From contig NZ_CP078069.1 in NCBI RefSeq assembly GCF_019195435.1, positions 434,001 to 498,000 on the forward strand: a stretch of DNA of 64,000 nucleotides. The letters are read 5' to 3'. Origin of the DNA: Comamonas sp. NLF-1-9 (GTDB taxonomy: Bacteria > Pseudomonadota > Gammaproteobacteria > Burkholderiales > Burkholderiaceae_C). The position numbers and the translations under genes were made by a program. Below are positions 1 through 64,000 of this stretch, one piece after another. Under the pieces are notes generated by a model. It was not told where the DNA came from, did no database searches, and saw only the letters and a program-made list of their open reading frames with translations. Positions within the stretch are counted from its first letter, which is position 1. Every line of letters begins with the position of its first letter.

Positions 1-1526
1 CAAGCGGCGCAGGGCGTGAGCGCCTGCGCCAGCGCCGACGCCGTCAGAGCGCGCCCGGCCGGCCAGTGGTCGGCCAGCGCCCCGTGCTGCCAGCAGGCGT
101 CGCAAACGGCTTGCTGAATGCTGGCACCATCGGGCGCCGCCAGGGCGGCCAGCCGCGCGCCGATCAGCCCGGCGAGCACGTCGCCGCTGCCGGCCGTGGC
201 CAGCTTGGCATTGCCCGTGGGGTTGATGCCCGGCGTTTGCCCCGCAGTCGCGATGATGCTGCCCGAACCCTTGAGCACCACGGTGCAGCGGTGGCGCTCG
301 GCCAGGGCGCTGGCGGCCCGCAGGCGGTCGGCCTGTACCTCGCCGGCGCTGCTGCCCAGCAGGCGCGCGGCTTCCAGCGGGTGGGGCGTGAGCACCGTGG
401 CGTGCCCCGCCTGGCTGGCGCGCGCGGCCAGCGCCTGCTGCAGCGGCGCGCTCTGCGCCAGGGCGTTCAGCGCGTCGGCGTCGAGCACCAGGCGCGTGGC
501 CTCGGCCAGCACGCGCGCGAGCAGCGGCGCTACCGCCTGGCCCCCGCCGCAGCCGCAAACCACGCTGCCTTGCTGCAGCACCAACGCATCGGGGCGGCGC
601 AGCATCAGCTCGGGCCAGGCGGGCAAATCCTGGCTCGCGCCCCCGTCCAGCAAGGCCAGCAGCACCCGCCCCGCGCCCGCATGCAAGGCGGCGATGCCCG
701 CGAGCACGGCGGCGCCCGTCATGCCCATGCCGCGCGCGCCCAGGCCTTCGCCGCCGAGGATGGCCACGTCGCCAAAACTGCCCTTGTGGCTGGCGTGCGC
801 GCGCGCCGCCGGCTGCGGCCGGCCGCAAAGCAGGGCGGCCGCGGGCTCGGCGCTGGTGTCGGTTTGCAGATCGTCACACCAGAGCGTGCCGGCCGCGTCG
901 CGCCCATGGGCGGTGAACAGCCCCGGGTGCAGCGTGAGCAGCGACAAGGTGTGCAGCGCGCCGGTGGCCGGCGGCAGGTCTTCAAAGCCCGGCGCCCAGC
1001 ATCCGGTGTCGCCCAGCAGGCCTGAAGGCAGGTCGGCGCAGAGCACGGTGGCGCCGCTTGCGCGCAGCTGGCGCAGCGCCTGCAGCAGGCGGGGCGCGGG
1101 GGGCTGGGCGCGCGCGGCTGCGCTCAGGCCCAGGCCGAGCAGCGCGTCCACGCACAGGTCTTGCGGGGCGAGCTCGGGCGCACCATCGACAAAGGCCACG
1201 CCGGCCGCACAGGCCTGGCGCCGAGCCCAGGCGGCGTCTTCGGGCAGGTGCTGCGGCTCGGCCAGCAGCGTCACCGATACCGCCAGGCCGCGGCGCTGCA
1301 GCAGCGCTGCGGCCAACAGCCCGTCGCCGCCGTTGTTGCCCGGGCCGCAGAGCACCCAGACGCGGCGCGCATGGGGCGCAAGCGCATGCCCCAGCGCGGC
1401 CAGCGCCTGGCCGGCGCGCTGCATCAGCGTGTGCGCCGGCAGGCGAGCGGCGGCGCTGGCCTCCAGCGCGCGCGTGGCGGCGCTGGCATGCAGCGGCAGG
1501 CGCTCAAGCGTACCGACGGCGCGCAT
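1..1526 (-). CDS. nnr: Bifunctional NAD(P)H-hydrate repair enzyme Nnr (epimerase + dehydratase), 3' end cut off
   Basis: Repairs hydrated NAD(P)H in the cytoplasm: the N-terminal YjeF domain epimerises NAD(P)HX, and the C-terminal ribokinase-like domain dehydrates S-NAD(P)HX using ADP. Reading the minus strand from the ATG at 1526 gives about 508 codons without a stop, close to the roughly 500-residue family length, so only a few C-terminal residues should be missing. The epimerase motif [11 protein letters not shown] lies at residues 60-70. The C-terminal half shows [10 protein letters not shown] (about 370-396) and the phosphate-binding AGSGDVLAG (about 164-193). A GGAGG Shine-Dalgarno sits 5-6 bases upstream of the ATG. 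The gene is divergent from rpsB. Confidence 0.9.
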
Positions 1527-1555
1527 GGCGGCCTCCAGGCTGCACGGCGAGGGCC

Positions 1556-1727
1556 TTGGCACGGCTATAATCCACGGGTTTTTCTGTCACAGGCGTTCTA
1601 CGGGTTTACCCTTGGGCGCGGCAGAAGAGCCAATAGCAAACCGGCCCATCCAGGTGTTGCCGCTGCCCCATGCGGGCGCAGCGCAATTTTCGGGCCGGAT
1701 TTAAGACCCAACCTTTGGAGTATCTTC
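1556..1727 (+). promoter_or_regulatory. Promoter and leader region of rpsB-tsf
   Basis: A perfect -10 hexamer TATAAT lies at 1566-1571, preceded by a GC-rich stretch without a good -35 at standard spacing, so it may act as an extended or activator-independent promoter. A leader of roughly 150 bases follows before rpsB. rpsB leaders in Proteobacteria often carry an S2 autoregulatory structure; I cannot confirm such a fold here by eye. Confidence 0.5.
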
Positions 1728-2480
1728 ATGTCCGTCACCATGCGCGAAATGCTGGAAGCCGGTGTCCACTTCGGTCACCAGACGCGCTTCTGGAACCCCA
1801 AGATGGCCCCGTTCATTTTCGGCCATCGCAACAAGATCCACATCATCAACCTGGAGCAGACGCTGCCGATGTTCCAGGAAGCGCAGAAGTTTGCGCGCCA
1901 GCTCGCGGCCAACCGCGGCACCATCCTGATGGTGGGCACCAAGCGCCAGGCGCGCGAGATCATCGCCGAGCAGGCCCAGCGCGCCGGCATGCCCTACGTG
2001 GACCAGCGCTGGCTGGGCGGCATGCTGACCAACTTCAAGACTGTCAAGACCTCGCTCAAGCGCCTCAAGGACATGAAGGCCCAGCAGGAAGCGGGCCTGG
2101 AGAGCATGAGCAAGAAAGAGCAGCTCATGTTCAGCCGCGAGCTGGCCAAGCTCGAGCGCGACATCGGCGGCATCGAGGACATGGCGGCGCTGCCCGACGC
2201 CATCTTCGTGATCGACGTGGGCTACCACAAGATCGCGATTTCCGAAGCCAAGAAGCTCGGCATCCCGCTGATCGGCGTGGTGGACACCAACCACAACCCC
2301 GACGGCATCGACTACGTGATTCCCGGCAACGACGACTCGGCCAAGGCGGTGGCGCTGTATGCGCGCGGCATTGCCGACGCCATCCTCGAAGGCAAGAACA
2401 ACGCCGTGGAAGAGGTGGCCAAGGCCGTGGCCAGCGAAGGCTCGGACGAATTCGTCGAAGTGCAGGAACCTGCCGCCTGA
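1728..2480 (+). CDS. rpsB: 30S ribosomal protein S2
   Basis: Structural protein of the small ribosomal subunit; 250 residues, normal for the family. It begins [20 protein letters not shown], the characteristic S2 start, and contains the conserved [18 protein letters not shown] block and [17 protein letters not shown] near the C-terminus. The reading frame is open much further upstream, but the ATG at 1728 is preceded by TTTGGAG and matches the family start. First gene of the rpsB-tsf transcription unit, followed by a terminator-like attenuator before tsf. Confidence 0.98.
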
Positions 2481-2517
2481 GCCTGCCCGCGGCCCGCATG
2501 AGGCAGCACGCAAAGAG

Positions 2518-2545
2518 TGGGGCCTGGCAAGCGCCCCATTTTTTT
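2518..2545 (+). terminator. Attenuator-like hairpin between rpsB and tsf
   Basis: GGGGC (2519-2523) pairs with GCCCC (2533-2537) and is followed by A and seven T residues. This is a short intrinsic terminator form placed between two genes that are normally co-transcribed, so partial read-through setting the S2 to EF-Ts ratio is the likely role (inference). Confidence 0.6.
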
Positions 2546-2576
2546 AGCCATCGAACTGATTGAACTGGAGAGAAAT

Positions 2577-3467
2577 ATGGCAGCTATCACTGCAAGCATG
2601 GTGGCGCAGCTGCGCGCCAAGACCGACGCCCCGATGATGGAATGCAAGAAGGCGCTGACCGAGGCCGACGGCGACCTGGCCAAGGCCGAGGAGATCCTGC
2701 GCGTCAAGCTCGGCACCAAGGCCGGCAAGGCCGCCTCGCGCGTCACCGCCGAGGGCGTGATCGCCGCGCACATCGACGGTGAGGTGGGGGCGATCGTCGA
2801 GGTCAACAGCGAAACCGACTTCGTCTCCAAGAACGAGAGCTTCATCGCCATGGCCAACGCTGCTGCGCGCCTGGTGGCCGAGCACAACCCGGCCGACCTG
2901 GACGCATTGGGCGCGCTGGCCTATAGCCAAGACGGCTATGGCCCGACGCTGGAAGACGTGCGCAAGGGCCTGATCGGCAAGATCGGCGAGAACATGTCGC
3001 TGCGCCGCTTTCAGCGCTTTGCCGGCACGCCGCTGGCGCACTACCTGCACGGCACGCGCATCGGCGTGGTGGTGCAGTACGAGGGCGACGCCAGCGCCGC
3101 CAAGGACGTGGCCATGCATGTGGCCGCGATGAAGCCCAAGGCGCTGACCGCCGCCGACGTGCCGGCCGAGCTGATCGAGACCGAGCGCAGCGTGGCCGCG
3201 GCCAAGGCGGCCGAGTCGGGCAAGCCAGCGGACATCGCGGCCAAGATGGTCGAAGGTTCGGTGCAGAAATTCCTCAAGGAGGTGACGCTGCTGAGCCAGC
3301 CCTTCGTGAAGAACGACAAGCAGAGCGTCGAGCAGATGCTCAAGGAGCACAAGACCAGCGTCAAGGGCTTCACGCTCTACGTGGTGGGCGAGGGCATCGA
3401 GAAGAAGCAGGACGACTTCGCCGCCGAAGTGGCCGCCCAGGTGGCCGCCGCCCAGTCGGGCAGCTGA
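2577..3467 (+). CDS. tsf: Elongation factor Ts
   Basis: Guanine nucleotide exchange factor for EF-Tu; 296 residues. The start [20 protein letters not shown] with [14 protein letters not shown] is the EF-Ts N-terminal UBA-like module, and [10 protein letters not shown] marks the core domain. The ATG at 2577 has GGAGAGAA just upstream. The frame is open to 2517 but the extra residues do not belong to the family. Co-directional with rpsB and pyrH. Confidence 0.98.
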
Positions 3468-3508
3468 TCTGCGCCAGCCGCCGCCCTTCACCTTCCGGAG
3501 ACACCGCA

Positions 3509-4228
3509 ATGAGCGCCCAAGCCATCCCCCATCGCATCCTGCTCAAGCTGTCGGGCGAGGCGCTGATGGGCGACGACGCCTTCGGCATCAACCGCGCGAC
3601 CATCGTGCGCATGGTGCAGGAGATCGCCGAGGTCACGCAGATGGGCGTGCAGGTGGCGGTGGTGATAGGCGGGGGCAACATCTTTCGCGGCGTCGCCGGC
3701 GGCTCCGAGGGCATGGACCGGGCCACGGCCGACTACATGGGCATGCTTGCTACCGTGATGAACGCGCTGGCGCTGGCGGACACCATGAACAAGCAGGGCC
3801 TGACGGCGCGCGTGATGTCGGCCATCGGCATCCAGGAAGTGGTCGAGCCCTATGTGCGCCCCAAGGCGCTGCAATACCTTGAAGAGGGCAAGGTGGTGGT
3901 GTTTGCCGCCGGCACCGGCAACCCCTTCTTCACTACCGACACCGCGGCGGCGCTGCGCGGCGCCGAGATCGGCGCCGACCTGGTGCTCAAGGCGACCAAG
4001 GTCGATGGCGTCTACAGCGCCGACCCCAAGAAAGACCCCGCGGCTACGCGCTACGCGCGCTTGAGCTTTGACGAGGCCATGGTGAAGAACCTGGGCATCA
4101 TGGACGCCACAGCGTTTGCGCTGTGCCGTGACCAGAAGCTGCCGATCCGCGTGTTCTCCATCTTCAAGCCCGGGGCATTCAAGCGCGTCGTGCTCGGCGA
4201 GGACGAGGGCACGCTGGTTTACGCTTGA
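3509..4228 (+). CDS. pyrH: UMP kinase
   Basis: Phosphorylates UMP to UDP in pyrimidine nucleotide synthesis; cytoplasmic hexamer of the amino-acid-kinase fold. 239 residues, typical. Visible motifs are [11 protein letters not shown] near the N-terminus (ATP site), IGGGNIFRG (UMP/phosphate loop) and [14 protein letters not shown] (nucleotide binding). Shine-Dalgarno CCGGAG precedes the ATG. It lies in the conserved order tsf-pyrH-frr. Confidence 0.98.
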
Positions 4229-4265
4229 GTGTTTGCGGCGCACACTGCCGCGCAGGAGTTGATCC

Positions 4266-4826
4266 ATGACCACAGCCGACATTCAGACCCAAGCGAAGAC
4301 CAAGATGGAACACTCCGTCGAGGCCTTCAAGCACAACCTGACCAAGATCCGCACCGGCCGCGCCAGCCCGGCGCTGCTGGACACCATCCATGTGGAGTAC
4401 TACGGCTCCATGGTGCCGCTGTCGCAGGTGGCCAATGTCTCGCTGATCGATGCGCGCACCCTGAGCGTGCAGCCTTGGGAAAAGAACATGGCGGCCAAGG
4501 TGGAAAAGGCCATCCGCGAGAGCGACCTGGGCCTGAACCCCGCCGCCATGGGCGACCTGATCCGCGTGCCCATGCCGCCCATGAGCGAGGAGCGGCGCAG
4601 GGAGATGACCAAGATCGTGCGTGCCGAGGGCGAGTCGGCCAAGGTGGTGGTGCGCAACCTGCGTCGCGACGCCAACGACGCGGTCAAGAAGCTGGTCAAG
4701 GACAAGGAAGCGAGCGAGGACGAGCAAAAACGCTCCGAGTCAGAGATTCAAAAACTCACCGACCGGCATATTGCCGAGATCGACGCCTTGGTTGCCGCCA
4801 AGGAACAGGACATCATGGCGGTCTGA
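4266..4826 (+). CDS. frr: Ribosome recycling factor
   Basis: Splits post-termination ribosomes together with EF-G. 186 residues, the usual size. Conserved blocks are KTGRASP-like [29 protein letters not shown] and [17 protein letters not shown]. The ATG at 4266 is preceded by CAGGAG. It sits 37 bases after pyrH. Confidence 0.98.
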
Positions 4827-4884
4827 ACCCAGACCGGGCCCCGAGAGCGCCTGGCTGGCGTTCAGCGGCCCGCACGCGCGCACC

Positions 4885-5646
4885 ATGAGCCTGAATCCGC
4901 ACATCCCGCACGCCGCTGGCGCCGCCGCCGTGCCGCGGCACATCGCGATCGTGATGGACGGCAATGGCCGCTGGGCCCAGCGGCGCCTGCTGCCGCGCCT
5001 GGCAGGGCACAGGCAGGGCGTGGAGGCCTTGCGCCGCTGCGTCAAGGCCTGCGCCGAGCGCGGCGTGGCGGTGCTCACGGTGTTCGCGTTCTCATCGGAA
5101 AACTGGAGCCGCCCGCAGGACGAGGTCTCGGGCCTGATGCAGCTCATGGGCAAGGCGCTGCTGCGCGAGGTGCCGCAGCTGGTGCAAGACGGCGTGCGCC
5201 TGCACTTCGTGGGCGAGCGCGCCGGCCTGTCCGAGGCCATGCGCGCGGCACTCGCCGAGGGCGAGGCGGCCACTGCCGGGGCCACGCGCATGGTGCTCAA
5301 CGTCTGCTTCAACTACGGCGGGCGCTGGGACATTGCCCAGGCCGCCGCACGCCTGGCGCGCGAGGGCAGCGCAATCACCGAAGACAGCCTGCAGCGCGCC
5401 ATGGCCCTGGGCCACGTAAGCGACCCCGACCTGCTGGTGCGCACGGGCGGCGAGCTGCGCATCAGCAACTTCCTGCTCTGGCAGGCGGCCTACAGCGAGC
5501 TCTACTTCACCGACACGCTCTGGCCCGACTTCGACGAGCAGGCACTCGACGCGGCCATCGCCGACTACCGCGCGCGCGAGCGCCGCTTCGGGCGCACCTC
5601 GGAGCAACTGGCAGGCAGCGCGCCGGTGCGCGAGCGCGCATGCTGA
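4885..5646 (+). CDS. uppS: Undecaprenyl diphosphate synthase (cis-prenyltransferase)
   Basis: Builds the C55 lipid carrier for peptidoglycan and O-antigen by adding eight IPP units to farnesyl diphosphate. 253 residues. The active-site signature IAIVMDGNGRWAQRR lies at about residues 18-32 with the catalytic Asp, then AFSSENWSRP (substrate loop) and RTGGELRISNFLLWQ with YSELYFT near the C-terminus. I chose the ATG at 4885; the frame is open upstream into frr without similarity. The stop overlaps the cdsA start by seven bases, implying translational coupling. Confidence 0.97.
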   Translation: MSLNPHIPHAAGAAAVPRHIAIVMDGNGRWAQRRLLPRLAGHRQGVEALRRCVKACAERGVAVLTVFAFSSENWSRPQDEVSGLMQLMGKALLREVPQLVQDGVRLHFVGERAGLSEAMRAALAEGEAATAGATRMVLNVCFNYGGRWDIAQAAARLAREGSAITEDSLQRAMALGHVSDPDLLVRTGGELRISNFLLWQAAYSELYFTDTLWPDFDEQALDAAIADYRARERRFGRTSEQLAGSAPVRERAC

Positions 5647-6482
5647 AGCAACGCATCCTCACCGCGCTGGTGCTGCTGGCCGTCCTGCTGCCGGCGCTGT
5701 TCTACCCTTCTTTCGTGCCGCTGGCCGTGCTCACGCTGGTCTTGATCGCCGCCGGGTGCTGGGAGTGGGGCCGGCTCAATGGCCTGGCGCAAGGCCCGGC
5801 GCTGAGCCTGGGCGCGCTCGGCGCGCTGCTGTGCGCGGCGAGCTGGCAGGCGGGCTGGATTCTTGCCGCGCCGCCCTGGCTCTGGACCCTGGCGGGCGCG
5901 GCCTGGGTGGTGCTGGGCGGCTGGCTGCTGGCGCGTGGCGTGGGGCGCTGGCAGCAGGTGGCGCGCGGCCTGCGCCTGCTGGGCGGGTTGCTCGCGCTGT
6001 GGCTGGCGTGGCTGGCGATGGCGCGGGCGCGCGCGCTGGGCATCAACTTCCTGCTGTCGCTGCTGTGCCTGGTGTGGGCGGCGGACATCTTTGCCTACTT
6101 TGCCGGGCGCACTTTCGGGCGGCGCAAGCTCGCGCCCGCCATCAGCCCGGGCAAGAGCTGGGAGGGCGTGTTCGGCGGCATGGCCGGGGTGCTGGTGCTG
6201 GCGCTGCTCTGGGCCTGGGCGGACGCGCATTGGCAGGCGGCATCGCCCAGCTTCTACAGCCTGCTGGCGGCGCGCGGGCTGCTGTGGTGGCTGCCGGCGC
6301 TGCTCTTTCTGGCGGTGATGAGCGTGGTCGGCGACCTGGTGGAATCGCTGGTCAAGCGCAGCGTCGGCGCCAAGGACAGCAGCGCCCTGCTGCCCGGGCA
6401 TGGCGGGGTGCTCGACCGCATCGACGCGCTGCTGCCGACGTTGCCGCTGGCGCTGATGATCACGGAATTTGCCCAAGCATGA
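5640..6482 (+). CDS. cdsA: Phosphatidate cytidylyltransferase
   Basis: Integral inner-membrane enzyme making CDP-diacylglycerol from CTP and phosphatidate, the branch point of phospholipid synthesis. 280 residues with about eight hydrophobic segments. The CDS signature is present near the C-terminus: SLVKRSVGAKDSSALLPGHG, followed by GVLDRIDALL. It overlaps uppS by seven bases and dxr by four (ATGA). Confidence 0.97.
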   Translation: MLKQRILTALVLLAVLLPALFYPSFVPLAVLTLVLIAAGCWEWGRLNGLAQGPALSLGALGALLCAASWQAGWILAAPPWLWTLAGAAWVVLGGWLLARGVGRWQQVARGLRLLGGLLALWLAWLAMARARALGINFLLSLLCLVWAADIFAYFAGRTFGRRKLAPAISPGKSWEGVFGGMAGVLVLALLWAWADAHWQAASPSFYSLLAARGLLWWLPALLFLAVMSVVGDLVESLVKRSVGAKDSSALLPGHGGVLDRIDALLPTLPLALMITEFAQA

Positions 6483-7654
6483 AACAGCGCCTCACGATAC
6501 TGGGCTCGACCGGCTCCATAGGCACAAACACGCTGGACGTGGTCGCGCGCCACCCCGAGCGCTACGAGGTGTTTGCGCTCAGCGCCGCCACCCGGGTCGA
6601 CGCGCTGCTCGCGCAATGCGCGCGCTTCAGGCCGTGCTTTGCCGTCATGGCCAGCAGCGCGCATGCGCGCGAACTCGCTGAAAAACTCAAGGCAAACAGC
6701 CTGCCAACGCAGGTGCTGCAAGCGCCAGATGCTCTGGAACAAATAGCGTCGCACGCCGAGGCGGATGCGGTCATGGCGGCCATCGTCGGTGCGGCGGGCC
6801 TGGCGCCCTGCATTGCCGCAGCGCGCGCGGGCAAGCGCTTGCTGCTGGCCAACAAGGAGGCGCTGGTCGTCGGCGGCGAGGTTTTTCTGCGCGCGGTGCG
6901 CGAGGGCGGCGCGACGCTGCTGCCGATAGACAGCGAGCACTCGGCCATCTTCCAGAGCCTGCCCGAAGACCGCAGTTGCTGGGCGCGGCGGGTGGACCAC
7001 GTGCTGCTCACCGCTTCGGGCGGGCCGTTTCGCACGCGCGAGCCGGCGCTGCTGCGCGAAGTCACGCCCGACGAGGCCTGCGCGCATCCGAACTTTCGCA
7101 TGGGGCGCAAGATTTCGGTCGATTCCGCGACCATGATGAACAAGGCGCTGGAGGTGATCGAGGCGCGCTGGCTGTTTGACCTCGCTCCCGAGCAGATCAA
7201 GGTCGTCATCCACCCGCAGCAGATCATCCATTCCATGGTGCAGTTCGTCGACGCGTCCATCATCGCGCAGCTCGGCACGCCCGACATGCGCGTGCCGATT
7301 GCCTGCGGCCTGGCCTGGCCCGAGCGCGTGGCCAGTGGCGCCGCGCCGCTCGACTTCAGCCAGCTTGCGGCGCTCACCTTTGAAGAGGCCGATGCGCGGC
7401 GCTTTCCTGGCCTGCACCTGTCCTGGCAGGCGCTGGCGGCGCCCGCTGGCACCACGGCGGTGCTCAACGCCGCCAACGAGATCGCGGTCGCGGCCTTTCT
7501 CGAGCGGCGCATCCGCTTCGACCAGATTCACGCCGTCAACCGTGCAACTTTGGAGCGCGTCACGCCCTCCAAGCCCGATACCCTGGCGGCGCTGCTCGAG
7601 CTCGATGCGCACAGCCGGGCGGTCGCGGCCGAGCAGGCCGCGCGCTTGCAATAA
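6479..7654 (+). CDS. dxr: 1-deoxy-D-xylulose 5-phosphate reductoisomerase
   Basis: Second step of the MEP isoprenoid pathway, converting DXP to MEP with NADPH and a divalent metal. 391 residues, normal. The NADPH loop LGSTGSIGTNTLD is at the N-terminus, LLANKEALVVGGE and PIDSEHSAIFQSL form the metal and substrate site, and SGGPFR is the flexible-loop anchor. The frame is open far upstream in cdsA but the ATG at 6479 fits the family. Residues about 81-90 are encoded by a degenerate copy of the dispersed repeat (6719-6748), in a region that varies between Dxr proteins. Confidence 0.97.
   Translation: MKQRLTILGSTGSIGTNTLDVVARHPERYEVFALSAATRVDALLAQCARFRPCFAVMASSAHARELAEKLKANSLPTQVLQAPDALEQIASHAEADAVMAAIVGAAGLAPCIAAARAGKRLLLANKEALVVGGEVFLRAVREGGATLLPIDSEHSAIFQSLPEDRSCWARRVDHVLLTASGGPFRTREPALLREVTPDEACAHPNFRMGRKISVDSATMMNKALEVIEARWLFDLAPEQIKVVIHPQQIIHSMVQFVDASIIAQLGTPDMRVPIACGLAWPERVASGAAPLDFSQLAALTFEEADARRFPGLHLSWQALAAPAGTTAVLNAANEIAVAAFLERRIRFDQIHAVNRATLERVTPSKPDTLAALLELDAHSRAVAAEQAARLQ
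6719..6748 (+). repeat. Dispersed 30-bp repeat, degenerate copy inside dxr
   Basis: Starts CAAGCGCCAGATGCTCTGG, matching the dispersed-family core CAAGCGCNNNCAGCTAT imperfectly. In frame within dxr. Confidence 0.4.
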
Positions 7655-7678
7655 GAGAGCTGCCTGCGCATGTGACGC

Positions 7679-7712
7679 AAGGGTTTCAGATGAAAAACTA
7701 TCTGAAACCCTT
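7679..7712. repeat. Perfect 13-bp inverted repeat between dxr and rseP
   Basis: AAGGGTTTCAGAT (7679-7691) and ATCTGAAACCCTT (7700-7712) are exact reverse complements around an 8-base loop. No T-run follows, so it is not a standard terminator. It directly abuts a dispersed repeat copy at 7719-7740 and may be part of that element. Confidence 0.75.
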
Positions 7713-7718
7713 GCAGGA

Positions 7719-7740
7719 CAAGCGCCAGCAGCTTCGTTTT
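7719..7740 (+). repeat. Dispersed repeat copy upstream of rseP
   Basis: CAAGCGCCAGCAGCTTCGTT matches the family core and ends in a T-run, located 13 bases before the rseP ATG. Confidence 0.7.
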
Positions 7741-7753
7741 TTGGGTGCTCGCC

Positions 7754-9118
7754 ATGTTGCTCACCGTTCTAGCCTTTGTCTTCGCGCTGGCGCTGTTGAT
7801 CGCCGTGCATGAATACGGCCACTACCGCGTGGCCGTGGCCTGCGGCGTCAAGGTGCTGCGTTTTTCCATAGGCTTTGGCAAGCCGCTGCTGCGCTGGCAG
7901 CGCAAGGGCTCGCCTACCGAGTTCGTGCTTGCGGCCTTCCCGCTCGGCGGCTATGTGCGCATGCTCGACGAGCGCGAGGCGCCGGTCGCGCCCGAAGAGC
8001 GCCATCTGGCTTTCAACAACCAGAGCCTGCGCAAGCGCGCCGCCATCGTCGCCGCCGGCCCGCTGGCCAATCTGGTACTGGCGGTGCTGCTGTACGCGCT
8101 GGTCAACTGGATGGGCGTGATGCAGCCCGCACCCTACCTGGCCCGGCCCGAGCCGCAAACCATCGCCAGCCAGGCCGGCGTGCAGGGCGGCGAGCAGGTG
8201 CTCGCGGCCGCGCTGGGTGACGAAAGCCTGGAGCCGGTGCGCTCCTTCGAAGACCTGCGCTGGCTGCTGGTGCGCGCCGCGCTCGACGGCCAGGACGTGC
8301 TGCTGCAGCTACGCCGCGAAGCCGGCGCCGCGCCCGAGCTGCTGCGCCTGCCGCTCGCGCGGCTTGGCGCGCACGAGCCGGACGCCGCGCTGCTCGGCCA
8401 GATCGGCATCACCGGCCCCTTGACGCCGCCGGTTCTGGGCGAGCTGATGCCCGGGGGCGCCGCCGAGCGCCTGGGCCTGCGCAGCGGCGACGTGGTGCAG
8501 CGCATTGGCGCGGTGCGCGTGCACGACGGCCAGCAACTGCGCGCGCTGATCCGCGCCAGCGTGCACGACGGCCAGCCGCTGGCCCAGACCTGGCAGATTG
8601 AGCGCGACGGGCGGGTGCTCGACATCCTCGTCACGCCCGAGCTGCAGCTGCAAGAGGGCCAGCCGACAGGGCGCATCGGCGCCTGGGTGGGCGGCGCGCC
8701 CGAGATGCTGATGGTGCGCTACGGCCCCTGGGAGGGCCTGGCGCGCGGCGTGCAACGCACCTGGGAGGTGTCGGCGCTCACGCTGCGCATGATGGGGCGC
8801 ATGTTGATCGGCCAGGCCTCGGTGAAGAACCTCAGCGGGCCGCTCACCATTGCCGACTACGCGGGCAAGTCGGCGCACATGGGTCTGAGCGCTTACCTGG
8901 TGTTCCTGGCGCTGATCAGCGTCAGCCTCGGGGTGCTCAACCTGCTGCCGCTGCCGGTGCTCGATGGGGGGCACCTGATGTATTATCTTTGGGAGGGAGT
9001 GACCGGCCGTGGCGTGTCCGACGCCTGGATGGAGCGACTGCAACGTGGTGGCGTCGCACTGCTCCTGGTGATGATGACCATCGCCGTGTTCAACGATTTC
9101 ACCCGGTTGTTTGGCTGA
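7754..9118 (+). CDS. rseP: Site-2 intramembrane zinc metalloprotease RseP
   Basis: Cleaves anti-sigma factor and signal-peptide remnants inside the inner membrane (sigma-E envelope stress pathway). 454 residues from the ATG at 7754; a GTG three codons upstream (7745) is also possible and neither has a clear Shine-Dalgarno. The zinc motif HEYGH lies in the first membrane helix, two PDZ-like segments occupy the middle, and the third metal ligand is in NLLPLPVLDGGHL near the C-terminus. It sits between dxr and bamA, the standard betaproteobacterial order. Confidence 0.96.
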   Translation: MLLTVLAFVFALALLIAVHEYGHYRVAVACGVKVLRFSIGFGKPLLRWQRKGSPTEFVLAAFPLGGYVRMLDEREAPVAPEERHLAFNNQSLRKRAAIVAAGPLANLVLAVLLYALVNWMGVMQPAPYLARPEPQTIASQAGVQGGEQVLAAALGDESLEPVRSFEDLRWLLVRAALDGQDVLLQLRREAGAAPELLRLPLARLGAHEPDAALLGQIGITGPLTPPVLGELMPGGAAERLGLRSGDVVQRIGAVRVHDGQQLRALIRASVHDGQPLAQTWQIERDGRVLDILVTPELQLQEGQPTGRIGAWVGGAPEMLMVRYGPWEGLARGVQRTWEVSALTLRMMGRMLIGQASVKNLSGPLTIADYAGKSAHMGLSAYLVFLALISVSLGVLNLLPLPVLDGGHLMYYLWEGVTGRGVSDAWMERLQRGGVALLLVMMTIAVFNDFTRLFG

Positions 9119-9165
9119 CGTTTTTTGCGCGGGCGCCATCGTGCGGCGGCCAGCACACCTCATTC

Positions 9166-11463
9166 ATGAAAACACTTTTTCCTCGTTTGGGAGTGCGCAC
9201 CGCCTTGGCCGCCGCTTCCCTGGTCATCGTGGCGCAGGCAGCCTGGGCGCTGCAGCCATTCAAGGTGCAGGATATCCGCGTCGACGGCCTGCAGCGCGTC
9301 GAGCCGGGGACCATTTTCGCGTCGCTGCCGCTGCGCATCGGCGACGAATACACCGACGAGAAGGGCGCGGCCGCGATCCGCGCGCTGTTTGCGCTCGGCC
9401 TGTTCAAGGACGTCAAGCTCGAAGCCCAGGGCAATGTGCTGGTGGTGGTAGTTGAAGAGCGCCCCACGGTGGCCGAGGTCGAGTTCTCCGGCATCAAGGA
9501 GTTCGACAAGGAACAGCTCAGAAAGGCCATGCGCGAGGTCGGCATGGTCGAGGGCCGCGCCTTTGACAAGGCGCTGGCAGACCGCGCCGAGCAAGAGCTC
9601 AAGCGCCAGTACATCAACAAGAGCCTGTACGGCGCTGAAGTGGTGACCACCGTCACGCCGGTGGAGCGCAACCGCGTGAACGTCACCTTCACGGTGAACG
9701 AGGGCGAGCCCGCGCGCATCAAGGACATCAGCATCGTCGGCAACCACGCCTTCAGCGAATCCACGCTCACCGACCTGTTTGACCTCGACACCGGCGGCTG
9801 GCTGAGCTGGTACACCAAGAGCGACCGCTATTCGCGCGCCAAGCTCAACGCCGACCTGGAAACCCTGCGCACCTACTACCTGGCGCGCGGCTACATGGAG
9901 TTTCGCATCGACTCCACGCAGGTGGCGATGTCGCCGGACAAGCAGTCCATCTCCATCATCGTCAACATCACCGAAGGGCCGCGCTACGTGGTCTCTGGCG
10001 TGACGCTGGCGGGCAACTACCTGGATCGCGAAGACGAGTTCAAGACCCTGGTCACGATCAAGCCCGGCGAGCCCTACAACGCCGACCAGGTGGCCGACAC
10101 CACCAAGGCCTTCACCGACCACTTCGGCAGCTTCGGCTTTGCCTTTGCGCGCGTGGAGGCGGTGCCCGAGATCGACCGCGAGAACAACCGCGTGCAGCTC
10201 GAATTGCGGGCAGATCCTTCGCGCCGTGCCTACGTGCGCCGCATCAACCTGGACGGCAACAACCGCACGCGCGACGAAGTCATCCGCCGCGAATTCCGCC
10301 AGTACGAGGCCTCCTGGTACAACGGCGACAAGATCAAGCTCTCGCGCGACCGGGTGGACCGCCTGGGCTATTTCACCGAAGTCACCGTCGAGACCCAGGA
10401 GGTGCCGGGCGCGCCCGACCAGGTGGACCTGCTGGTGCACGTGACCGAAAAGCCCACCGGCATGATCCAGCTGGGCGCGGGCTATTCCACCGCCGAAAAA
10501 CTCTCGCTCACCTTCGGCATCAAGCAGGACAACGTCTTCGGCTCGGGCAACACCCTGGGCATAGACGTCAACACCGGCAAGTACAACCGCACGCTGGTGG
10601 TCTCCACTACCGACCCGTATTTCACCCGGGACGGCATTTCGCGCACGCTGGACTTCTACTACCGCACCCAGCGCCCCTACCAGTACCAGGGCGGCGACTA
10701 CAGCCTGGTGACCGAGGGCGGCAGCGTCAAGTTCGGCGTGCCTTTCAGCGAAGTCGATACGGTCTACTTCGGCATTGGCCTGGAGCGCACGCGCATCAAG
10801 GCCGGCACCAACATCCCCGCCGCCTATCTTGCCTATGCCGACCGCTACGGCAGCTCCAGCTTCTCGGTGCCGCTCACGCTCGGCTGGTCGCGCGACGACC
10901 GCGACAGCGCGCTCGCGCCCAACTCCGGGCGGCTGCAGCGCGTGACCGCCGAAATGTCGCTCGCCGGTGATGCCCGCTATGCGCGCGCCGGCTACCAGTA
11001 CCAGCAGTACATCCCGCTGACCAAGCGCTACACCCTGGCCTTCAACGGCGAGATCGACTACGGCAAAGGCCTGGGCGGGCGGCCCTTCCCGGTGTTCAAG
11101 AACTATTTCTCGGGCGGCCTGGGCTCGGTGCGCGGCTTCGACCAGGGCACGCTGGGGCCGCGTGACGTGACCGGCGCCATCCTGGGCGGCACCAAGAAGA
11201 TCACCTTCAACACCGAGTTCATGGCGCCGTTTCCCGGCGCCGGTAACGACCGCACGCTGCGCTGGTTCACCTTCCTCGACGTGGGCAATGTCTATGGCGA
11301 CAACGAACCCTGGTCGCTGCGCGACCTGCGTGCCTCGGTCGGCGTGGGCCTGAGCTGGATCTCGCCGCTGGGGCCGCTGCGCCTGGCCTGGGGCCAGCCG
11401 ATACGCAAGTTCCCGGGCGATAAAATCCAGCGCCTGCAATTCCAGATCGGAACCTCTTTCTAA
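9166..11463 (+). CDS. bamA: Outer membrane protein assembly factor BamA
   Basis: Omp85-family core of the BAM complex that folds beta-barrel proteins into the outer membrane. 765 residues. A signal peptide (about residues 1-28, ending near AQAAWA) is followed by five POTRA repeats to about residue 420, then the 16-strand barrel ending in Phe (LQFQIGTSF), the typical outer-membrane signature. VRGF (in GSVRGFDQGT) is the conserved loop-6 motif. I chose the ATG at 9166 because the signal peptide starts there. The stop overlaps the start of skp by one base (TAATG). Confidence 0.98.
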   Translation: MKTLFPRLGVRTALAAASLVIVAQAAWALQPFKVQDIRVDGLQRVEPGTIFASLPLRIGDEYTDEKGAAAIRALFALGLFKDVKLEAQGNVLVVVVEERPTVAEVEFSGIKEFDKEQLRKAMREVGMVEGRAFDKALADRAEQELKRQYINKSLYGAEVVTTVTPVERNRVNVTFTVNEGEPARIKDISIVGNHAFSESTLTDLFDLDTGGWLSWYTKSDRYSRAKLNADLETLRTYYLARGYMEFRIDSTQVAMSPDKQSISIIVNITEGPRYVVSGVTLAGNYLDREDEFKTLVTIKPGEPYNADQVADTTKAFTDHFGSFGFAFARVEAVPEIDRENNRVQLELRADPSRRAYVRRINLDGNNRTRDEVIRREFRQYEASWYNGDKIKLSRDRVDRLGYFTEVTVETQEVPGAPDQVDLLVHVTEKPTGMIQLGAGYSTAEKLSLTFGIKQDNVFGSGNTLGIDVNTGKYNRTLVVSTTDPYFTRDGISRTLDFYYRTQRPYQYQGGDYSLVTEGGSVKFGVPFSEVDTVYFGIGLERTRIKAGTNIPAAYLAYADRYGSSSFSVPLTLGWSRDDRDSALAPNSGRLQRVTAEMSLAGDARYARAGYQYQQYIPLTKRYTLAFNGEIDYGKGLGGRPFPVFKNYFSGGLGSVRGFDQGTLGPRDVTGAILGGTKKITFNTEFMAPFPGAGNDRTLRWFTFLDVGNVYGDNEPWSLRDLRASVGVGLSWISPLGPLRLAWGQPIRKFPGDKIQRLQFQIGTSF

Positions 11464-11993
11464 TGCTCGTCAAAACCCAACTCTCTCGCGGTCTTTCCAT
11501 CCTTGCCGTTCTTGCCTGCCTGGCCGCCGCTCCGGTGGCAGCCCAGGCGCAAAGCTTCAAGGCCGGCTTCGTCAATACCGACCGCATCCTGCGCGAAGCC
11601 GAACCGGCCAAGGCCGCGCAAGCCAAGCTGGAGGCGGAGTTTTCCAAGCGCGACAAGGAATTGCGCGACTCGGCCGCGTCGCTCAAGAGCGCTTCGGACA
11701 AGTTCGAGCGCGAGGCGCCGACCATGTCGGAGAGCCAGCGCCAGACCCGCCAGCGCCAGCTCGCCGACCAGGACCGTGAGCTGCAGCGCAAGAACCGCGA
11801 ATTCCAGGAAGACCTGAACGCGCGCAAGAACGAAGAGCTCGCCCAGGTGCTGGACAAGGCCAACCGCGTGGTGCGCCAGCTTGCCGAATCGGAGAACTAC
11901 GACGTCATCCTGCAGGAAGCCGTCTACGTCAACCCCAAGCACGACATCACCGACAAGGTCCTCAAGGCCATGAACGGCAACGGGGCCAAATAG
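11463..11993 (+). CDS. skp: Periplasmic chaperone Skp/OmpH
   Basis: Holds unfolded outer membrane proteins in the periplasm for delivery to BAM. 176 residues with a signal peptide (cleavage near AAQAQS), a start [12 protein letters not shown] typical of OmpH, and a long charged coiled coil (about residues 50-140) that forms the tentacles of the trimer. Translationally coupled to bamA. Confidence 0.95.
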
Positions 11994-12018
11994 GCGGCCC
12001 GCGCCTGGGGGTCGGGGC

Positions 12019-13020
12019 GTGAGCTTGCGCCTGGGTGACATCGTCGATGCCCTGGGCGGCAGCCTTGAAGGGGGCGCGCGCGACACGCGCATCGAGCGCA
12101 TCGCGCCGTTGCAATCGGCCGGGCCGGCCGAGCTTTCCTTTCTGAACAACCCGCGCTATGCGGCGCAGCTGGCCGCGAGCCGCGCCGCCTGCGTCATCGT
12201 CTCGCCGGCGCTGCGCGCGCAGGCGCTGGCGCGCGGCGCCTGCATCGTCACGCCAGACCCCTACGCCTACTTTGCGCGCGCCACGCAGCTGTGGGCGCGC
12301 TCGCAAGGTCTTGCGCCCGTGGCGGGCGTCCATCCGAGCGCCGTGGTTCACCCCGAGGCGCGCGTGGCCGCCAGCGCCAGCATAGGGCCGCTGTGCGTGA
12401 TCGAGCGCGGCGCGGTGGTGGGCGAGCACAGCGTGCTGAAGTCGCGCGTGAGCGTGGGCGAGCGCTGCCGCATCGGCGCGCGCTGCATCCTGCACCCCGG
12501 CGTGGTGATCGGCGCGGACGGCTTCGGCTTTGCTCCCGAGGGCGGGGCCTGGCTCAAGATCGAGCAGCTCGGCGCGGTGGTGATCGGCGACGACGTGGAG
12601 ATCGGTGCCAACACCTGCATAGATCGCGGCGCGCTCGATGACACCGTCATCGAGGACGGCGTCAAGCTCGACAACCTGATCCAGATCGCGCACAACGTGC
12701 GCATCGGGCGCCACACCGCCATGGCCGGCTGCACCGCGGTGGCCGGCAGCACCACGATAGGCGCGCACTGCACCATTGCGGGCGCGGCCTCCATCATCGG
12801 TCACCTGAGCATTGCCGAGCGCACGCACATCTCGACCAACACCGTGGTGATGCGCTCGATCACCGAACCCGGCGGCCATTACACCGGCGTCTTCCCCATG
12901 GATGACAATGCGCACTGGGAAAAGAATGCCGCCACGCTGCGCCAGCTGTACCGGCTGCGCGAACGCGTGAAGGCCCTGGAACAACAACGGCAGGACGACA
13001 CCGGGTCGCAAGAACAATGA
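12019..13020 (+). CDS. lpxD: UDP-3-O-acylglucosamine N-acyltransferase
   Basis: Third acylation step of lipid A synthesis, transferring 3-hydroxyacyl from ACP. 333 residues, GTG start. An N-terminal uridine-binding domain is followed by left-handed beta-helix hexapeptide repeats from about residue 100, with the catalytic His in [17 protein letters not shown]. Its stop overlaps the ATG of fabZ. Confidence 0.97.
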
Positions 13021-13460
13021 TGGACATTCACTACATACTCAAGCAATTGCCGCACCGCTATCCCTTTCTGCTGGTGGACAAGGTGCTGGAGCTGGAGCGC
13101 AACCAGCGCATCCGCGCGATCAAGAACGTCACCTTCAACGAACCGTATTTCACCGGCCACTTCCCCGGCCGCCCGGTCATGCCCGGCGTGCTCATCCTCG
13201 AAGCCCTGGCCCAGGCCGCGGGCCTGCTCGCCTTTGACGCCATGGGCCAGGTGCCCGACGAGAACAACATCTACTACTTTGTCGGCATCGACGGCGCGCG
13301 CTTCAAGCGGCCGGTGGAGCCTGGCGACCAGCTCATCCTGGACATCAGCATCGACCGCGTGCGCGGCGGCGTCTGGAAGTTCAACGGCGTGGGCCGCGTG
13401 GGCGATGAAGTGGCGGCCGAGGCCCAGCTCATGTGCACCATGCGCCACGTCGGTGAATGA
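13017..13460 (+). CDS. fabZ: 3-hydroxyacyl-ACP dehydratase FabZ
   Basis: Hot-dog-fold dehydratase of fatty acid elongation that competes with LpxA for 3-hydroxymyristoyl-ACP. 147 residues. Conserved [13 protein letters not shown] and the active-site stretch [20 protein letters not shown] with catalytic His and Glu. Two adjacent ATG codons (13017 and 13020) could serve as start. Embedded in lpxD-fabZ-lpxA-lpxB. Confidence 0.98.
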
Positions 13461-13475
13461 CGCGGCGCGGCTGAC

Positions 13476-14264
13476 GTGAGCCTGATTCACTCCACGGCCC
13501 TGATCGATCCGGCGGCAGAAATCGGCCCCGGCGTCAGCGTTGGCCCCTATGCCGTGATCGGCCCGCAGGTGCGCCTGGGCGCGCGCACCAGCGTGGGCGC
13601 GCACTGCGTGATCGAGGGCGACACGCGGATAGGCGAGGACTGCAGAATCTTCCAGTTCTGCTCGCTCGGCGCGGTGCCGCAGGACAAGAAGTACGCGGGC
13701 GAGCCCACGCGCCTCACGATTGGCGCGCGCAACACCATCCGCGAGTTCTGCACCTTCAACCTCGGCACCGCGCAGGATCGGGGCGAGACGACCATAGGCG
13801 ACGACAACTGGATCATGGCCTACGTGCACATCGCGCACGACTGCGTGGTGGGCAACCAGACCATCCTCGCCAACAGCGCCCAGCTTGCCGGCCACGTGCA
13901 GGTGGGCGACTGGGCCATCGTCGGCGGCCTGAGCGGCGTGCACCAGTTCACCCACATCGGCGCGCACGTCATGGCCGGTTTTGGCAGCCACATCGCGCAG
14001 GATGTGCCGCCCTTCATGCTGGTGGACGGCCATCCGCTGGCGGTGCGCGGGCTCAACGTCGAGGGGCTGCGTCGGCGCGGCTTCTCGGCCGAGCGCATCG
14101 CGCTGCTCAAGCTCGCCTACCGCGTGCTCTACCGCGAAGGCCATACGCTGGCCCAGGCGCTGGCGCAGATCGACGAGCTTGCGGGCACGCATCCCGAATC
14201 CGAGGCCGACCTGACGCTGCTGAGCGAATTTTTGCGCAGCGCCACGCGCGGCATCGTGCGCTGA
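13476..14264 (+). CDS. lpxA: UDP-N-acetylglucosamine O-acyltransferase
   Basis: First step of lipid A synthesis. 262 residues with GTG start, the usual family length. Hexapeptide-repeat beta helix over the first 190 residues ([20 protein letters not shown] onward), catalytic His in [12 protein letters not shown], and a helical C-terminal domain. Confidence 0.98.
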
Positions 14265-14269
14265 AGGCC

Positions 14270-15412
14270 ATGCAGGGCAGCCCGCGCATCGCGATGGTCG
14301 CGGGCGAAACCTCGGGCGACCTGCTCGCCGGCTTGCTACTGGGCGGCATGCGCGCGCGCTGGCCGGGCCTGGCGAGCGTCGGCATAGGCGGGCCGCGCAT
14401 GGCGCAGCAGGGGTTTGACGCCTGGTGGGACAGCGAGCGTCTGGCGGTGCACGGCTTCAGCCCCGAGCTGCTCTGGCGCCTGGCGGGCATCGTGCGCATA
14501 CGCAGCCAGTTGCGCGCGCGCCTGCTCGCGCAGCGCCCCGATGTCTTCATCGGCGTGGACGCGCCCGACTTCAACCTCGGGCTGGAGGCGCGCCTGCGCA
14601 GCGCCGGCATCAAGACCGCGCACTTTGTCTGCCCCTCGATCTGGGCCTGGCGGCCCGAGCGCGTGGAGACAATCCGCGCCGCGGCCGACCACGTGCTCTG
14701 CCTGTTTCCCTTCGAGCCCGAGCTGCTCGCGCGCCACGGCGTCGCGGCCAGCTACGTCGGCCATCCGCTGGCCAGCGTCATCCCCATGCTGCCCGACCGC
14801 GCCGCCGCCCGCGCGACGCTCGGTCTCTCGCCCGACGCGCCGGTGCTGGCCGTGCTGCCCGGCAGCCGCCGTGGCGAGGTCGCCCATCTGGCTTCGGTGT
14901 TCTTTCAGGCCGCGGCCCTTGTACAGCAAGCGCAACCAGCTATGCAAATCGTAGTGCCTGCGGTGCCGGCGCTGCAACAAGGCCTGCGCCGGGTGGCCGA
15001 GCAGACCGGCATGGCCGCTCGCGTCGCCATCGTCCCCGGCCGCTCTCACGAGGTGCTGGCCGCCTGCGACCTGAGCCTGATCGCCAGCGGCACTGCCACG
15101 CTGGAAGCGGCGCTGTTCAAGCGCCCCATGGTCATCGCCTACCGCGTGCATCCGCTGAGCCATCGCATGATGCGGCCGAAGCAGCTTCAGCCCTGGGTGG
15201 GCCTGCCCAACATCTTGTGCCAGGACTTTGTCGTGCCCGAGCTGCTGCAGGACGCCGCGACGCCGCGCGCGCTGGCCGATGCACTGCTGCAATGGCTGCA
15301 CGCGCCCGAGCGGGTGGATGCGCTGCGCCAGCGCTTCACCGCGCTGCACGAAAGCCTGCGCCGCGATACCGCGCGCCTGGCCGCCGACGCCATCGGAGGC
15401 CTGCTTGCCTGA
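14270..15412 (+). CDS. lpxB: Lipid-A-disaccharide synthase
   Basis: GT19 glycosyltransferase that joins lipid X and UDP-diacylglucosamine at the inner membrane. 380 residues. Motifs: [11 protein letters not shown] at the N-terminus, [21 protein letters not shown] and [10 protein letters not shown]. Residues about 220-228 (QQAQPAMQI) are encoded by a copy of the dispersed repeat (14927-14954) read in frame. Confidence 0.97.
14927..14954 (+). repeat. Dispersed repeat copy inside lpxB
   Basis: CAAGCGCAACCAGCTATGCA matches the family core and is followed by AAATCGTAGT, as in the copies at 16490 and 33545. Confidence 0.65.
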
Positions 15413-16007
15413 GCAGGCCACGCTGGACTTCAGCGCCCCCGGCCTCATCGCCGGCGTGGACGAGGCCGGACGCGGCCCGCTGGCCGGCCCGGTGGTGGCT
15501 GCGGCCGTCGTGCTGGACCCCGCGCGCCCCATCGCCGGCCTGGCCGACTCCAAGGCCTTGAGCGCGGCGCGGCGCGAAGCGCTGTTTGCGCAGGTTCAGG
15601 CGCAGGCCTTGTGCTTTTGCGTTGCCCAGGCCAGCCGCGAAGAGATCGACCGCCTGAACATCCTGCAGGCCACGCTGCTGGCCATGCGCCGCGCGGTCGA
15701 GGGCCTGGCCACGCAGCCCGCACGCGTGCTGGTCGATGGCAACCGCCTGCCGCGCCTGGCCATGCCGGCCGAGGCCATCGTCAAGGGCGATGCCCGCGTG
15801 GCCGCGATCTCCGCCGCCTCCATCCTCGCCAAGGTCACACGCGACCGCTGGTGCGCTGACTTGCATGCGCGCTACCCGCACTACGGCTTTGACCGGCACA
15901 AGGGCTACGGCACGGCCGAGCACCTGAGCGCGCTGGCCCGACACGGCGCCTGCCCGGAGCACCGGCGCTCCTTCGCCCCCGTGGCGCGCGTTCTGGAGTT
16001 GCGATGA
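15405..16007 (+). CDS. rnhB: Ribonuclease HII
   Basis: Removes RNA from RNA-DNA hybrids and single ribonucleotides. About 200 residues from a TTG start at 15405, chosen because GGAGG lies five bases upstream (15395-15399) and because the family block [15 protein letters not shown] follows directly. The frame is open into lpxB but without similarity. The metal-binding DEDD set includes Asp-Glu in VDEAGRG, and SILAKVTRD and [12 protein letters not shown] are present. Overlaps lpxB by eight bases and the next gene by four. Confidence 0.93.
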
Positions 16008-17068
16008 AGCCGCTGCAGCCCATCTTCATCCAGTCGCGCGACAACCCGCTCATCAAGCAACTGCGCCGCCTGGCGCAGGAGAGCAGCGCCTACCGCAAGC
16101 AGGGCAGGGTGTGGATCGAGGGCGAGCACTTGTGCAACGCTGCGCGGCTGCGGGGTTGGCGGCCAGAGCTGGTGGTCTACGCCGAGTCTGCCTGGCGCGC
16201 GCGGGGGGCTGATCATGCTTCCTTCACCGGGCAGGGACAGGCCCCTCACCCCTCCCTCTCCCCAAAGGGGCGAGGGCGATCGGCCGCGCCGGATTTGTCG
16301 CCTCTCCCTCTGGGAGAGGGCAGGGGTGAGGGCCAGCCTCTCGCAGCACAGCCCGAATCATGGGGCACAAGCCAATCGGCCGCCCGGGATTTCCCCCCTC
16401 TCCCTCTGGGAGAGGGCAGGGGTGAGGGCCTGCCTCCCGCAGCCCTAGGCGGATATTCAAAGCAAAATCAGTCCCAAACGCATGTTCCACCAGCGCCAGT
16501 AGCTATCAAAATAGTAGTCGTCACCGACACCCTCTGGCGCGAATTCACCGCGCTGGAATCGCCCGAGGGCATGGGCTATGTCCTCACCCTGCCCGGTGCC
16601 CCCGCGCTGCTGCCCGGCGCCCCCACCGTGGTGCTGGACCGCGTGCAGGACGCGGGCAACGTCGGCTCCATCCTGCGCAGCAGCGCGGCCTTTGGCTTCA
16701 CGCAGATTGCAGCGCTCAAGGGCACGGCGCTGCTGTGGTCGCCCAAGGTCGTGCGCGCGGGCATGGGCGCGCACTTTGCGCTGCGGCTGGCAGAAGGGCT
16801 GGACCCCGCCGCGCTGGACGCGCTTGCCGTGCCCTTGCTTGCCACCAGCTCGCACCATGGCCAGTGGCTGCACCGCGCTCGGCTGCCCTGGCCTTGCGGC
16901 TGGCTGCTGGGGCATGAAGGGCAGGGGGTGTCGGCCGAGCTGCAAGCGCGCGCGGCCCAGCAGATACGCATCGTGCAACCGGGCGGCGAGGAGTCGCTCA
17001 ACGTCGCCGCGGCCGCGGCGATCTGCCTGCACGCCAGCGCGGCGCAGCAGGCCGGCGCAGCGCGCTGA
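16004..17068 (+). CDS. TrmH/SpoU-family rRNA (ribose-2'-O) methyltransferase with repeat insertion
   Basis: SPOUT-fold SAM-dependent RNA 2'-O-methyltransferase (RlmB-like). The N-terminal substrate-binding part ([28 protein letters not shown]) and the C-terminal catalytic knot are clear: [33 protein letters not shown] and [20 protein letters not shown]. Between them, about residues 75-165 are translated repeats: low-complexity PSLSPKGRG and two copies of [16 protein letters not shown] peptide plus a dispersed repeat ([10 protein letters not shown]). Without the insert the protein would be about 265 residues, the family norm. Both repeat families preserve the reading frame. Whether the protein is active is unknown. 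Confidence 0.85.
16238..16440. repeat. G-rich palindromic repeat cluster inside the SpoU methyltransferase gene
   Basis: Contains three related palindromes with CCTCTCCCTCTGGGAGAGGG-type arms followed by CAGGGGTGAGGGCC (copies at about 16250-16281, 16299-16341 and 16388-16430). The last two are nearly identical in a roughly 90-bp tandem arrangement. The length keeps the frame open. Confidence 0.85.
16490..16519 (+). repeat. Dispersed repeat copy inside the SpoU methyltransferase gene
   Basis: CAGCGCCAGTAGCTATCAAA followed by ATAGTAGTC; one of the best matches to the family consensus, read in frame. Confidence 0.75.
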
Positions 17069-17163
17069 GCGGCGCGCTCTGCGCTGGCACGGATCGGCCC
17101 TCAAGAAAGCCGGAAAAGCGCCGATAAGACAGTTCAGTTCCCCCGTTCAGCCGGAGTCTTGCC

Positions 17164-17790
17164 ATGGCCACCCTTTCCGCTCTGGGCGCGGCAGCGGCCC
17201 AGCCCCTGCCTCCCGCCCGCCTGCCATCCACCGCGTCCGACTTGCCGCCCGCCGCCGCCGAGTCCGTGGCCGACGCCGCGCCCCAGGACCCGCGCACGCG
17301 GCTGAACGCGCAGATCCTGCAGGCCTCGCTGGAGGTTTCGCTCAAGGCGGGCGATGACGCCAGCGCGCTGCTCTACCGCAGCGCGATCGATCGCATCAAC
17401 GAACTGCTCGCGCCCGAATTCGGCCCCGGTGCGCTGCAGGCGGTGTCGGCGCAAGACCACAGCCCTGCGGCGACCGCCGGGCGCATCGTCGCGCTGTCCA
17501 CCGCCTTCTTCGACCGCTACGCCGCGCAGCACGCAGGCGAAGACCCCGAAGCTGTGGTGCGCAACTTCATGAAGCTGATCCGCTCCGGCTTCGAGCAAGG
17601 CTATGGCGAGGCCCGGGAGATCTTGAGCGGCCTGGGCGTGATGGACGAGGGCAGCACGATTGCCGACGCCGTGCAACAAACCTACGCGCTGGTGCAGCAA
17701 GGCTATGACGACTTTCTGGCACACCGCCTGGCTGCGCTGGGCGGTGAGGCTGCTGCAAGCGGCGCTGCGCAGGATTCGGGGCAGCGCTGA
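17164..17790 (+). CDS. DUF5610 domain protein
   Basis: 208 residues with no signal peptide or membrane segment. From about residue 45 it resembles the uncharacterised DUF5610 family: LNAQILQASLEVSLKAGDDASALLYRSAIDRINE, ATAGRIVALSTAFFDRYAAQH, NFMKLIRSGFEQGYGEAREIL and a terminal YALVQQGYDDF. The first 45 residues are Ala/Pro-rich and probably disordered. Function is unknown. It stands alone between the methyltransferase gene and a convergent minus-strand pair. Family assignment is from memory of the motif pattern. Confidence 0.8.
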   Translation: MATLSALGAAAAQPLPPARLPSTASDLPPAAAESVADAAPQDPRTRLNAQILQASLEVSLKAGDDASALLYRSAIDRINELLAPEFGPGALQAVSAQDHSPAATAGRIVALSTAFFDRYAAQHAGEDPEAVVRNFMKLIRSGFEQGYGEAREILSGLGVMDEGSTIADAVQQTYALVQQGYDDFLAHRLAALGGEAAASGAAQDSGQR

Positions 17791-17915
17791 ACAAGCCCAT
17801 CGCACGTCGCGCACCCAGCCTGGGGCGGTCTGCGGCGTGGCAAACCTTCGGAGCAGCGCCGGCCAGCGGCTGCTGGTCTGAATTCCGATAAAAAGCGGCC
17901 TCTAGCCCTTGATAC

Positions 17916-17941
17916 GCAAGCGCCAGCAGCTATTATTTCTG
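17916..17941 (+). repeat. Dispersed repeat copy spanning the stop codon of the neighbouring secreted-protein gene
   Basis: CAAGCGCCAGCAGCTATTAT matches the core; the TAA stop of the minus-strand gene (17933) lies inside it. Confidence 0.75.
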
Positions 17942-18592
17942 CTGAATCTCGCTGCGACTGCCGGGTGTCGCTTCGCAGGTTTGCGCAGCGTCCTGCAGGC
18001 GCTGCATCGCCCAGTCGGCCTGTGCCTCCCGCTCATGCAAGGCCGCCCACTGCGCCGAGGGCGGCACGCGCGCGTCCAGCAAATAAAAGCACCATTGCCT
18101 GCCCTCAGCCTGCAGTAAAACCGGCGCGCCGCTGGCAAGCGCCAGGTGTTCTGGCCCGCGCCGTGCCGACCAGCGCCCCTGCGCCAGCTGCAGCCGCCAG
18201 CCGCCCCAGAGCGGCTGGCCTGAGCGGGTGCCGCTGCCCAGCACCAGCCAGGCCTGGTCCTCGCCCTCGCGCGTGAACTCCAGCCACGCCATCGGCCCGG
18301 CGGGTAGTGGGCGCAGTTCACCGCGCAGCTGCTGCGGCCCAAGCTGCGCGGGCAGCTCCATCGGCCAGGGCTGAATGCGCAGCGCGCCGGCGCTGCCCAG
18401 TGGTAGCAGCATGCGCTGCCCGTCCAGTTGCGGCTGCGCCGGCGCCGCTTGCAGCGGTTCGCCCGCGCGCAGGCCGCTCAGGCGCAGCGGCGCGCCTTGG
18501 GCGGGCAGGGCGCTGGCGCCGGCCGCTAGTGCCAGCGCAAGGGCGGCGGACAGGCGGACGGGGCGGCCATCGCCGGCTGTCGCCCTGCGCAT
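17933..18592 (-). CDS. Secreted protein of unknown function
   Basis: 219 residues from the ATG at 18592. The start is followed by an apparent signal peptide (VRLSAALALALAAGASALPA, cleavage near AQGAP). The mature part is rich in Leu, Gln and Pro with several Trp residues and a terminal pair of single Cys residues. I recognise no domain. An in-frame ATG at 18673 would overlap the upstream metalloprotease gene by 43 bases; neither start has a strong Shine-Dalgarno. The arrangement suggests co-transcription with the metalloprotease. The last codons and stop come from a dispersed repeat. The long open frame continuing to 20242 is a shadow of the protease gene. Confidence 0.65.
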   Translation of the reverse strand: MRRATAGDGRPVRLSAALALALAAGASALPAQGAPLRLSGLRAGEPLQAAPAQPQLDGQRMLLPLGSAGALRIQPWPMELPAQLGPQQLRGELRPLPAGPMAWLEFTREGEDQAWLVLGSGTRSGQPLWGGWRLQLAQGRWSARRGPEHLALASGAPVLLQAEGRQWCFYLLDARVPPSAQWAALHEREAQADWAMQRLQDAAQTCEATPGSRSEIQQK

Positions 18593-18630
18593 GCGGGACG
18601 CGGGCTGACTGCCCCGGGCGTTCGCCGCGC

Positions 18631-20577
18631 TCACTGGCGCCAGCCGCTCGGTGTACTGGTTTCGACGATCCATTGCCGCGGGTGACGCGGTGCGGGCGCC
18701 GGGGTGTGCGCGCTCTTGTTCAGGGTTTGCAGCGGCGCGCCGTTGTTGCTGCCGCTGTAGTAGCGCGAGAAGGGCAGCACCAGGTTGTCCCAGTCGTTGA
18801 AGTCGGTCAGCACCTGGCCTGCGGGGCAGTCTGCGTAGCCGCCGAAATTCTGCGGGTTCAGGCACAGCGCATAGGGCGCGGCGTCTTGCACGCCGTTGTG
18901 GTTCCAGTCGGCAAACGCGCCCGGGTCGCTGCCGCGCCCGAGGTTCAAACCCTCGTGCAGTCGCGCGGTATCGAGCGGCTGGCCGCTGCCGTCGGAATAG
19001 TCCAGCCTGAAGTCGGCCGTGCAGGGCGAATTGCTCACCGTCACCACGCCGGGCGGGTTGCCGCCGGGGCGCTCGCACAGCACGTAGCGCCGCGCGCTGC
19101 CCTCGTCTTGGGTGTCGAGCAGGTAGCGCTCGGCCGCGCGCGCGTCGGTGAAGGAGGCACTCAGCCCCGTCATCTGGTGCAGGTAGTTCATGATGCTCAG
19201 GTAATTGGGCTTGTAGTTGGTCATCAGGTCGTCGCCGCCGTGGCCCAGGCCCAGGTTGTGGCCGAACTCGTGCATCAGCGTGCCCGCCTGGGTGTTGATC
19301 AGGCGGTGTTCCTGCGCCGGGGTTTGCGGTGCCGGGGGCGTTTCGGCGCCGGCCACGTCCAGCGAGCCCAGCGTCACGATGAAATCGTTGCCATAAAGCT
19401 CGGCAAGGCCCGACGAGCCCGGCGAGCCGTCGGCTTGTTGCGAGTTGCCGAAGATCGCGTAGTGAAACACCAGGCGTCGGCGCAGGTCGAAGCCCTCGCT
19501 CTTGTAGGCATGGATGCTGCGGCAGCCCTCGGGCACCGTGCCTATCCAGCCATAGGGGTCGAGCTTGGATGGCACGGCCAGGCAGGGGTGAAAGGCCACC
19601 TCCTTGCCGCCGCCCAGGTTGAAATCCGCCGGGCTGAAGTCGGGCGCGTACAGCGCGCCCACATCGATGTGCAGCGCATAGGGTTTGCCGCGCGTGGGGC
19701 TGCGGGCAAAGGCATCGACCACCTTTTGCAGCGCTTCCTTGCGGGGTCTGAGCATGGGGTCGTGGCGACCGTCGCCCGGGTCGGCCATGTAGTCGATCTG
19801 CATGAAGATGCCGCGCTGGCCCGCGCGCGCGCCCATGGCGTACAAGTCGAGCCCGCCGTAGCTGCCGCCGGGCTGCTTGGCGCTGTCGGGGATGCCGTCG
19901 CCATCGGAATCGATCACGCCCGCGGCCACGTCGTTCACGCCGGCCGGCGTGGCGAAGTTCACCTGCGCCCAGTGGCTGGCGCCCTGCCCCAGCGTTGGCG
20001 GCGCGCCCTGGGGCATGGGCCGCACGATGGAGCGGCCATAGGCCAGCTTGCCCGCGGGCAAGGCCGCCAGGTTGGGGCCGCTCCAGGCGCCTTCGCTCAG
20101 CGGCGCGGTGCTGCTGTCGCCAAAGCGCACGAAGTCGGCGCTGGCGCCGCCCTGCACCAGCTCGACGAAGCCGCTGCTGCCCCACCATGGGCTGAGCGCG
20201 CCGTCCTTGACGTGAACGATCTGATCGGTGTCGTGCGACCAACTGCTCACCCTGGTAGCGGCGGCCAGCACCAGCAGGCCGTGGCTGGGCACGCTTACGT
20301 CGGGCAGCGCGAAGGTGTGCGGCTGCGCGGGGTCCTGCGCCGCCTCACCGTCGCTGGCGCTGGTGCGCAACTGGTAATCGGCCAGACGCACAGGGTAGCG
20401 CGACGGGTTGTAGATCTCGACCCAGGCGGCGTCATCGGGCGCGCCGTTGGCCGACACTTCGGAAATCACCAGAAATCCGCCGCTGTCGCCGCAGGCGGCC
20501 AGCACGCATGCCAGAAGCGGGGGCAGCAGCCAGGAGCCAAGGCGCGGGCGGCTGGCGCGGGCAGGAGAAGAGGGCAT
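18631..20577 (-). CDS. Lipoprotein with lamin-tail domain and metzincin-type zinc metalloprotease domain
   Basis: 648 residues, probably anchored in the outer membrane facing outward or secreted. The N-terminus has a lipobox-like LLACVLAACGD (lipidated Cys about 29). Residues about 33-130 (FLVISEVSANGAPDDAAWVE, IYNPSRYPVRLADYQL) look like a lamin-tail domain. An acidic calcium-type motif DSDGDGIPDS follows at about 235. The protease signature TLMHEFGHNLGLGHGG at about 430-445 gives the HExxHxxGxxH zinc site with catalytic Glu, and SIMNYLHQ resembles a Met-turn. Substrate unknown. Two residue blocks near the end (DFNDWDNLVLPFS) are found in related secreted proteases. Confidence 0.8.
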   Translation of the reverse strand: MPSSPARASRPRLGSWLLPPLLACVLAACGDSGGFLVISEVSANGAPDDAAWVEIYNPSRYPVRLADYQLRTSASDGEAAQDPAQPHTFALPDVSVPSHGLLVLAAATRVSSWSHDTDQIVHVKDGALSPWWGSSGFVELVQGGASADFVRFGDSSTAPLSEGAWSGPNLAALPAGKLAYGRSIVRPMPQGAPPTLGQGASHWAQVNFATPAGVNDVAAGVIDSDGDGIPDSAKQPGGSYGGLDLYAMGARAGQRGIFMQIDYMADPGDGRHDPMLRPRKEALQKVVDAFARSPTRGKPYALHIDVGALYAPDFSPADFNLGGGKEVAFHPCLAVPSKLDPYGWIGTVPEGCRSIHAYKSEGFDLRRRLVFHYAIFGNSQQADGSPGSSGLAELYGNDFIVTLGSLDVAGAETPPAPQTPAQEHRLINTQAGTLMHEFGHNLGLGHGGDDLMTNYKPNYLSIMNYLHQMTGLSASFTDARAAERYLLDTQDEGSARRYVLCERPGGNPPGVVTVSNSPCTADFRLDYSDGSGQPLDTARLHEGLNLGRGSDPGAFADWNHNGVQDAAPYALCLNPQNFGGYADCPAGQVLTDFNDWDNLVLPFSRYYSGSNNGAPLQTLNKSAHTPAPAPRHPRQWIVETSTPSGWRQ

Positions 20578-20873
20578 GCGTGTCTGGCCTTTCGGGGGCG
20601 GGTTTGGGGTGCTGGCTGCAGCCCGATAGCTGCCGGCTTGCAGCAGCCAGCGCCCGGCGTGGTAACGCAGTGTAAGCGAATGTAGGGCGGCGTCGGCGAA
20701 GGGGGCGCGCCGGGCGTCAGGCGCCGATTGCGGCCGGGCAGGCGGTTTTGCACCGACGCCAGAGAATAGGCATCAAAAGTGCCTCTGGCGCTTTGCAGGC
20801 AAGCGCTTCCAGCTCTATTTTAAGTAGCGAAACCGCGAGCACACGGCCCGGCGAGCCGCGCGGCGCCCGCTCT
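20578..20873. other. Intergenic region with a dispersed repeat
   Basis: About 296 bases without a supported gene, between the start of the protease gene and the 3' end of the small membrane protein gene (both minus). The only structure seen is a dispersed repeat copy at 20781-20829. No clear promoter for the protease gene is visible. Confidence 0.6.
20781..20829 (+). repeat. Dispersed repeat copy, intergenic
   Basis: Left part TGGCGCTTTGCAGG and right part CAAGCGCTTCCAGCTCTATT form a longer version of the element with an internal imperfect palindrome around GGCGCTTTGC / GCAAGCGCT. Confidence 0.7.
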
Positions 20874-21248
20874 TCAGCGCTGCTGCACAGAATGCCCGGC
20901 CGCCGTCGCCGCAATGCCCAGCAGCCCGGCCACTGCCAGCACATACCACAGCGGCGCGGTGCTGGCCACGGGCGTGAACAACCCCATGGCCGACAGCACG
21001 ATGCCCGCCACGGCCGCCAGCGCCAGCGCCAGCAGCACGCAGCCCGCTGCAAAAGTGAAGTTGCGCACCTGCCCCGAGCGCCCCGCCATCGCCAGCAGCA
21101 CGAAGCCGGTGATGGACAGCAGCGGAAACAGCGCCCACAGCGCCATGTCCGCCGTTGCCGGGGCCAGGCCCAGCGGCGCCAGCGCCAGCACCGCGCCGCA
21201 GAACACCCCCAGCGCCATGACCAGCGCGCCAAAGACCATCAGAACCAT
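20874..21248 (-). CDS. Small integral membrane protein, unknown function
   Basis: 124 residues with four hydrophobic segments (about residues 3-28, 36-56, 65-85, 95-117), so an inner-membrane protein. The start at 21248 (MVLMVFGALVMALGVF) is supported by GGAGGG eight bases upstream. No family recognised. It lies downstream of two other minus-strand genes but is separated from them by 79 bases. Confidence 0.65.
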   Translation of the reverse strand: MVLMVFGALVMALGVFCGAVLALAPLGLAPATADMALWALFPLLSITGFVLLAMAGRSGQVRNFTFAAGCVLLALALAAVAGIVLSAMGLFTPVASTAPLWYVLAVAGLLGIAATAAGHSVQQR

Positions 21249-21327
21249 GATTTGCCCTCCGCCCTGCCAAGCGCCCCGCAGGGCACGACGCCGTGGATTG
21301 TGCCTGCCGCCGCCCGCGCTGCCCAGC

Positions 21328-21876
21328 TCAGCGCGTGGCGGTTTGCGCCGCGCCCAGAGCCTGCACCATGGCATCGAGCGCGCCGTCCAGAAACTGCGCC
21401 CACGCGGTGATGTCGGCCAGCGCACCGTAGTGCATCCACACGTCCGCGCCCGCCGGATGCGGTTGGTGCTGCACGACCACGCCAAAGACCACGACGTCCT
21501 CGCCGTCCTCGTCCGGCACCACGACCTGTGCATGGGCGGCGGTGCCGGGCAATTGCAGGGTGACCGCGTTGTTGCGCAGCCGCACCTGCTCGCGCTGCTC
21601 GGGTGTCAGCAGGTGAAAGTAGCGTGCGCGCTGCGCGATGGCGGCAGCGCCCGCTGCGGCCTCATCCGCCAGTTGCAGCTCCAGCGTGAAGCGCGAGCCC
21701 CACAGCGCGTCCCAGCCGTAGCGGTCGGCCTGAAACCAGAGCGTGAGCGCCCCGGGCCCCGCCGGCCGGGTGTAGGCCAGCGTGCCCGAGGCCAGCGGCT
21801 CGAAACCGCGCGCCTGCAGCGCGGGGCCAAGCGCGCGGCGCAGCTCGGCGTAGAGTTCTCGCGAGGTAATCGTCAT
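21328..21876 (-). CDS. Uncharacterised cytoplasmic protein (DUF4304-like)
   Basis: 182 residues. The N-terminal pattern (ELYAELRRALGPALQARGFE, LAYTRPAGPGALTLWFQADR, WGSRFTLELQL) resembles the DUF4304 layout, in which a short helix precedes a strand reading out a long substrate-free sheet; this is a weak similarity. The C-terminal 60 residues include a charged DEDGEDVVVFGVVV strand. Start overlaps the stop of the upstream leucine-rich-repeat gene by four bases (ATGA), so the two are translationally coupled and probably act together. Confidence 0.6.
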   Translation of the reverse strand: MTITSRELYAELRRALGPALQARGFEPLASGTLAYTRPAGPGALTLWFQADRYGWDALWGSRFTLELQLADEAAAGAAAIAQRARYFHLLTPEQREQVRLRNNAVTLQLPGTAAHAQVVVPDEDGEDVVVFGVVVQHQPHPAGADVWMHYGALADITAWAQFLDGALDAMVQALGAAQTATR

Positions 21877-22889
21877 GCACTGCCTCCTGCACCGTGGTCA
21901 TGCGAGGGCGAGCGGGCAGCAGCCTGCGCCGCCCCCACCGCCTTGCGAAAGATGATCATGTGGCGCGCCAGTTTTTCGGTATCGCAGGTGGGGCACAGCA
22001 GCCGACTGCCCTTGCCGCTGGTGAGCACCAGCCAGTTGGACTGGCAGGTTTTGCAGGGAAAGACGCTGCAATGAAAGCGCATGAAGGGTTGCAGCCGTTC
22101 ACAGACATGCGCTGGCACATGCAGCGACAACTCGGCAAACTCATGCACGCTGTACTTGTTGGGTAAGCCGAGATACTCCAGGCCCTTGAGCGCATGCAGG
22201 GGCTGCAAGCCCAGCCTTGCGGGGCGCGGCCCCAGATTCAGCCATTGGAGCCGGGTCAGCGCCGAAAGCGGCTCGAAGCTGTCCACCACATGCACGCGGG
22301 ATTCGGCGCTGACGAAGCCCAGCCCCTCCAAGGTGCTCAGGTGGCGCAGCGGCTCCAGGCTTTCAATCTTGCGCAGGCCGTCAAGCTGCAACCATTTGAG
22401 TGACTTCATTTGCGCCAGCGGCGCGATGGATGAAACGCTGGCTGATTCGCCGAGATGAAAGTACTGCAAGTCCCGAAGCCGTGTCAGCGGCTCCAGCGAT
22501 TCAATGCCGCTCCATTTGATGTACAAGCCAACCAGCCCCGGCATCCGGCAGGCCGCATCAAACAGCGGCTGCGGCACGCGGGTCATGAAGTACAGCCAGC
22601 GCACTTGGGTCAGCGTCGGCAGCAACTCACACCATTGCTGCACCAGTGCCGCCTGCTTTTTGGCCGGCAAGTCGGTTTGCGTGCAGGCGATGCTCAGGCG
22701 CTCCTGCCCAGCGTAGTCGGACGGATCCCGGATGGCCGCGGGTTGCAGGCTGCGCTGCGGCTCTCGGGCCCAGATTTCGCGGACTTTGGTGTAGTCCCGG
22801 TCGTTGTCACAGCCAATGACCTGGCGTGCTTGCGCCATGGCGGCTTCGAGCTCGGGGTTGGACTTGGCGGGTTTGGCTGGGGGTGGCAT
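21873..22889 (-). CDS. Leucine-rich-repeat protein with C-terminal zinc-ribbon-like Cys pairs
   Basis: 338 residues, no signal peptide. Residues about 120-265 contain six or more irregular LRRs, for example LTRLRDLQYFHLGE, MKSLKWLQLDGLRKIESLEP and LTRLQWLNLG. C-terminal to these are two CxxC pairs (CKTCQ, CPTCD) about 22 residues apart, consistent with a zinc ribbon. Probably a protein-protein interaction scaffold, partner unknown. Coupled to the 182-residue gene downstream. Confidence 0.65.
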   Translation of the reverse strand: MPPPAKPAKSNPELEAAMAQARQVIGCDNDRDYTKVREIWAREPQRSLQPAAIRDPSDYAGQERLSIACTQTDLPAKKQAALVQQWCELLPTLTQVRWLYFMTRVPQPLFDAACRMPGLVGLYIKWSGIESLEPLTRLRDLQYFHLGESASVSSIAPLAQMKSLKWLQLDGLRKIESLEPLRHLSTLEGLGFVSAESRVHVVDSFEPLSALTRLQWLNLGPRPARLGLQPLHALKGLEYLGLPNKYSVHEFAELSLHVPAHVCERLQPFMRFHCSVFPCKTCQSNWLVLTSGKGSRLLCPTCDTEKLARHMIIFRKAVGAAQAAARSPSHDHGAGGSA

Positions 22890-23021
22890 GCAGAGGCATC
22901 AAAAAATATTCGGCGAGCTACACGCGGGCGATGATTGGTGTTGTGTTCCACACGGATCGACGAGGAGCCGGATGAAGCGATGCCAATTTTCATACAGTCT
23001 ATTTTTTGCGCTTGGGGCAGT
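22890..23021. other. Left boundary of the integron cassette region
   Basis: About 130 bases between the LRR gene and the last toxin-antitoxin gene. I find no RYYYAAC...GTTRRRY pair here, so the attC expected for the last cassette is not recognisable and the array boundary is uncertain. Confidence 0.5.
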
Positions 23022-23333
23022 CTAAGTACGGCTTGGCTGCGCCACCAGCTTCACGCCCAACGCTCCACACACGCGGGCGATGGTGTCAAAGCGCGGATGG
23101 CTGCCGGGGCGCAGGGCCTTGTAAAGCGCCTCGCGGGTCAGCCCGCTAGCCCGCGCCACCTCGGTCATGCCGCGAGCGCGTGCAATTGTGCCCAGCGCAT
23201 CAGCCAGGCCCGCAGGGTCGTTCTCTTCAATCGCCAGCGTGAGGTAAATGGCAATGTCCTCTTCGCTCTTCAGGTACTCCGCAGCATCGAACACGGGCAG
23301 GTCAGAGATCTTGATTTTTTCGGGCTTCTTCAT
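23022..23333 (-). CDS. Addiction module antidote, Xre-type HTH (HigA-like)
   Basis: Antitoxin expected to bind the toxin encoded just upstream and to repress the pair. 103 residues. The N-terminus (ISDLPVFDAAEYLKSEEDIA) and a C-terminal helix-turn-helix (MTEVARASGLTREALYKALR, then HPRFDTIARVCGALGVKL) match the probable addiction module antidote family. It starts four bases after the toxin stop. Last recognisable gene of the cassette array. Confidence 0.88.
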   Translation of the reverse strand: MKKPEKIKISDLPVFDAAEYLKSEEDIAIYLTLAIEENDPAGLADALGTIARARGMTEVARASGLTREALYKALRPGSHPRFDTIARVCGALGVKLVAQPSRT

Positions 23334-23336
23334 CGT

Positions 23337-23633
23337 TCACTCCTCAAGGGTTGCAGCCAAAGTCTGCGCGGCAGCAATGTCAGCCTGCTGGGTGGACTTG
23401 TCGCCCCCGCCCAGCATCACAATCAACACCGCGCCGCGCTGAACGTAGTACATGCGCCAGCCAGGGCCAAAGAACTCGCGCATCTCAAACACGCCTTCGC
23501 CTACATGCTGAACGTCACCCAGCAGCCCGCGCTGCGCCTTCTCCAGTCGACGAACAAGGCGACCTCGCGCCACCCGGTCTTTCAAGCCATCCAGCCAGCC
23601 AGAAAACTGTTCCGTGCGCTGAATCGTGTACAT
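23337..23633 (-). CDS. RelE/ParE-superfamily toxin (addiction module killer protein)
   Basis: 98 residues, matching the small HigB-like killer family: YTIQRTEQFSGWLDGLKDR, ARGRLVRRLEKAQRGLLGD, GVFEMREFFGPGWRMYYVQR and LIVMLGGGDKSTQQADI. Family members are ribosome-associated mRNA endonucleases. Toxin-first order is as in higBA. The ATG is placed six bases after a very good -10, so the transcript would be nearly or fully leaderless. It belongs to the cassette that follows attC at 23705-23776. Confidence 0.88.
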   Translation of the reverse strand: MYTIQRTEQFSGWLDGLKDRVARGRLVRRLEKAQRGLLGDVQHVGEGVFEMREFFGPGWRMYYVQRGAVLIVMLGGGDKSTQQADIAAAQTLAATLEE

Positions 23634-23639
23634 GGATTA

Positions 23640-23668
23640 ATTGTAATCGTTCGTTCATTATTTGTCAA
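23640..23668 (-). promoter_or_regulatory. Promoter with operator-like inverted repeat for the killer/antidote cassette
   Basis: On the minus strand, TTGACA (23663-23668), a 17-base spacer, and TACAAT (23640-23645): near-consensus sigma-70. AATCGTT (23645-23651) and AACGATT (23667-23673) form a 7-bp inverted repeat spanning both elements, a likely HigA-type operator. Predicted start site coincides with the toxin ATG at 23633. Confidence 0.75.
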
Positions 23669-23704
23669 CGATTGTTCACGCATCCACAGGGCCGCAGAAG
23701 TACC

Positions 23705-23776
23705 ATCTAACGGGCAAGCTCAGTTGTCGGCAGCCCGCGAAGCGGAATGGCGGTCAACTGCAGCGCAATGTTAGAT
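23705..23776 (-). other. attC recombination site (attC-4)
   Basis: Bounded by ATCTAAC (23705-23711) and GTTAGAT (23770-23776), the RYYYAAC/GTTRRRY core pair, with partly complementary inner arms (CTCAGTTG and CAACTG). 72 bp. Closes the hicBA cassette on its downstream side. Confidence 0.8.
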
Positions 23777-23998
23777 TTTTCGACGCAGTGCATTCATGAA
23801 TTCCTCTGCTGTGACGCCTGCTTGCTTGAGGGCTCCGGCCAACGTGCCGACTTTCAGCTCGCGATGATTGGGTACGACACAGCCGGATGCGCCGCGACGC
23901 AGGACTATGTGGCTGCCACGTCGTCGCGCAACAGAGAAGCCCAAACGTTCCAGCGCACGGACTGCTTGGGTGCCCGAAACATGGGGCAGCTCAGGCAT
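23771..23998 (-). CDS. hicA: HicA mRNA interferase toxin
   Basis: 75 residues with the double-stranded-RNA-binding-like HicA fold: GTQAVRALERLGFSVARRRG followed by SHIVLRR, where the conserved catalytic His is in GSHIVL, then VPNHRELKVGTLAGALKQAG. HicA cleaves mRNA when its antitoxin is degraded. The start overlaps the end of hicB by eight bases, and the stop lies inside the attC-4 core, typical of a compact cassette. Confidence 0.93.
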   Translation of the reverse strand: MPELPHVSGTQAVRALERLGFSVARRRGSHIVLRRGASGCVVPNHRELKVGTLAGALKQAGVTAEEFMNALRRKI

Positions 23999-24197
23999 GC
24001 GCAGGAAGTTCGAACGTCGTCACCAGAGGGCGCCCAAAGGCTGCCGACGGGAACTCTTCCACATACAGTTCGGTGGCTTCCCGAAGGTTCGCCAACGCTT
24101 CCTCGACCGTTTCACCTTGCGATGTGGTGCCGGTTTCCGGATTCAGGGCCGTGAAGCCGCCTTCAGGGGCTGGCAGAAGGACAGCGGTGAAAAGCAT
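23991..24197 (-). CDS. hicB: HicB antitoxin
   Basis: 68 residues starting MLFTAVLLPAPEGGFTALNP, the RNase-H-like HicB half with GTTSQGETVEEALANLREAT. Two ATG codons further upstream (24227, 24209) are open, but the ATG at 24197 has GGAG six bases upstream and matches the family start. The C-terminal DNA-binding helix-turn-helix of long HicB proteins is absent, so it resembles short HicB forms. Located upstream of hicA with eight bases overlap; both read away from attI. Confidence 0.88.
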   Translation of the reverse strand: MLFTAVLLPAPEGGFTALNPETGTTSQGETVEEALANLREATELYVEEFPSAAFGRPLVTTFELPAHA

Positions 24198-24245
24198 GGT
24201 GTGCTCCATGGATAGTGGTCGTTCCATTGTAGGTAATTTGCGCCA

Positions 24246-24305
24246 ATCTAACGGGCGAGGTAAGCCGGCCGCCGTAGGCGGATCGGCTTGACCGAAATGT
24301 TAGAC
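24246..24305 (-). other. attC recombination site (attC-3)
   Basis: Core ends ATCTAAC (24246-24252) and GTTAGAC (24299-24305), 60 bp. Inner arms GGTAAGCC and GGCTTGACC pair with a single unpaired G on the right-hand side, the strand-selecting extrahelical base, so cassettes are oriented right to left. Confidence 0.88.
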
Positions 24306-24490
24306 CCGACGCTTGGAAAGGCGCGGGTGCTACGACGATGATAGCTGCTAGCGCTTGCTACGCAAGGGTTAGGGGCCAAAATAGCTTGAAACTGGTGCAA
24401 GGTATGCAGGCGAAGCCTGGCGCAGCGCCAAAACCCCAGCGAATATACGCTTGAGAAAGACGAAACGCTGGAATGAATAGCGGCCTGCAT
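24248..24490 (-). CDS. Possible small protein of cassette 3 (homologue of the cassette 2 frame)
   Basis: 80 codons. The middle part (FSSVYSLGFWRC, FQAILAP, ASASSY) is similar to the frame in the adjacent cassette (FSSVYPLGVLPR, FQAFLAS, ACASSY). Much of the similarity comes from the dispersed repeat carried by both cassettes, and no Shine-Dalgarno is visible. May be non-coding. Confidence 0.3.
   Translation of the reverse strand: MQAAIHSSVSSFSSVYSLGFWRCARLRLHTLHQFQAILAPNPCVASASSYHRRSTRAFPSVGSNISVKPIRLRRPAYLAR
24340..24400 (-). repeat. Dispersed repeat, long copy in cassette 3
   Basis: GATAGCTGCTAGCGCTTGCT, then a GGCCAAAATAGCTTGAAAC segment; read on the minus strand it starts with TTTCAAGC and ends with the AGCAGCTATC core. 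Confidence 0.8.
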
Positions 24491-24507
24491 AAAGCGGAAT
24501 ATGAAGG

Positions 24508-24565
24508 GCCTAACGGCTGAGTTCAGCCGACGCCGTAGGCGGTCGGCTGCGACGAAATGTTAGAC
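24508..24565 (-). other. attC recombination site (attC-2)
   Basis: Core ends GCCTAAC (24508-24514) and GTTAGAC (24559-24565), 58 bp. Central hairpin CAGCCGACGCC / GGCGGTCGGCTG around GTA. Shares CGCCGTAGGCGG and AAATGTTAGACCC with attC-3, as expected for attC sites of one chromosomal integron. Confidence 0.88.
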
Positions 24566-24799
24566 CCGAACGCCAAGAAAGGGAAACCCCAACTTGACGA
24601 CGGGCACGAACTGCGAAAAAGCGCTGCGCCACGGAGGCGGCGCAATGCTTGCAAAAAGATAGCTGCTAGCGCACGCTGCGCAAGCGCTGGAGGCCAAAAA
24701 GGCTTGAAACAGGCGCAGCACCCCAAGGCGAAGCCCGGCACGCGGCAAAACACCCAGCGGATAAACGCTTGAGAAAATAAATGCCGGTGAATAAAGCAT
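24560..24799 (-). CDS. Possible small protein of cassette 2
   Basis: 79 codons with several hydrophobic residues (SPAFIFSSVYPLGVLPR, LRLFQAFLASSACAACASSY, SQFVPVVKLGFPFLG). Similar to the frame in cassette 3; the similar part overlaps the dispersed repeat. No Shine-Dalgarno. Coding status doubtful. Confidence 0.3.
   Translation of the reverse strand: MLYSPAFIFSSVYPLGVLPRAGLRLGVLRLFQAFLASSACAACASSYLFASIAPPPWRSAFSQFVPVVKLGFPFLGVRV
24655..24710 (-). repeat. Dispersed repeat, long copy in cassette 2
   Basis: GATAGCTGCTAGCGCACGCT, GCGCAAGCGCTGG and GGCCAAAAAGGCTTGAAAC; homologous to the copy at 24340-24400. Confidence 0.8.
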
Positions 24800-24826
24800 G
24801 GGCTTGAATAAAGCGATTTCTGAGCG

Positions 24827-24883
24827 GACTAACGCAAAGGTAAGCGGCGGCGGTACGCCGTCCGCTTGACCGCCGTGTTAGAC
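24827..24883 (-). other. attC recombination site (attC-1)
   Basis: Core ends GACTAAC (24827-24833) and GTTAGAC (24877-24883), 57 bp. Inner arms GGTAAGCGG and CCGCTTGACC pair with one extrahelical G on the right, giving the same orientation as attC-3. The left core has T where a purine is usual. Confidence 0.85.
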
Positions 24884-24976
24884 GGCGGCACCGTGCAGTA
24901 TGACTGCGCCAGCCCGCTGCGTGCTATGTAGTGTGCGACGCACACGCGACTTGCCAACGACGCAGACGCAAAAGAC

Positions 24977-25065
24977 TGGTGGGGCAACGGCAGGAATCTC
25001 ACCTGCATATCTTCGTGGTATGAGCACGACGAGGATTGCATATACACCTCTCAGCCCGTTGCCCC
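24977..25065 (-). tRNA. tRNA-like element with CAU anticodon loop, first integron cassette
   Basis: 89 bases on the minus strand that fold as a cloverleaf. The end arms GGGGCAACG (25065-25057) and CGTTGCCCC pair over 9 bp and are followed by ACCA, giving discriminator A and an encoded CCA. The anticodon arm is TCGTG / CACGA with the 7-base loop CTCATAC (U33, anticodon CAU, A37). The T arm is GCAGG / CCTGC with loop TGAGATT. The D arm is GAGG / CCTC with a 12-base loop. Unusual points are the 9-bp acceptor, the six-base link before the D arm, no GG in the D loop, and no TTCR in the T loop. It could be a diverged functional tRNA (Met- or Ile2-type anticodon), a decoy or a pseudogene. It is not an ordinary chromosomal tRNA. 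It reads away from attI. Confidence 0.45.
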
Positions 25066-25101
25066 GTAAACTGATTTACGGCGATGCGATGACGCATCGC
25101 C
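25065..25101. repeat. Two adjacent perfect hairpins upstream of the tRNA-like element
   Basis: CGTAAA (25065-25070) / TTTACG (25075-25080) around CTGA, and GGCGATGCG (25080-25088) / CGCATCGCC (25093-25101) around ATGA. They fill the space between attI and the 5' end of the tRNA-like element. Confidence 0.75.
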
Positions 25102-25104
25102 GCC

Positions 25105-25160
25105 CTCTAACTGGAATTAGACGACGCTCTTGGAGCGCCTCCTTGAACAATAACATGCCG
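25105..25160 (-). other. Probable attI site
   Basis: On the minus strand GTTAGAG (25105-25111) is the only GTTRRRY-type core between attC-1 and intI, at the position expected for attI next to the integrase gene. It marks the 5' edge of the first cassette (about 25110). A strong Shine-Dalgarno, AAGGAGG, lies just upstream on the minus strand (25137-25143). Confidence 0.65.
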
Positions 25161-25192
25161 CAACATCCGCCCACCCTCTCGTAAACCCGGAC

Positions 25193-25220
25193 TTGTCTTT
25201 CATTTAGGCAAACCTAAAAT
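25193..25220 (+). promoter_or_regulatory. Promoter and operator-like palindrome of intI
   Basis: TTGTCT (25193-25198), 16-base spacer, TAAAAT (25215-25220). TTTAGG (25203-25208) and CCTAAA (25213-25218) form a palindrome overlapping the -10, a possible repressor site. No LexA-type CTGT-N8-ACAG box is visible. The predicted start site falls at the intI ATG (25228), implying a leaderless message. Confidence 0.5.
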
Positions 25221-25227
25221 TTTGCGG

Positions 25228-26253
25228 ATGGATGTCTCAAGCTCCCTTCCGCCAGATGGCGCTGCGGCCCCACCCAGGCCACCCAAGCTGCTGGAGCGCA
25301 TGCGCACCCACCTGCGCACGCGCCATTACAGCTACCGCACCGAGCAGGCCTATCTGGATTGGGTGCGACGTTTTATTCTGTATCACAACAAGCGCCATCC
25401 GCAAGAGATGAGCGCACGAGAAGTGGAGGCATTCCTGAGTCATCTGGCGGTGGATAGGCAGGTGTCGGCCTCTACCCAAAACCAGGCGAAGGCGGCGATC
25501 CTGTACCTCTACCGGCAGGTGTTGGGCGTTGAGCTGGCTTGGCTCGATGAAGTGGTGCAGGCCAAGCGCCCGCGCCGGCTGCCGGTGGTGCTCACACCCG
25601 CCGAGGTGCGGTTGCTCTTGACGCACATGGATGGCACGACGGGGCTGATTGCGCAACTGCTTTACGGCACGGGCATGCGGCTGATGGAGGCGCTGCGCCT
25701 GCGCGTGAAGGATGTGGAGTTCGCGCGGCGCGAGATCGTGATCCGCGAGGGCAAGGGTGACAAGGACAGGGTGACGGTGCTGCCCGAGAACCTGATGCAG
25801 CCTTTGCGCGCGCAGTTGCACAAGGCGCGGGCGTTGCACGAGAAAGATCTGGAGGCGGGGCTGGGGCGGGTGAATTTGCCGCACGCGCTGGCGGTGAAGT
25901 ATCCGAACGCAGACCAGGCCTGGGCGTGGCAGTGGGTGTTCCCCTCACCGGTGCGCGGGGTGGACCCGCGCCCGGATGCGCGCACGGGCGAGCATCTGGA
26001 GCGGCGCCACCACGTCTACCCCGAATCGGTGCAGCGGGCGGTGCGCGAGGCGGCAAAGCGAGCCCAGATGGTCAAGCCGGTTTCGCCGCATGTGCTGCGC
26101 CATTCGTTTGCTACGCATTTGCTGCAATCGGGCTACGACATTCGCACGGTGCAAGAGCTGCTGGGCCACGCGGATGTGAGTACGACGGCGATCTACACGC
26201 ATGTGCTCAACAAGGGCGGGCGGGGCGTGTTGAGCCCTCTCGATGCCTTGTAA
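25228..26253 (+). CDS. intI: Integron integrase IntI (tyrosine recombinase)
   Basis: Recombines attI with attC single-stranded hairpins to insert and excise cassettes. 341 residues. The N-terminal SAM-like domain starts near [20 protein letters not shown]. The catalytic domain has the Arg box ([17 protein letters not shown]), [20 protein letters not shown] and [15 protein letters not shown] with the nucleophilic Tyr. The IntI-specific patch is present between them: [20 protein letters not shown], which distinguishes it from XerC/D. ATG at 25228 chosen; a TTG two codons earlier is open. No Shine-Dalgarno is visible. Confidence 0.95.
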
Positions 26254-26271
26254 TCGCAAGGCATCGAGAGG
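26236..26271. terminator. 15-bp inverted repeat spanning the intI stop codon
   Basis: CCTCTCGATGCCTTG (26236-26250) and CAAGGCATCGAGAGG (26257-26271) pair perfectly around a 6-base loop that contains the TAA stop. There is no T-run on either side, but its position between convergent intI and soxB fits a transcription boundary. Confidence 0.5.
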
Positions 26272-26274
26272 TGT

Positions 26275-28011
26275 TCAGCCCTCCGCATACCCCGGATTGG
26301 GCAGTCCCCCCGTCAGCCTGGGCGGATTGAGCTTGCGCGGCGCCACCTTGCCGCCGCGGGCCTTCAGCCATTGCTCGACCTGGTCCCAGACCATGGGGTT
26401 GCCGGCCTTGGCGGCTTCTTCGGCCACGGGGGCCCAGCCGGCCACCTTGTAGGTTTTGTTCGGGTCGATCAGTTCGCCCTTCAGGCGCATGTCGCTGATG
26501 CGCTGGCCCATGTCGGCCGTCGGGTCGCAGGCGTAGGCCAGGCCCCCCACGCGCACCATGTCGCCGCCCTGCTGGTAGTAGGGGTCGGGGTTGAAGAGGT
26601 TGTCGGCCACGTCTTCCAGCACGGTCTTGATCATCTCGCCCTTCATTTCGGTCAGCGTGGCGTAGCTGTAGGTGGTGGCGGTCATGTCCATCAGCCATTC
26701 GCGCGTGATGGCCTGGCCGGGCAGCAGCGTGGTGCCCCAGCGAAAGCCTGGCGAGAAGGCCAGGTCCGCGCCTTGCACCTCCATGAGCGCATCGACGATG
26801 AGCTGGTCGCCCGTGCCGTTGAAGTTGCCGCGGCGGTAGAGCAGGCCTTCGGTGACGGCGAGTTGTTCGGCCAGCTTGGCTTCGTAGGGCGCGCGGATTT
26901 TGGTGATGAGCGCGTCCATCTCCTTGTCCGCCGGCAGCATGTTGGCAAAGATGGGCAGCAGCCGGTAGCGGAAGTCGGCGAGCTTGCCGTCCTTTACGTC
27001 AAAGTCGATCACGCCGAGGAACTTGCCGTTGCTGCCGGCGTTGGTGACGATGGTCTGGCCGGACGGGTTCTTGACGATGGTGGGCACGGGCATGCCGTCG
27101 TGGGTGTGGCCGCCCAGGATGGCGTCCACGCCGGTGACGCGGCTGGCCATCTTCAGGTCCACGTCCATGCCGTTGTGGCTCAGCACGATGACGAGCTTGG
27201 CGCCCTTGGCGCGCGCCTCATCGACCATCTCCTGCAGGTGCTCGTCCTGGATGCCGAATTCCCAGTCGGCCACCATGTAGCGCGGGTTGGCGATCGGCGT
27301 GTAGGGGAAGGCCTGGCCGATGATGGCCACGGGCACGCCGTTGATCTCGCGCATCGTCCAGGGCTTGAACACCGGGTCGCCGAAGTCGGTGGTCTTGACG
27401 TTCTGCGCCAAAAATTCGGTCTTGCCCGCAAGGTCCTTGTCGATGATTTCCTTGACGCGCTCCATGCCGTAGGTGAATTCCCAGTGGCCGGTCATGATGT
27501 CCACGCCCAGCAGCTTGCAGGCGTCCACCATGTCCTGGCCCTTGGTCCACAGCGCCGTGGCGCTGCCTTGCCAAGTGTCGCCGCCGTCGAGCAGCAGCGC
27601 GCCGGGGCGGCTGGCGCGCAGGCGCTTGACCAGCGTGGCCAGGTGGGCAAAGCCGCCGACCTTGCCGTAGCGCTCGGCGGCGTGGTCAAAGTCCAGGTAG
27701 GTCAGGGCGTGCGCGGTGGGCGTGCCGCTTTTCACGCCCACGGCCTTGAGCAGGTGCTCGCCCACCAGGTGGGGCAGGCGGCCCTTCATGTCGCCCAGGC
27801 CCAGGTTCACGCTGGGCTCGCGAAAATGGATCGGTTTGAGCTGCGCGTGGCAGTCGGTCATGTGCAAGAGCGAGACGTTGCCGAACTTCGGGATGTCGTA
27901 CAGGCCATCGGCCGCAGTGGCGGCGCTTGCGTGGCTGTAGCTGCCCAGGCCCATGCCGGCGGCGCTGGCGGCGCCCAGGACTTGCAGGAATTCGCGTTTG
28001 GTGAGGTTCAT
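26275..28011 (-). CDS. soxB: Thiosulfohydrolase SoxB
   Basis: Periplasmic di-manganese enzyme that releases sulfate from the SoxY-bound thiosulfonate by hydrolysis. 578 residues from the ATG at 28011, which starts a Tat-type signal (LTKREFLQVLGAASAAGMG) and has AAGGA upstream; the frame is open further. Metallophosphatase motifs: LLHMTDCHAQLKP, LLDGGDTWQGSATA, MTGHWEFTYGMER, VLSHNGMDVD and GGHTHDGMPVP. Last gene of the minus-strand sox run, ending next to the convergent intI. Confidence 0.97.
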   Translation of the reverse strand: MNLTKREFLQVLGAASAAGMGLGSYSHASAATAADGLYDIPKFGNVSLLHMTDCHAQLKPIHFREPSVNLGLGDMKGRLPHLVGEHLLKAVGVKSGTPTAHALTYLDFDHAAERYGKVGGFAHLATLVKRLRASRPGALLLDGGDTWQGSATALWTKGQDMVDACKLLGVDIMTGHWEFTYGMERVKEIIDKDLAGKTEFLAQNVKTTDFGDPVFKPWTMREINGVPVAIIGQAFPYTPIANPRYMVADWEFGIQDEHLQEMVDEARAKGAKLVIVLSHNGMDVDLKMASRVTGVDAILGGHTHDGMPVPTIVKNPSGQTIVTNAGSNGKFLGVIDFDVKDGKLADFRYRLLPIFANMLPADKEMDALITKIRAPYEAKLAEQLAVTEGLLYRRGNFNGTGDQLIVDALMEVQGADLAFSPGFRWGTTLLPGQAITREWLMDMTATTYSYATLTEMKGEMIKTVLEDVADNLFNPDPYYQQGGDMVRVGGLAYACDPTADMGQRISDMRLKGELIDPNKTYKVAGWAPVAEEAAKAGNPMVWDQVEQWLKARGGKVAPRKLNPPRLTGGLPNPGYAEG

Positions 28012-28114
28012 GGTGGGATCCTTCAGGCAAAGAGAACGGCCCTGGCGGCGATGGCCGGGGTGGTGCTTCACCCCCATCCATCGCGGCCAGGGCCGCTTGC
28101 GGCGCAAGGCCTGC

Positions 28115-28795
28115 TTATCGGTTCACGGGAGACTTGGGGTCGAGCAGCAGCGCCACGATGTCGGCCACCTGCTTTTGCGTGAGGATGCCCTTGTGCCCGG
28201 CGCGCGGCATGTTGGAGCAGGCGTTGTAGGCCTTGCTGTTCCAGATCTTGCCCCAGGTGTACCTGACCATTTCCTGCGCTTGCGGGCTGCTTGGGTCGCT
28301 CACGCCCTTGGCCTGGGCGTAGTGGTAGAGGCTGGGGCCTATGGTGCCGTAGGAGATTTCTTCCTTGGTGATCTGGTGGCAGTTGTAGCAGTTGCCGCCG
28401 TTGGCGGCGTCGGCCTTGTCCGTCCAGGTGCGCCCGCGCCCGCTCTGGGCGATCTTCTCGCCGGACTTCCAGTCGCCCAGGTATTTGCCGTCGGCCGGCC
28501 ACTGGATGGTCTTGAAGTTTTCTGCTTCCAGCGCGCGCATGGTGGCCGCATCCAGCGGCGTGCCGCTGACGTCGGCCTGGTTGCAGGCCTTGAGCGTGGC
28601 GTCGGTTGCCAGCGCTTGGCTGACCTTGACGATGCCCTTGTCGTGAAAGCTCTGCTGCACCATTTGCTGGGCCATGGCGTCCAGCTCGGCGGCGCTGGGC
28701 GTGCTGCTGGCGGCGCCGTTGCTGCCGGCGCAGCCGGCGAGAGTGGCAAGCGCCAGGACGCTGGCCGCGGTGATGAGGGCTTGGCTTGGCTTCAT
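28115..28795 (-). CDS. soxX: SoxX, monohaem c-type cytochrome subunit of SoxAX
   Basis: Partner of SoxA in oxidatively coupling thiosulfate to SoxY. 226 residues. A lipoprotein-like signal (LALATLAGCAGS) is followed by an N-terminal extension and a haem site NCYNCHQ at about residue 137, with a candidate distal Met in ACSNMPRAGHKG. The conserved SoxX stretch GTIGPSLYHYAQAKG is present. 16 bases downstream of soxA. Confidence 0.93.
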   Translation of the reverse strand: MKPSQALITAASVLALATLAGCAGSNGAASSTPSAAELDAMAQQMVQQSFHDKGIVKVSQALATDATLKACNQADVSGTPLDAATMRALEAENFKTIQWPADGKYLGDWKSGEKIAQSGRGRTWTDKADAANGGNCYNCHQITKEEISYGTIGPSLYHYAQAKGVSDPSSPQAQEMVRYTWGKIWNSKAYNACSNMPRAGHKGILTQKQVADIVALLLDPKSPVNR

Positions 28796-28811
28796 GTGGG
28801 TGGTCTCCGGT

Positions 28812-29621
28812 TCAGCGCTTGATGGCGGGCACGGCCGAAGCGGCGCCCTTGGCGTTCACGCCCATGTACACGCCCAGCGCCACGGTGATGGGGCTGGCGT
28901 AGCCGGGTTCAGGAAAGCGCTGCTGGCGGTAGCAGTCGTTCAGGCGGTGCTGCATGGTCCACATCTGGCCGTTGGAGACGCGGTAGGCCGGCCAAGCGGC
29001 AAAACCCACGCCGTCGCCCGGGTTGCCGGTCAGCTTGGGCAGGTCTTGCAGGCGGATGCGCTTGTCGTCTTCGCCGTGGCAGGTGGCGCAGGCAAAGTCG
29101 TGCGAGCCGCCGCGCTGAAAGAAGGCGCGCTTGCCCAGCTCATAGGCCACGCGCTCTTGCGGGTGGCTCTGGGGCAGGTTGAACTTCATGCCCTTGGACT
29201 GCGCTGCTACCCAGGTGGCCAGCGCGGTGACGTTGGCGCGCTCGCCCTTGCCCCATTGACCGTTGACGACTTCCTTGGGGTCTATGCCTTGCAGCGTGCT
29301 CATGCAGGTGACCAGGCGCGACTCCAGATCCTGCACCTGGTTGGTGTCGGCAAAGTAGCGCGGCAGTTGCACGAACACGCCCTTGGTCACGCCCGCGCCC
29401 AGGCCCAGGTCGCATTGCTGCAGCGAGGCGTTCTTGGGGCCGCGGGCCTTCTTCCAGAGCTCTTCGCCCTTCATTTCATACAGTTCGGCGGGGTTGCCGT
29501 CCTGCAGCATTTCACGGTATTCGTCTATGGCCTGGGTGGTGGTCTTCTGGGCGTGCGCCAGCGTGGCGGCGCAGGTCCAGCCCACTGCCATCGCAAGCAC
29601 GGTCAGTTTGGCGAGTTTCAT
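28812..29621 (-). CDS. soxA: SoxA, c-type cytochrome subunit of SoxAX
   Basis: Catalytic subunit for attaching thiosulfate to SoxY in the periplasm. 269 residues from the ATG at 29621, where a signal peptide begins (KLAKLTVLAMAVGWT, cleavage near AHAQ). A single CxxCH haem site, ACATCHGEDD, lies at about residue 177, and the Cys haem ligand that carries the persulfide is in HRLNDCYRQQRFPEP. The N-terminal haem of di-haem SoxA proteins is lacking; only an isolated Cys (QQCDLGLG) remains. Confidence 0.94.
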   Translation of the reverse strand: MKLAKLTVLAMAVGWTCAATLAHAQKTTTQAIDEYREMLQDGNPAELYEMKGEELWKKARGPKNASLQQCDLGLGAGVTKGVFVQLPRYFADTNQVQDLESRLVTCMSTLQGIDPKEVVNGQWGKGERANVTALATWVAAQSKGMKFNLPQSHPQERVAYELGKRAFFQRGGSHDFACATCHGEDDKRIRLQDLPKLTGNPGDGVGFAAWPAYRVSNGQMWTMQHRLNDCYRQQRFPEPGYASPITVALGVYMGVNAKGAASAVPAIKR

Positions 29622-29744
29622 GGCTTGTCTCTCATTGCTTTTCTTTGAATGGTGAGGGGCCGCGGGCCCCTTCAAGGCGCAGGCCCTGGCGGTCAGGGCG
29701 GCGAAGCTGCAGCGCGGCGGCGCCGGCAGGAGGGCGCAGGGCTA

Positions 29745-30056
29745 TCAGGAGACCGTGGCCTCGTCGGTGCGCGTGTCGCCCTTGCTGTCCTTCCAGGTGA
29801 TGCTGATCTTGTCGCCGGCCTTGCCGCCCTTGACGGTGAACTGCAGGAAGGGGTTCTTGGAAATGGCCGGGCCCCATTCGCAGGAGAAGACCTGCTTGTC
29901 GTTGAGCTTGGCCGTCACCTCCTGGATCCACCAGGCGGGAATCTTGTTGCCGGAGGAGTCCTTGCGCTGGCCGGACTCCATCTCGTGGGCCATCAGTATG
30001 CGCACCAGGACGTTGCCGTCCTTGGCCTGCGCGCGAATCCGCATCGGGTCACCCAT
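29745..30056 (-). CDS. soxZ: SoxZ, sulfur carrier complex subunit
   Basis: Forms the SoxYZ carrier in the periplasm. 103 residues with no signal peptide of its own, as usual since it is exported with SoxY. Recognisable SoxZ features: MRIRAQAKDGNVLVRILMAH, IPAWWIQEVTAKLND and FLQFTVKGGKAGDKISITW. Confidence 0.96.
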   Translation of the reverse strand: MGDPMRIRAQAKDGNVLVRILMAHEMESGQRKDSSGNKIPAWWIQEVTAKLNDKQVFSCEWGPAISKNPFLQFTVKGGKAGDKISITWKDSKGDTRTDEATVS

Positions 30057-30104
30057 GTCTATGCTCCTTGATCGATAGCTTGATTACGTGGTCGGGCTAG
30101 CCCA

Positions 30105-30563
30105 TCAGCCGCCGCAGCCGCCAAGGGTGACCTTGACTTCCTTCTTGGCGAAGTAGGCCTTGTTGTCCTTGGTGATGGCCACCGCATAGACGTCGGAGGT
30201 CTCGCCCATCTTGCTGCGCGTGGCGAAGTTGGCTTCCACCTCGGGCGTGACGTCAAACACGGCGGCCAGCGCGAAGGGGTTTTTCTCGACCAGCAGCACG
30301 AGTTGCTTGACGTCGGGCAGCTTGGTAGACAGCGCGAAGGGTACGACGGCGCCGTTTTCCGCGATGTCTGGCGCGGTCAGGGTGACGTCGCCGCTGGCCA
30401 CGGGGTCGCCACTCACGCCCAGGGCCTTGAGCGCGCCGTTCACGCCATTGACTTCAAAGGCCGCCTTGTTGAAGGCCAGCGCGCTCTGCGGCAGAAGGCC
30501 GGAGCCGGCGGCCAGCGCCGCGACGGCCGCGCTCTGCTTCAGGGTTTGCCTGCGGGTTTGCAT
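30105..30563 (-). CDS. soxY: SoxY, covalent sulfur carrier
   Basis: Carries pathway intermediates on its C-terminal Cys. 152 residues. Tat-type signal (RRQTLKQSAAVAALAAGSG, cleavage near ALAF), immunoglobulin-like fold, and the swinging-arm C-terminus VTLGGCGG with the acceptor Cys. Shine-Dalgarno AAGGAG is eight bases upstream. The 90 bases between soxD and soxY include an AT-rich stretch (TTTATTTATATAG on the minus strand) that may be an internal promoter. Confidence 0.96.
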   Translation of the reverse strand: MQTRRQTLKQSAAVAALAAGSGLLPQSALAFNKAAFEVNGVNGALKALGVSGDPVASGDVTLTAPDIAENGAVVPFALSTKLPDVKQLVLLVEKNPFALAAVFDVTPEVEANFATRSKMGETSDVYAVAITKDNKAYFAKKEVKVTLGGCGG

Positions 30564-30653
30564 CGTGTCATCTCCTTCAAAGAATCGGATATTAATAGGC
30601 CTGTTAAAAGATCTGGTTCTATATAAATAAACGCCGAGCGCCGCATTCTGCGC

Positions 30654-31727
30654 CTACTTGCCGCCGCCTGCAGCCAGCCACTCGGCGATCAGCTTGATGT
30701 CGGCGGCGGGCGCGTCCTGGGGCGGCATGGGCGTGTCGCCCCAGACGCCCGAGCCGCCCGCGCGGATCTTGCTTTGCAGGTAGTCGGTCTTGCCCGCGTA
30801 CTTCTGCGCGATGTCGGCAAACGACGGCCCGACCAGCTTGCCCTGCATGTTGTGGCAGCCGGTGCAGCCCAGTTGCTGGGTGAGTGCGATGGCGCGGGCG
30901 TGCGGGCTGTCCTCGCCCGCCGGGCCGACTACCTTGACCGGGCCGGCCGCGTCGCCCAGCTTGCCTTCGGGCCGGGTGGTGTCGGCGCCGCGCTGCGGGC
31001 CGACGGTGCGGTTTTGTTCGCGCAGATTGCCCCAGACGTTGCGCGCATGCGCGGGCAGCTCGGAGCTGATGGTGGGCGCGCCGCCGCAGTCCTTCATGCA
31101 GGCGCTGGCCTGGGTGTCGGGCTTGAGCTTGCCGGCGCCGAACTCGTTGCCCGGCCACAAGGCGTGCTGCGTGGTCATGCCCTTGCGGTTGGGCAGCTTT
31201 TGCTGCACCTCGGCCATGTTCTTGTCCGAGAGCACGAAGTCCGCGGGCACGATGTCGGCCAGGTGCAGCAGATAGGCGGTGGCCGCATAGACCTCGTTGG
31301 TCGAGAGTGACTTGGGGTTGTCCCAAGGCATGGCGCGGCGGATGTAGTCCCAGAGCGTGGAGACCGTGGGCAGCTTCATGAAGGTGGTGCGCCCGGGGTA
31401 GTCCGGGCGCTGCAGGTTGGCCACGTGCCCGCTCTTGATGTCGTCCGCCGAGGTGCCGCCGACCAGCGGGTTGAACACCGCGTTGGATTCGCCAAAGATG
31501 CCGTGGCAGGTGGCGCAGCGCGCTTCCCACAGGTCTTGCCCGTCGTCGACCGAGCCGCTGCCCGCAGGCAGGCCCTGCAAGTCGGGGCGCACGTCGATGT
31601 CCCAGGCGGCCACTTCGGCGGGCGTGGCGTCGCGCCCGATGTTCGGGAACTTGCCCTGGGCCCAGGCGGGCAGGGCGAGCGCGGCCGCCAGCAGGCCGGC
31701 GGCGAGGGCGTCACGCAAGCTGGACAT
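30654..31727 (-). CDS. soxD: SoxD, dihaem cytochrome c subunit of sulfane dehydrogenase
   Basis: Electron-transfer partner of SoxC in SoxCD, which oxidises the sulfane sulfur on SoxY. 357 residues. Signal peptide (ALAAGLLAAALALPAWA), first haem site ARCATCHGIFGE at about residue 72 and second GCTGCHNMQGKL at about 285. Start overlaps the end of soxC by 17 bases. Presence of SoxCD predicts full oxidation of thiosulfate to sulfate without stored sulfur globules. Confidence 0.93.
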   Translation of the reverse strand: MSSLRDALAAGLLAAALALPAWAQGKFPNIGRDATPAEVAAWDIDVRPDLQGLPAGSGSVDDGQDLWEARCATCHGIFGESNAVFNPLVGGTSADDIKSGHVANLQRPDYPGRTTFMKLPTVSTLWDYIRRAMPWDNPKSLSTNEVYAATAYLLHLADIVPADFVLSDKNMAEVQQKLPNRKGMTTQHALWPGNEFGAGKLKPDTQASACMKDCGGAPTISSELPAHARNVWGNLREQNRTVGPQRGADTTRPEGKLGDAAGPVKVVGPAGEDSPHARAIALTQQLGCTGCHNMQGKLVGPSFADIAQKYAGKTDYLQSKIRAGGSGVWGDTPMPPQDAPAADIKLIAEWLAAGGGK

Positions 31728-33096
31728 TTTTTACCTCGCCGTTTTCTTGCACCAGCCAGGACTGGATGGCGTTGTTGTGGTAGATCGAGCGCGAGCCGCG
31801 CACCGCGCGCAATTGCTTGTAGCTGGGCTGCACGTAGCCGGTTTCGTCCATCGCGCGGCTTTGCACGATGGCGGGCTTGCCGTCCCAGACCCAGTCGATA
31901 TTGAAGCGCGTGAGGCATTTGTCGAGCACCGGCGCTTCAAGCCGCGCGCTGCGCCAGTTGCGCCCGCCATCGACCGACACGTCCACCCGCTTGATCTTGC
32001 CGCGCCCCGACCAGGCCAGACCCGTGATGTTGTAAAAGCCCGTGGCGAGCAGCACCTGCCCGCCCGAGGGCGTGCTGATCACGCTCTTGCATTCCTGGAT
32101 GCTGGTGTATTGGCGGTGCTGGCCGTCGGGCATGAGGTCGATGTAGTGCACCGCCTCGTCCTTGGTCGCCCAGGGCTGGTCGCCCAGTTCCACGCGGCGC
32201 AGGTACTTGACCCAGCTCACGCCCTGCATGCCGGGCACGACCAGGCGCAGCGGGTAGCCGTTTTCCGGGCGCAGCATCTCGCCGTTTTGGCCCCAGGCGA
32301 CGAGCACCTCGCCGCTCTTGACGAGCTCGATCGGAATGGTGCGCGTCATGCTGGAGCCGTCTGCGCCCTCGGCCAGGATGAATTTGCCTTTTTTCAGGTC
32401 GGCGCCAGCCATCTCCAGCAGGGTGATGAGCGGCACGCCGGTGTATTCGCAGCACGAGAGCATGCCGTGGGTGTATTGCGCCGTGGGCACGGCGACGTTG
32501 CCCCAGTTCATGCCAGTGTTGGCGCCGCATTCGATGAAGTGAAAGCGCGAGACCGCAGGCAGGCGCATGAGCTCGTCCATGGTGAAGACCTTGGGGCTCT
32601 TGACCAGGCCGTTGACCATGAAGCGGTGTTGCTGCGGGTCGATGTCCCACCAGCCCTGGTGATGGCGCTCGAAATGCAGGCCATTGGGCGTGACGATGCC
32701 AAACAGCGACTGGATGGGCGCAAACGACACCGATGCCTGGTTGGTTTGCGTCAGGCCCGGGCTCTGGCGGCGCTGCACGTTGCCCTCGTACTGCGACGGC
32801 TGGCCGTAGGGGTGCGCAGCCACCGGCTGGCCCAGGCTGGTGCTGTGGCGCGGCAGCTTGAGGATGGCCGGGTCGCCCTCGCCCGTGGCTGCGGCAGGCT
32901 GCGCCAGTGCCTGCGTGGCCGCGCCGCCGGCCAGCGCAGCGGCAAAGACGTCGCGCAGGAAGCCGCGCCGCCCGGCGCCTGCGCCGCCGGTCTGGATGGC
33001 GCGGATGTCCGCCTGCGTGAGGAAGTTTTCCGGTGCCTTGCGCACGCTGCCCCGGGTCATGCTGGCGGGTGCCGGTTGGAGCTCGATATCTGTCAT
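31711..33096 (-). CDS. soxC: SoxC, molybdenum-cofactor sulfane dehydrogenase subunit
   Basis: Periplasmic molybdoenzyme of the sulfite-oxidase fold. 461 residues with a long N-terminal segment before a Tat-type signal (GRRGFLRDVFAAALAGGA at about residues 43-60). The cofactor domain has FHFIECGANTGMNWG with the Mo-coordinating Cys, then ENGYPLRLVVPGMQGVSWVK typical of this family. C-terminal dimerisation domain with VDVSVDGGRNWRSARL. First of the core sox genes on the minus strand. Confidence 0.95.
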   Translation of the reverse strand: MTDIELQPAPASMTRGSVRKAPENFLTQADIRAIQTGGAGAGRRGFLRDVFAAALAGGAATQALAQPAAATGEGDPAILKLPRHSTSLGQPVAAHPYGQPSQYEGNVQRRQSPGLTQTNQASVSFAPIQSLFGIVTPNGLHFERHHQGWWDIDPQQHRFMVNGLVKSPKVFTMDELMRLPAVSRFHFIECGANTGMNWGNVAVPTAQYTHGMLSCCEYTGVPLITLLEMAGADLKKGKFILAEGADGSSMTRTIPIELVKSGEVLVAWGQNGEMLRPENGYPLRLVVPGMQGVSWVKYLRRVELGDQPWATKDEAVHYIDLMPDGQHRQYTSIQECKSVISTPSGGQVLLATGFYNITGLAWSGRGKIKRVDVSVDGGRNWRSARLEAPVLDKCLTRFNIDWVWDGKPAIVQSRAMDETGYVQPSYKQLRAVRGSRSIYHNNAIQSWLVQENGEVKNVQLA

Positions 33097-33205
33097 GGGG
33101 CTGCTTGCAAGATATTCGTACCGGCTTATTTAAACATGGTTCAACGCCGTCCTGCTTGGGGCTAACCCTTGGATCTGTCTCGCACTTGATCGCGGCGCTT
33201 GCGCC

Positions 33206-33589
33206 CTATTTGAAGTGGTAGTAGGACTGGTTGAGCCAGGCGGCAATATCGGTTTCTTCTTCGGGGAAGAGGTTCAGGTTCAGCCCGGTGTTGCATTGGC
33301 CCACCTGCTTGCGCAGTTGCGCCACGTCGTGGATGAGCTTGCCGGGGCGGTAGATGTCCCGGCCGTCGTTGCCCCATTTCTGGGCGTGGCAGGCATCGCA
33401 CTGGCGCTCTTTCACCAGGGCCTCGCCCTCGTGCGGGTTGGCGGCCTTGAAGGCCTCGGGCGTCTGCGCCAGGGCGGGAGCGGCCAGCAGCAGCGCGGCT
33501 GCGAGCAGGGCGGCCAGCCTGAGCGCTTTCAAAAGCGTATTGAATACTACTAAATTGCTAGCTGTAAGCGCTTGGTACATCTGCGTCAT
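33206..33589 (-). CDS. Small monohaem c-type cytochrome
   Basis: 127 residues, exported: signal peptide LAALLAAALLLAAPALAQ, one haem site RQCDACHAQKWG at about residue 63. The remainder (GRDIYRPGKLIHDVAQLRKQ, EEETDIAAWLNQSYYHFK) is not assigned to a named Sox subunit. Probably donates or accepts electrons in thiosulfate oxidation, judging from position immediately upstream of soxC. The first residues (YQALTASNLVVFN) are encoded by a dispersed repeat, so the true start may be further in or the repeat was adopted as a new N-terminus. Confidence 0.75.
   Translation of the reverse strand: MTQMYQALTASNLVVFNTLLKALRLAALLAAALLLAAPALAQTPEAFKAANPHEGEALVKERQCDACHAQKWGNDGRDIYRPGKLIHDVAQLRKQVGQCNTGLNLNLFPEEETDIAAWLNQSYYHFK
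33545..33574 (-). repeat. Dispersed repeat copy in the 5' end of the cytochrome gene
   Basis: On the minus strand CAAGCGCTTACAGCTAGCAA followed by TTTAGTAGTATT; same order as in lpxB and the SpoU gene. Confidence 0.7.
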
Positions 33590-33598
33590 GGCCGTTTT

Positions 33599-34102
33599 TT
33601 ACCTTGAAATGGCGGCACGTGCCGTCTCCAGCCGGCGCTCCAGCAGGGCGGAGTAGAAATCGTTGTCCCCACCCGCCAGGCGCGGCGCCAGCTCTTGACC
33701 GCCCTGGCCCAGAAACAGCAGCGTGGGTGCCACGCTCACGCCCCAGGCGCGCACCTGGGCATCGTGGTTGCTCTCCTGCCCCTGGGCGTCGCGCAGCGCC
33801 TGCGCGTCGCGCATGTTGACCTGCACCACCGCCAGGCCTTCGCGCTCGTGCATGGGTGCGAGGTAGTTGTTGCGCACCACCTCGCAAAAGGGGCAGCCGT
33901 GCAGGCTGACCATGACCACCAGTGGCTGGCCGTGCGCGAGCGCCGCCTCGATCTCGCGCGGCAGATTGGCGGCGAGCGGCAACTGTCGCCGCGCGCCTTG
34001 CGCCTGCACTGCGCCCCACCAGGGCGCTGCGCCGAGGCAAACCAGCCCTGCCAGCACGCGCCGGCGCCCGGCAGAAGTGCAGCGCAGGACGCACGCGTTC
34101 AT
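33599..34102 (-). CDS. Periplasmic thioredoxin-like protein (SoxW/SoxS-like)
   Basis: 167 residues. Signal sequence with a twin-Arg-like start (GRRRVLAGLVCLGAAPWW, ending near AVQAQ). Thioredoxin fold with the redox motif HGCPFCEVVRNNY at about residue 75 and cis-Pro in SVAPTLLFLGQGG. Sox clusters often encode such proteins to keep SoxY's Cys reactive; that role is inferred here from position. Its end overlaps the start of the cytochrome region by ten bases gap and its own start overlaps the preceding metallohydrolase gene by four. Confidence 0.82.
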   Translation of the reverse strand: MNACVLRCTSAGRRRVLAGLVCLGAAPWWGAVQAQGARRQLPLAANLPREIEAALAHGQPLVVMVSLHGCPFCEVVRNNYLAPMHEREGLAVVQVNMRDAQALRDAQGQESNHDAQVRAWGVSVAPTLLFLGQGGQELAPRLAGGDNDFYSALLERRLETARAAISR

Positions 34103-35073
34103 TGGGCTTCGCGCTCCATCAGGATGTAGGTGTTGTAGGCGTTCATGCGGTTGGCCGCGCCAAACAGCGGCATGTGCTCATACTGGCTCCAGTCGGTCGC
34201 CTGGTAGGCCTCGTCAAACGGCGTCATGTCCTCGGCCGCCTGGCCCATGGCTTTGCGCAGGTAAGCGAGGTAGTCGCGCGTGAACTGCATGTCCTTGCGC
34301 GCATCGTGCGAGATCGCGCCGTGGCCCGGGATGACGACCTGCGCGCCGAGCTTGAGCAGCTCGTCGAGCGCCTTGATCCAGTGCCCGCTGTCGGCCTCGC
34401 CCACGTAGGGGATGCGCCCGCGAAACACCAGGTCGCCCGAATACAGCACCTTGCGCGCCGGCAGCCACACCACCAGGTCGTCGGGCGTGTGCGCCGGGCC
34501 GACGGGGATGATCTCGATCTTGGTGTCGCCCACGCTCAGGCTGGTCGGGGCGTCTATCCACTGGTCCGCCGCCACCAGGCGGGTGTCTTCGTTGATCCAG
34601 GGTGCAAGCTCGGTGCGCGAGGCCTGCAGGCGCAGCCGCGCGGTGTCCGAAAACAGGTATTCGCGCCCCTGCTGCTGCGCGACGATGCGCGCGCCCAGCG
34701 CCTTGAACACCTGCAGGCCGTAGATGTGGTCCGCGTGGTAGTGGGTCAGGACCACGTGCGAGATCGGCTTGGGCGTGAGCTTGCGGATCTGCGCCACCAG
34801 CCGCTCGGCCAGCGCGGGCGAGCCCAGCGCGTCGACCACCACCACGCTGGTGCTGGTGACGATGAAGCCAGCGTTGGAGATGAAGTTCTGGTTCTCGCCC
34901 GAGCCCATCTCCGACAGGCCTTGTACGTACCAGCAGCCGCTGGCGGCTTCCTGCGCCTGCATCTCGGGCAGGGCCGCGAGCGCCGGCAGCGCCAGGCCCG
35001 CGCTGGCCAGCAGGCCCAGGCGCAGCAGCCCGCGGCGGTTCAGGGGATCACGGAATCTGGTCAGGTCATGCAT
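34099..35073 (-). CDS. SoxH-like metallo-beta-lactamase-fold hydrolase
   Basis: 324 residues from the ATG at 35073; the open frame continues to 35457 but that part has no signal peptide or similarity. Tat-type signal (NRRGLLRLGLLASAGLALPA), so periplasmic. Zinc motif THYHADHIYG, then GPAHTPDDLVVW, LYSGDLVF and IPGHGAIS, a complete binuclear site. Resembles SoxH and the quinoprotein-relay metallohydrolases. Coupled to the thioredoxin-like gene by ATGA overlap. Confidence 0.82.
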   Translation of the reverse strand: MHDLTRFRDPLNRRGLLRLGLLASAGLALPALAALPEMQAQEAASGCWYVQGLSEMGSGENQNFISNAGFIVTSTSVVVVDALGSPALAERLVAQIRKLTPKPISHVVLTHYHADHIYGLQVFKALGARIVAQQQGREYLFSDTARLRLQASRTELAPWINEDTRLVAADQWIDAPTSLSVGDTKIEIIPVGPAHTPDDLVVWLPARKVLYSGDLVFRGRIPYVGEADSGHWIKALDELLKLGAQVVIPGHGAISHDARKDMQFTRDYLAYLRKAMGQAAEDMTPFDEAYQATDWSQYEHMPLFGAANRMNAYNTYILMEREAQ

Positions 35074-35135
35074 GGGCCACCACCGTTGGTTCGTCACATT
35101 GTGTACGGCTTCGGTGCGGCTTGCAGCAGGGCCGC

Positions 35136-35651
35136 TCAGGCGCCGGCGTCGGGTTCGGACTCGGGCTGGTTCAGGAAGATGGCCAAGGCCAGCAGCGTGA
35201 TGCAAAAGCGAAAGGCCGAGGACTGGCCGTTCCATTCGTGCGACTGCCACATCAGAAACCATTCGCCGCCGACCACCATGAAGCCGCCAAACCACAGCAC
35301 GAAGCCGGCCAGGCAACCGGCGATCGCCCACTGGCGCGCGCGCGTGAATTCGCGCGCACTGGCATGCCGCGCGCGCCACATCGCCCAGGCGCCACGCGCG
35401 AGCAGCGCGGCGGTGAGCAGCTCCAGCGCGATGATCAGGAGATAGGCGGCGTGCCACAAGAGCGGCGTGTCGATCGCGCGCCAGCGGGCGCTGCTGCCGG
35501 GGAAGATGGTGTCCATGGCCAGCACGTGGCGCACGAAGGCGAAGTTGGCGCCGTAGTCGGTGAGGTTGTTGAGGGCCACCAGCGCGGCAAACAGCGCCAG
35601 CGTGGCGCTCATGAGCACCTTGGCCGAGCGTGTCATCAGCATGGCGGCCAT
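35136..35651 (-). CDS. DUF2165-family membrane protein
   Basis: 171 residues with four predicted helices (about 9-28, 63-85, 108-130, 150-163). Conserved pieces: RSAKVLMSATLALFAALVAL, NNLTDYGANFAFVRHVLAMD, FVLWFGGFMVVGGEWFLMWQ and SSAFRF. I assign DUF2165 from this pattern. Function unknown; it opens the minus-strand sox-associated run. Confidence 0.75.
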   Translation of the reverse strand: MAAMLMTRSAKVLMSATLALFAALVALNNLTDYGANFAFVRHVLAMDTIFPGSSARWRAIDTPLLWHAAYLLIIALELLTAALLARGAWAMWRARHASAREFTRARQWAIAGCLAGFVLWFGGFMVVGGEWFLMWQSHEWNGQSSAFRFCITLLALAIFLNQPESEPDAGA

Positions 35652-35771
35652 GATAGGGCGGCCTGCTGCGGCAGCCGGGCCTGGCAAGCCCCTATTGCGA
35701 CAAGACCACAAGGCCGTTAGGGTTGCGCGCTTGCATGCCCCGCGCATGTCCACACCCTCCAAGGAGACCCC

Positions 35772-36482
35772 ATGCCGATCAACAGGCACCGCCGCCACCT
35801 GCTGCAAGGCCTTGCCGCATTGTCCGCCGCCGGCCTTGCCACACGGGCGCTGGCCGATGGCAGCTGCGCGGTGTTCACGCGCGAGAGCCAGGCACAGATT
35901 ACGCCCGCTGCCGCGCTGCAGCGGCTGCAGGAAGGCAATGCGCGCTTTGTCGCGGGCAAGAGTGTGCATTGCGACCTGATGCAGCAGGTACGCCAGACAG
36001 CGGGCGGGCAGGCGCCGTTTGCCGCAGTGGTTGGCTGCATCGACAGCCGCGTGCCGCCCGAGCTGGTGTTTGACCAGCGCATCGGCGACATCTTTGCCGC
36101 GCGCGTGGCGGGCAACATCGTCAACGACGACATCCTGGGCAGCCTGGAATTTGCCACCCAGCTTGCCGGCGCGCGGGCCATCGTGGTGCTCGGGCATACC
36201 GAATGCGGCGCGGTCAAGGGCGCGGTAGACGACGCCAAACTGGGTCATTTGACCGGGCTGCTGGCGCAGATTCGCCCGGCGCTGACCGCGCTCAAGTACG
36301 AGGGCGTGCCCAGCTCCAAGGACGCGGCGCTGGTGCAGCGCGTGGCCGAACGCAATGTGCACGACGCGATGGCGCGCCTGTTGGGCTCCAAGGTGCTGGC
36401 CGCACGCGTGGCTGCGGGCGAGCTCAAGATTGCCGGCGCCATGCACGACGTGGCAACGGGCAAGGTGCGCTGGCTGGCCTGA
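35772..36482 (+). CDS. Exported beta-class carbonic anhydrase
   Basis: Interconverts CO2 and bicarbonate with zinc. 236 residues. The N-terminus is a Tat-like signal (INRHRRHLLQGLAALSAAG, ending near RALADG), which is uncommon since most beta enzymes are cytoplasmic. Zinc ligands are in VVGCIDSRVPPELVF (Cys and Asp) and VLGHTECGAVKG (His and Cys). Shine-Dalgarno CCAAGGAGACCCC precedes the ATG. Divergent from the sox cluster and convergent with carB; bicarbonate supply to carbamoyl phosphate synthase is an attractive but unproven link. Confidence 0.92.
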   Translation: MPINRHRRHLLQGLAALSAAGLATRALADGSCAVFTRESQAQITPAAALQRLQEGNARFVAGKSVHCDLMQQVRQTAGGQAPFAAVVGCIDSRVPPELVFDQRIGDIFAARVAGNIVNDDILGSLEFATQLAGARAIVVLGHTECGAVKGAVDDAKLGHLTGLLAQIRPALTALKYEGVPSSKDAALVQRVAERNVHDAMARLLGSKVLAARVAAGELKIAGAMHDVATGKVRWLA

Positions 36483-36496
36483 GGCGCCGCAAAGAA

Positions 36497-36522
36497 AAAT
36501 GCCGCCCCGGAGGGCGGCATTC
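36497..36522. terminator. Bidirectional terminator between carbonic anhydrase gene and carB
   Basis: GCCGCCC (36501-36507) and GGGCGGC (36512-36518) with A-rich left and T-rich right flanks; five T residues follow on the minus strand. Confidence 0.85.
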
Positions 36523-36543
36523 TTGTCGCTGGCGGGCGGCGGA

Positions 36544-39822
<3,279 letters not shown>

Positions 39823-39834
39823 GGTGCTCTGGTT

Positions 39835-40212
39835 CTAGGAATTTCGTGGTGCGCCGGCGGGGCGCTGGGCCAGGCGCTCAAGGAGCTTGCTGGCGCGCTC
39901 GGGCGGCAGGTTCTTTTGCATCAGTTGCAGCAGGCCGTCGCCCTCGACGAGGGGGCGCAACACGGCGGCTTCGGCTTCGTGGAATTGAACGTCCCAGGCC
40001 TGCAGCGTCTCGTCGAAGGTGGCCTCGTCCCAGGTCTTGCCCTTGGCCACCAGCGTGACCAGCGGCATGGCCTTGCGCTCGATGAAAGCCTTCTTGTAGG
40101 GCTTTTGCTGCCAGCGCTCGGTGAACCAGGCGCGCTGGGGCGGCTCGAGCGTGAGCAGGCGCCGGGCGATGGCCTTTTCCAGCATGGCCTGGGGAAAGCT
40201 GAAGAGTTTCAT
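39835..40212 (-). CDS. Uncharacterised small protein interposed between carA and carB
   Basis: 125 residues, charged and predicted helical, no signal or membrane segment (KAIARRLLTLEPPQRAWFTE, KPYKKAFIERKAMPLVTLVA, KTWDEATFDETLQAWDVQFH, LLQLMQKNLPPERASKLLER). It lies 22 bases after carA and 12 before carB on the same strand, so it is almost certainly in the operon. I do not recognise the family. Confidence 0.75.
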   Translation of the reverse strand: MKLFSFPQAMLEKAIARRLLTLEPPQRAWFTERWQQKPYKKAFIERKAMPLVTLVAKGKTWDEATFDETLQAWDVQFHEAEAAVLRPLVEGDGLLQLMQKNLPPERASKLLERLAQRPAGAPRNS

Positions 40213-40234
40213 GCGGGTTGCGCGCCGCGCGGCT

Positions 40235-41407
40235 TCACTGCGCCTGCGCCGCCTGCATCAGGCTGGCAAAGCGGTCGAACAGGTAGTCCACGTCGTGCAG
40301 ACCGGGCGAGGCTTCGGGGTGGCCCTGGAAGCTGAACATCGGCTTGCCCCGGCACTGCATCCCTTGCAGCGTGCCGTCGAACAGGCTCACGTGGGTGGCG
40401 TTCAGGCTCTCGGGCAAGTCCTTCATGTCCACCGCAAAGCCGTGGTTCTGGCTGGTGATGGCCACGCGCCCGCTCTCCAGGTCCTTGACCGGGTGGTTGG
40501 CGCCGTGGTGGCCGTGCGTCATCTTGAAGGTGCGCGCGCCGCTGGCCAGCGCCATGATCTGGTGCCCCAGGCAGATGCCGAAGACGGGGATGTTGCTCGC
40601 CATGATCTCTTTGACCGCGGTCACCGCGTAGTCGCAGGCGGCGGGGTCGCCAGGGCCGTTGGACAGGAAGATGCCGTCGGGCTGCATCGCCAGCACCTGG
40701 GCCGCCGGGGTCTGGGCCGGCACCACGGTCACGCTGCAGCCGCGCTCGGCGAGCAGGCGCAGGATGTTGCGCTTGATGCCAAAGTCGTAGGCCACCACGC
40801 GAAAGCGCGGCTCGGCAAGGCTCCCATAGCCCTTGCCCGGCTGCCATTTGGTTTCGCTCCATTCGTAGCTCTCGCGCGTGCTGACCACCTTGGCCAGATC
40901 CATACCGCTCATGTCGGGCACCGCGCGGGCGGCGGCGAGCGCGCTTTCGATGTGCTCTGGCGTGAGGGTTTCGCCCTCGGCCAGCGCAAGAATGGCGCCG
41001 TTTTGCGCGCCCTGTTCGCGCAGGCGTCGCGTCAGGCGCCGGGTGTCGATGTTGGCAATCGCCACGGTGTTGCGCTGGCGCAGGTAGGCGGGCAGGGTCT
41101 GCTGCATGCGCCAGTTGCTCGCCAGCAGCGGCAAGTCCTTGACCACCAGGCCCGCGGCATGCACCCGGGCGGATTCGTTGTCTTCCTCGTTGGTGCCGTA
41201 GTTGCCGATATGCGGATAGGTCAGCGTGACGATCTGGCGGCAGTAGCTCGGGTCGGTCAGGATTTCCTGATAGCCGGTCATCGCGGTGTTGAACACCACT
41301 TCACCGCTGGTGCAGCCGCTGGCACCGATCGAGTTGCCCTGGAAGACCGTTCCGTCGGCCAACGCCAGGATGGCGGGCGGGAAGGTGTGCTTGAGAGACG
41401 AAAGCAA
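40235..41407 (-). CDS. carA: Carbamoyl phosphate synthase small (glutaminase) subunit
   Basis: Hydrolyses glutamine and passes ammonia to CarB. 390 residues from a TTG at 41407, chosen because CGGAG lies six bases upstream and the family start ([20 protein letters not shown]) follows. Class I glutaminase triad: the nucleophile Cys in [15 protein letters not shown] and the His-Glu pair in [25 protein letters not shown] is the oxyanion region. Confidence 0.97.
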
Positions 41408-41611
41408 GGGGTTCTCCGAAAAAAGTTCGGGTCGCCCGGTCGCGCTCGGAATGAAACAGACACCCTGAGCACGTTTGGTTGAGCTTGCTTTGGATGCTGC
41501 CGGGCGACTGTTTTATTGGAAAAAGCCGCCCATTTTAATGCCAGCGCCGCGCCCGTGTGCGCGCCGGCGCAAAACACCCGCCCAGCGCGTGAAGCGGCGA
41601 CAATCCCGCCC
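41408..41611. promoter_or_regulatory. Divergent carA/ubiG region with long-range inverted repeat
   Basis: GTCGCCCGG (41431-41439) and CCGGGCGAC (41500-41508) could pair in the carA leader RNA and enclose about 60 bases. A T-rich segment (41509-41518) lies beyond. Candidate pyrimidine/arginine-responsive leader, unproven. Confidence 0.4.
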
Positions 41612-42325
41612 ATGACCACGCCCCTGAATGCCGACCCGGCAGAACTTGAGAAATTTTCCGAACTGGCCCACCGCTGGTGGGACGCCGAAGGCGAGTTTCG
41701 CCCGCTGCACCAGATCAACCCGCTGCGCCTGGCCTGGATAGACGGCATTGCCACGCTGGCCGGCAAACAGGTGCTGGACGTAGGCTGCGGCGGCGGCATT
41801 CTGGCCGAGGCCATGGCGCAAAGCGCCGCCGAGGTCACCGGCATCGACCTGGCCAGCAAGCCGCTGCGCGTGGCCCGGCTGCATGCGCTGGAGGCGGGGG
41901 CGGCCAATGTGAGCTACCGCGAAATCAGCGCTGAAGCTCTGGCGCAGGAAAGCCCGGCGGCCTTCGACGTCGTCACCTGCATGGAGATGCTCGAGCACGT
42001 GCCCAATCCGGCCTCGGTCGTCGCCGCCTGCGCGCGCCTGGTGCGCCCTGGCGGCTGGGTGTTCTTCTCCACCATCAACCGCAACCCCAAGTCTTTTGCC
42101 TTTGCCATCATTGGCGCGGAGTACGTGCTCAAGCTCTTGCCGCGCGGCACGCACGAATGGAACAAGTTCATCACGCCGGCCGAGCTGGCTGCCGCCTGCC
42201 GCGCTGCGGGCCTGGATCTGCGCCACACGCGCGGCATGCAATACAACCCGCTCACGCGGCGCTACTGGCTCGATGCCGACACCAGCGTGAACTACCTGTT
42301 TGCCACCCAGCGGCCGGCGGCATGA
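41612..42325 (+). CDS. ubiG: Ubiquinone biosynthesis O-methyltransferase UbiG
   Basis: SAM-dependent enzyme acting twice in ubiquinone synthesis. 237 residues. Family blocks: [32 protein letters not shown] motif [27 protein letters not shown] and [15 protein letters not shown] at 41612 chosen; the longer frame has no similarity. Overlaps gph by four bases. Confidence 0.96.
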
Positions 42326-42993
42326 GCGGCGCCGTGTTTGCGGGCGTGCGCGCGGTGCTGTTCGATCTGGACGGCACGCTGATCGACAGCGCCCCCGACC
42401 TGGGCGCCGCAGCCGAGCAGATGCGCCTGGCCCGTGGCCTGGCGCCGCTGGGCGTGGCCAGCTACCGCGCGGCCGCCGGCATGGGCGCGCGCGGCATCCT
42501 GGGCGTGGCCTTCGGCGTGACGCCTGAGCAGCCCGAATTTGCCGCGCTGCGCGACGAATTCCTGGACCGCTACGAGGCCTGCATCCACGACAGCACCGAG
42601 GTGTTCGACGGCGTGCAGCCGCTGGTGGACGCGCTGCGCGCGCGCGGCCTGCGCTGGGGCGTGGTGACCAACAAGCACGAGCGCTTCACCCGCCTCATCG
42701 CCGCGCGCATGCCATTGTTTGCCAGCAGCAGTTGCCTGGTGAGCGGCGACACCACGGCGCACCTCAAGCCGCATCCGGCCTCGCTGCTCGAAGCCTGCCG
42801 GCGCCTGGGCCTGAGCCCGGCGGAATGCATCTACGTCGGCGACGACGAGCGCGACGTGGTGGCCGGCCATGCCGCTGGCATGCGCACCGTGGCCGCGCTC
42901 TACGGCTACCTGGGGCCGGGCGCGCAGGCGCTCCAGTGGGGCGCGCAGGCGGTGATCGAGCGGCCGATGCAGTGCCTGGATTTGCTGGCTTGA
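42322..42993 (+). CDS. gph: Phosphoglycolate phosphatase (HAD family)
   Basis: Dephosphorylates 2-phosphoglycolate. 223 residues. HAD motif [18 protein letters not shown] with the nucleophilic Asp, motif [14 protein letters not shown] and LKPHPASLL, motif [19 protein letters not shown]. ubiG-gph is a common proteobacterial pair, here coupled by ATGA. Confidence 0.94.
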
Positions 42994-43020
42994 GAGCCTG
43001 TACGCGAGTGGGTGCCTGAT

Positions 43021-43324
43021 TTGCTCCCTCCCCCTCTGGGGGAGGGCAGGGGTGGGGGCAAGGGGCGCCGAAAATTGCAACGCCGCTTGCAGCCGGCGAG
43101 AGCCCACGCAAAGGAAGCGCAGCCGGCCCTCACCCCAACCCTCTCCCAAAGGGAGAGGGAGCAAAACCCGCGCGGCTCCTCCCTCCCCCTCTGGGGGAGG
43201 GCAGGGGTGGGGGCCAGCGGCGCCGAAAATGCCAACGCCCCTTGCAATCAGCGAGAAGCGATGCAGTGGAAGCGCAGCCGGCCCTCACCCCAGCCCTCTC
43301 CCAGAGGGAGAGGGAGCAAAAACC
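43021..43324. repeat. Tandem pair of ~148-bp units made of G-rich palindromic repeats
   Basis: The 396-bp gap between gph and the UDG-like gene is filled by two related units (about 43021-43169 and 43178-43324). Each starts with TCCCTCCCCCTCTGGGGGAG, has GGCGCCGAAAAT in the middle and AAGCGCAGCCGGCCCTCACC, and ends with GGGAGAGGGAGCAAAA. Same family as the repeats in the SpoU gene. No gene seen. Confidence 0.85.
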
Positions 43325-43389
43325 AGAGCTGAAAGCGCAAGCCAGACAAGGGATGGAGTCGAATTTTCCTCAAAATCCAGCAGCCATTT

Positions 43390-43983
43390 TCATAGCAGCT
43401 GCGCCACCCGCTGCCTCAGCGTGGGCAGCAGCTCGGCCTCGAACCAGGGGTTGTGCTTGAGCCAGCCGTTGTTGCGCCCGCTCGGGTGCGGCAGCACCAG
43501 GGTGTGCGGCCACCAGCGCTGCCATTGCTGCACCGCCTGGGTCACGCCGAGGCGGCGCGCCTCGGGCAGGTGCCAGGCCAGCGCGTACTGGCCGATCAGC
43601 ACGGTGAGTTCGATCTGCGGCAATTGGTCGAGCAGGCGCCGGCGCCACAGCGGCGCGCATTCCGGGCGGGGCGGCGCGTCGCCCGAGCCGTGGGCCGCGC
43701 GGCCGGGGTAGCAAAAGCCGATGGGCACGATCGCGACCTTGGCCGGGTCGTAGAAGTCCGCCTCGCTGATGCCCAACCACTGGCGCAGGCGCCGCCCGCT
43801 CGCGTCGTCAAACGGGATGCCGCTTGCATGCACCTTGATGCCCGGGGCCTGGCTGGCCAGCAGGATGCGCGCGCCGCGGCCGGCCTGCAGCACGGGGCGT
43901 GGGCCCAGCGGCAGAAAGGGCGCGCAGACGGTGCAGGCGCGGATCTCGCGCAGCAGCGCGTTGAGCGATCTTTGGGAAGCCAT
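43390..43983 (-). CDS. Uracil-DNA glycosylase superfamily protein
   Basis: 197 residues. N-terminal RACTVC plus later Cys in GFCYPGR and PECAPLW suggest an Fe-S cluster site as in family 4/5-like enzymes. ILLASQAPGIKVHASGIPFD corresponds to motif A and VLPHPSGRNNGW to the terminal HPS motif. Substrate and activity are not certain; a ligand-binding relative without repair role is possible. Divergent from rarA. Confidence 0.8.
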   Translation of the reverse strand: MASQRSLNALLREIRACTVCAPFLPLGPRPVLQAGRGARILLASQAPGIKVHASGIPFDDASGRRLRQWLGISEADFYDPAKVAIVPIGFCYPGRAAHGSGDAPPRPECAPLWRRRLLDQLPQIELTVLIGQYALAWHLPEARRLGVTQAVQQWQRWWPHTLVLPHPSGRNNGWLKHNPWFEAELLPTLRQRVAQLL

Positions 43984-44058
43984 GCGCGCATTGTCCGGCG
44001 CGCCGGCGCGGGCGGGCCGCTACCATCGCCCTTGGCACCACTGTCCACCCAAGCAATC

Positions 44059-45369
44059 ATGACCCCGGCAAGCCCCCACGCGCCGCTCGCGGAGCGCCTG
44101 CGTCCGCGCTCTCTCGACGAGGTCGTGGGCCAGCAGCAGGTGCTCGGCCCGGGCAAGCCGCTGCGCCTGGCCTTCGAGTCGGGCCAGCCGCATTCCTGCA
44201 TCCTCTGGGGGCCGCCGGGCACGGGCAAGACCACGATTGCGCGGCTGATGGCGCAGGCTTTTGATGCGCAGTTCATCAGCATCAGCGCGGTGCTGGGCGG
44301 CGTGAAGGACATCCGCGAGGCGGTGGAGCGCGCCCAGGCGGCGCTGGACGGCCTGATGCACCAGCGCACCATCGTCTTCGTCGACGAGGTGCATCGCTTC
44401 AACAAGAGCCAGCAGGATGCGTTTTTGCCGCATGTGGAAAGCGGCCTGTTCACCTTTGTCGGGGCGACGACGGAGAACCCCTCGTTCGAGGTCAATGGCG
44501 CGCTGCTTTCGCGCGCCACGGTGTATGTGCTGCAGCCGCTCACCCCCGAGGATTTGAAGGAAATTGTGGTCCGCGCGCAGGCGCAGCAAGCGCTTCCAGC
44601 TATCGAAAACGATGCAGTCGAGCGCCTCGTGGCCTATGCCGACGGCGACGCCCGGCGTCTGCTGAACACGCTGGAGCAACTGGCCGTCACGGCCGCGCAA
44701 GCGAGGGTGGAGCGCATCACCGAGGCCTGGCTGGTGCAGGTGCTGGGCCAGCAGATGCGCCGCTACGACAAGGGCGGCGAGCAGTTCTACGACACCATCA
44801 GCGCGCTGCACAAATCGGTGCGCGGCTCCGACCCCGACGCGGCGCTGTACTGGCTGGTGCGCATGCTCGATGGCGGCGCCGACCCGCGCTACCTGGCGCG
44901 GCGCATCGTGCGCATGGCCTGGGAAGACATTGGCCTGGCCGATCCGCGCGCGATGCAGATCACCAATGAGGCCGCGCAGACCTACGAGCGCCTTGGCAGC
45001 CCCGAGGGCGAGCTGGCGCTGGCCCAGGCGGTGCTCTACCTGGCGGTGGCGCCCAAGAGCAACGCGGGCTACGTGGCCTACAAGCGGGCGCGTGCCTTTG
45101 TCGACAAGGACGGCACGCGGCCCGTGCCGCTGCACCTGAGGAACGCCCCGACCCGGCTGATGAAGCAGCTCGACTACGGCAAGGGCTACCGCTACGCGCA
45201 CGATGAAGAGGACGGCTTTGCCGCGGGCGAGACTTACCTGCCCGAGGGCATGGCGCCGCCCGGTTTCTACGAGCCGGTGGCGCGCGGGCTGGAGCTGAAG
45301 ATTGGCGAAAAGCTCAGAGAGCTGCGCGCGCGCAATGCGGCGGCGGGCAAGACCGATCCCGCGCAGTAA
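44059..45369 (+). CDS. rarA: Replication-associated recombination protein A (MgsA/WRNIP1-type AAA+ ATPase)
   Basis: Acts at stalled replication forks. 436 residues from the ATG at 44059. AAA+ features: GQQQVLG, Walker A WGPPGTGKTTIARLMA, Walker B TIVFVDEVHRFNKSQQD, sensor I GATTENPSFEVNGALLSRA. C-terminal tetramerisation part with FYDTISALHKSVRGSDPDAA and YLPEGMAPPGFYEPV. Residues QQALPAIEN derive from a dispersed repeat copy at 44587-44610. Confidence 0.96.
   Translation: MTPASPHAPLAERLRPRSLDEVVGQQQVLGPGKPLRLAFESGQPHSCILWGPPGTGKTTIARLMAQAFDAQFISISAVLGGVKDIREAVERAQAALDGLMHQRTIVFVDEVHRFNKSQQDAFLPHVESGLFTFVGATTENPSFEVNGALLSRATVYVLQPLTPEDLKEIVVRAQAQQALPAIENDAVERLVAYADGDARRLLNTLEQLAVTAAQARVERITEAWLVQVLGQQMRRYDKGGEQFYDTISALHKSVRGSDPDAALYWLVRMLDGGADPRYLARRIVRMAWEDIGLADPRAMQITNEAAQTYERLGSPEGELALAQAVLYLAVAPKSNAGYVAYKRARAFVDKDGTRPVPLHLRNAPTRLMKQLDYGKGYRYAHDEEDGFAAGETYLPEGMAPPGFYEPVARGLELKIGEKLRELRARNAAAGKTDPAQ
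44587..44610 (+). repeat. Dispersed repeat copy inside rarA
   Basis: CAAGCGCTTCCAGCTATCGA followed by AAAC, in frame. Confidence 0.7.
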
Positions 45370-45396
45370 CGCGCTGGCCCGGCGCGCGAACGGCGC

Positions 45397-46668
45397 TCAG
45401 CGCCGCTGCCACACGGCGGCGAAGAAGCCGTCGGTTTGATGGCGGTGCGGCCACAGGCGCAGGTAGCGCTGGCCGTCTTCGCCGCCGGCGCACAGGCTCG
45501 CGGCCTGCTGCAGCTTCAGGTCCGCCAGCACTTGGCCGGCGGGCAGCGGCGCAAAGTCGCGCTGGCGGGCGCCAAAAGCCTCGGCAATCGCCTCGTTCTC
45601 TTCGGCCAGCAGGCTGCAGGTGGCGTAGACCAGCCGCCCGCCGGGTTTCACCAGCCGCGCGGCGCTTTCAAGAATGGCCTGCTGCTTGAGCGTGAGTTCC
45701 TGCACGCTGTCGGGGGATTGGCGCCATTTCAGGTCGGGGTTGCGCCGCAGCGTGCCCAGGCCAGAGCAGGGCGCGTCCACCAGCACGCGGTCCATCTTGC
45801 CGGCCAGGCGCTTGATGCGTTCGTCGCGCTCATGGGCGATGGCCGCGGGATGCACGTTGGACAGGCCGGAGCGCGCCAGCCGCGGCTTGAGCGCATCGAG
45901 CCGGTGCGCCGACACGTCCAGCGCGTACAGGCGCCCGGTGCTGCGCATGCTCGCGCCTATGGCCAGGGTCTTGCCGCCGGCGCCGGCGCAAAAGTCGGTG
46001 ACCATCTCGCCGCGCTTGGCGTCCAGCAGCAGGGCGAGCAGCTGCGAGCCTTCGTCCTGCACCTCGATGGCGCCGCTGGTGAACAGCTCCAGCCGGTTGA
46101 TGGCCGGCTTGCCCTGCACGCGCAGGCCCCAGGGGGAGTAGGGAGTTTCTTCCGATTCGATAGCTGCTTGCGCAAGCTGGGCCTGCGTTTGCGCCCGCTT
46201 TGCCTTCAAGGTGTTGACGCGCAGATCGAGCGGTGCGGGCTGCAAGAGGCTCTCGGCCAGCGGCCAGAAGTCCGCGCCCAGCTGGGCCTTGAGGCGCTCG
46301 GCCAGCCAGGCGGGCAGGTTGTGGCGCTCGGGCTCGAACAGCTCTTGCGGCGCCACCGCGTCGCAGTCGCGCAGCCAGGCCTTTTCCTGCGGCGAGAGCG
46401 CGCCGTCCAGAAAGCCGCGCGCGCCGGCAAAGCCGAGGATGGCCAGGCGCCGCTCGCGCGCGCCCGAGCCGCTGCGCGCCAGGCGCTCGAAGAGCAGCTT
46501 GCGCCGCAGCACGGCGTAGGTGGTTTCGGCCAGCGTGGCGCGCTCGCGCGGGCCGAACTGGCGCTGCGCGCGCAGGCTGCGCGAGACCACGGCGTCGGCC
46601 GGGTGCTCGAAGCGCAAGACCTCGCGCAGCAGCTCGGCGCAGGCATCGAGCAAGACTTTGGGGTGCAT
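45397..46668 (-). CDS. rsmB: 16S rRNA m5C967-type methyltransferase (RsmB/NOP family)
   Basis: SAM-dependent cytosine-5 methyltransferase. 423 residues: N-terminal NusB-like RNA-binding part, then the Rossmann domain with DFCAGAGGKTLAIGASM, VLVDAPCSGLGTLRRNP (first catalytic Cys) and LVYATCSLLAEENE (second Cys). In-frame dispersed repeat at 46159-46178 encodes part of LAQAAIESEE. Lies 50 bases downstream of purN on the same strand. Confidence 0.88.
   Translation of the reverse strand: MHPKVLLDACAELLREVLRFEHPADAVVSRSLRAQRQFGPRERATLAETTYAVLRRKLLFERLARSGSGARERRLAILGFAGARGFLDGALSPQEKAWLRDCDAVAPQELFEPERHNLPAWLAERLKAQLGADFWPLAESLLQPAPLDLRVNTLKAKRAQTQAQLAQAAIESEETPYSPWGLRVQGKPAINRLELFTSGAIEVQDEGSQLLALLLDAKRGEMVTDFCAGAGGKTLAIGASMRSTGRLYALDVSAHRLDALKPRLARSGLSNVHPAAIAHERDERIKRLAGKMDRVLVDAPCSGLGTLRRNPDLKWRQSPDSVQELTLKQQAILESAARLVKPGGRLVYATCSLLAEENEAIAEAFGARQRDFAPLPAGQVLADLKLQQAASLCAGGEDGQRYLRLWPHRHQTDGFFAAVWQRR
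46159..46178 (-). repeat. Dispersed repeat copy inside rsmB
   Basis: GATAGCTGCTTGCGCAAGCT on the plus strand, the reverse orientation of the family core. Confidence 0.6.
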
Positions 46669-46690
46669 CAGATATCAGTCAAATACGGGG

Positions 46691-46734
46691 TTTGCGCTTG
46701 CCAGGCAAGCGCTGACAGCTAGTTTTGTGATAGC
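46691..46734 (+). repeat. Dispersed repeat copy containing the purN stop codon
   Basis: TTTGCGCTTGCCAGG and CAAGCGCTGACAGCTAGTTT; palindromic core as in the intergenic copy at 20781. The TAG stop of purN (46719) falls in it. Confidence 0.7.
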
Positions 46735-47300
46735 ACGCGCAGGATGGCGCGCGGATAGATCAGGTGTTCCTGGCTGAGCACGCGCGCGGCCAGGGTGGCC
46801 GCGTCGTCGCCCGCAAGAATGGGCACCATTGCCTGCTCGACGATGGGGCCTACGTCCAGCTCGGCGGTCACCTGGTGCACGGTGCAGCCGGCAAAGCGGC
46901 AGCCGGCGTCGATGGCGCGCTGGTGGGTGTGCAGCCCGGTGAAGGCCGGCAGCAGTGAGGGGTGGATGTTCAGCAGCCGTCCGGCGTAGCGCGCGACGAA
47001 GCTGGCGCTCAGGATGCGCATGAAGCCGGCCAGCACCACCAGCGCCGGGGAGTGGCTGTCGATCAGCGTGGCGAGCTCGGCGTCGAAGGCCTCGCGCGTG
47101 GCAAAGCCGCCGTGTTCGAGCACCGCGGTGGCGATGCCGCGCTGGCGCGCGAAGGCCAGGCCCTTGGCGTCGGCGCGGTTGCTGATCACCGCCGCCACGC
47201 GCGCGCCGGGGTGCTCGTGCCAGCGCTCGCGCTCGGCAGCCTGCACGATGGCGGCCATGTTGGAGCCGGTGCCGGAGATGAGGATGACGATGTTGTGCAT
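46719..47300 (-). CDS. purN: Phosphoribosylglycinamide formyltransferase
   Basis: Transfers formyl from 10-formyl-THF to GAR in purine synthesis. 193 residues. NIVILISGTGSNMAAI at the N-terminus binds phosphate; LLNIHPSLLPAFTGLHTHQR includes the catalytic Asn-His; CTVHQVTAELDVGPI includes the Asp. The last codons derive from a dispersed repeat. Confidence 0.96.
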   Translation of the reverse strand: MHNIVILISGTGSNMAAIVQAAERERWHEHPGARVAAVISNRADAKGLAFARQRGIATAVLEHGGFATREAFDAELATLIDSHSPALVVLAGFMRILSASFVARYAGRLLNIHPSLLPAFTGLHTHQRAIDAGCRFAGCTVHQVTAELDVGPIVEQAMVPILAGDDAATLAARVLSQEHLIYPRAILRVLSQN

Positions 47301-47352
47301 GCGCGCCCGATTATCCCCGGCGCATGCCCGCTGGCCGGCGCGCCGCGCCGCG

Positions 47353-47385
47353 CAAAAAAACAGCCCGCCATGGGGCGGGCTGCGG
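47353..47385 (-). terminator. Intrinsic terminator downstream of purN/dppA region
   Basis: CAGCCCGCC / GGCGGGCTG hairpin (about 47361-47382) followed on the minus strand by seven T residues; it ends the dppA transcript. Confidence 0.9.
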
Positions 47386-47404
47386 CTTCAGGCAGGCATG
47401 GGGT

Positions 47405-49027
47405 TTACTTCATGCTCACGCCGTAGAAGTCGTGGCGGCCGAAGGGGCTGAGCTTGAAGTCCACCACTTCCTTGCGCACCGGCTTGAGCTGCACCGCGTG
47501 GGCGATGGTGAACCAGGGCGCCTGCTCCTTGAAGATGACCTGCGCCTGCTCGTAGAGCTTGGTGCGCTCGGCCACGTCGGTGGTCTTCTTGGCTTTCTGG
47601 ATCAGCGCTTCGAACTCGGGGTTGCAGAACTTGGCGACGTTGGAGCCATTGCTCTTGGCCGAATCGCAGCCCAGCAGATTGGCCAGGAAGTTGTCCGGAT
47701 CGCCGTTGTCGCCAGTCCAGCCCAGCATGCCGGTCTGGTGCTCGCCGTTTTGCATGCGCTTGCGGTATTCGCCCCACTCGTAGCTCTTGATCTCGGCCTT
47801 CACGCCGATCTTGGCCAGGTCGGCCTGCATCAGCTCGGCGATGCGCTTGGCGTTGGGGTTGTAGGGGCGCTGCACCGGCATGGCCCAGATGTCGGTTTCC
47901 ATGCCGCTGGCAAAGCCTGCTTCGGCCAGCAGCTTCTTGGCGGCTTCGGGGTCGTAGGGATCGTCCTTGATGGCGTTGTTGTAAGACCACTGGGTCGGCG
48001 GAATCGGGTTGGTCGCCGGCACGCCGGTAGACAGGTAGACCGCGTCCACGATGGCCTTCTTGTTCATCGCCATGTTGAAGGCCTTGCGCACGCGCACGTC
48101 GTCAAACGGCTTCTTCTGGGTGTTGTAGGCCAGGTAGCCGATGTTCAGGCCGGGTTGCTCCATGACGGTGACGTTGGCGTCCTTGCGCATCGCGTCCAGA
48201 TCGGCCGGGTTGGGGTAGGGCATGACGTGGCATTCGCCCTTTTGCAGCTTGGCCCAGCGCACCGAGGCGTCGGGCGTGATGGAGAAGACCAGGTTGTCCA
48301 GCTTGGACTTGCCGGCCCAGTACTGGTCGAAGGCCTTGAAGCGGATGATCGCGTCCTTCTGGTACTGCTGCAGCTGGAAGGCGCCGGTGCCTATCGGCTC
48401 CTGGTCGATCTTCTCTGGCGTGCCGGCCTTGAGCATCGCGTCGGCGTATTCCTTGGACTGGATGGTGGCGTACTGCATCGCCAGATTGGCCAGGAAGGGC
48501 GCCTCGGGCGCATTCAGCGTGAAGCGCACGGTGTAGTCGTCCACCTTCTCGACGGACTTGAGCAGCTTGGGCATGCCCATGTCGTTGAAGTAGGAGTGGT
48601 TGGAGCTGGTCACCTTGAAGTAGGGGTTGTCCTCCTTCCACTGGCGCTCGATGGAGAACAGGACGTCGTCGGCGTTGAAGTCGCGCGTGGGCTTGTAGCT
48701 CTTGCTGGCGTGCCACTTCACGCCCTTGCGCAGGTGGAAGGTGTAGACCAGGCCGTCCTCGGAGATGTCCCATTTCTCGGCCAGGGCCGGCACGACCTTG
48801 GTGCCGCCGCGCTCGAACTGCACGATGGGGTCGTAGACCGCGGCGATGACGTCGAACGAGGTGCCGGTGGTGTTCAGGCTGGGCGCGAAGTTCTCGGGAC
48901 TGCCTTCAGAGCAGTACACCAGGGTCTTGGCGGAGGCCGGCGTCAGAGCCATCAAAGCCGGCAGGGCCAGGGCGCACAGCAGTGCCGTGCGCGAGCGCCG
49001 TGCAGGGGGCAGGGGACGAAAGGTCAT
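47405..49027 (-). CDS. dppA: Periplasmic dipeptide/oligopeptide-binding protein
   Basis: Substrate-binding component (SBP_bac_5) of the adjacent ABC transporter. 540 residues. Signal peptide RTALLCALALPALMALTPASA, then KTLVYCSEGSPENFAPSLNT and LAEKWDISEDGLVYTFHLRK, which are DppA-like. Lies 113 bases after dppF, so likely part of the operon but with separate control possible; a hairpin-forming stretch occupies the gap. Confidence 0.93.
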   Translation of the reverse strand: MTFRPLPPARRSRTALLCALALPALMALTPASAKTLVYCSEGSPENFAPSLNTTGTSFDVIAAVYDPIVQFERGGTKVVPALAEKWDISEDGLVYTFHLRKGVKWHASKSYKPTRDFNADDVLFSIERQWKEDNPYFKVTSSNHSYFNDMGMPKLLKSVEKVDDYTVRFTLNAPEAPFLANLAMQYATIQSKEYADAMLKAGTPEKIDQEPIGTGAFQLQQYQKDAIIRFKAFDQYWAGKSKLDNLVFSITPDASVRWAKLQKGECHVMPYPNPADLDAMRKDANVTVMEQPGLNIGYLAYNTQKKPFDDVRVRKAFNMAMNKKAIVDAVYLSTGVPATNPIPPTQWSYNNAIKDDPYDPEAAKKLLAEAGFASGMETDIWAMPVQRPYNPNAKRIAELMQADLAKIGVKAEIKSYEWGEYRKRMQNGEHQTGMLGWTGDNGDPDNFLANLLGCDSAKSNGSNVAKFCNPEFEALIQKAKKTTDVAERTKLYEQAQVIFKEQAPWFTIAHAVQLKPVRKEVVDFKLSPFGRHDFYGVSMK

Positions 49028-49139
49028 GCAGAGGTCTCCAGATAAAGAAGGGGCGGATCACGCCCATGAAGGAACGGGCAGCAGCTTGTGGACTGCTGGC
49101 CCGGCGGAGCATCCTAGCGGATGCGGTCGGCGCTCGATA

Positions 49140-50162
49140 TCAGGGTTCATCCTTGGTCGCAGCGGCGATGTTCTGTGCTTCGAAACACGCGACCTGGCGC
49201 GCGTCGAAACTCTGTTGCGGCGGGCGCTCGGTGCGGCAGCGCTCGGTGGCCCAGGCGCAGCGTGTGGAAAACACGCAGCCCGCGGGCGGGTTCAGCGGCG
49301 AAGGCAGCTCGCCCTTGAGCACGATGCGCCGGCGCCCGCCGCCCGCAAGCCCCGGCGTGGCCGCGAGCAAGGCTTGGGTATAGGGGTGGCGCGGGCGCTC
49401 GAAGATGGCCTCCTTGCTGCCGTGCTCGACCACGTGGCCCAGGTACATCACCAGCACCTCGTCGGCGATGTGGCGCACCACGCCCAGGTCGTGCGAGATG
49501 AACAGGTAAGCCAGGCCCAGCTCGCGCTGCAGGTCCGCCAGCAGGTTCAGCACCTGGGCCTGGATGGAGACGTCCAGCGCCGACACCGGCTCGTCGGCCA
49601 CGACCAGGCGCGGCTGCAGCATCAGCGCGCGGGCGATCGCGATGCGCTGGCGCTGCCCGCCGGAGAACATGTGCGGGTAGCGGTCGTAGTGCTCGGGGCG
49701 CAGGCCGACGCGCGCGAGCATGGCGCGCGCCGCGTCACGGCGCTCCGCCGCGCTCAGGCGGGTGTTGATCTGCAGCGGCGCCTCCAGGATCTGGCCTATG
49801 CGTTTGCGCGGGTTCAGCGAGCCATAGGGGTTCTGGAACACCAGTTGCACCATCTGGCGCAGCCGGCGCCGCTCTTCGGGACTGGCGTGCACCGCGTCCA
49901 TGCCGCCCAGCCGCAGCGTGCCCGCAGTGGGCGGCTCGATCAGCGTGACCATGCGCGCCAGCGTGGACTTGCCGCAGCCCGACTCGCCCACTACCGCCAG
50001 CGTCTTGCCCGGCTGGATGGAAAAAGACACGTCGCTCACCGCATGCAGGCGCGCCGGCGGGCGCAGCAGGCCCTGGGGAATCTGGTAGATGCGCTGCAGC
50101 TGGTGCGCTTCGATCACCGCGCCGCTGTCGGCGCGCCGGGGCAGGCTGGCGGGCGCGTTCAT
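49140..50162 (-). CDS. dppF: Peptide ABC transporter ATP-binding protein (DppF-type)
   Basis: Cytoplasmic ATPase. 340 residues from the ATG at 50162 (the longer frame lacks similarity). Walker [16 protein letters not shown], signature [16 protein letters not shown], Walker [15 protein letters not shown], switch His in [11 protein letters not shown], and the C-terminal oligopeptide-transporter Cys motif [14 protein letters not shown]. Start overlaps the end of dppD by four bases. Confidence 0.94.
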
Positions 50163-51157
50163 GCCAGGTCCTCGGCCATGGCGGGAAAGCGCGCGTGCAG
50201 CTCGGTCAGCTCGAAATGGCAGCGCACCGCGCCGCCCTCCAGCGGGCGCAGCAGCGGGCGGCTCTGGCATTCGGGCTGGGCGTAGCGGCAGCGCGGTGCG
50301 AACAGGCAGCCGCCGGGGCGGTCGTTCAGGCCCGGCACCATGCCGGGGATGGTGGCCAGGCGCGTGCGCCCGAGGTTGCGCTCGGGCAGCGCCGCCATCA
50401 GCGCTTCGGTATAGGGGTGGCGCGGGTCGTCGAACAGGCGCTCGGCGCTCTGCTCTTCCATCACCTGGCCGGCGTACATGACGGCCACGCGCTGCGCCAT
50501 TTCGCGCACCACGCCCATGTCGTGGGTGATCAGCACCAGCGCCATGCGGCTGCTGCGCTGCAGCTCGCGCAGCAAGTCCAGGATCTGCGCCTGGATGGTC
50601 ACGTCCAGCGCCGTGGTGGGTTCGTCGGCAATCAGGAGCTTGGGGTTGCAGGCAATCGCCATGGCAATCATCACGCGCTGGCTCATGCCGCCCGAGAGCT
50701 GGTGCGGGTAGGCCGCCAGCCGCCGCTCCGGCGCGGGAATGCCCACTTGTTCCAGCAGCTCGATCGAGCGCCGGCGCGCCCCCGCGCGGTCCAGCCCCAG
50801 GTGCAGCTTCAGGGTTTCGGCCAGTTGGTAGCCGACGGTAAAGCAGGGGTTGAGGCTGGTGGTCGCGTCCTGAAAGATCATCGACAAATGCTTGCCGGTG
50901 AGGCGCCGGCGCTCATGCTCGGAGAGCTTGAGCAGGTCGTGCCCGTCGAACACCAGGCGATCGGCCCTCACGCGCCCGGGGTAGGCGACCAGGCCCATCA
51001 ACGCCATCATGGTGACGCTCTTGCCCGAGCCCGATTCGCCGACGATGCCCAGCACCTCGCCCGCGTCCACATGCAGGCTCACGCCGTCCACCGCGTGCAT
51101 GCTGCCCTGATGCGAGGGAAACTGCACCGAGAGGTTTTCGATTTCCAACAATGCCAT
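50159..51157 (-). CDS. dppD: Peptide ABC transporter ATP-binding protein (DppD-type)
   Basis: 332 residues. Walker [17 protein letters not shown], signature [16 protein letters not shown], Walker [25 protein letters not shown], and C-terminal [16 protein letters not shown]. Forms a heterodimer with the DppF-type protein. Confidence 0.94.
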
Positions 51158-51200
51158 GGATCTTGCGCGCCTTGCCTTGAGCGTTTGTGCCGGGGGGCGC

Positions 51201-52120
51201 CTAGCGTTTGAGCTTGGGGTCGAGCGCGTCGCGCAGGCCGTCGCCCAGCAGGTTGAAGGCCAGCACCGTGACCAGGATGGCCACGCCCGGGAAGGTCACC
51301 ACCCACCAGGCGCGCATGACGAACTCGCGCGCATCGGCCAGCATGGTGCCCCATTCGGGCGCGGGCGGCTGCGCGCCCAGGCCGAGAAAGCCCAGGGCCG
51401 CCGCGTCCAGAATGGCCGAGGAAATGCCCAGCGAGGCCTGCACGATCAGCGGCGCGGCGCAATTGGGCAGCACCTCGCGAAACATCAGGCGTGCATGCCC
51501 CGCCCCGCCCATGCGCGCGGCGGTGACGTAGTCGCGCGAGGTCTCGGCGATCACCGCCGCGCGCGTGATGCGCACATAGTGCGGCAGCACCGTGATGGCC
51601 ACCGCCAGCATCGCGTTCACCAGCCCGGGCCCGAGGATGGCCACGACCACGATCGCCAGCAGCAGGCTGGGCAGGGTCAGGATGATGTCCATCAGGCGCA
51701 TCACCGCGATCTCGAAGACGCCGCGAAAATACCCCGCCAGCAGCCCGAGCACCGTGCCCACCAGCACCGACAGCGCCACCACCGCCAGGCCTATGGCCAG
51801 CGACAGGCGCGAGCCATGGATCAGGCGCGAGAGAATGTCGCGCCCGATCGCGTCCGTACCCAGGATGTGCGCCCAGCTGCCGCCTTCCTGCCAGGCCGGC
51901 GGAATCAGGAACACGTCCGGGTTGGTCTGGTTGGGCGCATACGGCGCGATCCACGGCGCAAACGCGGCCAGCAGCAGCACGCCCAGCACGATCAGCAGGC
52001 CCGCCACCGCGCCGCGGCTGGCGCTGAAATAAGCCCAGAATTCGCGCGCCGGGCTCAGCGGCTCGGCCACGGGCTCGGTCGACAGGTTGGCGTTGGCGCC
52101 CAGGGTGGAAGTGCCGGCTT

Positions 52121-52124
<4 letters not shown>
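51201..52124 (-). CDS. dppC: Peptide ABC transporter permease (DppC-type)
   Basis: 307 residues from the ATG at 52124, with an N-terminal helix and a five-helix BPD_transp_1 domain. [20 protein letters not shown] is the DppC signature, and the EAA loop is [20 protein letters not shown]. Overlaps dppB by four bases. Confidence 0.93.
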
Positions 52125-53131
<1,007 letters not shown>

Positions 53132-53342
53132 GTTCGAGACCGGGACGGCTTCTTCGTGGGAGGCCGCCTGGCAAAAGCATCCGTGGGGTGAAGCTCTGAT
53201 TGTTCCGCACGCCGCAGGCCGTTTTCGTGCGTTTTCGGCGGGGTTATCCCGGATGGCACTCAGGCAGCGCTTGTGCTTGGGGGCGGTGCGCTGAGGCCAA
53301 GCGCGCGGAAATGCGCCCGGCGTGGTATGCGGGCGATGGCGC
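53132..53342. other. Region between dppB and the CRISPR array
   Basis: About 210 bases, GC-rich, containing the 5' region of dppB. If the array is read rightward this is its leader side, but no AT-rich leader or repeated anchor sequence is visible. Confidence 0.6.
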
Positions 53343-56151
53343 GTTCCGGCCAGAGCGCATTTCCCAATCGTCTAGACTCTGCCCGGCTGGGAACAGTCGC
53401 GCGGCGCGGTTCCGGCCAGAGCGCATTTCCCAATCGTCTAGACTCAGGCCGCGCTCCACGATCTCATTGCACAAGTTCCGGCCAGAGCGCATTTCCCAAT
53501 CGTCTTGACTGCAGCCGCATACACGTTCTCTTGCGAATGGGTTCCGGCCAGAGCGCATTTCCCAATCGTCTAGACTAAAACGGCCGCGCGCGTCACCCCG
53601 CCTTCGGTTCCGGCCAGAGCGCATTTCCCAATCGTCTAGACTTTCACGCGCCCGATGAAGTCGCTTGCTTGGGTTCCGGCCAGAGCGCATTTCCCAATCG
53701 TCTAGACTTGCTCGACGTGCACACCACACCGGTCGAGGTTCCGGCCAGAGCGCATTTCCCAATCGTCTAGACTTGCTCGACGTGCACACCACACCGGTCG
53801 AGGTTCCGGCCAGAGCGCATTTCCCAATCGTCTAGACTTGCCGGCGCGCGAGTGGATGAAGCGCTAGTGGTTCCGGCCAGAGCGCATTTCCCAATCGTCT
53901 AGACTGCATGTCGGACAAGGTGGTCAGCGCGGCGTGTTCCGGCCAGAGCGCATTTCCCAATCGTCTAGACTTTCCAGCAGCGGCACCACGTAGTCGGCTC
54001 GGTTCCGGCCAGAGCGCATTTCCCAATCGTCTAGACTCAATAGCGGCAAATCGACCGAGGATTTCATGTTCCGGCCAGAGCGCATTTCCCAATCGTCTAG
54101 ACTAAGCGCGTGACGGCGGGCGACGTGGTGTTGGTTCCGGCCAGAGCGCATTTCCCAATCGTCTAGACTCGCAGCAGGTGAAGATCAATGGCCGCTGGCG
54201 TTCCGGCCAGAGCGCATTTCCCAATCGTCTAGACTCTGCGGCAGACCGCGCAATACAACCAGCGCGGTTCCGGCCAGAGCGCATTTCCCAATCGTCTAGA
54301 CTAGGGCGCAATGTGGCAAGCAAGGGCAAGCTGTTCCGGCCAGAGCGCATTTCCCAATCGTCTAGACTAGATAATCAATATACCCCTTAGATAAAGTAGT
54401 TCCGGCCAGAGCGCATTTCCCAATCGTCTAGACTGCTCGCAGTCTTCGATGTACCCCGCCGCTGGTTCCGGCCAGAGCGCATTTCCCAATCGTCTAGACT
54501 GACGTGCTGGTGAACTCCAGCGCGTCGCCCGTTCCGGCCAGAGCGCATTTCCCCCAATCGTCTAGACTCAGTTCCGCCTCGGAGGGTCCGCCGGCCTGGT
54601 TCCGGCCAGAGCGCATTTCCCAATCGTCTAGACTCGACGTCGATCGTGTTGTCTTCCTCGCGGAGTTCCGGCCAGAGCGCATTTCCCAATCGTCTAGACT
54701 GGCGTCGCTGGTGCGCAGCCGCGCGGCATTGTTCCGGCCAGAGCGCATTTCCCAATCGTCTAGACTGATACGGCTCAACTGCTACATCAACGCCAGGTTC
54801 CGGCCAGAGCGCATTTCCCAATCGTCTAGACTCGAGCGCCTGTCCTTCGTGCAGGTGCTGGGTTCCGGCCAGAGCGCATTTCCCAATCGTCTAGACTAAA
54901 TACGCAGACGGCTGGAGGGCCGTATAGTTCCGGCCAGAGCGCATTTCCCAATCGTCTAGACTTTGCGCCCTGCACGGACAGTGGTGCGGTCGGTTCCGGC
55001 CAGAGCGCATTTCCCAATCGTCTAGACTAAGTAGCTTGGATGAGTCACTCTTTATTAAGTTCCGGCCAGAGCGCATTTCCCAATCGTCTAGACTCCATTG
55101 TTCCTGCAGAAGAAACTGCCCAAGGTTCCGGCCAGAGCGCATTTCCCAATCGTCTAGACTGCGCCCGTACTGGCTGCATATCAAGCATGAGTTCCGGCCA
55201 GAGCGCATTTCCCAATCGTCTAGACTTGCCGCGTGCGCGTCCCATGCGTCTGCCGCGTTCCGGCCAGAGCGCATTTCCCAATCGTCTAGACTGGCGGGCC
55301 TGGGCACGTTGATCGTGGGCGAGTTCCGGCCAGAGCGCATTTCCCAATCGTCTAGACTGACGGGGCTTGGGCGGTTGCGGGGTGGTCAGTTCCGGCCAGA
55401 GCGCATTTCCCAATCGTCTAGACTATGCGAACCTAGTCAGAATCAGCAAAACGTGTTCCGGCCAGAGCGCATTTCCCAATCGTCTAGACTGGCCCGAGCG
55501 GTCGCTGGCCAAGAACTCTGGTTCCGGCCAGAGCGCATTTCCCAATCGTCTAGACTCACAACAAGGCGGGCAACCTAGCCCGCCATGTTCCGGCCAGAGC
55601 GCATTTCCCAATCGTCTAGACTGTCCGGCGATCAATCATTTAACCCTTCAACGTTCCGGCCAGAGCGCATTTCCCAATCGTCTAGACTCCGTTCGGCGCG
55701 GCGCAGGATGCCCGCGCAGGTTCCGGCCAGAGCGCATTTCCCAATCGTCTAGACTTTATGCGCTCGATTGGTATGGCGCCAGTGCGTTCCGGCCAGAGCG
55801 CATTTCCCAATCGTCTAGACTATATCTTTCTGCTACATCAATTCTTCTAACGTTCCGGCCAGAGCGCATTTCCCAATCGTCTAGACTTTCGCAGATTTGC
55901 GCGCACGCCTCGCGCTCGTTCCGGCCAGAGCGCATTTCCCAATCGTCTAGACTCACCAGCAAGACGCTCCATGCGCTGCTTGAGTTCCGGCCAGAGCGCA
56001 TTTCCCAATCGTCTAGACTAGCAGGAGGCAGAGGCATGAACACGCTACGGTTCCGGCCAGAGCGCATTTCCCAATCGTCTAGACTAGCGCTGACAAACGG
56101 TTGGTCAAAGAAGTTGTTCCGGCCAGAGCGCATTTCCCAATCGTCTAGACT
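53343..56151 (+). CRISPR. Type II-C CRISPR array: 43 repeats, 42 spacers
   Basis: 36-bp repeats starting GTTCCGGCCAGAGCGCATTT and ending CGTCTAGACT, spaced by 29-31 bp (mostly 30). All 43 are identical except the third (53475-53510, one A to T change: CTTGACT) and the nineteenth (54531-54568, two extra C). Spacers 6 and 7 are identical. The strand is set by the tracrRNA anti-repeat and by the terminator at the right end, so crRNAs are read left to right, toward the cas genes. Targets cannot be determined here. Confidence 0.98.
53709..53802 (+). repeat. Duplicated spacer-repeat unit
   Basis: Spacers 6 (53709-53737) and 7 (53774-53802) are the same 29 bases (start TGCTCGACGTGC, end CCGGTCGAG), separated by one exact repeat. 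Confidence 0.97.
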
Positions 56152-56160
56152 CTGACAGCG

Positions 56161-56189
56161 AAAACCCCCTGATTTTTCAGGGGGTTTTT
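56161..56189. terminator. Bidirectional terminator between CRISPR array and cas2
   Basis: AAAACCCCCTGA (56161-56172) pairs perfectly with TCAGGGGGTTTT (56177-56188) around a short T loop, with T-rich flanks on both strands. It can end array transcripts from the left and cas transcripts from the right. Confidence 0.92.
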
Positions 56190-56222
56190 CGCTTTTGGAG
56201 CTCTGAAAAGCACGTGATGTGG

Positions 56223-56549
56223 CTAGAAAAGGTTGAACTGATCAGGCGTTTTGTTGGTCGGTTGGCGGGTCCGCCCGTGAAAGCTGATGATGCGTTCGTA
56301 CTGCTTGTCGGTGAACAGCAGGATATTGACCTTGCCACCTTGAGGCAAGGCGGCTTCCACGCGCTTGCAGTAGGTTTCGATCTGTGCCGGGCTGGTGCAC
56401 ATGCGCATGTACACGCTGAACTGGCTCATCGCGAAGCCGAGGTCCAGCAGCTTGTTGCGAAACTCCGTGGCGGCCTTGCGTTCGGCCTTCAGCACCACGG
56501 GCAGATCAAACATGACCACCATCCACATCAGCCGGTAACCCGTGAGCAT
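56223..56549 (-). CDS. cas2: CRISPR-associated endoribonuclease/adaptation protein Cas2
   Basis: 108 residues from the ATG at 56549; the frame is open to 56708 but inside cas1. Ferredoxin-like fold with the conserved acidic residue in MVVMFDLPVVL (Asp15), FRNKLLDLGFAMSQFSVYMR and VNILLFTDKQYERI. Bridges two Cas1 dimers for spacer integration. Starts 19 bases after the cas1 stop. Confidence 0.94.
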   Translation of the reverse strand: MLTGYRLMWMVVMFDLPVVLKAERKAATEFRNKLLDLGFAMSQFSVYMRMCTSPAQIETYCKRVEAALPQGGKVNILLFTDKQYERIISFHGRTRQPTNKTPDQFNLF

Positions 56550-56568
56550 GGGGGTGCCCCGCGTGTCG

Positions 56569-57498
56569 TCATTCGCCCTGCAATGTGTTGGCCAAGGCCA
56601 GAGGCAGACCAGGCAGCGGCAGATCTGGTTTGACGCGCTCACCCAAGTAGATCTGAGCGATGGAGGTTGCGAGTTTTTGGGTGCAGACCGTGACCGGCGT
56701 AGCTCCAATGTCGCTTTGCATGTCGTCGTACAAGGTGCGCACCAAGGCGCGCTTGGCCTCGGGAGTGACTTCGCGCTCTTCGTTGCGCCACAATTGCCAG
56801 ACCTTCAGATCGATGATGGGGCGAAAGGGTTCCATCAGGTCGTCCACCAACCGCATGGCGTTGTTGTCGTGGCTGTGATGCAGGCCGATGCCGGGGTGCA
56901 ACCCGGCGGCGATCACAGCGCGGGCCGTCGCCGCGCGCAGCACGGTGTAGCCGTAGTTGAGCAGTGCATTGCGGCCGCCGTCGTTCTGGTCGCGCCGGAA
57001 GTCGTCGCCAAAAAGCAGGCTCCAGTAGCGGCGCGCGCCTTGGGCTTCCATGTTGTCCGGGTCACCACTCTTTACCTTGCGCGCCAGGGCCAGTAGCGGC
57101 GCGGTAGGGGCGCCCGTGGCTTCCAGCGCCGCTGCCTGCTGTTCGAGCTTGGCGCGTACGACAGCGGCCCACAGGCGTTTGTGGGTTGGTTGGCTGGCGG
57201 CGATTTGCGCCTCGATGCGTTTGGATTGCTCGAAGTTGCCCTCGATCGGAAGCAACATGCCTACCGTGTTGTGATTCGCTGCGCACAGCACAAAGGGCGC
57301 GCCGCGCTCAGCCAGTGCCACCAACAAATTGTTGGTGTAGGACAGGCCGTGCGCATTGGCAATCACTGCCGCGATGTCATCCAGAGGAATCTGCCCCAGC
57401 TCCTTGCGCTCGCCCTCGGTGTCTTGCACCACTAGAAAGCCGCGATGCATGAACAGGTGGCGCCGGTCGTCGGCCACTTCCACGATGCGGCCCAGCAT
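56569..57498 (-). CDS. cas1: CRISPR integrase Cas1 (type II)
   Basis: 309 residues. Metal-site residues: Glu151 in DNMEAQGARRYW, His in GLHPGIGLHHSHDNNAM (about 207-210) and Glu223 in VDDLMEPFRPIID. N-terminal beta domain (LGRIVEVADDRRHLF, GFLVVQD). Five-base gap after cas9. Required for acquiring spacers. Confidence 0.96.
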   Translation of the reverse strand: MLGRIVEVADDRRHLFMHRGFLVVQDTEGERKELGQIPLDDIAAVIANAHGLSYTNNLLVALAERGAPFVLCAANHNTVGMLLPIEGNFEQSKRIEAQIAASQPTHKRLWAAVVRAKLEQQAAALEATGAPTAPLLALARKVKSGDPDNMEAQGARRYWSLLFGDDFRRDQNDGGRNALLNYGYTVLRAATARAVIAAGLHPGIGLHHSHDNNAMRLVDDLMEPFRPIIDLKVWQLWRNEEREVTPEAKRALVRTLYDDMQSDIGATPVTVCTQKLATSIAQIYLGERVKPDLPLPGLPLALANTLQGE

Positions 57499-57503
57499 GG
57501 TGG

Positions 57504-60500
57504 CTATCCCTTGAAGCCGGGATCACGCAACTCGCCGATGGGGGAGATGGTGACGCGACGAGCTTTTGAGGTTTTGAGTGATCCTGCTCTTTTGGAGATA
57601 TAGGCAAAGGAGTCGCTCTTGTCGCGATTTCTGGCATCGACGTTGGCTTCGTTGATGGGGGCGAACCAGATTTGGCCGCTACCAGCGACTGTGGCTAACC
57701 GCACCGTCTGCTCGCGGCCATCGTGCTCCATACGAACCACATCGTCTATTCCAAGGCGCATCATCAGCGGCTGCCCGTTCTGCCCCAAGGTCGGATGGCG
57801 CAGCTTCCTGAGCCCTGAAGTTCGAACGATTTCATAGGCGCGAAACGTTGAGATCACTTCGCCCACCCATTTCCCGGCCTTGTCTCGGGTGATCTCGATG
57901 CAGTAATTGCTGCCGCCCACATAGCCTTTGTAGGGTAGCGGTTTGCCATCCTGATCCAACCCATGGCGGGTGGACTGGCGCGGCTCGACAATCCTGATCA
58001 GATTGCTGATTTCGCGCCCCGTGCTTCCATCGGACTTGACTTTCTGCCGGACGCTGCCATCGCGCCGGATACCGTAGGAGGTTTCCTCCATCATCGCGCC
58101 TTCATAGCCATGGTCCGGCTTGTGGCTCACCCAAATATTACCGATCGCCCGTGCGACGTGTTCGCGGTAGCTCTCCCATGGCAGCGGCATGTTTTCGATC
58201 AGCCGATCAAGCTGCTGCTCGCGCGCACTGGCACTGGCTTTGGCAAAGCGTTGCAGCAAACCCTGATCGGTGACAGCGATCACGCAGGCATCGACAGCGT
58301 GGTGGCGGTGGTCGTTGCGGTTTTTTTTGCCATCTGGTCCAAGGATGTGGTTCAGGCCAAACTGATGGCGAAGTTCAGCCGTCATGCGACCAGGAATTAC
58401 GCGCGTGTCTTGTGGGCAGATCAGGCTCAGATATTCGCGCGCCACACGGCTGAGGTGACGGGTGTCGTTGAGCGCGCGCGCCAGAAAATCCTGATCCTCG
58501 CGTAGCCATTTCTGGTGACCGTCTTCACCGAAACGATAGCGCTTGTTTCTGGGCATGCGCTCTGCGCGAGCCAGGATATCTTCGTAGTGCCAGCCTTGTT
58601 GCTCGAAGTCTGCGCGTGCGTCAAACGGCGTGCGGTTGCCCTTGACTCGATTAGCGCGGCGCATGGCCACGGTCTTGTTGTTCAGACTGTCGTCCAGCGT
58701 CATTGAAAATGGCAAGATGTGCTCGATTTCCACCTCGTCGGACAGCACCATGGCGGCGCTGATCTGCACACCCGAGTAGGGGCAGCGACGGTCTGCAACA
58801 TCCCGGCTCAGTTCTTCCCAAAGGATGAGCTTCTGGATATCCGCATGGCGCACCCGTTCGTGCGCGATGTGGAGGATGGCCGCCGCATCGGCGCGCAGGC
58901 GATCGTTGCGCCTCTGGTTGTCGGCCTGTCTCTGGTGTTCTGCCTTGCGTTGTTCATGGCTTTGCTTGAGCTCGCGCGACACTTCGACGATGACCTCGCT
59001 TGGGTGCCCGTATCGCCGGATCAATGCGTTGACCACGGTGCGCACCTGATTGAGGCCGATGTGTACCGTGGGGTTGGCGATCTTGCCGAAACGCTTTTCT
59101 GGTGGGTCGTTCATGTCGCCGCTGCCAAAACCGACGTGGCGCTGCAGGTACTCGCCGTAGTAGGGCAGTTGCGGCAGGATTTCCCCCGTCGTCGCTGCAT
59201 GGCTGATATGGCTGTGATGCTCGAAGCCAGCCATCTGCACGGCCTTGTCGTAGGTGATCACGTCGGTTTCGAGCGCAGGCAGGATGCGCGCGAGCGCCTG
59301 AGCGCTGAGGTTTCCGTAACCCTCCGGCAGGCTGGCATTGGCAATGGTATACGCGTGCGCTTCGTCCAAGCCGAATTCGGTTTGCAGCCAATTGATGAGC
59401 GCCGCTTCGCTTTCTTCGGTGAGCAGACGCACGGCGATGACGTCCTGTCGTTCGGCGCTGAAGTCAAACCAGGCCGGTCCGAAGAAATCCTTTTTGCCAA
59501 GCAGGGCACTGGTGGCGTTGCCCTTGAGTTCCTGACGCTTGACGTCTTCCAGATTGAACTGCGTGTCGCCTGGGAGCTTGAGCAGGGTGATGATTTGCTT
59601 GAAGCTGCGCTTGCTGTTGCGTTCCAAGGCATCGACCACGATGTCGCGTTGTGTCACTGACAGCGGGACGTCGACCAAGTTCGCGCCGAGGATCCGCAGG
59701 TGGTTCACTTCCTGATAGATGCGGAAGCGCTGCTGGCTGGGCAGGGCAAGCGGTGCTCGCTCCTGATCGGGTAGCAGCGTACAGCGTCCAGGCTTGACGG
59801 GTTTGAGCGGACGTTGGTGCAATAGGCAGTCCTTGAGCGCACTGCGCGCCGCCTCGTTGAATTGCGCGGCATTGAAGTGCGCTTGGCGAGCCCAGAGCGC
59901 GTCGAACTCGGCTTCGATCATCGCGCGGTCGATGTACAGGTCGTAGCTCTTGTCGATGCGGGTCTTGCCATCATCTTTCTCGATGCGGCGCTCGCGGTAC
60001 CGGGCGCGCACACCGCTCCCGTCTCTCATGCGCCGCCAGAGCAATTCACCGACCGTGCGTGCCTTGCCATTGGCACCGTTCACGTCAAGTTGCTGGCGCA
60101 GCGCGCTGATGGCGGTTTTGAGTGCGCCACTGTCGTTGTCCTTCTTGTCTGTCTTGCGGTTGCTCTTGAATCCGCGGCGCTGGTTGATGTGAAACAGCGC
60201 GCGTGCGAATTCCGCCGGTGTTAGTTGTGTGTCCAGTCCCTTGGCGCGCAGTTCGTAAGGGTTGAGCCGTTCTAAAGACTTGCGCTCAAAGGGGTCTCCG
60301 GGGAAGAAGCCGTGATGAAGCAGGCTAGCCATCATCCGGTTCTTGCGCTTGAGCAGACGATCTCTGCGTCTTCGCATGGCGCGCGCCATGCGTCGAGTGA
60401 CGGCCAGCGATGTGCCGTCCTTGGGATTGCGGCCATCGCTGAAAATGCGTACGCCCGCCTTGATGATGGCGACGGGGCGTTCTCCGCGTAGCCGAACCAT

Positions 60501-60560
60501 CGCCCAACCCAGAGAGCTGCTGCCCAAATCCAAGGCAAGCCGGTAACGCATCTTGCTCAT
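57504..60560 (-). CDS. cas9: Cas9 endonuclease, type II-C
   Basis: RNA-guided double-strand DNA nuclease. 1018 residues from the ATG at 60560 (GGGAAGG upstream); the 52 extra codons open to 60716 overlap the tracrRNA gene and are not coding. RuvC-I YRLALDLGSSSLGWA (Asp11), Arg-rich bridge helix about 53-77 (RRMARAMRRRRDRLLKRK), RuvC-II EVIVEVSREL (Glu526), HNH EIEHILPFSMTLDDSLNNK (His614), RuvC-III NDHRHHAVDACVIA (His754, Asp757). All catalytic residues are present, so it should be active. Length and HNH resemble the Neisseria-type II-C enzymes. C-terminal about 200 residues form the PAM-reading part. There is no csn2 or cas4, which defines II-C. Confidence 0.97.
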   Translation of the reverse strand: MSKMRYRLALDLGSSSLGWAMVRLRGERPVAIIKAGVRIFSDGRNPKDGTSLAVTRRMARAMRRRRDRLLKRKNRMMASLLHHGFFPGDPFERKSLERLNPYELRAKGLDTQLTPAEFARALFHINQRRGFKSNRKTDKKDNDSGALKTAISALRQQLDVNGANGKARTVGELLWRRMRDGSGVRARYRERRIEKDDGKTRIDKSYDLYIDRAMIEAEFDALWARQAHFNAAQFNEAARSALKDCLLHQRPLKPVKPGRCTLLPDQERAPLALPSQQRFRIYQEVNHLRILGANLVDVPLSVTQRDIVVDALERNSKRSFKQIITLLKLPGDTQFNLEDVKRQELKGNATSALLGKKDFFGPAWFDFSAERQDVIAVRLLTEESEAALINWLQTEFGLDEAHAYTIANASLPEGYGNLSAQALARILPALETDVITYDKAVQMAGFEHHSHISHAATTGEILPQLPYYGEYLQRHVGFGSGDMNDPPEKRFGKIANPTVHIGLNQVRTVVNALIRRYGHPSEVIVEVSRELKQSHEQRKAEHQRQADNQRRNDRLRADAAAILHIAHERVRHADIQKLILWEELSRDVADRRCPYSGVQISAAMVLSDEVEIEHILPFSMTLDDSLNNKTVAMRRANRVKGNRTPFDARADFEQQGWHYEDILARAERMPRNKRYRFGEDGHQKWLREDQDFLARALNDTRHLSRVAREYLSLICPQDTRVIPGRMTAELRHQFGLNHILGPDGKKNRNDHRHHAVDACVIAVTDQGLLQRFAKASASAREQQLDRLIENMPLPWESYREHVARAIGNIWVSHKPDHGYEGAMMEETSYGIRRDGSVRQKVKSDGSTGREISNLIRIVEPRQSTRHGLDQDGKPLPYKGYVGGSNYCIEITRDKAGKWVGEVISTFRAYEIVRTSGLRKLRHPTLGQNGQPLMMRLGIDDVVRMEHDGREQTVRLATVAGSGQIWFAPINEANVDARNRDKSDSFAYISKRAGSLKTSKARRVTISPIGELRDPGFKG

Positions 60561-60616
60561 AGCTACCTTCCCGTTAATGGTTGACGTGCGTGTTGTAACA
60601 CGATGTGCTAGGATCA

Positions 60617-60710
60617 CCTCCGTTAGTCGATTGGGAAATGCGCTCTGGACGCTAACAAGCTGAAAGATGCACCAAATGGAAAGGCCGCTACATGCGGCCT
60701 TTCGCTTTTT
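60617..60710 (+). ncRNA. tracrRNA
   Basis: The anti-repeat at 60628-60648 (CGATTGGGAAATGCGCTCTG, then G) is an exact 21-base complement of the repeat, with further pairing at both ends (GTTAGTC and CTAAC). It is followed by a short linker (AAGCTGAAAGATGCACC) and the terminator hairpin AAAGGCCGC / GCGGCCTTT (60680-60702) with CGCTTTTT. Divergent from cas9. A weak upstream promoter (TTGACG at 60581; TAGGAT at 60609) is not at ideal spacing. Boundaries are estimates. Confidence 0.88.
60680..60710 (+). terminator. tracrRNA terminator
   Basis: Nine-base stem with loop TACAT and a T5 tail, closing the tracrRNA. Confidence 0.9.
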
Positions 60711-60728
60711 ATCCATGGCACTCCAATG

Positions 60729-60760
60729 AAAAACGCCCCGGTGGTTTGCCGGGGCGTTTT
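60729..60760 (-). terminator. rpoD terminator
   Basis: CGCCCCGG (60734-60741) / CCGGGGCG (60749-60756); on the minus strand it is followed by five T residues, 20 bases after the rpoD stop. Confidence 0.92.
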
Positions 60761-60777
60761 GCTTTCAGTGGCTTCGC

Positions 60778-63168
<2,391 letters not shown>

Positions 63169-63449
63169 GAAATTCCTCGAGGTCAAAACGGGACAGGTCA
63201 AACATCAAAACACGCGAAACGGACGCAGCGCGCTGGCTGTCAGCGTGCGTGGCTGGCTGCAGCGGCCTGGGGGCGCGCCGCCAGCGGGCAAGATGTCTGG
63301 GCGAACATTTGGTGTGCAGCCCTTGCGGTAAACAAGTGGGCATGGCGCGGTGGTGCGCCGTCTTTGGTGTGCTGCCCGGGCCGGAGGTACTGCTGTCGCT
63401 CTTGCCGACTAACCGTACATTATAACGAAAGCGCCAATTTCAAGAGCTC
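63169..63449. other. dnaG-rpoD intergenic region
   Basis: About 280 bases with no gene. It should hold rpoD's own promoter. A stretch TACATTATAACG (63415-63426) on the plus strand reads CGTTATAATGTA on the minus strand, a near-consensus -10 (TATAAT), at the 5' side of the region. Confidence 0.55.
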
Positions 63450-64000
63450 TCAAGCCGGCTTGTTTTCCCGTGGCGCGGCGCCGCCAGAGCTGCCGTTTTT
63501 CAGTGCCCGGCGGCGCTCTTCGAGCTGGCGGTAGCGCGCCAGCGCCGTGGGGTCGCTGGCGCTGGCGGCGATCAGCGCGCTTTGCTCGCGCTCGATGTTT
63601 TCGATGTGCATGCGCGCGAGCAAGTCCTGCAGTTCGGCGCGCAGCTCGGCCTCGTCGCCCTCGGTCTGCGCGTGCGAGCCGGTCATGATGCGCTGCGCCA
63701 GCGGCTCGCACTCGTGGCCTTGCAGGGCGGGGCCCAGTTGCGCCCAGGGCAGCACGCCGCGTTCATGCCACTGGTCTTCGAGCCAGAGGAACAGCGTGCC
63801 GTGCGGCGCGGGCAGGGCGGCCAGGGCCTGGCGGTCTTCGGCGTCCAGCGTATGCAAAAAAGCCATGTGCGACAGCAGCAGGCGCAGCGCGTGGTCGCTG
63901 CGCCGGCGCCCGGGCGTGCGCGCAAGCGGCGCCTGGGTGCGCACGCGCGCCCCGGGTGTGCGCGGGCCGCGCCAGTCGTTGCCCTTGCGCCAGGAGCGAT
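63450..64000 (-). CDS. dnaG: DNA primase DnaG, C-terminal part (5' end outside window)
   Basis: Only the last about 183 residues are inside. The frame continues to the right edge without a start (WRKGNDWRGPRTP). This is the DnaB-binding C-terminal helicase-interaction domain (ALRLLLSHMAFLHTLDAEDR, LWLEDQWHERG, LRAELQDLLARMHIENIERE). Assigned from domain and from its position upstream of rpoD. Confidence 0.82.
   Translation of the reverse strand, partial: RSWRKGNDWRGPRTPGARVRTQAPLARTPGRRRSDHALRLLLSHMAFLHTLDAEDRQALAALPAPHGTLFLWLEDQWHERGVLPWAQLGPALQGHECEPLAQRIMTGSHAQTEGDEAELRAELQDLLARMHIENIEREQSALIAASASDPTALARYRQLEERRRALKNGSSGGAAPRENKPA

Follow-up and report, generated by a model that had tools for sequence, protein, structure and literature searches.

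Genetic Setting of the tRNA-Like Element

The window, that is, the whole 64-kb stretch of DNA that was analysed, carries an integron, the features of which are compiled in Table 1. The attI end GTCGTCTAATTCCAGTTAG recurs with minor variation in the closest of 30 related IntI-upstream stretches; the insertion point is therefore placed at 25111/25110, and cassette 1 extends from 25110 to 24833. A tRNA-like element resides in this cassette between attI and attC and adjoins the IntI gene, in full agreement with the first-pass annotation, which had placed it in the first integron cassette. Neither of the two longer open reading frames of cassette 1 (24829-25047 on the minus strand and 24900-25184 on the plus strand) belongs to a Pfam family. 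The former, regarded as a spurious frame, gave eight matches with E-values of 0.07 to 0.5 among 5.8 billion proteins, and the likeness was judged by eye to be confined to the attC-encoded tail. An assignment of the element itself as an attC-like recombination structure was likewise discarded, since inspection by eye revealed no GTTRRRY/RYYYAAC boxes at its ends.

The neighbouring cassettes between 23022 and 24227 on the minus strand apparently encode two toxin-antitoxin pairs; one consists of a HicA toxin and a frame whose matches, both below the cut-off, are to DUF7387 and, weakly, to HicB-like antitoxins, the other of a Gp49-like protein and an HI1420-type antidote. Two DUF1010 cassettes (24248-24799, minus strand) are 80-82% alike over two blocks, and it is doubtful that their frames represent real proteins. 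The host possesses a second integron integrase (C1:891245-892210) that is 56% identical to the first.

Table 1. Positions of the integron features and of the parts of the tRNA-like element in the window, and occurrence of the related phage RNA.
Feature	Position	Strand	Basis and remarks
Integron integrase IntI	25228..26250	+	PF00589, PF13495; homologues in the family up to 85% identical
attI region, outer limit approximate	25111..25222	-	Sequence common to related IntI loci up to GTTAG
Cassette 1, 278 bp, no recognisable protein gene	24833..25110	-	attI and attC boundaries
attC of cassette 1, GTCTAAC ... GTTAG with an imperfect hairpin between	24829..24883	-	Sequence
Perfect 10-bp hairpin CGGCGATGCG TCAT CGCATCGCCG, upstream of the element in cassette 1	25079..25102	-	Sequence
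Short hairpin GTAAA TCAG TTTAC, directly before the element	25066..25079	-	Shares base 25079 with the 10-bp hairpin
tRNA-like element, 89 nt, encoded CCA	24977..25065	-	Sequence, cloverleaf scan, R1 model
Acceptor-like stem, 5' strand GGGGCAACG	25057..25065	-	Pairs with 24981-24989; pairing probability 0.7-1.0
D-arm-like hairpin GAGG/CCTC, 12-base loop without GG	25031..25050	-	Cloverleaf scan
Anticodon-arm-like hairpin TCGTG CTCATAC CACGA (CAU)	25013..25029	-	Identical hairpin in the phage RNA family
T-arm-like hairpin GCAGG TGAGATT CCTGC	24990..25006	-	Resembles tRNA-Arg(CCT) apart from T-loop positions 55-56
Acceptor-like stem, 3' strand CGTTGCCCC	24981..24989	-	Discriminator A 24980, CCA 24979-24977
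gpG-upstream phage RNA family members	L117-L120, L123-L126, L156, L157, L160, L161, L163, L165, L166, L169, part of L170-L249 (viral contigs); L255-L258 (genomes)

Possible Cloverleaf Architecture

Read from 25065 to 24977 on the minus strand, the element exhibits exactly what had been described for it from the letters alone: four helices of 9, 4, 5 and 5 bp, in which all 23 pairs are of the Watson-Crick type, a CTCATAC loop, a purine discriminator and an encoded CCA. The peculiarities that had been pointed out at the same time are also all present in the sequence. The 9-bp acceptor (GGGGCAACG/CGTTGCCCC) is followed by the six-base link GGCTGA before the D stem; the D loop (TGTATATGCAAT, 12 bases) lacks GG, and a single base separates the D stem from the anticodon stem. 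The latter (TCGTG/CACGA) encloses the loop CTCATAC, six bases (AGATAT) lead from it to the T stem (GCAGG/CCTGC), which carries the loop TGAGATT, and the discriminator A and CCA complete the 3' end.

A cloverleaf descriptor that demanded perfect stems (with G-T pairs allowed), T33, CCA and an acceptor of 7-9 bp detected the element as its sole site on both strands of the window; when applied to one strand each of 60 Markov sequences of 64 kb, it returned one site, and none with a 9-bp acceptor, a rough figure as the descriptor had been drawn up with the element in view. Even with this reservation, the cloverleaf exceeds chance expectation. That every stem is perfect follows in part from how this particular cloverleaf was selected.

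Likeness to Genuine tRNAs

The element is recognized neither by ARAGORN nor by the Rfam tRNA model RF00005, and is no standard tRNA. A covariance model (R1; self score 122 bits) was built from the element alone. At an E-value of 0.01, R1 matches 25 of 299 family genomes, and it matches 315 of 369 class genomes with a best non-self score of 43 bits; both counts include the element's own genome, and the E-values, calculated per genome after a short calibration, are rough. Among the 38 non-self loci brought in by the family and class searches, 25 were checked with ARAGORN, and a tRNA was found at every one of them: tRNA-Met (of the fMet type) at 11 and tRNA-Arg(CCT) at three of the first 14 loci, and tRNA-Met at all of the further 11. 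It is to these 25 loci, examined one by one, that the tRNA identity of the R1 matches applies.

The element was also compared with 34 tRNAs of the host, a set derived from 30 of the 48 RF00005 matches in its genome. The best local match is tRNA-Arg(CCT) (ATGCAGGTGAGATTCCTGCCG versus ATGCAGGTTCGATTCCTGCCG), and only one of 2000 whole-element shuffles reached this score. The likeness extends over the T arm and its flank (ATGCAGGT..GATTCCTGCCG), where 19 of 21 bases are identical and both differences fall on T-loop positions 55-56 (TC replaced by GA); the acceptor, anticodon and D parts are unlike those of tRNA-Arg(CCT). When the parts of the element were assessed separately, the tRNA likeness of the T-arm/acceptor part was matched by none of 1000 shuffles. 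For the anticodon part, the closest host tRNA is fMet, a likeness that is weak when taken alone as 29 of 1000 shuffles equal it, and the 5' part with the D arm displays no tRNA likeness (976 of 1000 shuffles are equally good). By eye, every difference from host fMet in the D stem (GAGC/GCTC there, GAGG/CCTC in the element) and in the anticodon stem (TTGGG/CCCAA there, TCGTG/CACGA in the element) affects both bases of a pair. Loop base 38 is C in the element and in most members of the phage RNA family described below, and A in fMet. In terms of its sequence, the element looks like a set of tRNA modules arranged in the right order rather than a copy of one tRNA.

Departures from Canonical and Unorthodox tRNAs

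With initiator tRNA-fMet and elongator tRNA-Met, the element shares the CAU anticodon, the 5-bp arm with a 7-base loop, the context CTCGTyG.GCTCATA and the CCA end; it differs from both through its fully paired 9-bp acceptor, C38, the D loop without GG and the T loop without psi-C. Initiator tRNAs are defined by three consecutive G-C pairs in the anticodon stem and by a 1-72 mismatch. In the element, the stem reads UCGUG/CACGA, with a U-A pair in place of the middle G-C pair of the initiator stem, and position 1 is paired with position 72 (G1-C72).

In a normal tRNA, G18G19 contact psi55C56 to form the elbow (PMC7609411). Both partners of this contact are missing from the element, which possesses no D-loop GG and carries GA in place of psi55C56. 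Its stacked acceptor and T stem amount to 9+5 = 14 bp, whereas the acceptor branch of tRNA-Sec and of allo-tRNAs comprises 12 or 13 bp, and the 9+5 arrangement corresponds to none of the types named in that report (7/5, 8/5, 9/4, 8/4 and 9/3). A long acceptor is common to the element, to allo-tRNAs and to irregular allo-tRNA-like RNAs, the latter having been reported from soil, some of them with an additional loop ahead of the D stem (PMC7609411); the element nonetheless differs from allo-tRNAs with their 12-bp acceptor domain (8/4 or 9/3) by its 9+5 arrangement and its T loop. With sRNA-Xcc1 (RF02221), it has in common a length of about 88 nt, a location in an integron cassette and a 9-bp closing stem, and yet the RF02221 model does not match the element at E-values up to 10. 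Within the same limit, no Rfam family fits it; the sole weak match in the searched stretch was to a snoRNA model (E 3.1), located over attC on the opposite strand.

Folding and Strand

The minimum-energy fold of the minus-strand element is a rod with -37.0 kcal/mol, 3.1 kcal/mol better than the cloverleaf (-33.9 kcal/mol) in a calculation in which neither modifications nor partners are modelled; in the same ensemble, the cloverleaf helices of the D, anticodon and T arms attain pairing probabilities of only 3-5%. Compared with shuffled sequences, the minus strand folds with a z-score of -2.96 (3 of 200 shuffles) and the plus strand, as good or slightly better, with -3.84 (0 of 200). The 228-nt cassette RNA from 25107 to 24880 has a z-score of -4.41, and none of 200 shuffles was as stable. 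No promoter of the kind tested was found on the minus strand between 24800 and 25500. The lost elbow, the 14-bp stack, the preferred rod, the low helix probabilities and the slightly better folding of the plus strand all weigh against the tRNA reading of the element and temper our confidence in it.

Distribution of the Element

Close relatives of the element were sought in several collections, which may omit the nearest records of the host. A DNA search of 60 genomes, the host's own included, returned the element only, and R1 with stricter filters found no homologue in 299 and 369 genomes. The pattern CGTCGNGCTCATACCNCGAA occurs in one of 369 genomes of the order, namely this one. Patterns of the element hit 0 and 26 stretches in a collection of genome contigs, none of which proved element-like on reading, and 0 and 1 stretch among viral contigs, the latter being unlike the element. 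A 17-mer of the T arm is present in 15 stretches of viral contigs, and on reading none of these proved to contain the remainder of the element. Plasmid and phage collections yielded short partial matches only, and the whole cassette 1 used as a query gave two matches, over its attC. On 30 IntI loci, neither a cloverleaf scan nor R1 detected anything beyond the element of the window, and R1 identified no similar element in 8 kb around the second integron integrase of the host. On 74 viral loci, the best R1 score was 24.7 bits, a result that is not independent as most of the best loci had been found through their hairpin.

A Phage RNA Family with the Same Anticodon Hairpin

The anticodon hairpin TCGTGCTCATACCACGA is found in 10 viral contigs, eight of which (two of them identical) share further flanking sequence. 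A relaxed hairpin pattern hit 24 viral contigs: these eight, seven new family members (three identical) and nine Met-type tRNAs as judged by eye; a third pattern hit 12 contigs, one of which (L169) was new. The RNA so delineated lies in antisense orientation upstream of gpG in Mu-like phages, a gene whose phage relatives are annotated as virion morphogenesis or tail completion proteins, and it features a Met-type anticodon-arm hairpin (P2) and a conserved third hairpin (P3). In the two remaining contigs, of 73 and 275 kb (L121:711-727 and L122:3872-3888), the 17-base hairpin is present without any change as part of an AT-rich RNA of three hairpins that is closed by a 10-bp stem; the surroundings of their hairpins are identical to each other and different from the gpG setting.

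An alignment of 20 sequences, from which two of 22 candidates were omitted (L119, for which the script found no closing stem, and L218, whose closing stem is doubtful), was used to assess P2 and P3, and the pairs of both hairpins withstood the comparison with shuffles. Paired cells account for 97.8%, versus 85.3% in shuffles (0 of 500), cells with changes on both sides number 20 versus 7.2 (0 of 500), and the covariation score is 0.438 versus 0.210 (0 of 500), values that related sequences can reach beyond such shuffles without structure. Weaker measures are the number of pairs with both-side changes (4 versus 2.9; 42 of 500) and of further pair types (12 versus 9.5; 13 of 500). No Rfam 15 family corresponds to this RNA at the gathering score or at E-values up to 5, and no description of it was found among the matches listed in the literature searched. 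Known Rfam RNAs, including ribozymes and RAGATH motifs in so far as Rfam contains them, were considered for the phage locus and rejected: in cmscan at E-values up to 5, the 16 phage loci examined gave sRNA-Xcc1 on two and three weak matches far below the cut-offs. Model R2, which represents the family, detects it in five of 274 class genomes, next to a gpG-like frame in four of them (the fifth being L259).

The gpG locus was also sampled through its protein. Of 418 relatives, the 80 best were kept; one of these lacked upstream DNA, and collapsing near-identical loci reduced the other 79 to 60. A CAU-type hairpin was matched upstream of gpG at 13 of the 60 loci versus 2 of 2602 control stretches, a count that is not free of bias as the query protein came from a phage picked for its hairpin, and one of the 13 (L191) is by eye a promoter-box match. 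T-arm-like hairpins occur at 4 of 60 loci versus 22 of 2602 controls. Boxes resembling a -10 element occur at 22 of 60 loci versus a shuffled mean of 3.8 and maximum of 11, the motif variants having been chosen after looking. In an earlier count, at least 34 of 62 gpG loci were without the third-hairpin core; the locus accordingly holds several RNA types or none. Just upstream of gpG, L228, L229, L233 and L248/L249 carry RNAs in which an acceptor-like stem bears a tRNA-like T arm (the RNA of L229 is called tRNA-Arg(gcg) by ARAGORN), and further structured RNAs unlike these are found there as well. The position upstream of gpG apparently serves as an interchangeable RNA slot.

In the window, R2 finds the element with 19.7 bits (E 0.0099), and only with model positions 22-38, the P2 hairpin UCGnG CUCAUAC CnCGA. 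Common to the element and the phage RNA are this hairpin (TCGnG CTCATAC CnCGA), with CG before it and A after it, and a long closing stem; the third hairpin (RCGYYnCGGRCGT) and the inner stem of the phage RNA are absent from the element, and its P3 core was not detected next to P2 even with filters off. Judged by sequence, the element shares a hairpin module with the phage RNA family and is not a member of it. The common hairpin could have been drawn twice from Met-type tRNAs.

A Proposed Non-Decoding tRNA Mimic and Its Alternatives

We favour, with a probability of roughly 0.4, a mobile tRNA mimic without a decoding function; our leading guess for its role is that of a decoy for enzymes whose substrates are Met-type tRNAs. 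A small RNA would be transcribed together with the cassette, either from the integron promoter or from an unseen one, and in the cell would fold into a tRNA-like shape in which an anticodon arm of the Met/fMet type is combined with a 3' end (T arm, acceptor and CCA) resembling that of a tRNA. An enzyme that recognizes either the anticodon arm or the 3' half might then bind it in place of, or alongside, a Met-type tRNA; candidate partners are an anticodon nuclease or a VapC-type toxin, for which the mimic could act as decoy or buffer. A role outside decoding is the most likely one because the elbow contacts between G18G19 and psi55C56 are missing, and a Met-type arm combined with a tRNA-like 3' half that lacks a working elbow would be read by enzymes addressing arm or end rather than by the ribosome. 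That tRNA-type arms do occur outside real tRNAs is indicated by the phage RNA family, in which the anticodon hairpin of the element recurs and its stem pairs covary. VapC toxins are reported to cleave tRNA where the anticodon stem meets the loop, initiator tRNA being the target of some, and extra tRNA-fMet genes partly restore growth (PMC8522696); phages are reported to counter tRNA-cutting defences with tRNAs of their own (PMC11555353). The host genome contains 12 PIN-domain matches, which make a nuclease for Met tRNA plausible in this bacterium, weak evidence given that PIN genes are also present in 10 of 14 control genomes. We know of no host PIN protein that acts on Met tRNA.

The energetics keep a non-tRNA reading alive, since the rod is favoured over the cloverleaf by about 3 kcal/mol. 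The element might accordingly belong to another type of structured non-coding cassette RNA, a regulatory small RNA in the manner of sRNA-Xcc1 or a stabilizing or terminating structure, which would fold as a rod, with the cloverleaf arising incidentally from tRNA-like modules. The stability of the 228-nt cassette RNA is in keeping with this explanation, as is the precedent of sRNA-Xcc1 itself, an 88-nt integron-cassette RNA with a 9-bp closing stem (PMC12444791, PMC2996969); we regard it as possible and yet doubtful, as the element fits no Rfam family at E-values up to 10 and the tRNA-like arms in register with a CCA end would be left unexplained. It is unlikely that we are dealing with a decaying, functionless chimera, made up of tRNA pieces and trapped in a cassette: decay should break stems, and all 23 cloverleaf pairs are intact, with the D and anticodon stems differing from fMet on both sides, even though the loss of the T-loop and D-loop consensus, the resemblance to two different tRNAs and the single copy found are what such a relic would display.

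The interpretation given in the first-pass annotation survives in part. The likeness of the element to tRNA holds in register, through an anticodon arm akin to that of initiator/Met tRNA and a T arm akin to that of tRNA-Arg(CCT); the alternative decoding or Ile2/Met-type function proposed along with it finds no support, and the decoy role likewise named there is possible. For a working, unorthodox CAU tRNA (Met or Ile2) speak CAU, T33, A73 and CCA, and tRNAs without the elbow motif have been described (tRNA-Pyl and type II mitochondrial tRNAs; PMC7609411). However, the tRNA models miss the element, D-loop GG and T-loop psi-C are lacking, its 9+5 stack lies outside the types named in the same source, and ARAGORN already assigns at least three tRNA-Met(cat) among the 34 host tRNAs, so that decoding appears quite improbable. 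An aminoacyl donor employed outside the ribosome is far less credible still; by analogy with cell-wall tRNAs, loss of the elbow might exclude EF-Tu and the ribosome, but no aminoacyl-transferase family is represented in the eight neighbouring frames examined. We give just as little credence to a chance resemblance unrelated to tRNA. While the descriptor was drawn up with the element in view and the rod fold is preferred, the Markov-sequence scan and the shuffle comparison with host tRNAs make a chance cloverleaf unlikely, and R1 finds matches in hundreds of genomes.

Possible Mobile RNA Cargo in Integrons and Mu-Like Phages

Integron cassettes are mostly regarded as carriers of protein genes, and tRNA-like RNA cargo would widen the range of what integrons move. 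A cassette with a small RNA is already known from Xanthomonas, where sRNA-Xcc1, first described in PMC2996969, occurs with symE (PMC12444791). A tRNA or tRNA-like gene as an integron cassette was not found among the matches listed in the literature searched, in which subscription journals are thinly covered. A tRNA mimic with a Met-type arm would permit a direct test of whether an RNA decoy protects cells or phages from tRNA-cutting toxins or defences.

On a more speculative note, and in our estimation rather improbable as a whole, integron cassettes and Mu-like phages might share a pool of small tRNA-mimic RNAs that act as mobile anti-nuclease decoys. The RNAs in the gpG slot, among them Met-type anticodon-arm RNAs and those whose T arm sits on an acceptor-like stem, would then be interchangeable, and the RNA of the cassette in the window would combine both modules with a CCA end. 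If true, such decoys would be novel both as integron cargo and as phage counter-defence. The gene neighbourhood of Mu-like phages is known to be RNA-rich, since ribozymes have been reported as enriched near their genes (PMC10085705). sRNA-Xcc1 (RF02221) is itself encoded on two contigs of Mu-like phages that carry the anticodon-arm RNA, at L117:4636-4723 (the same contig as L172) and at L208:3497-3585.
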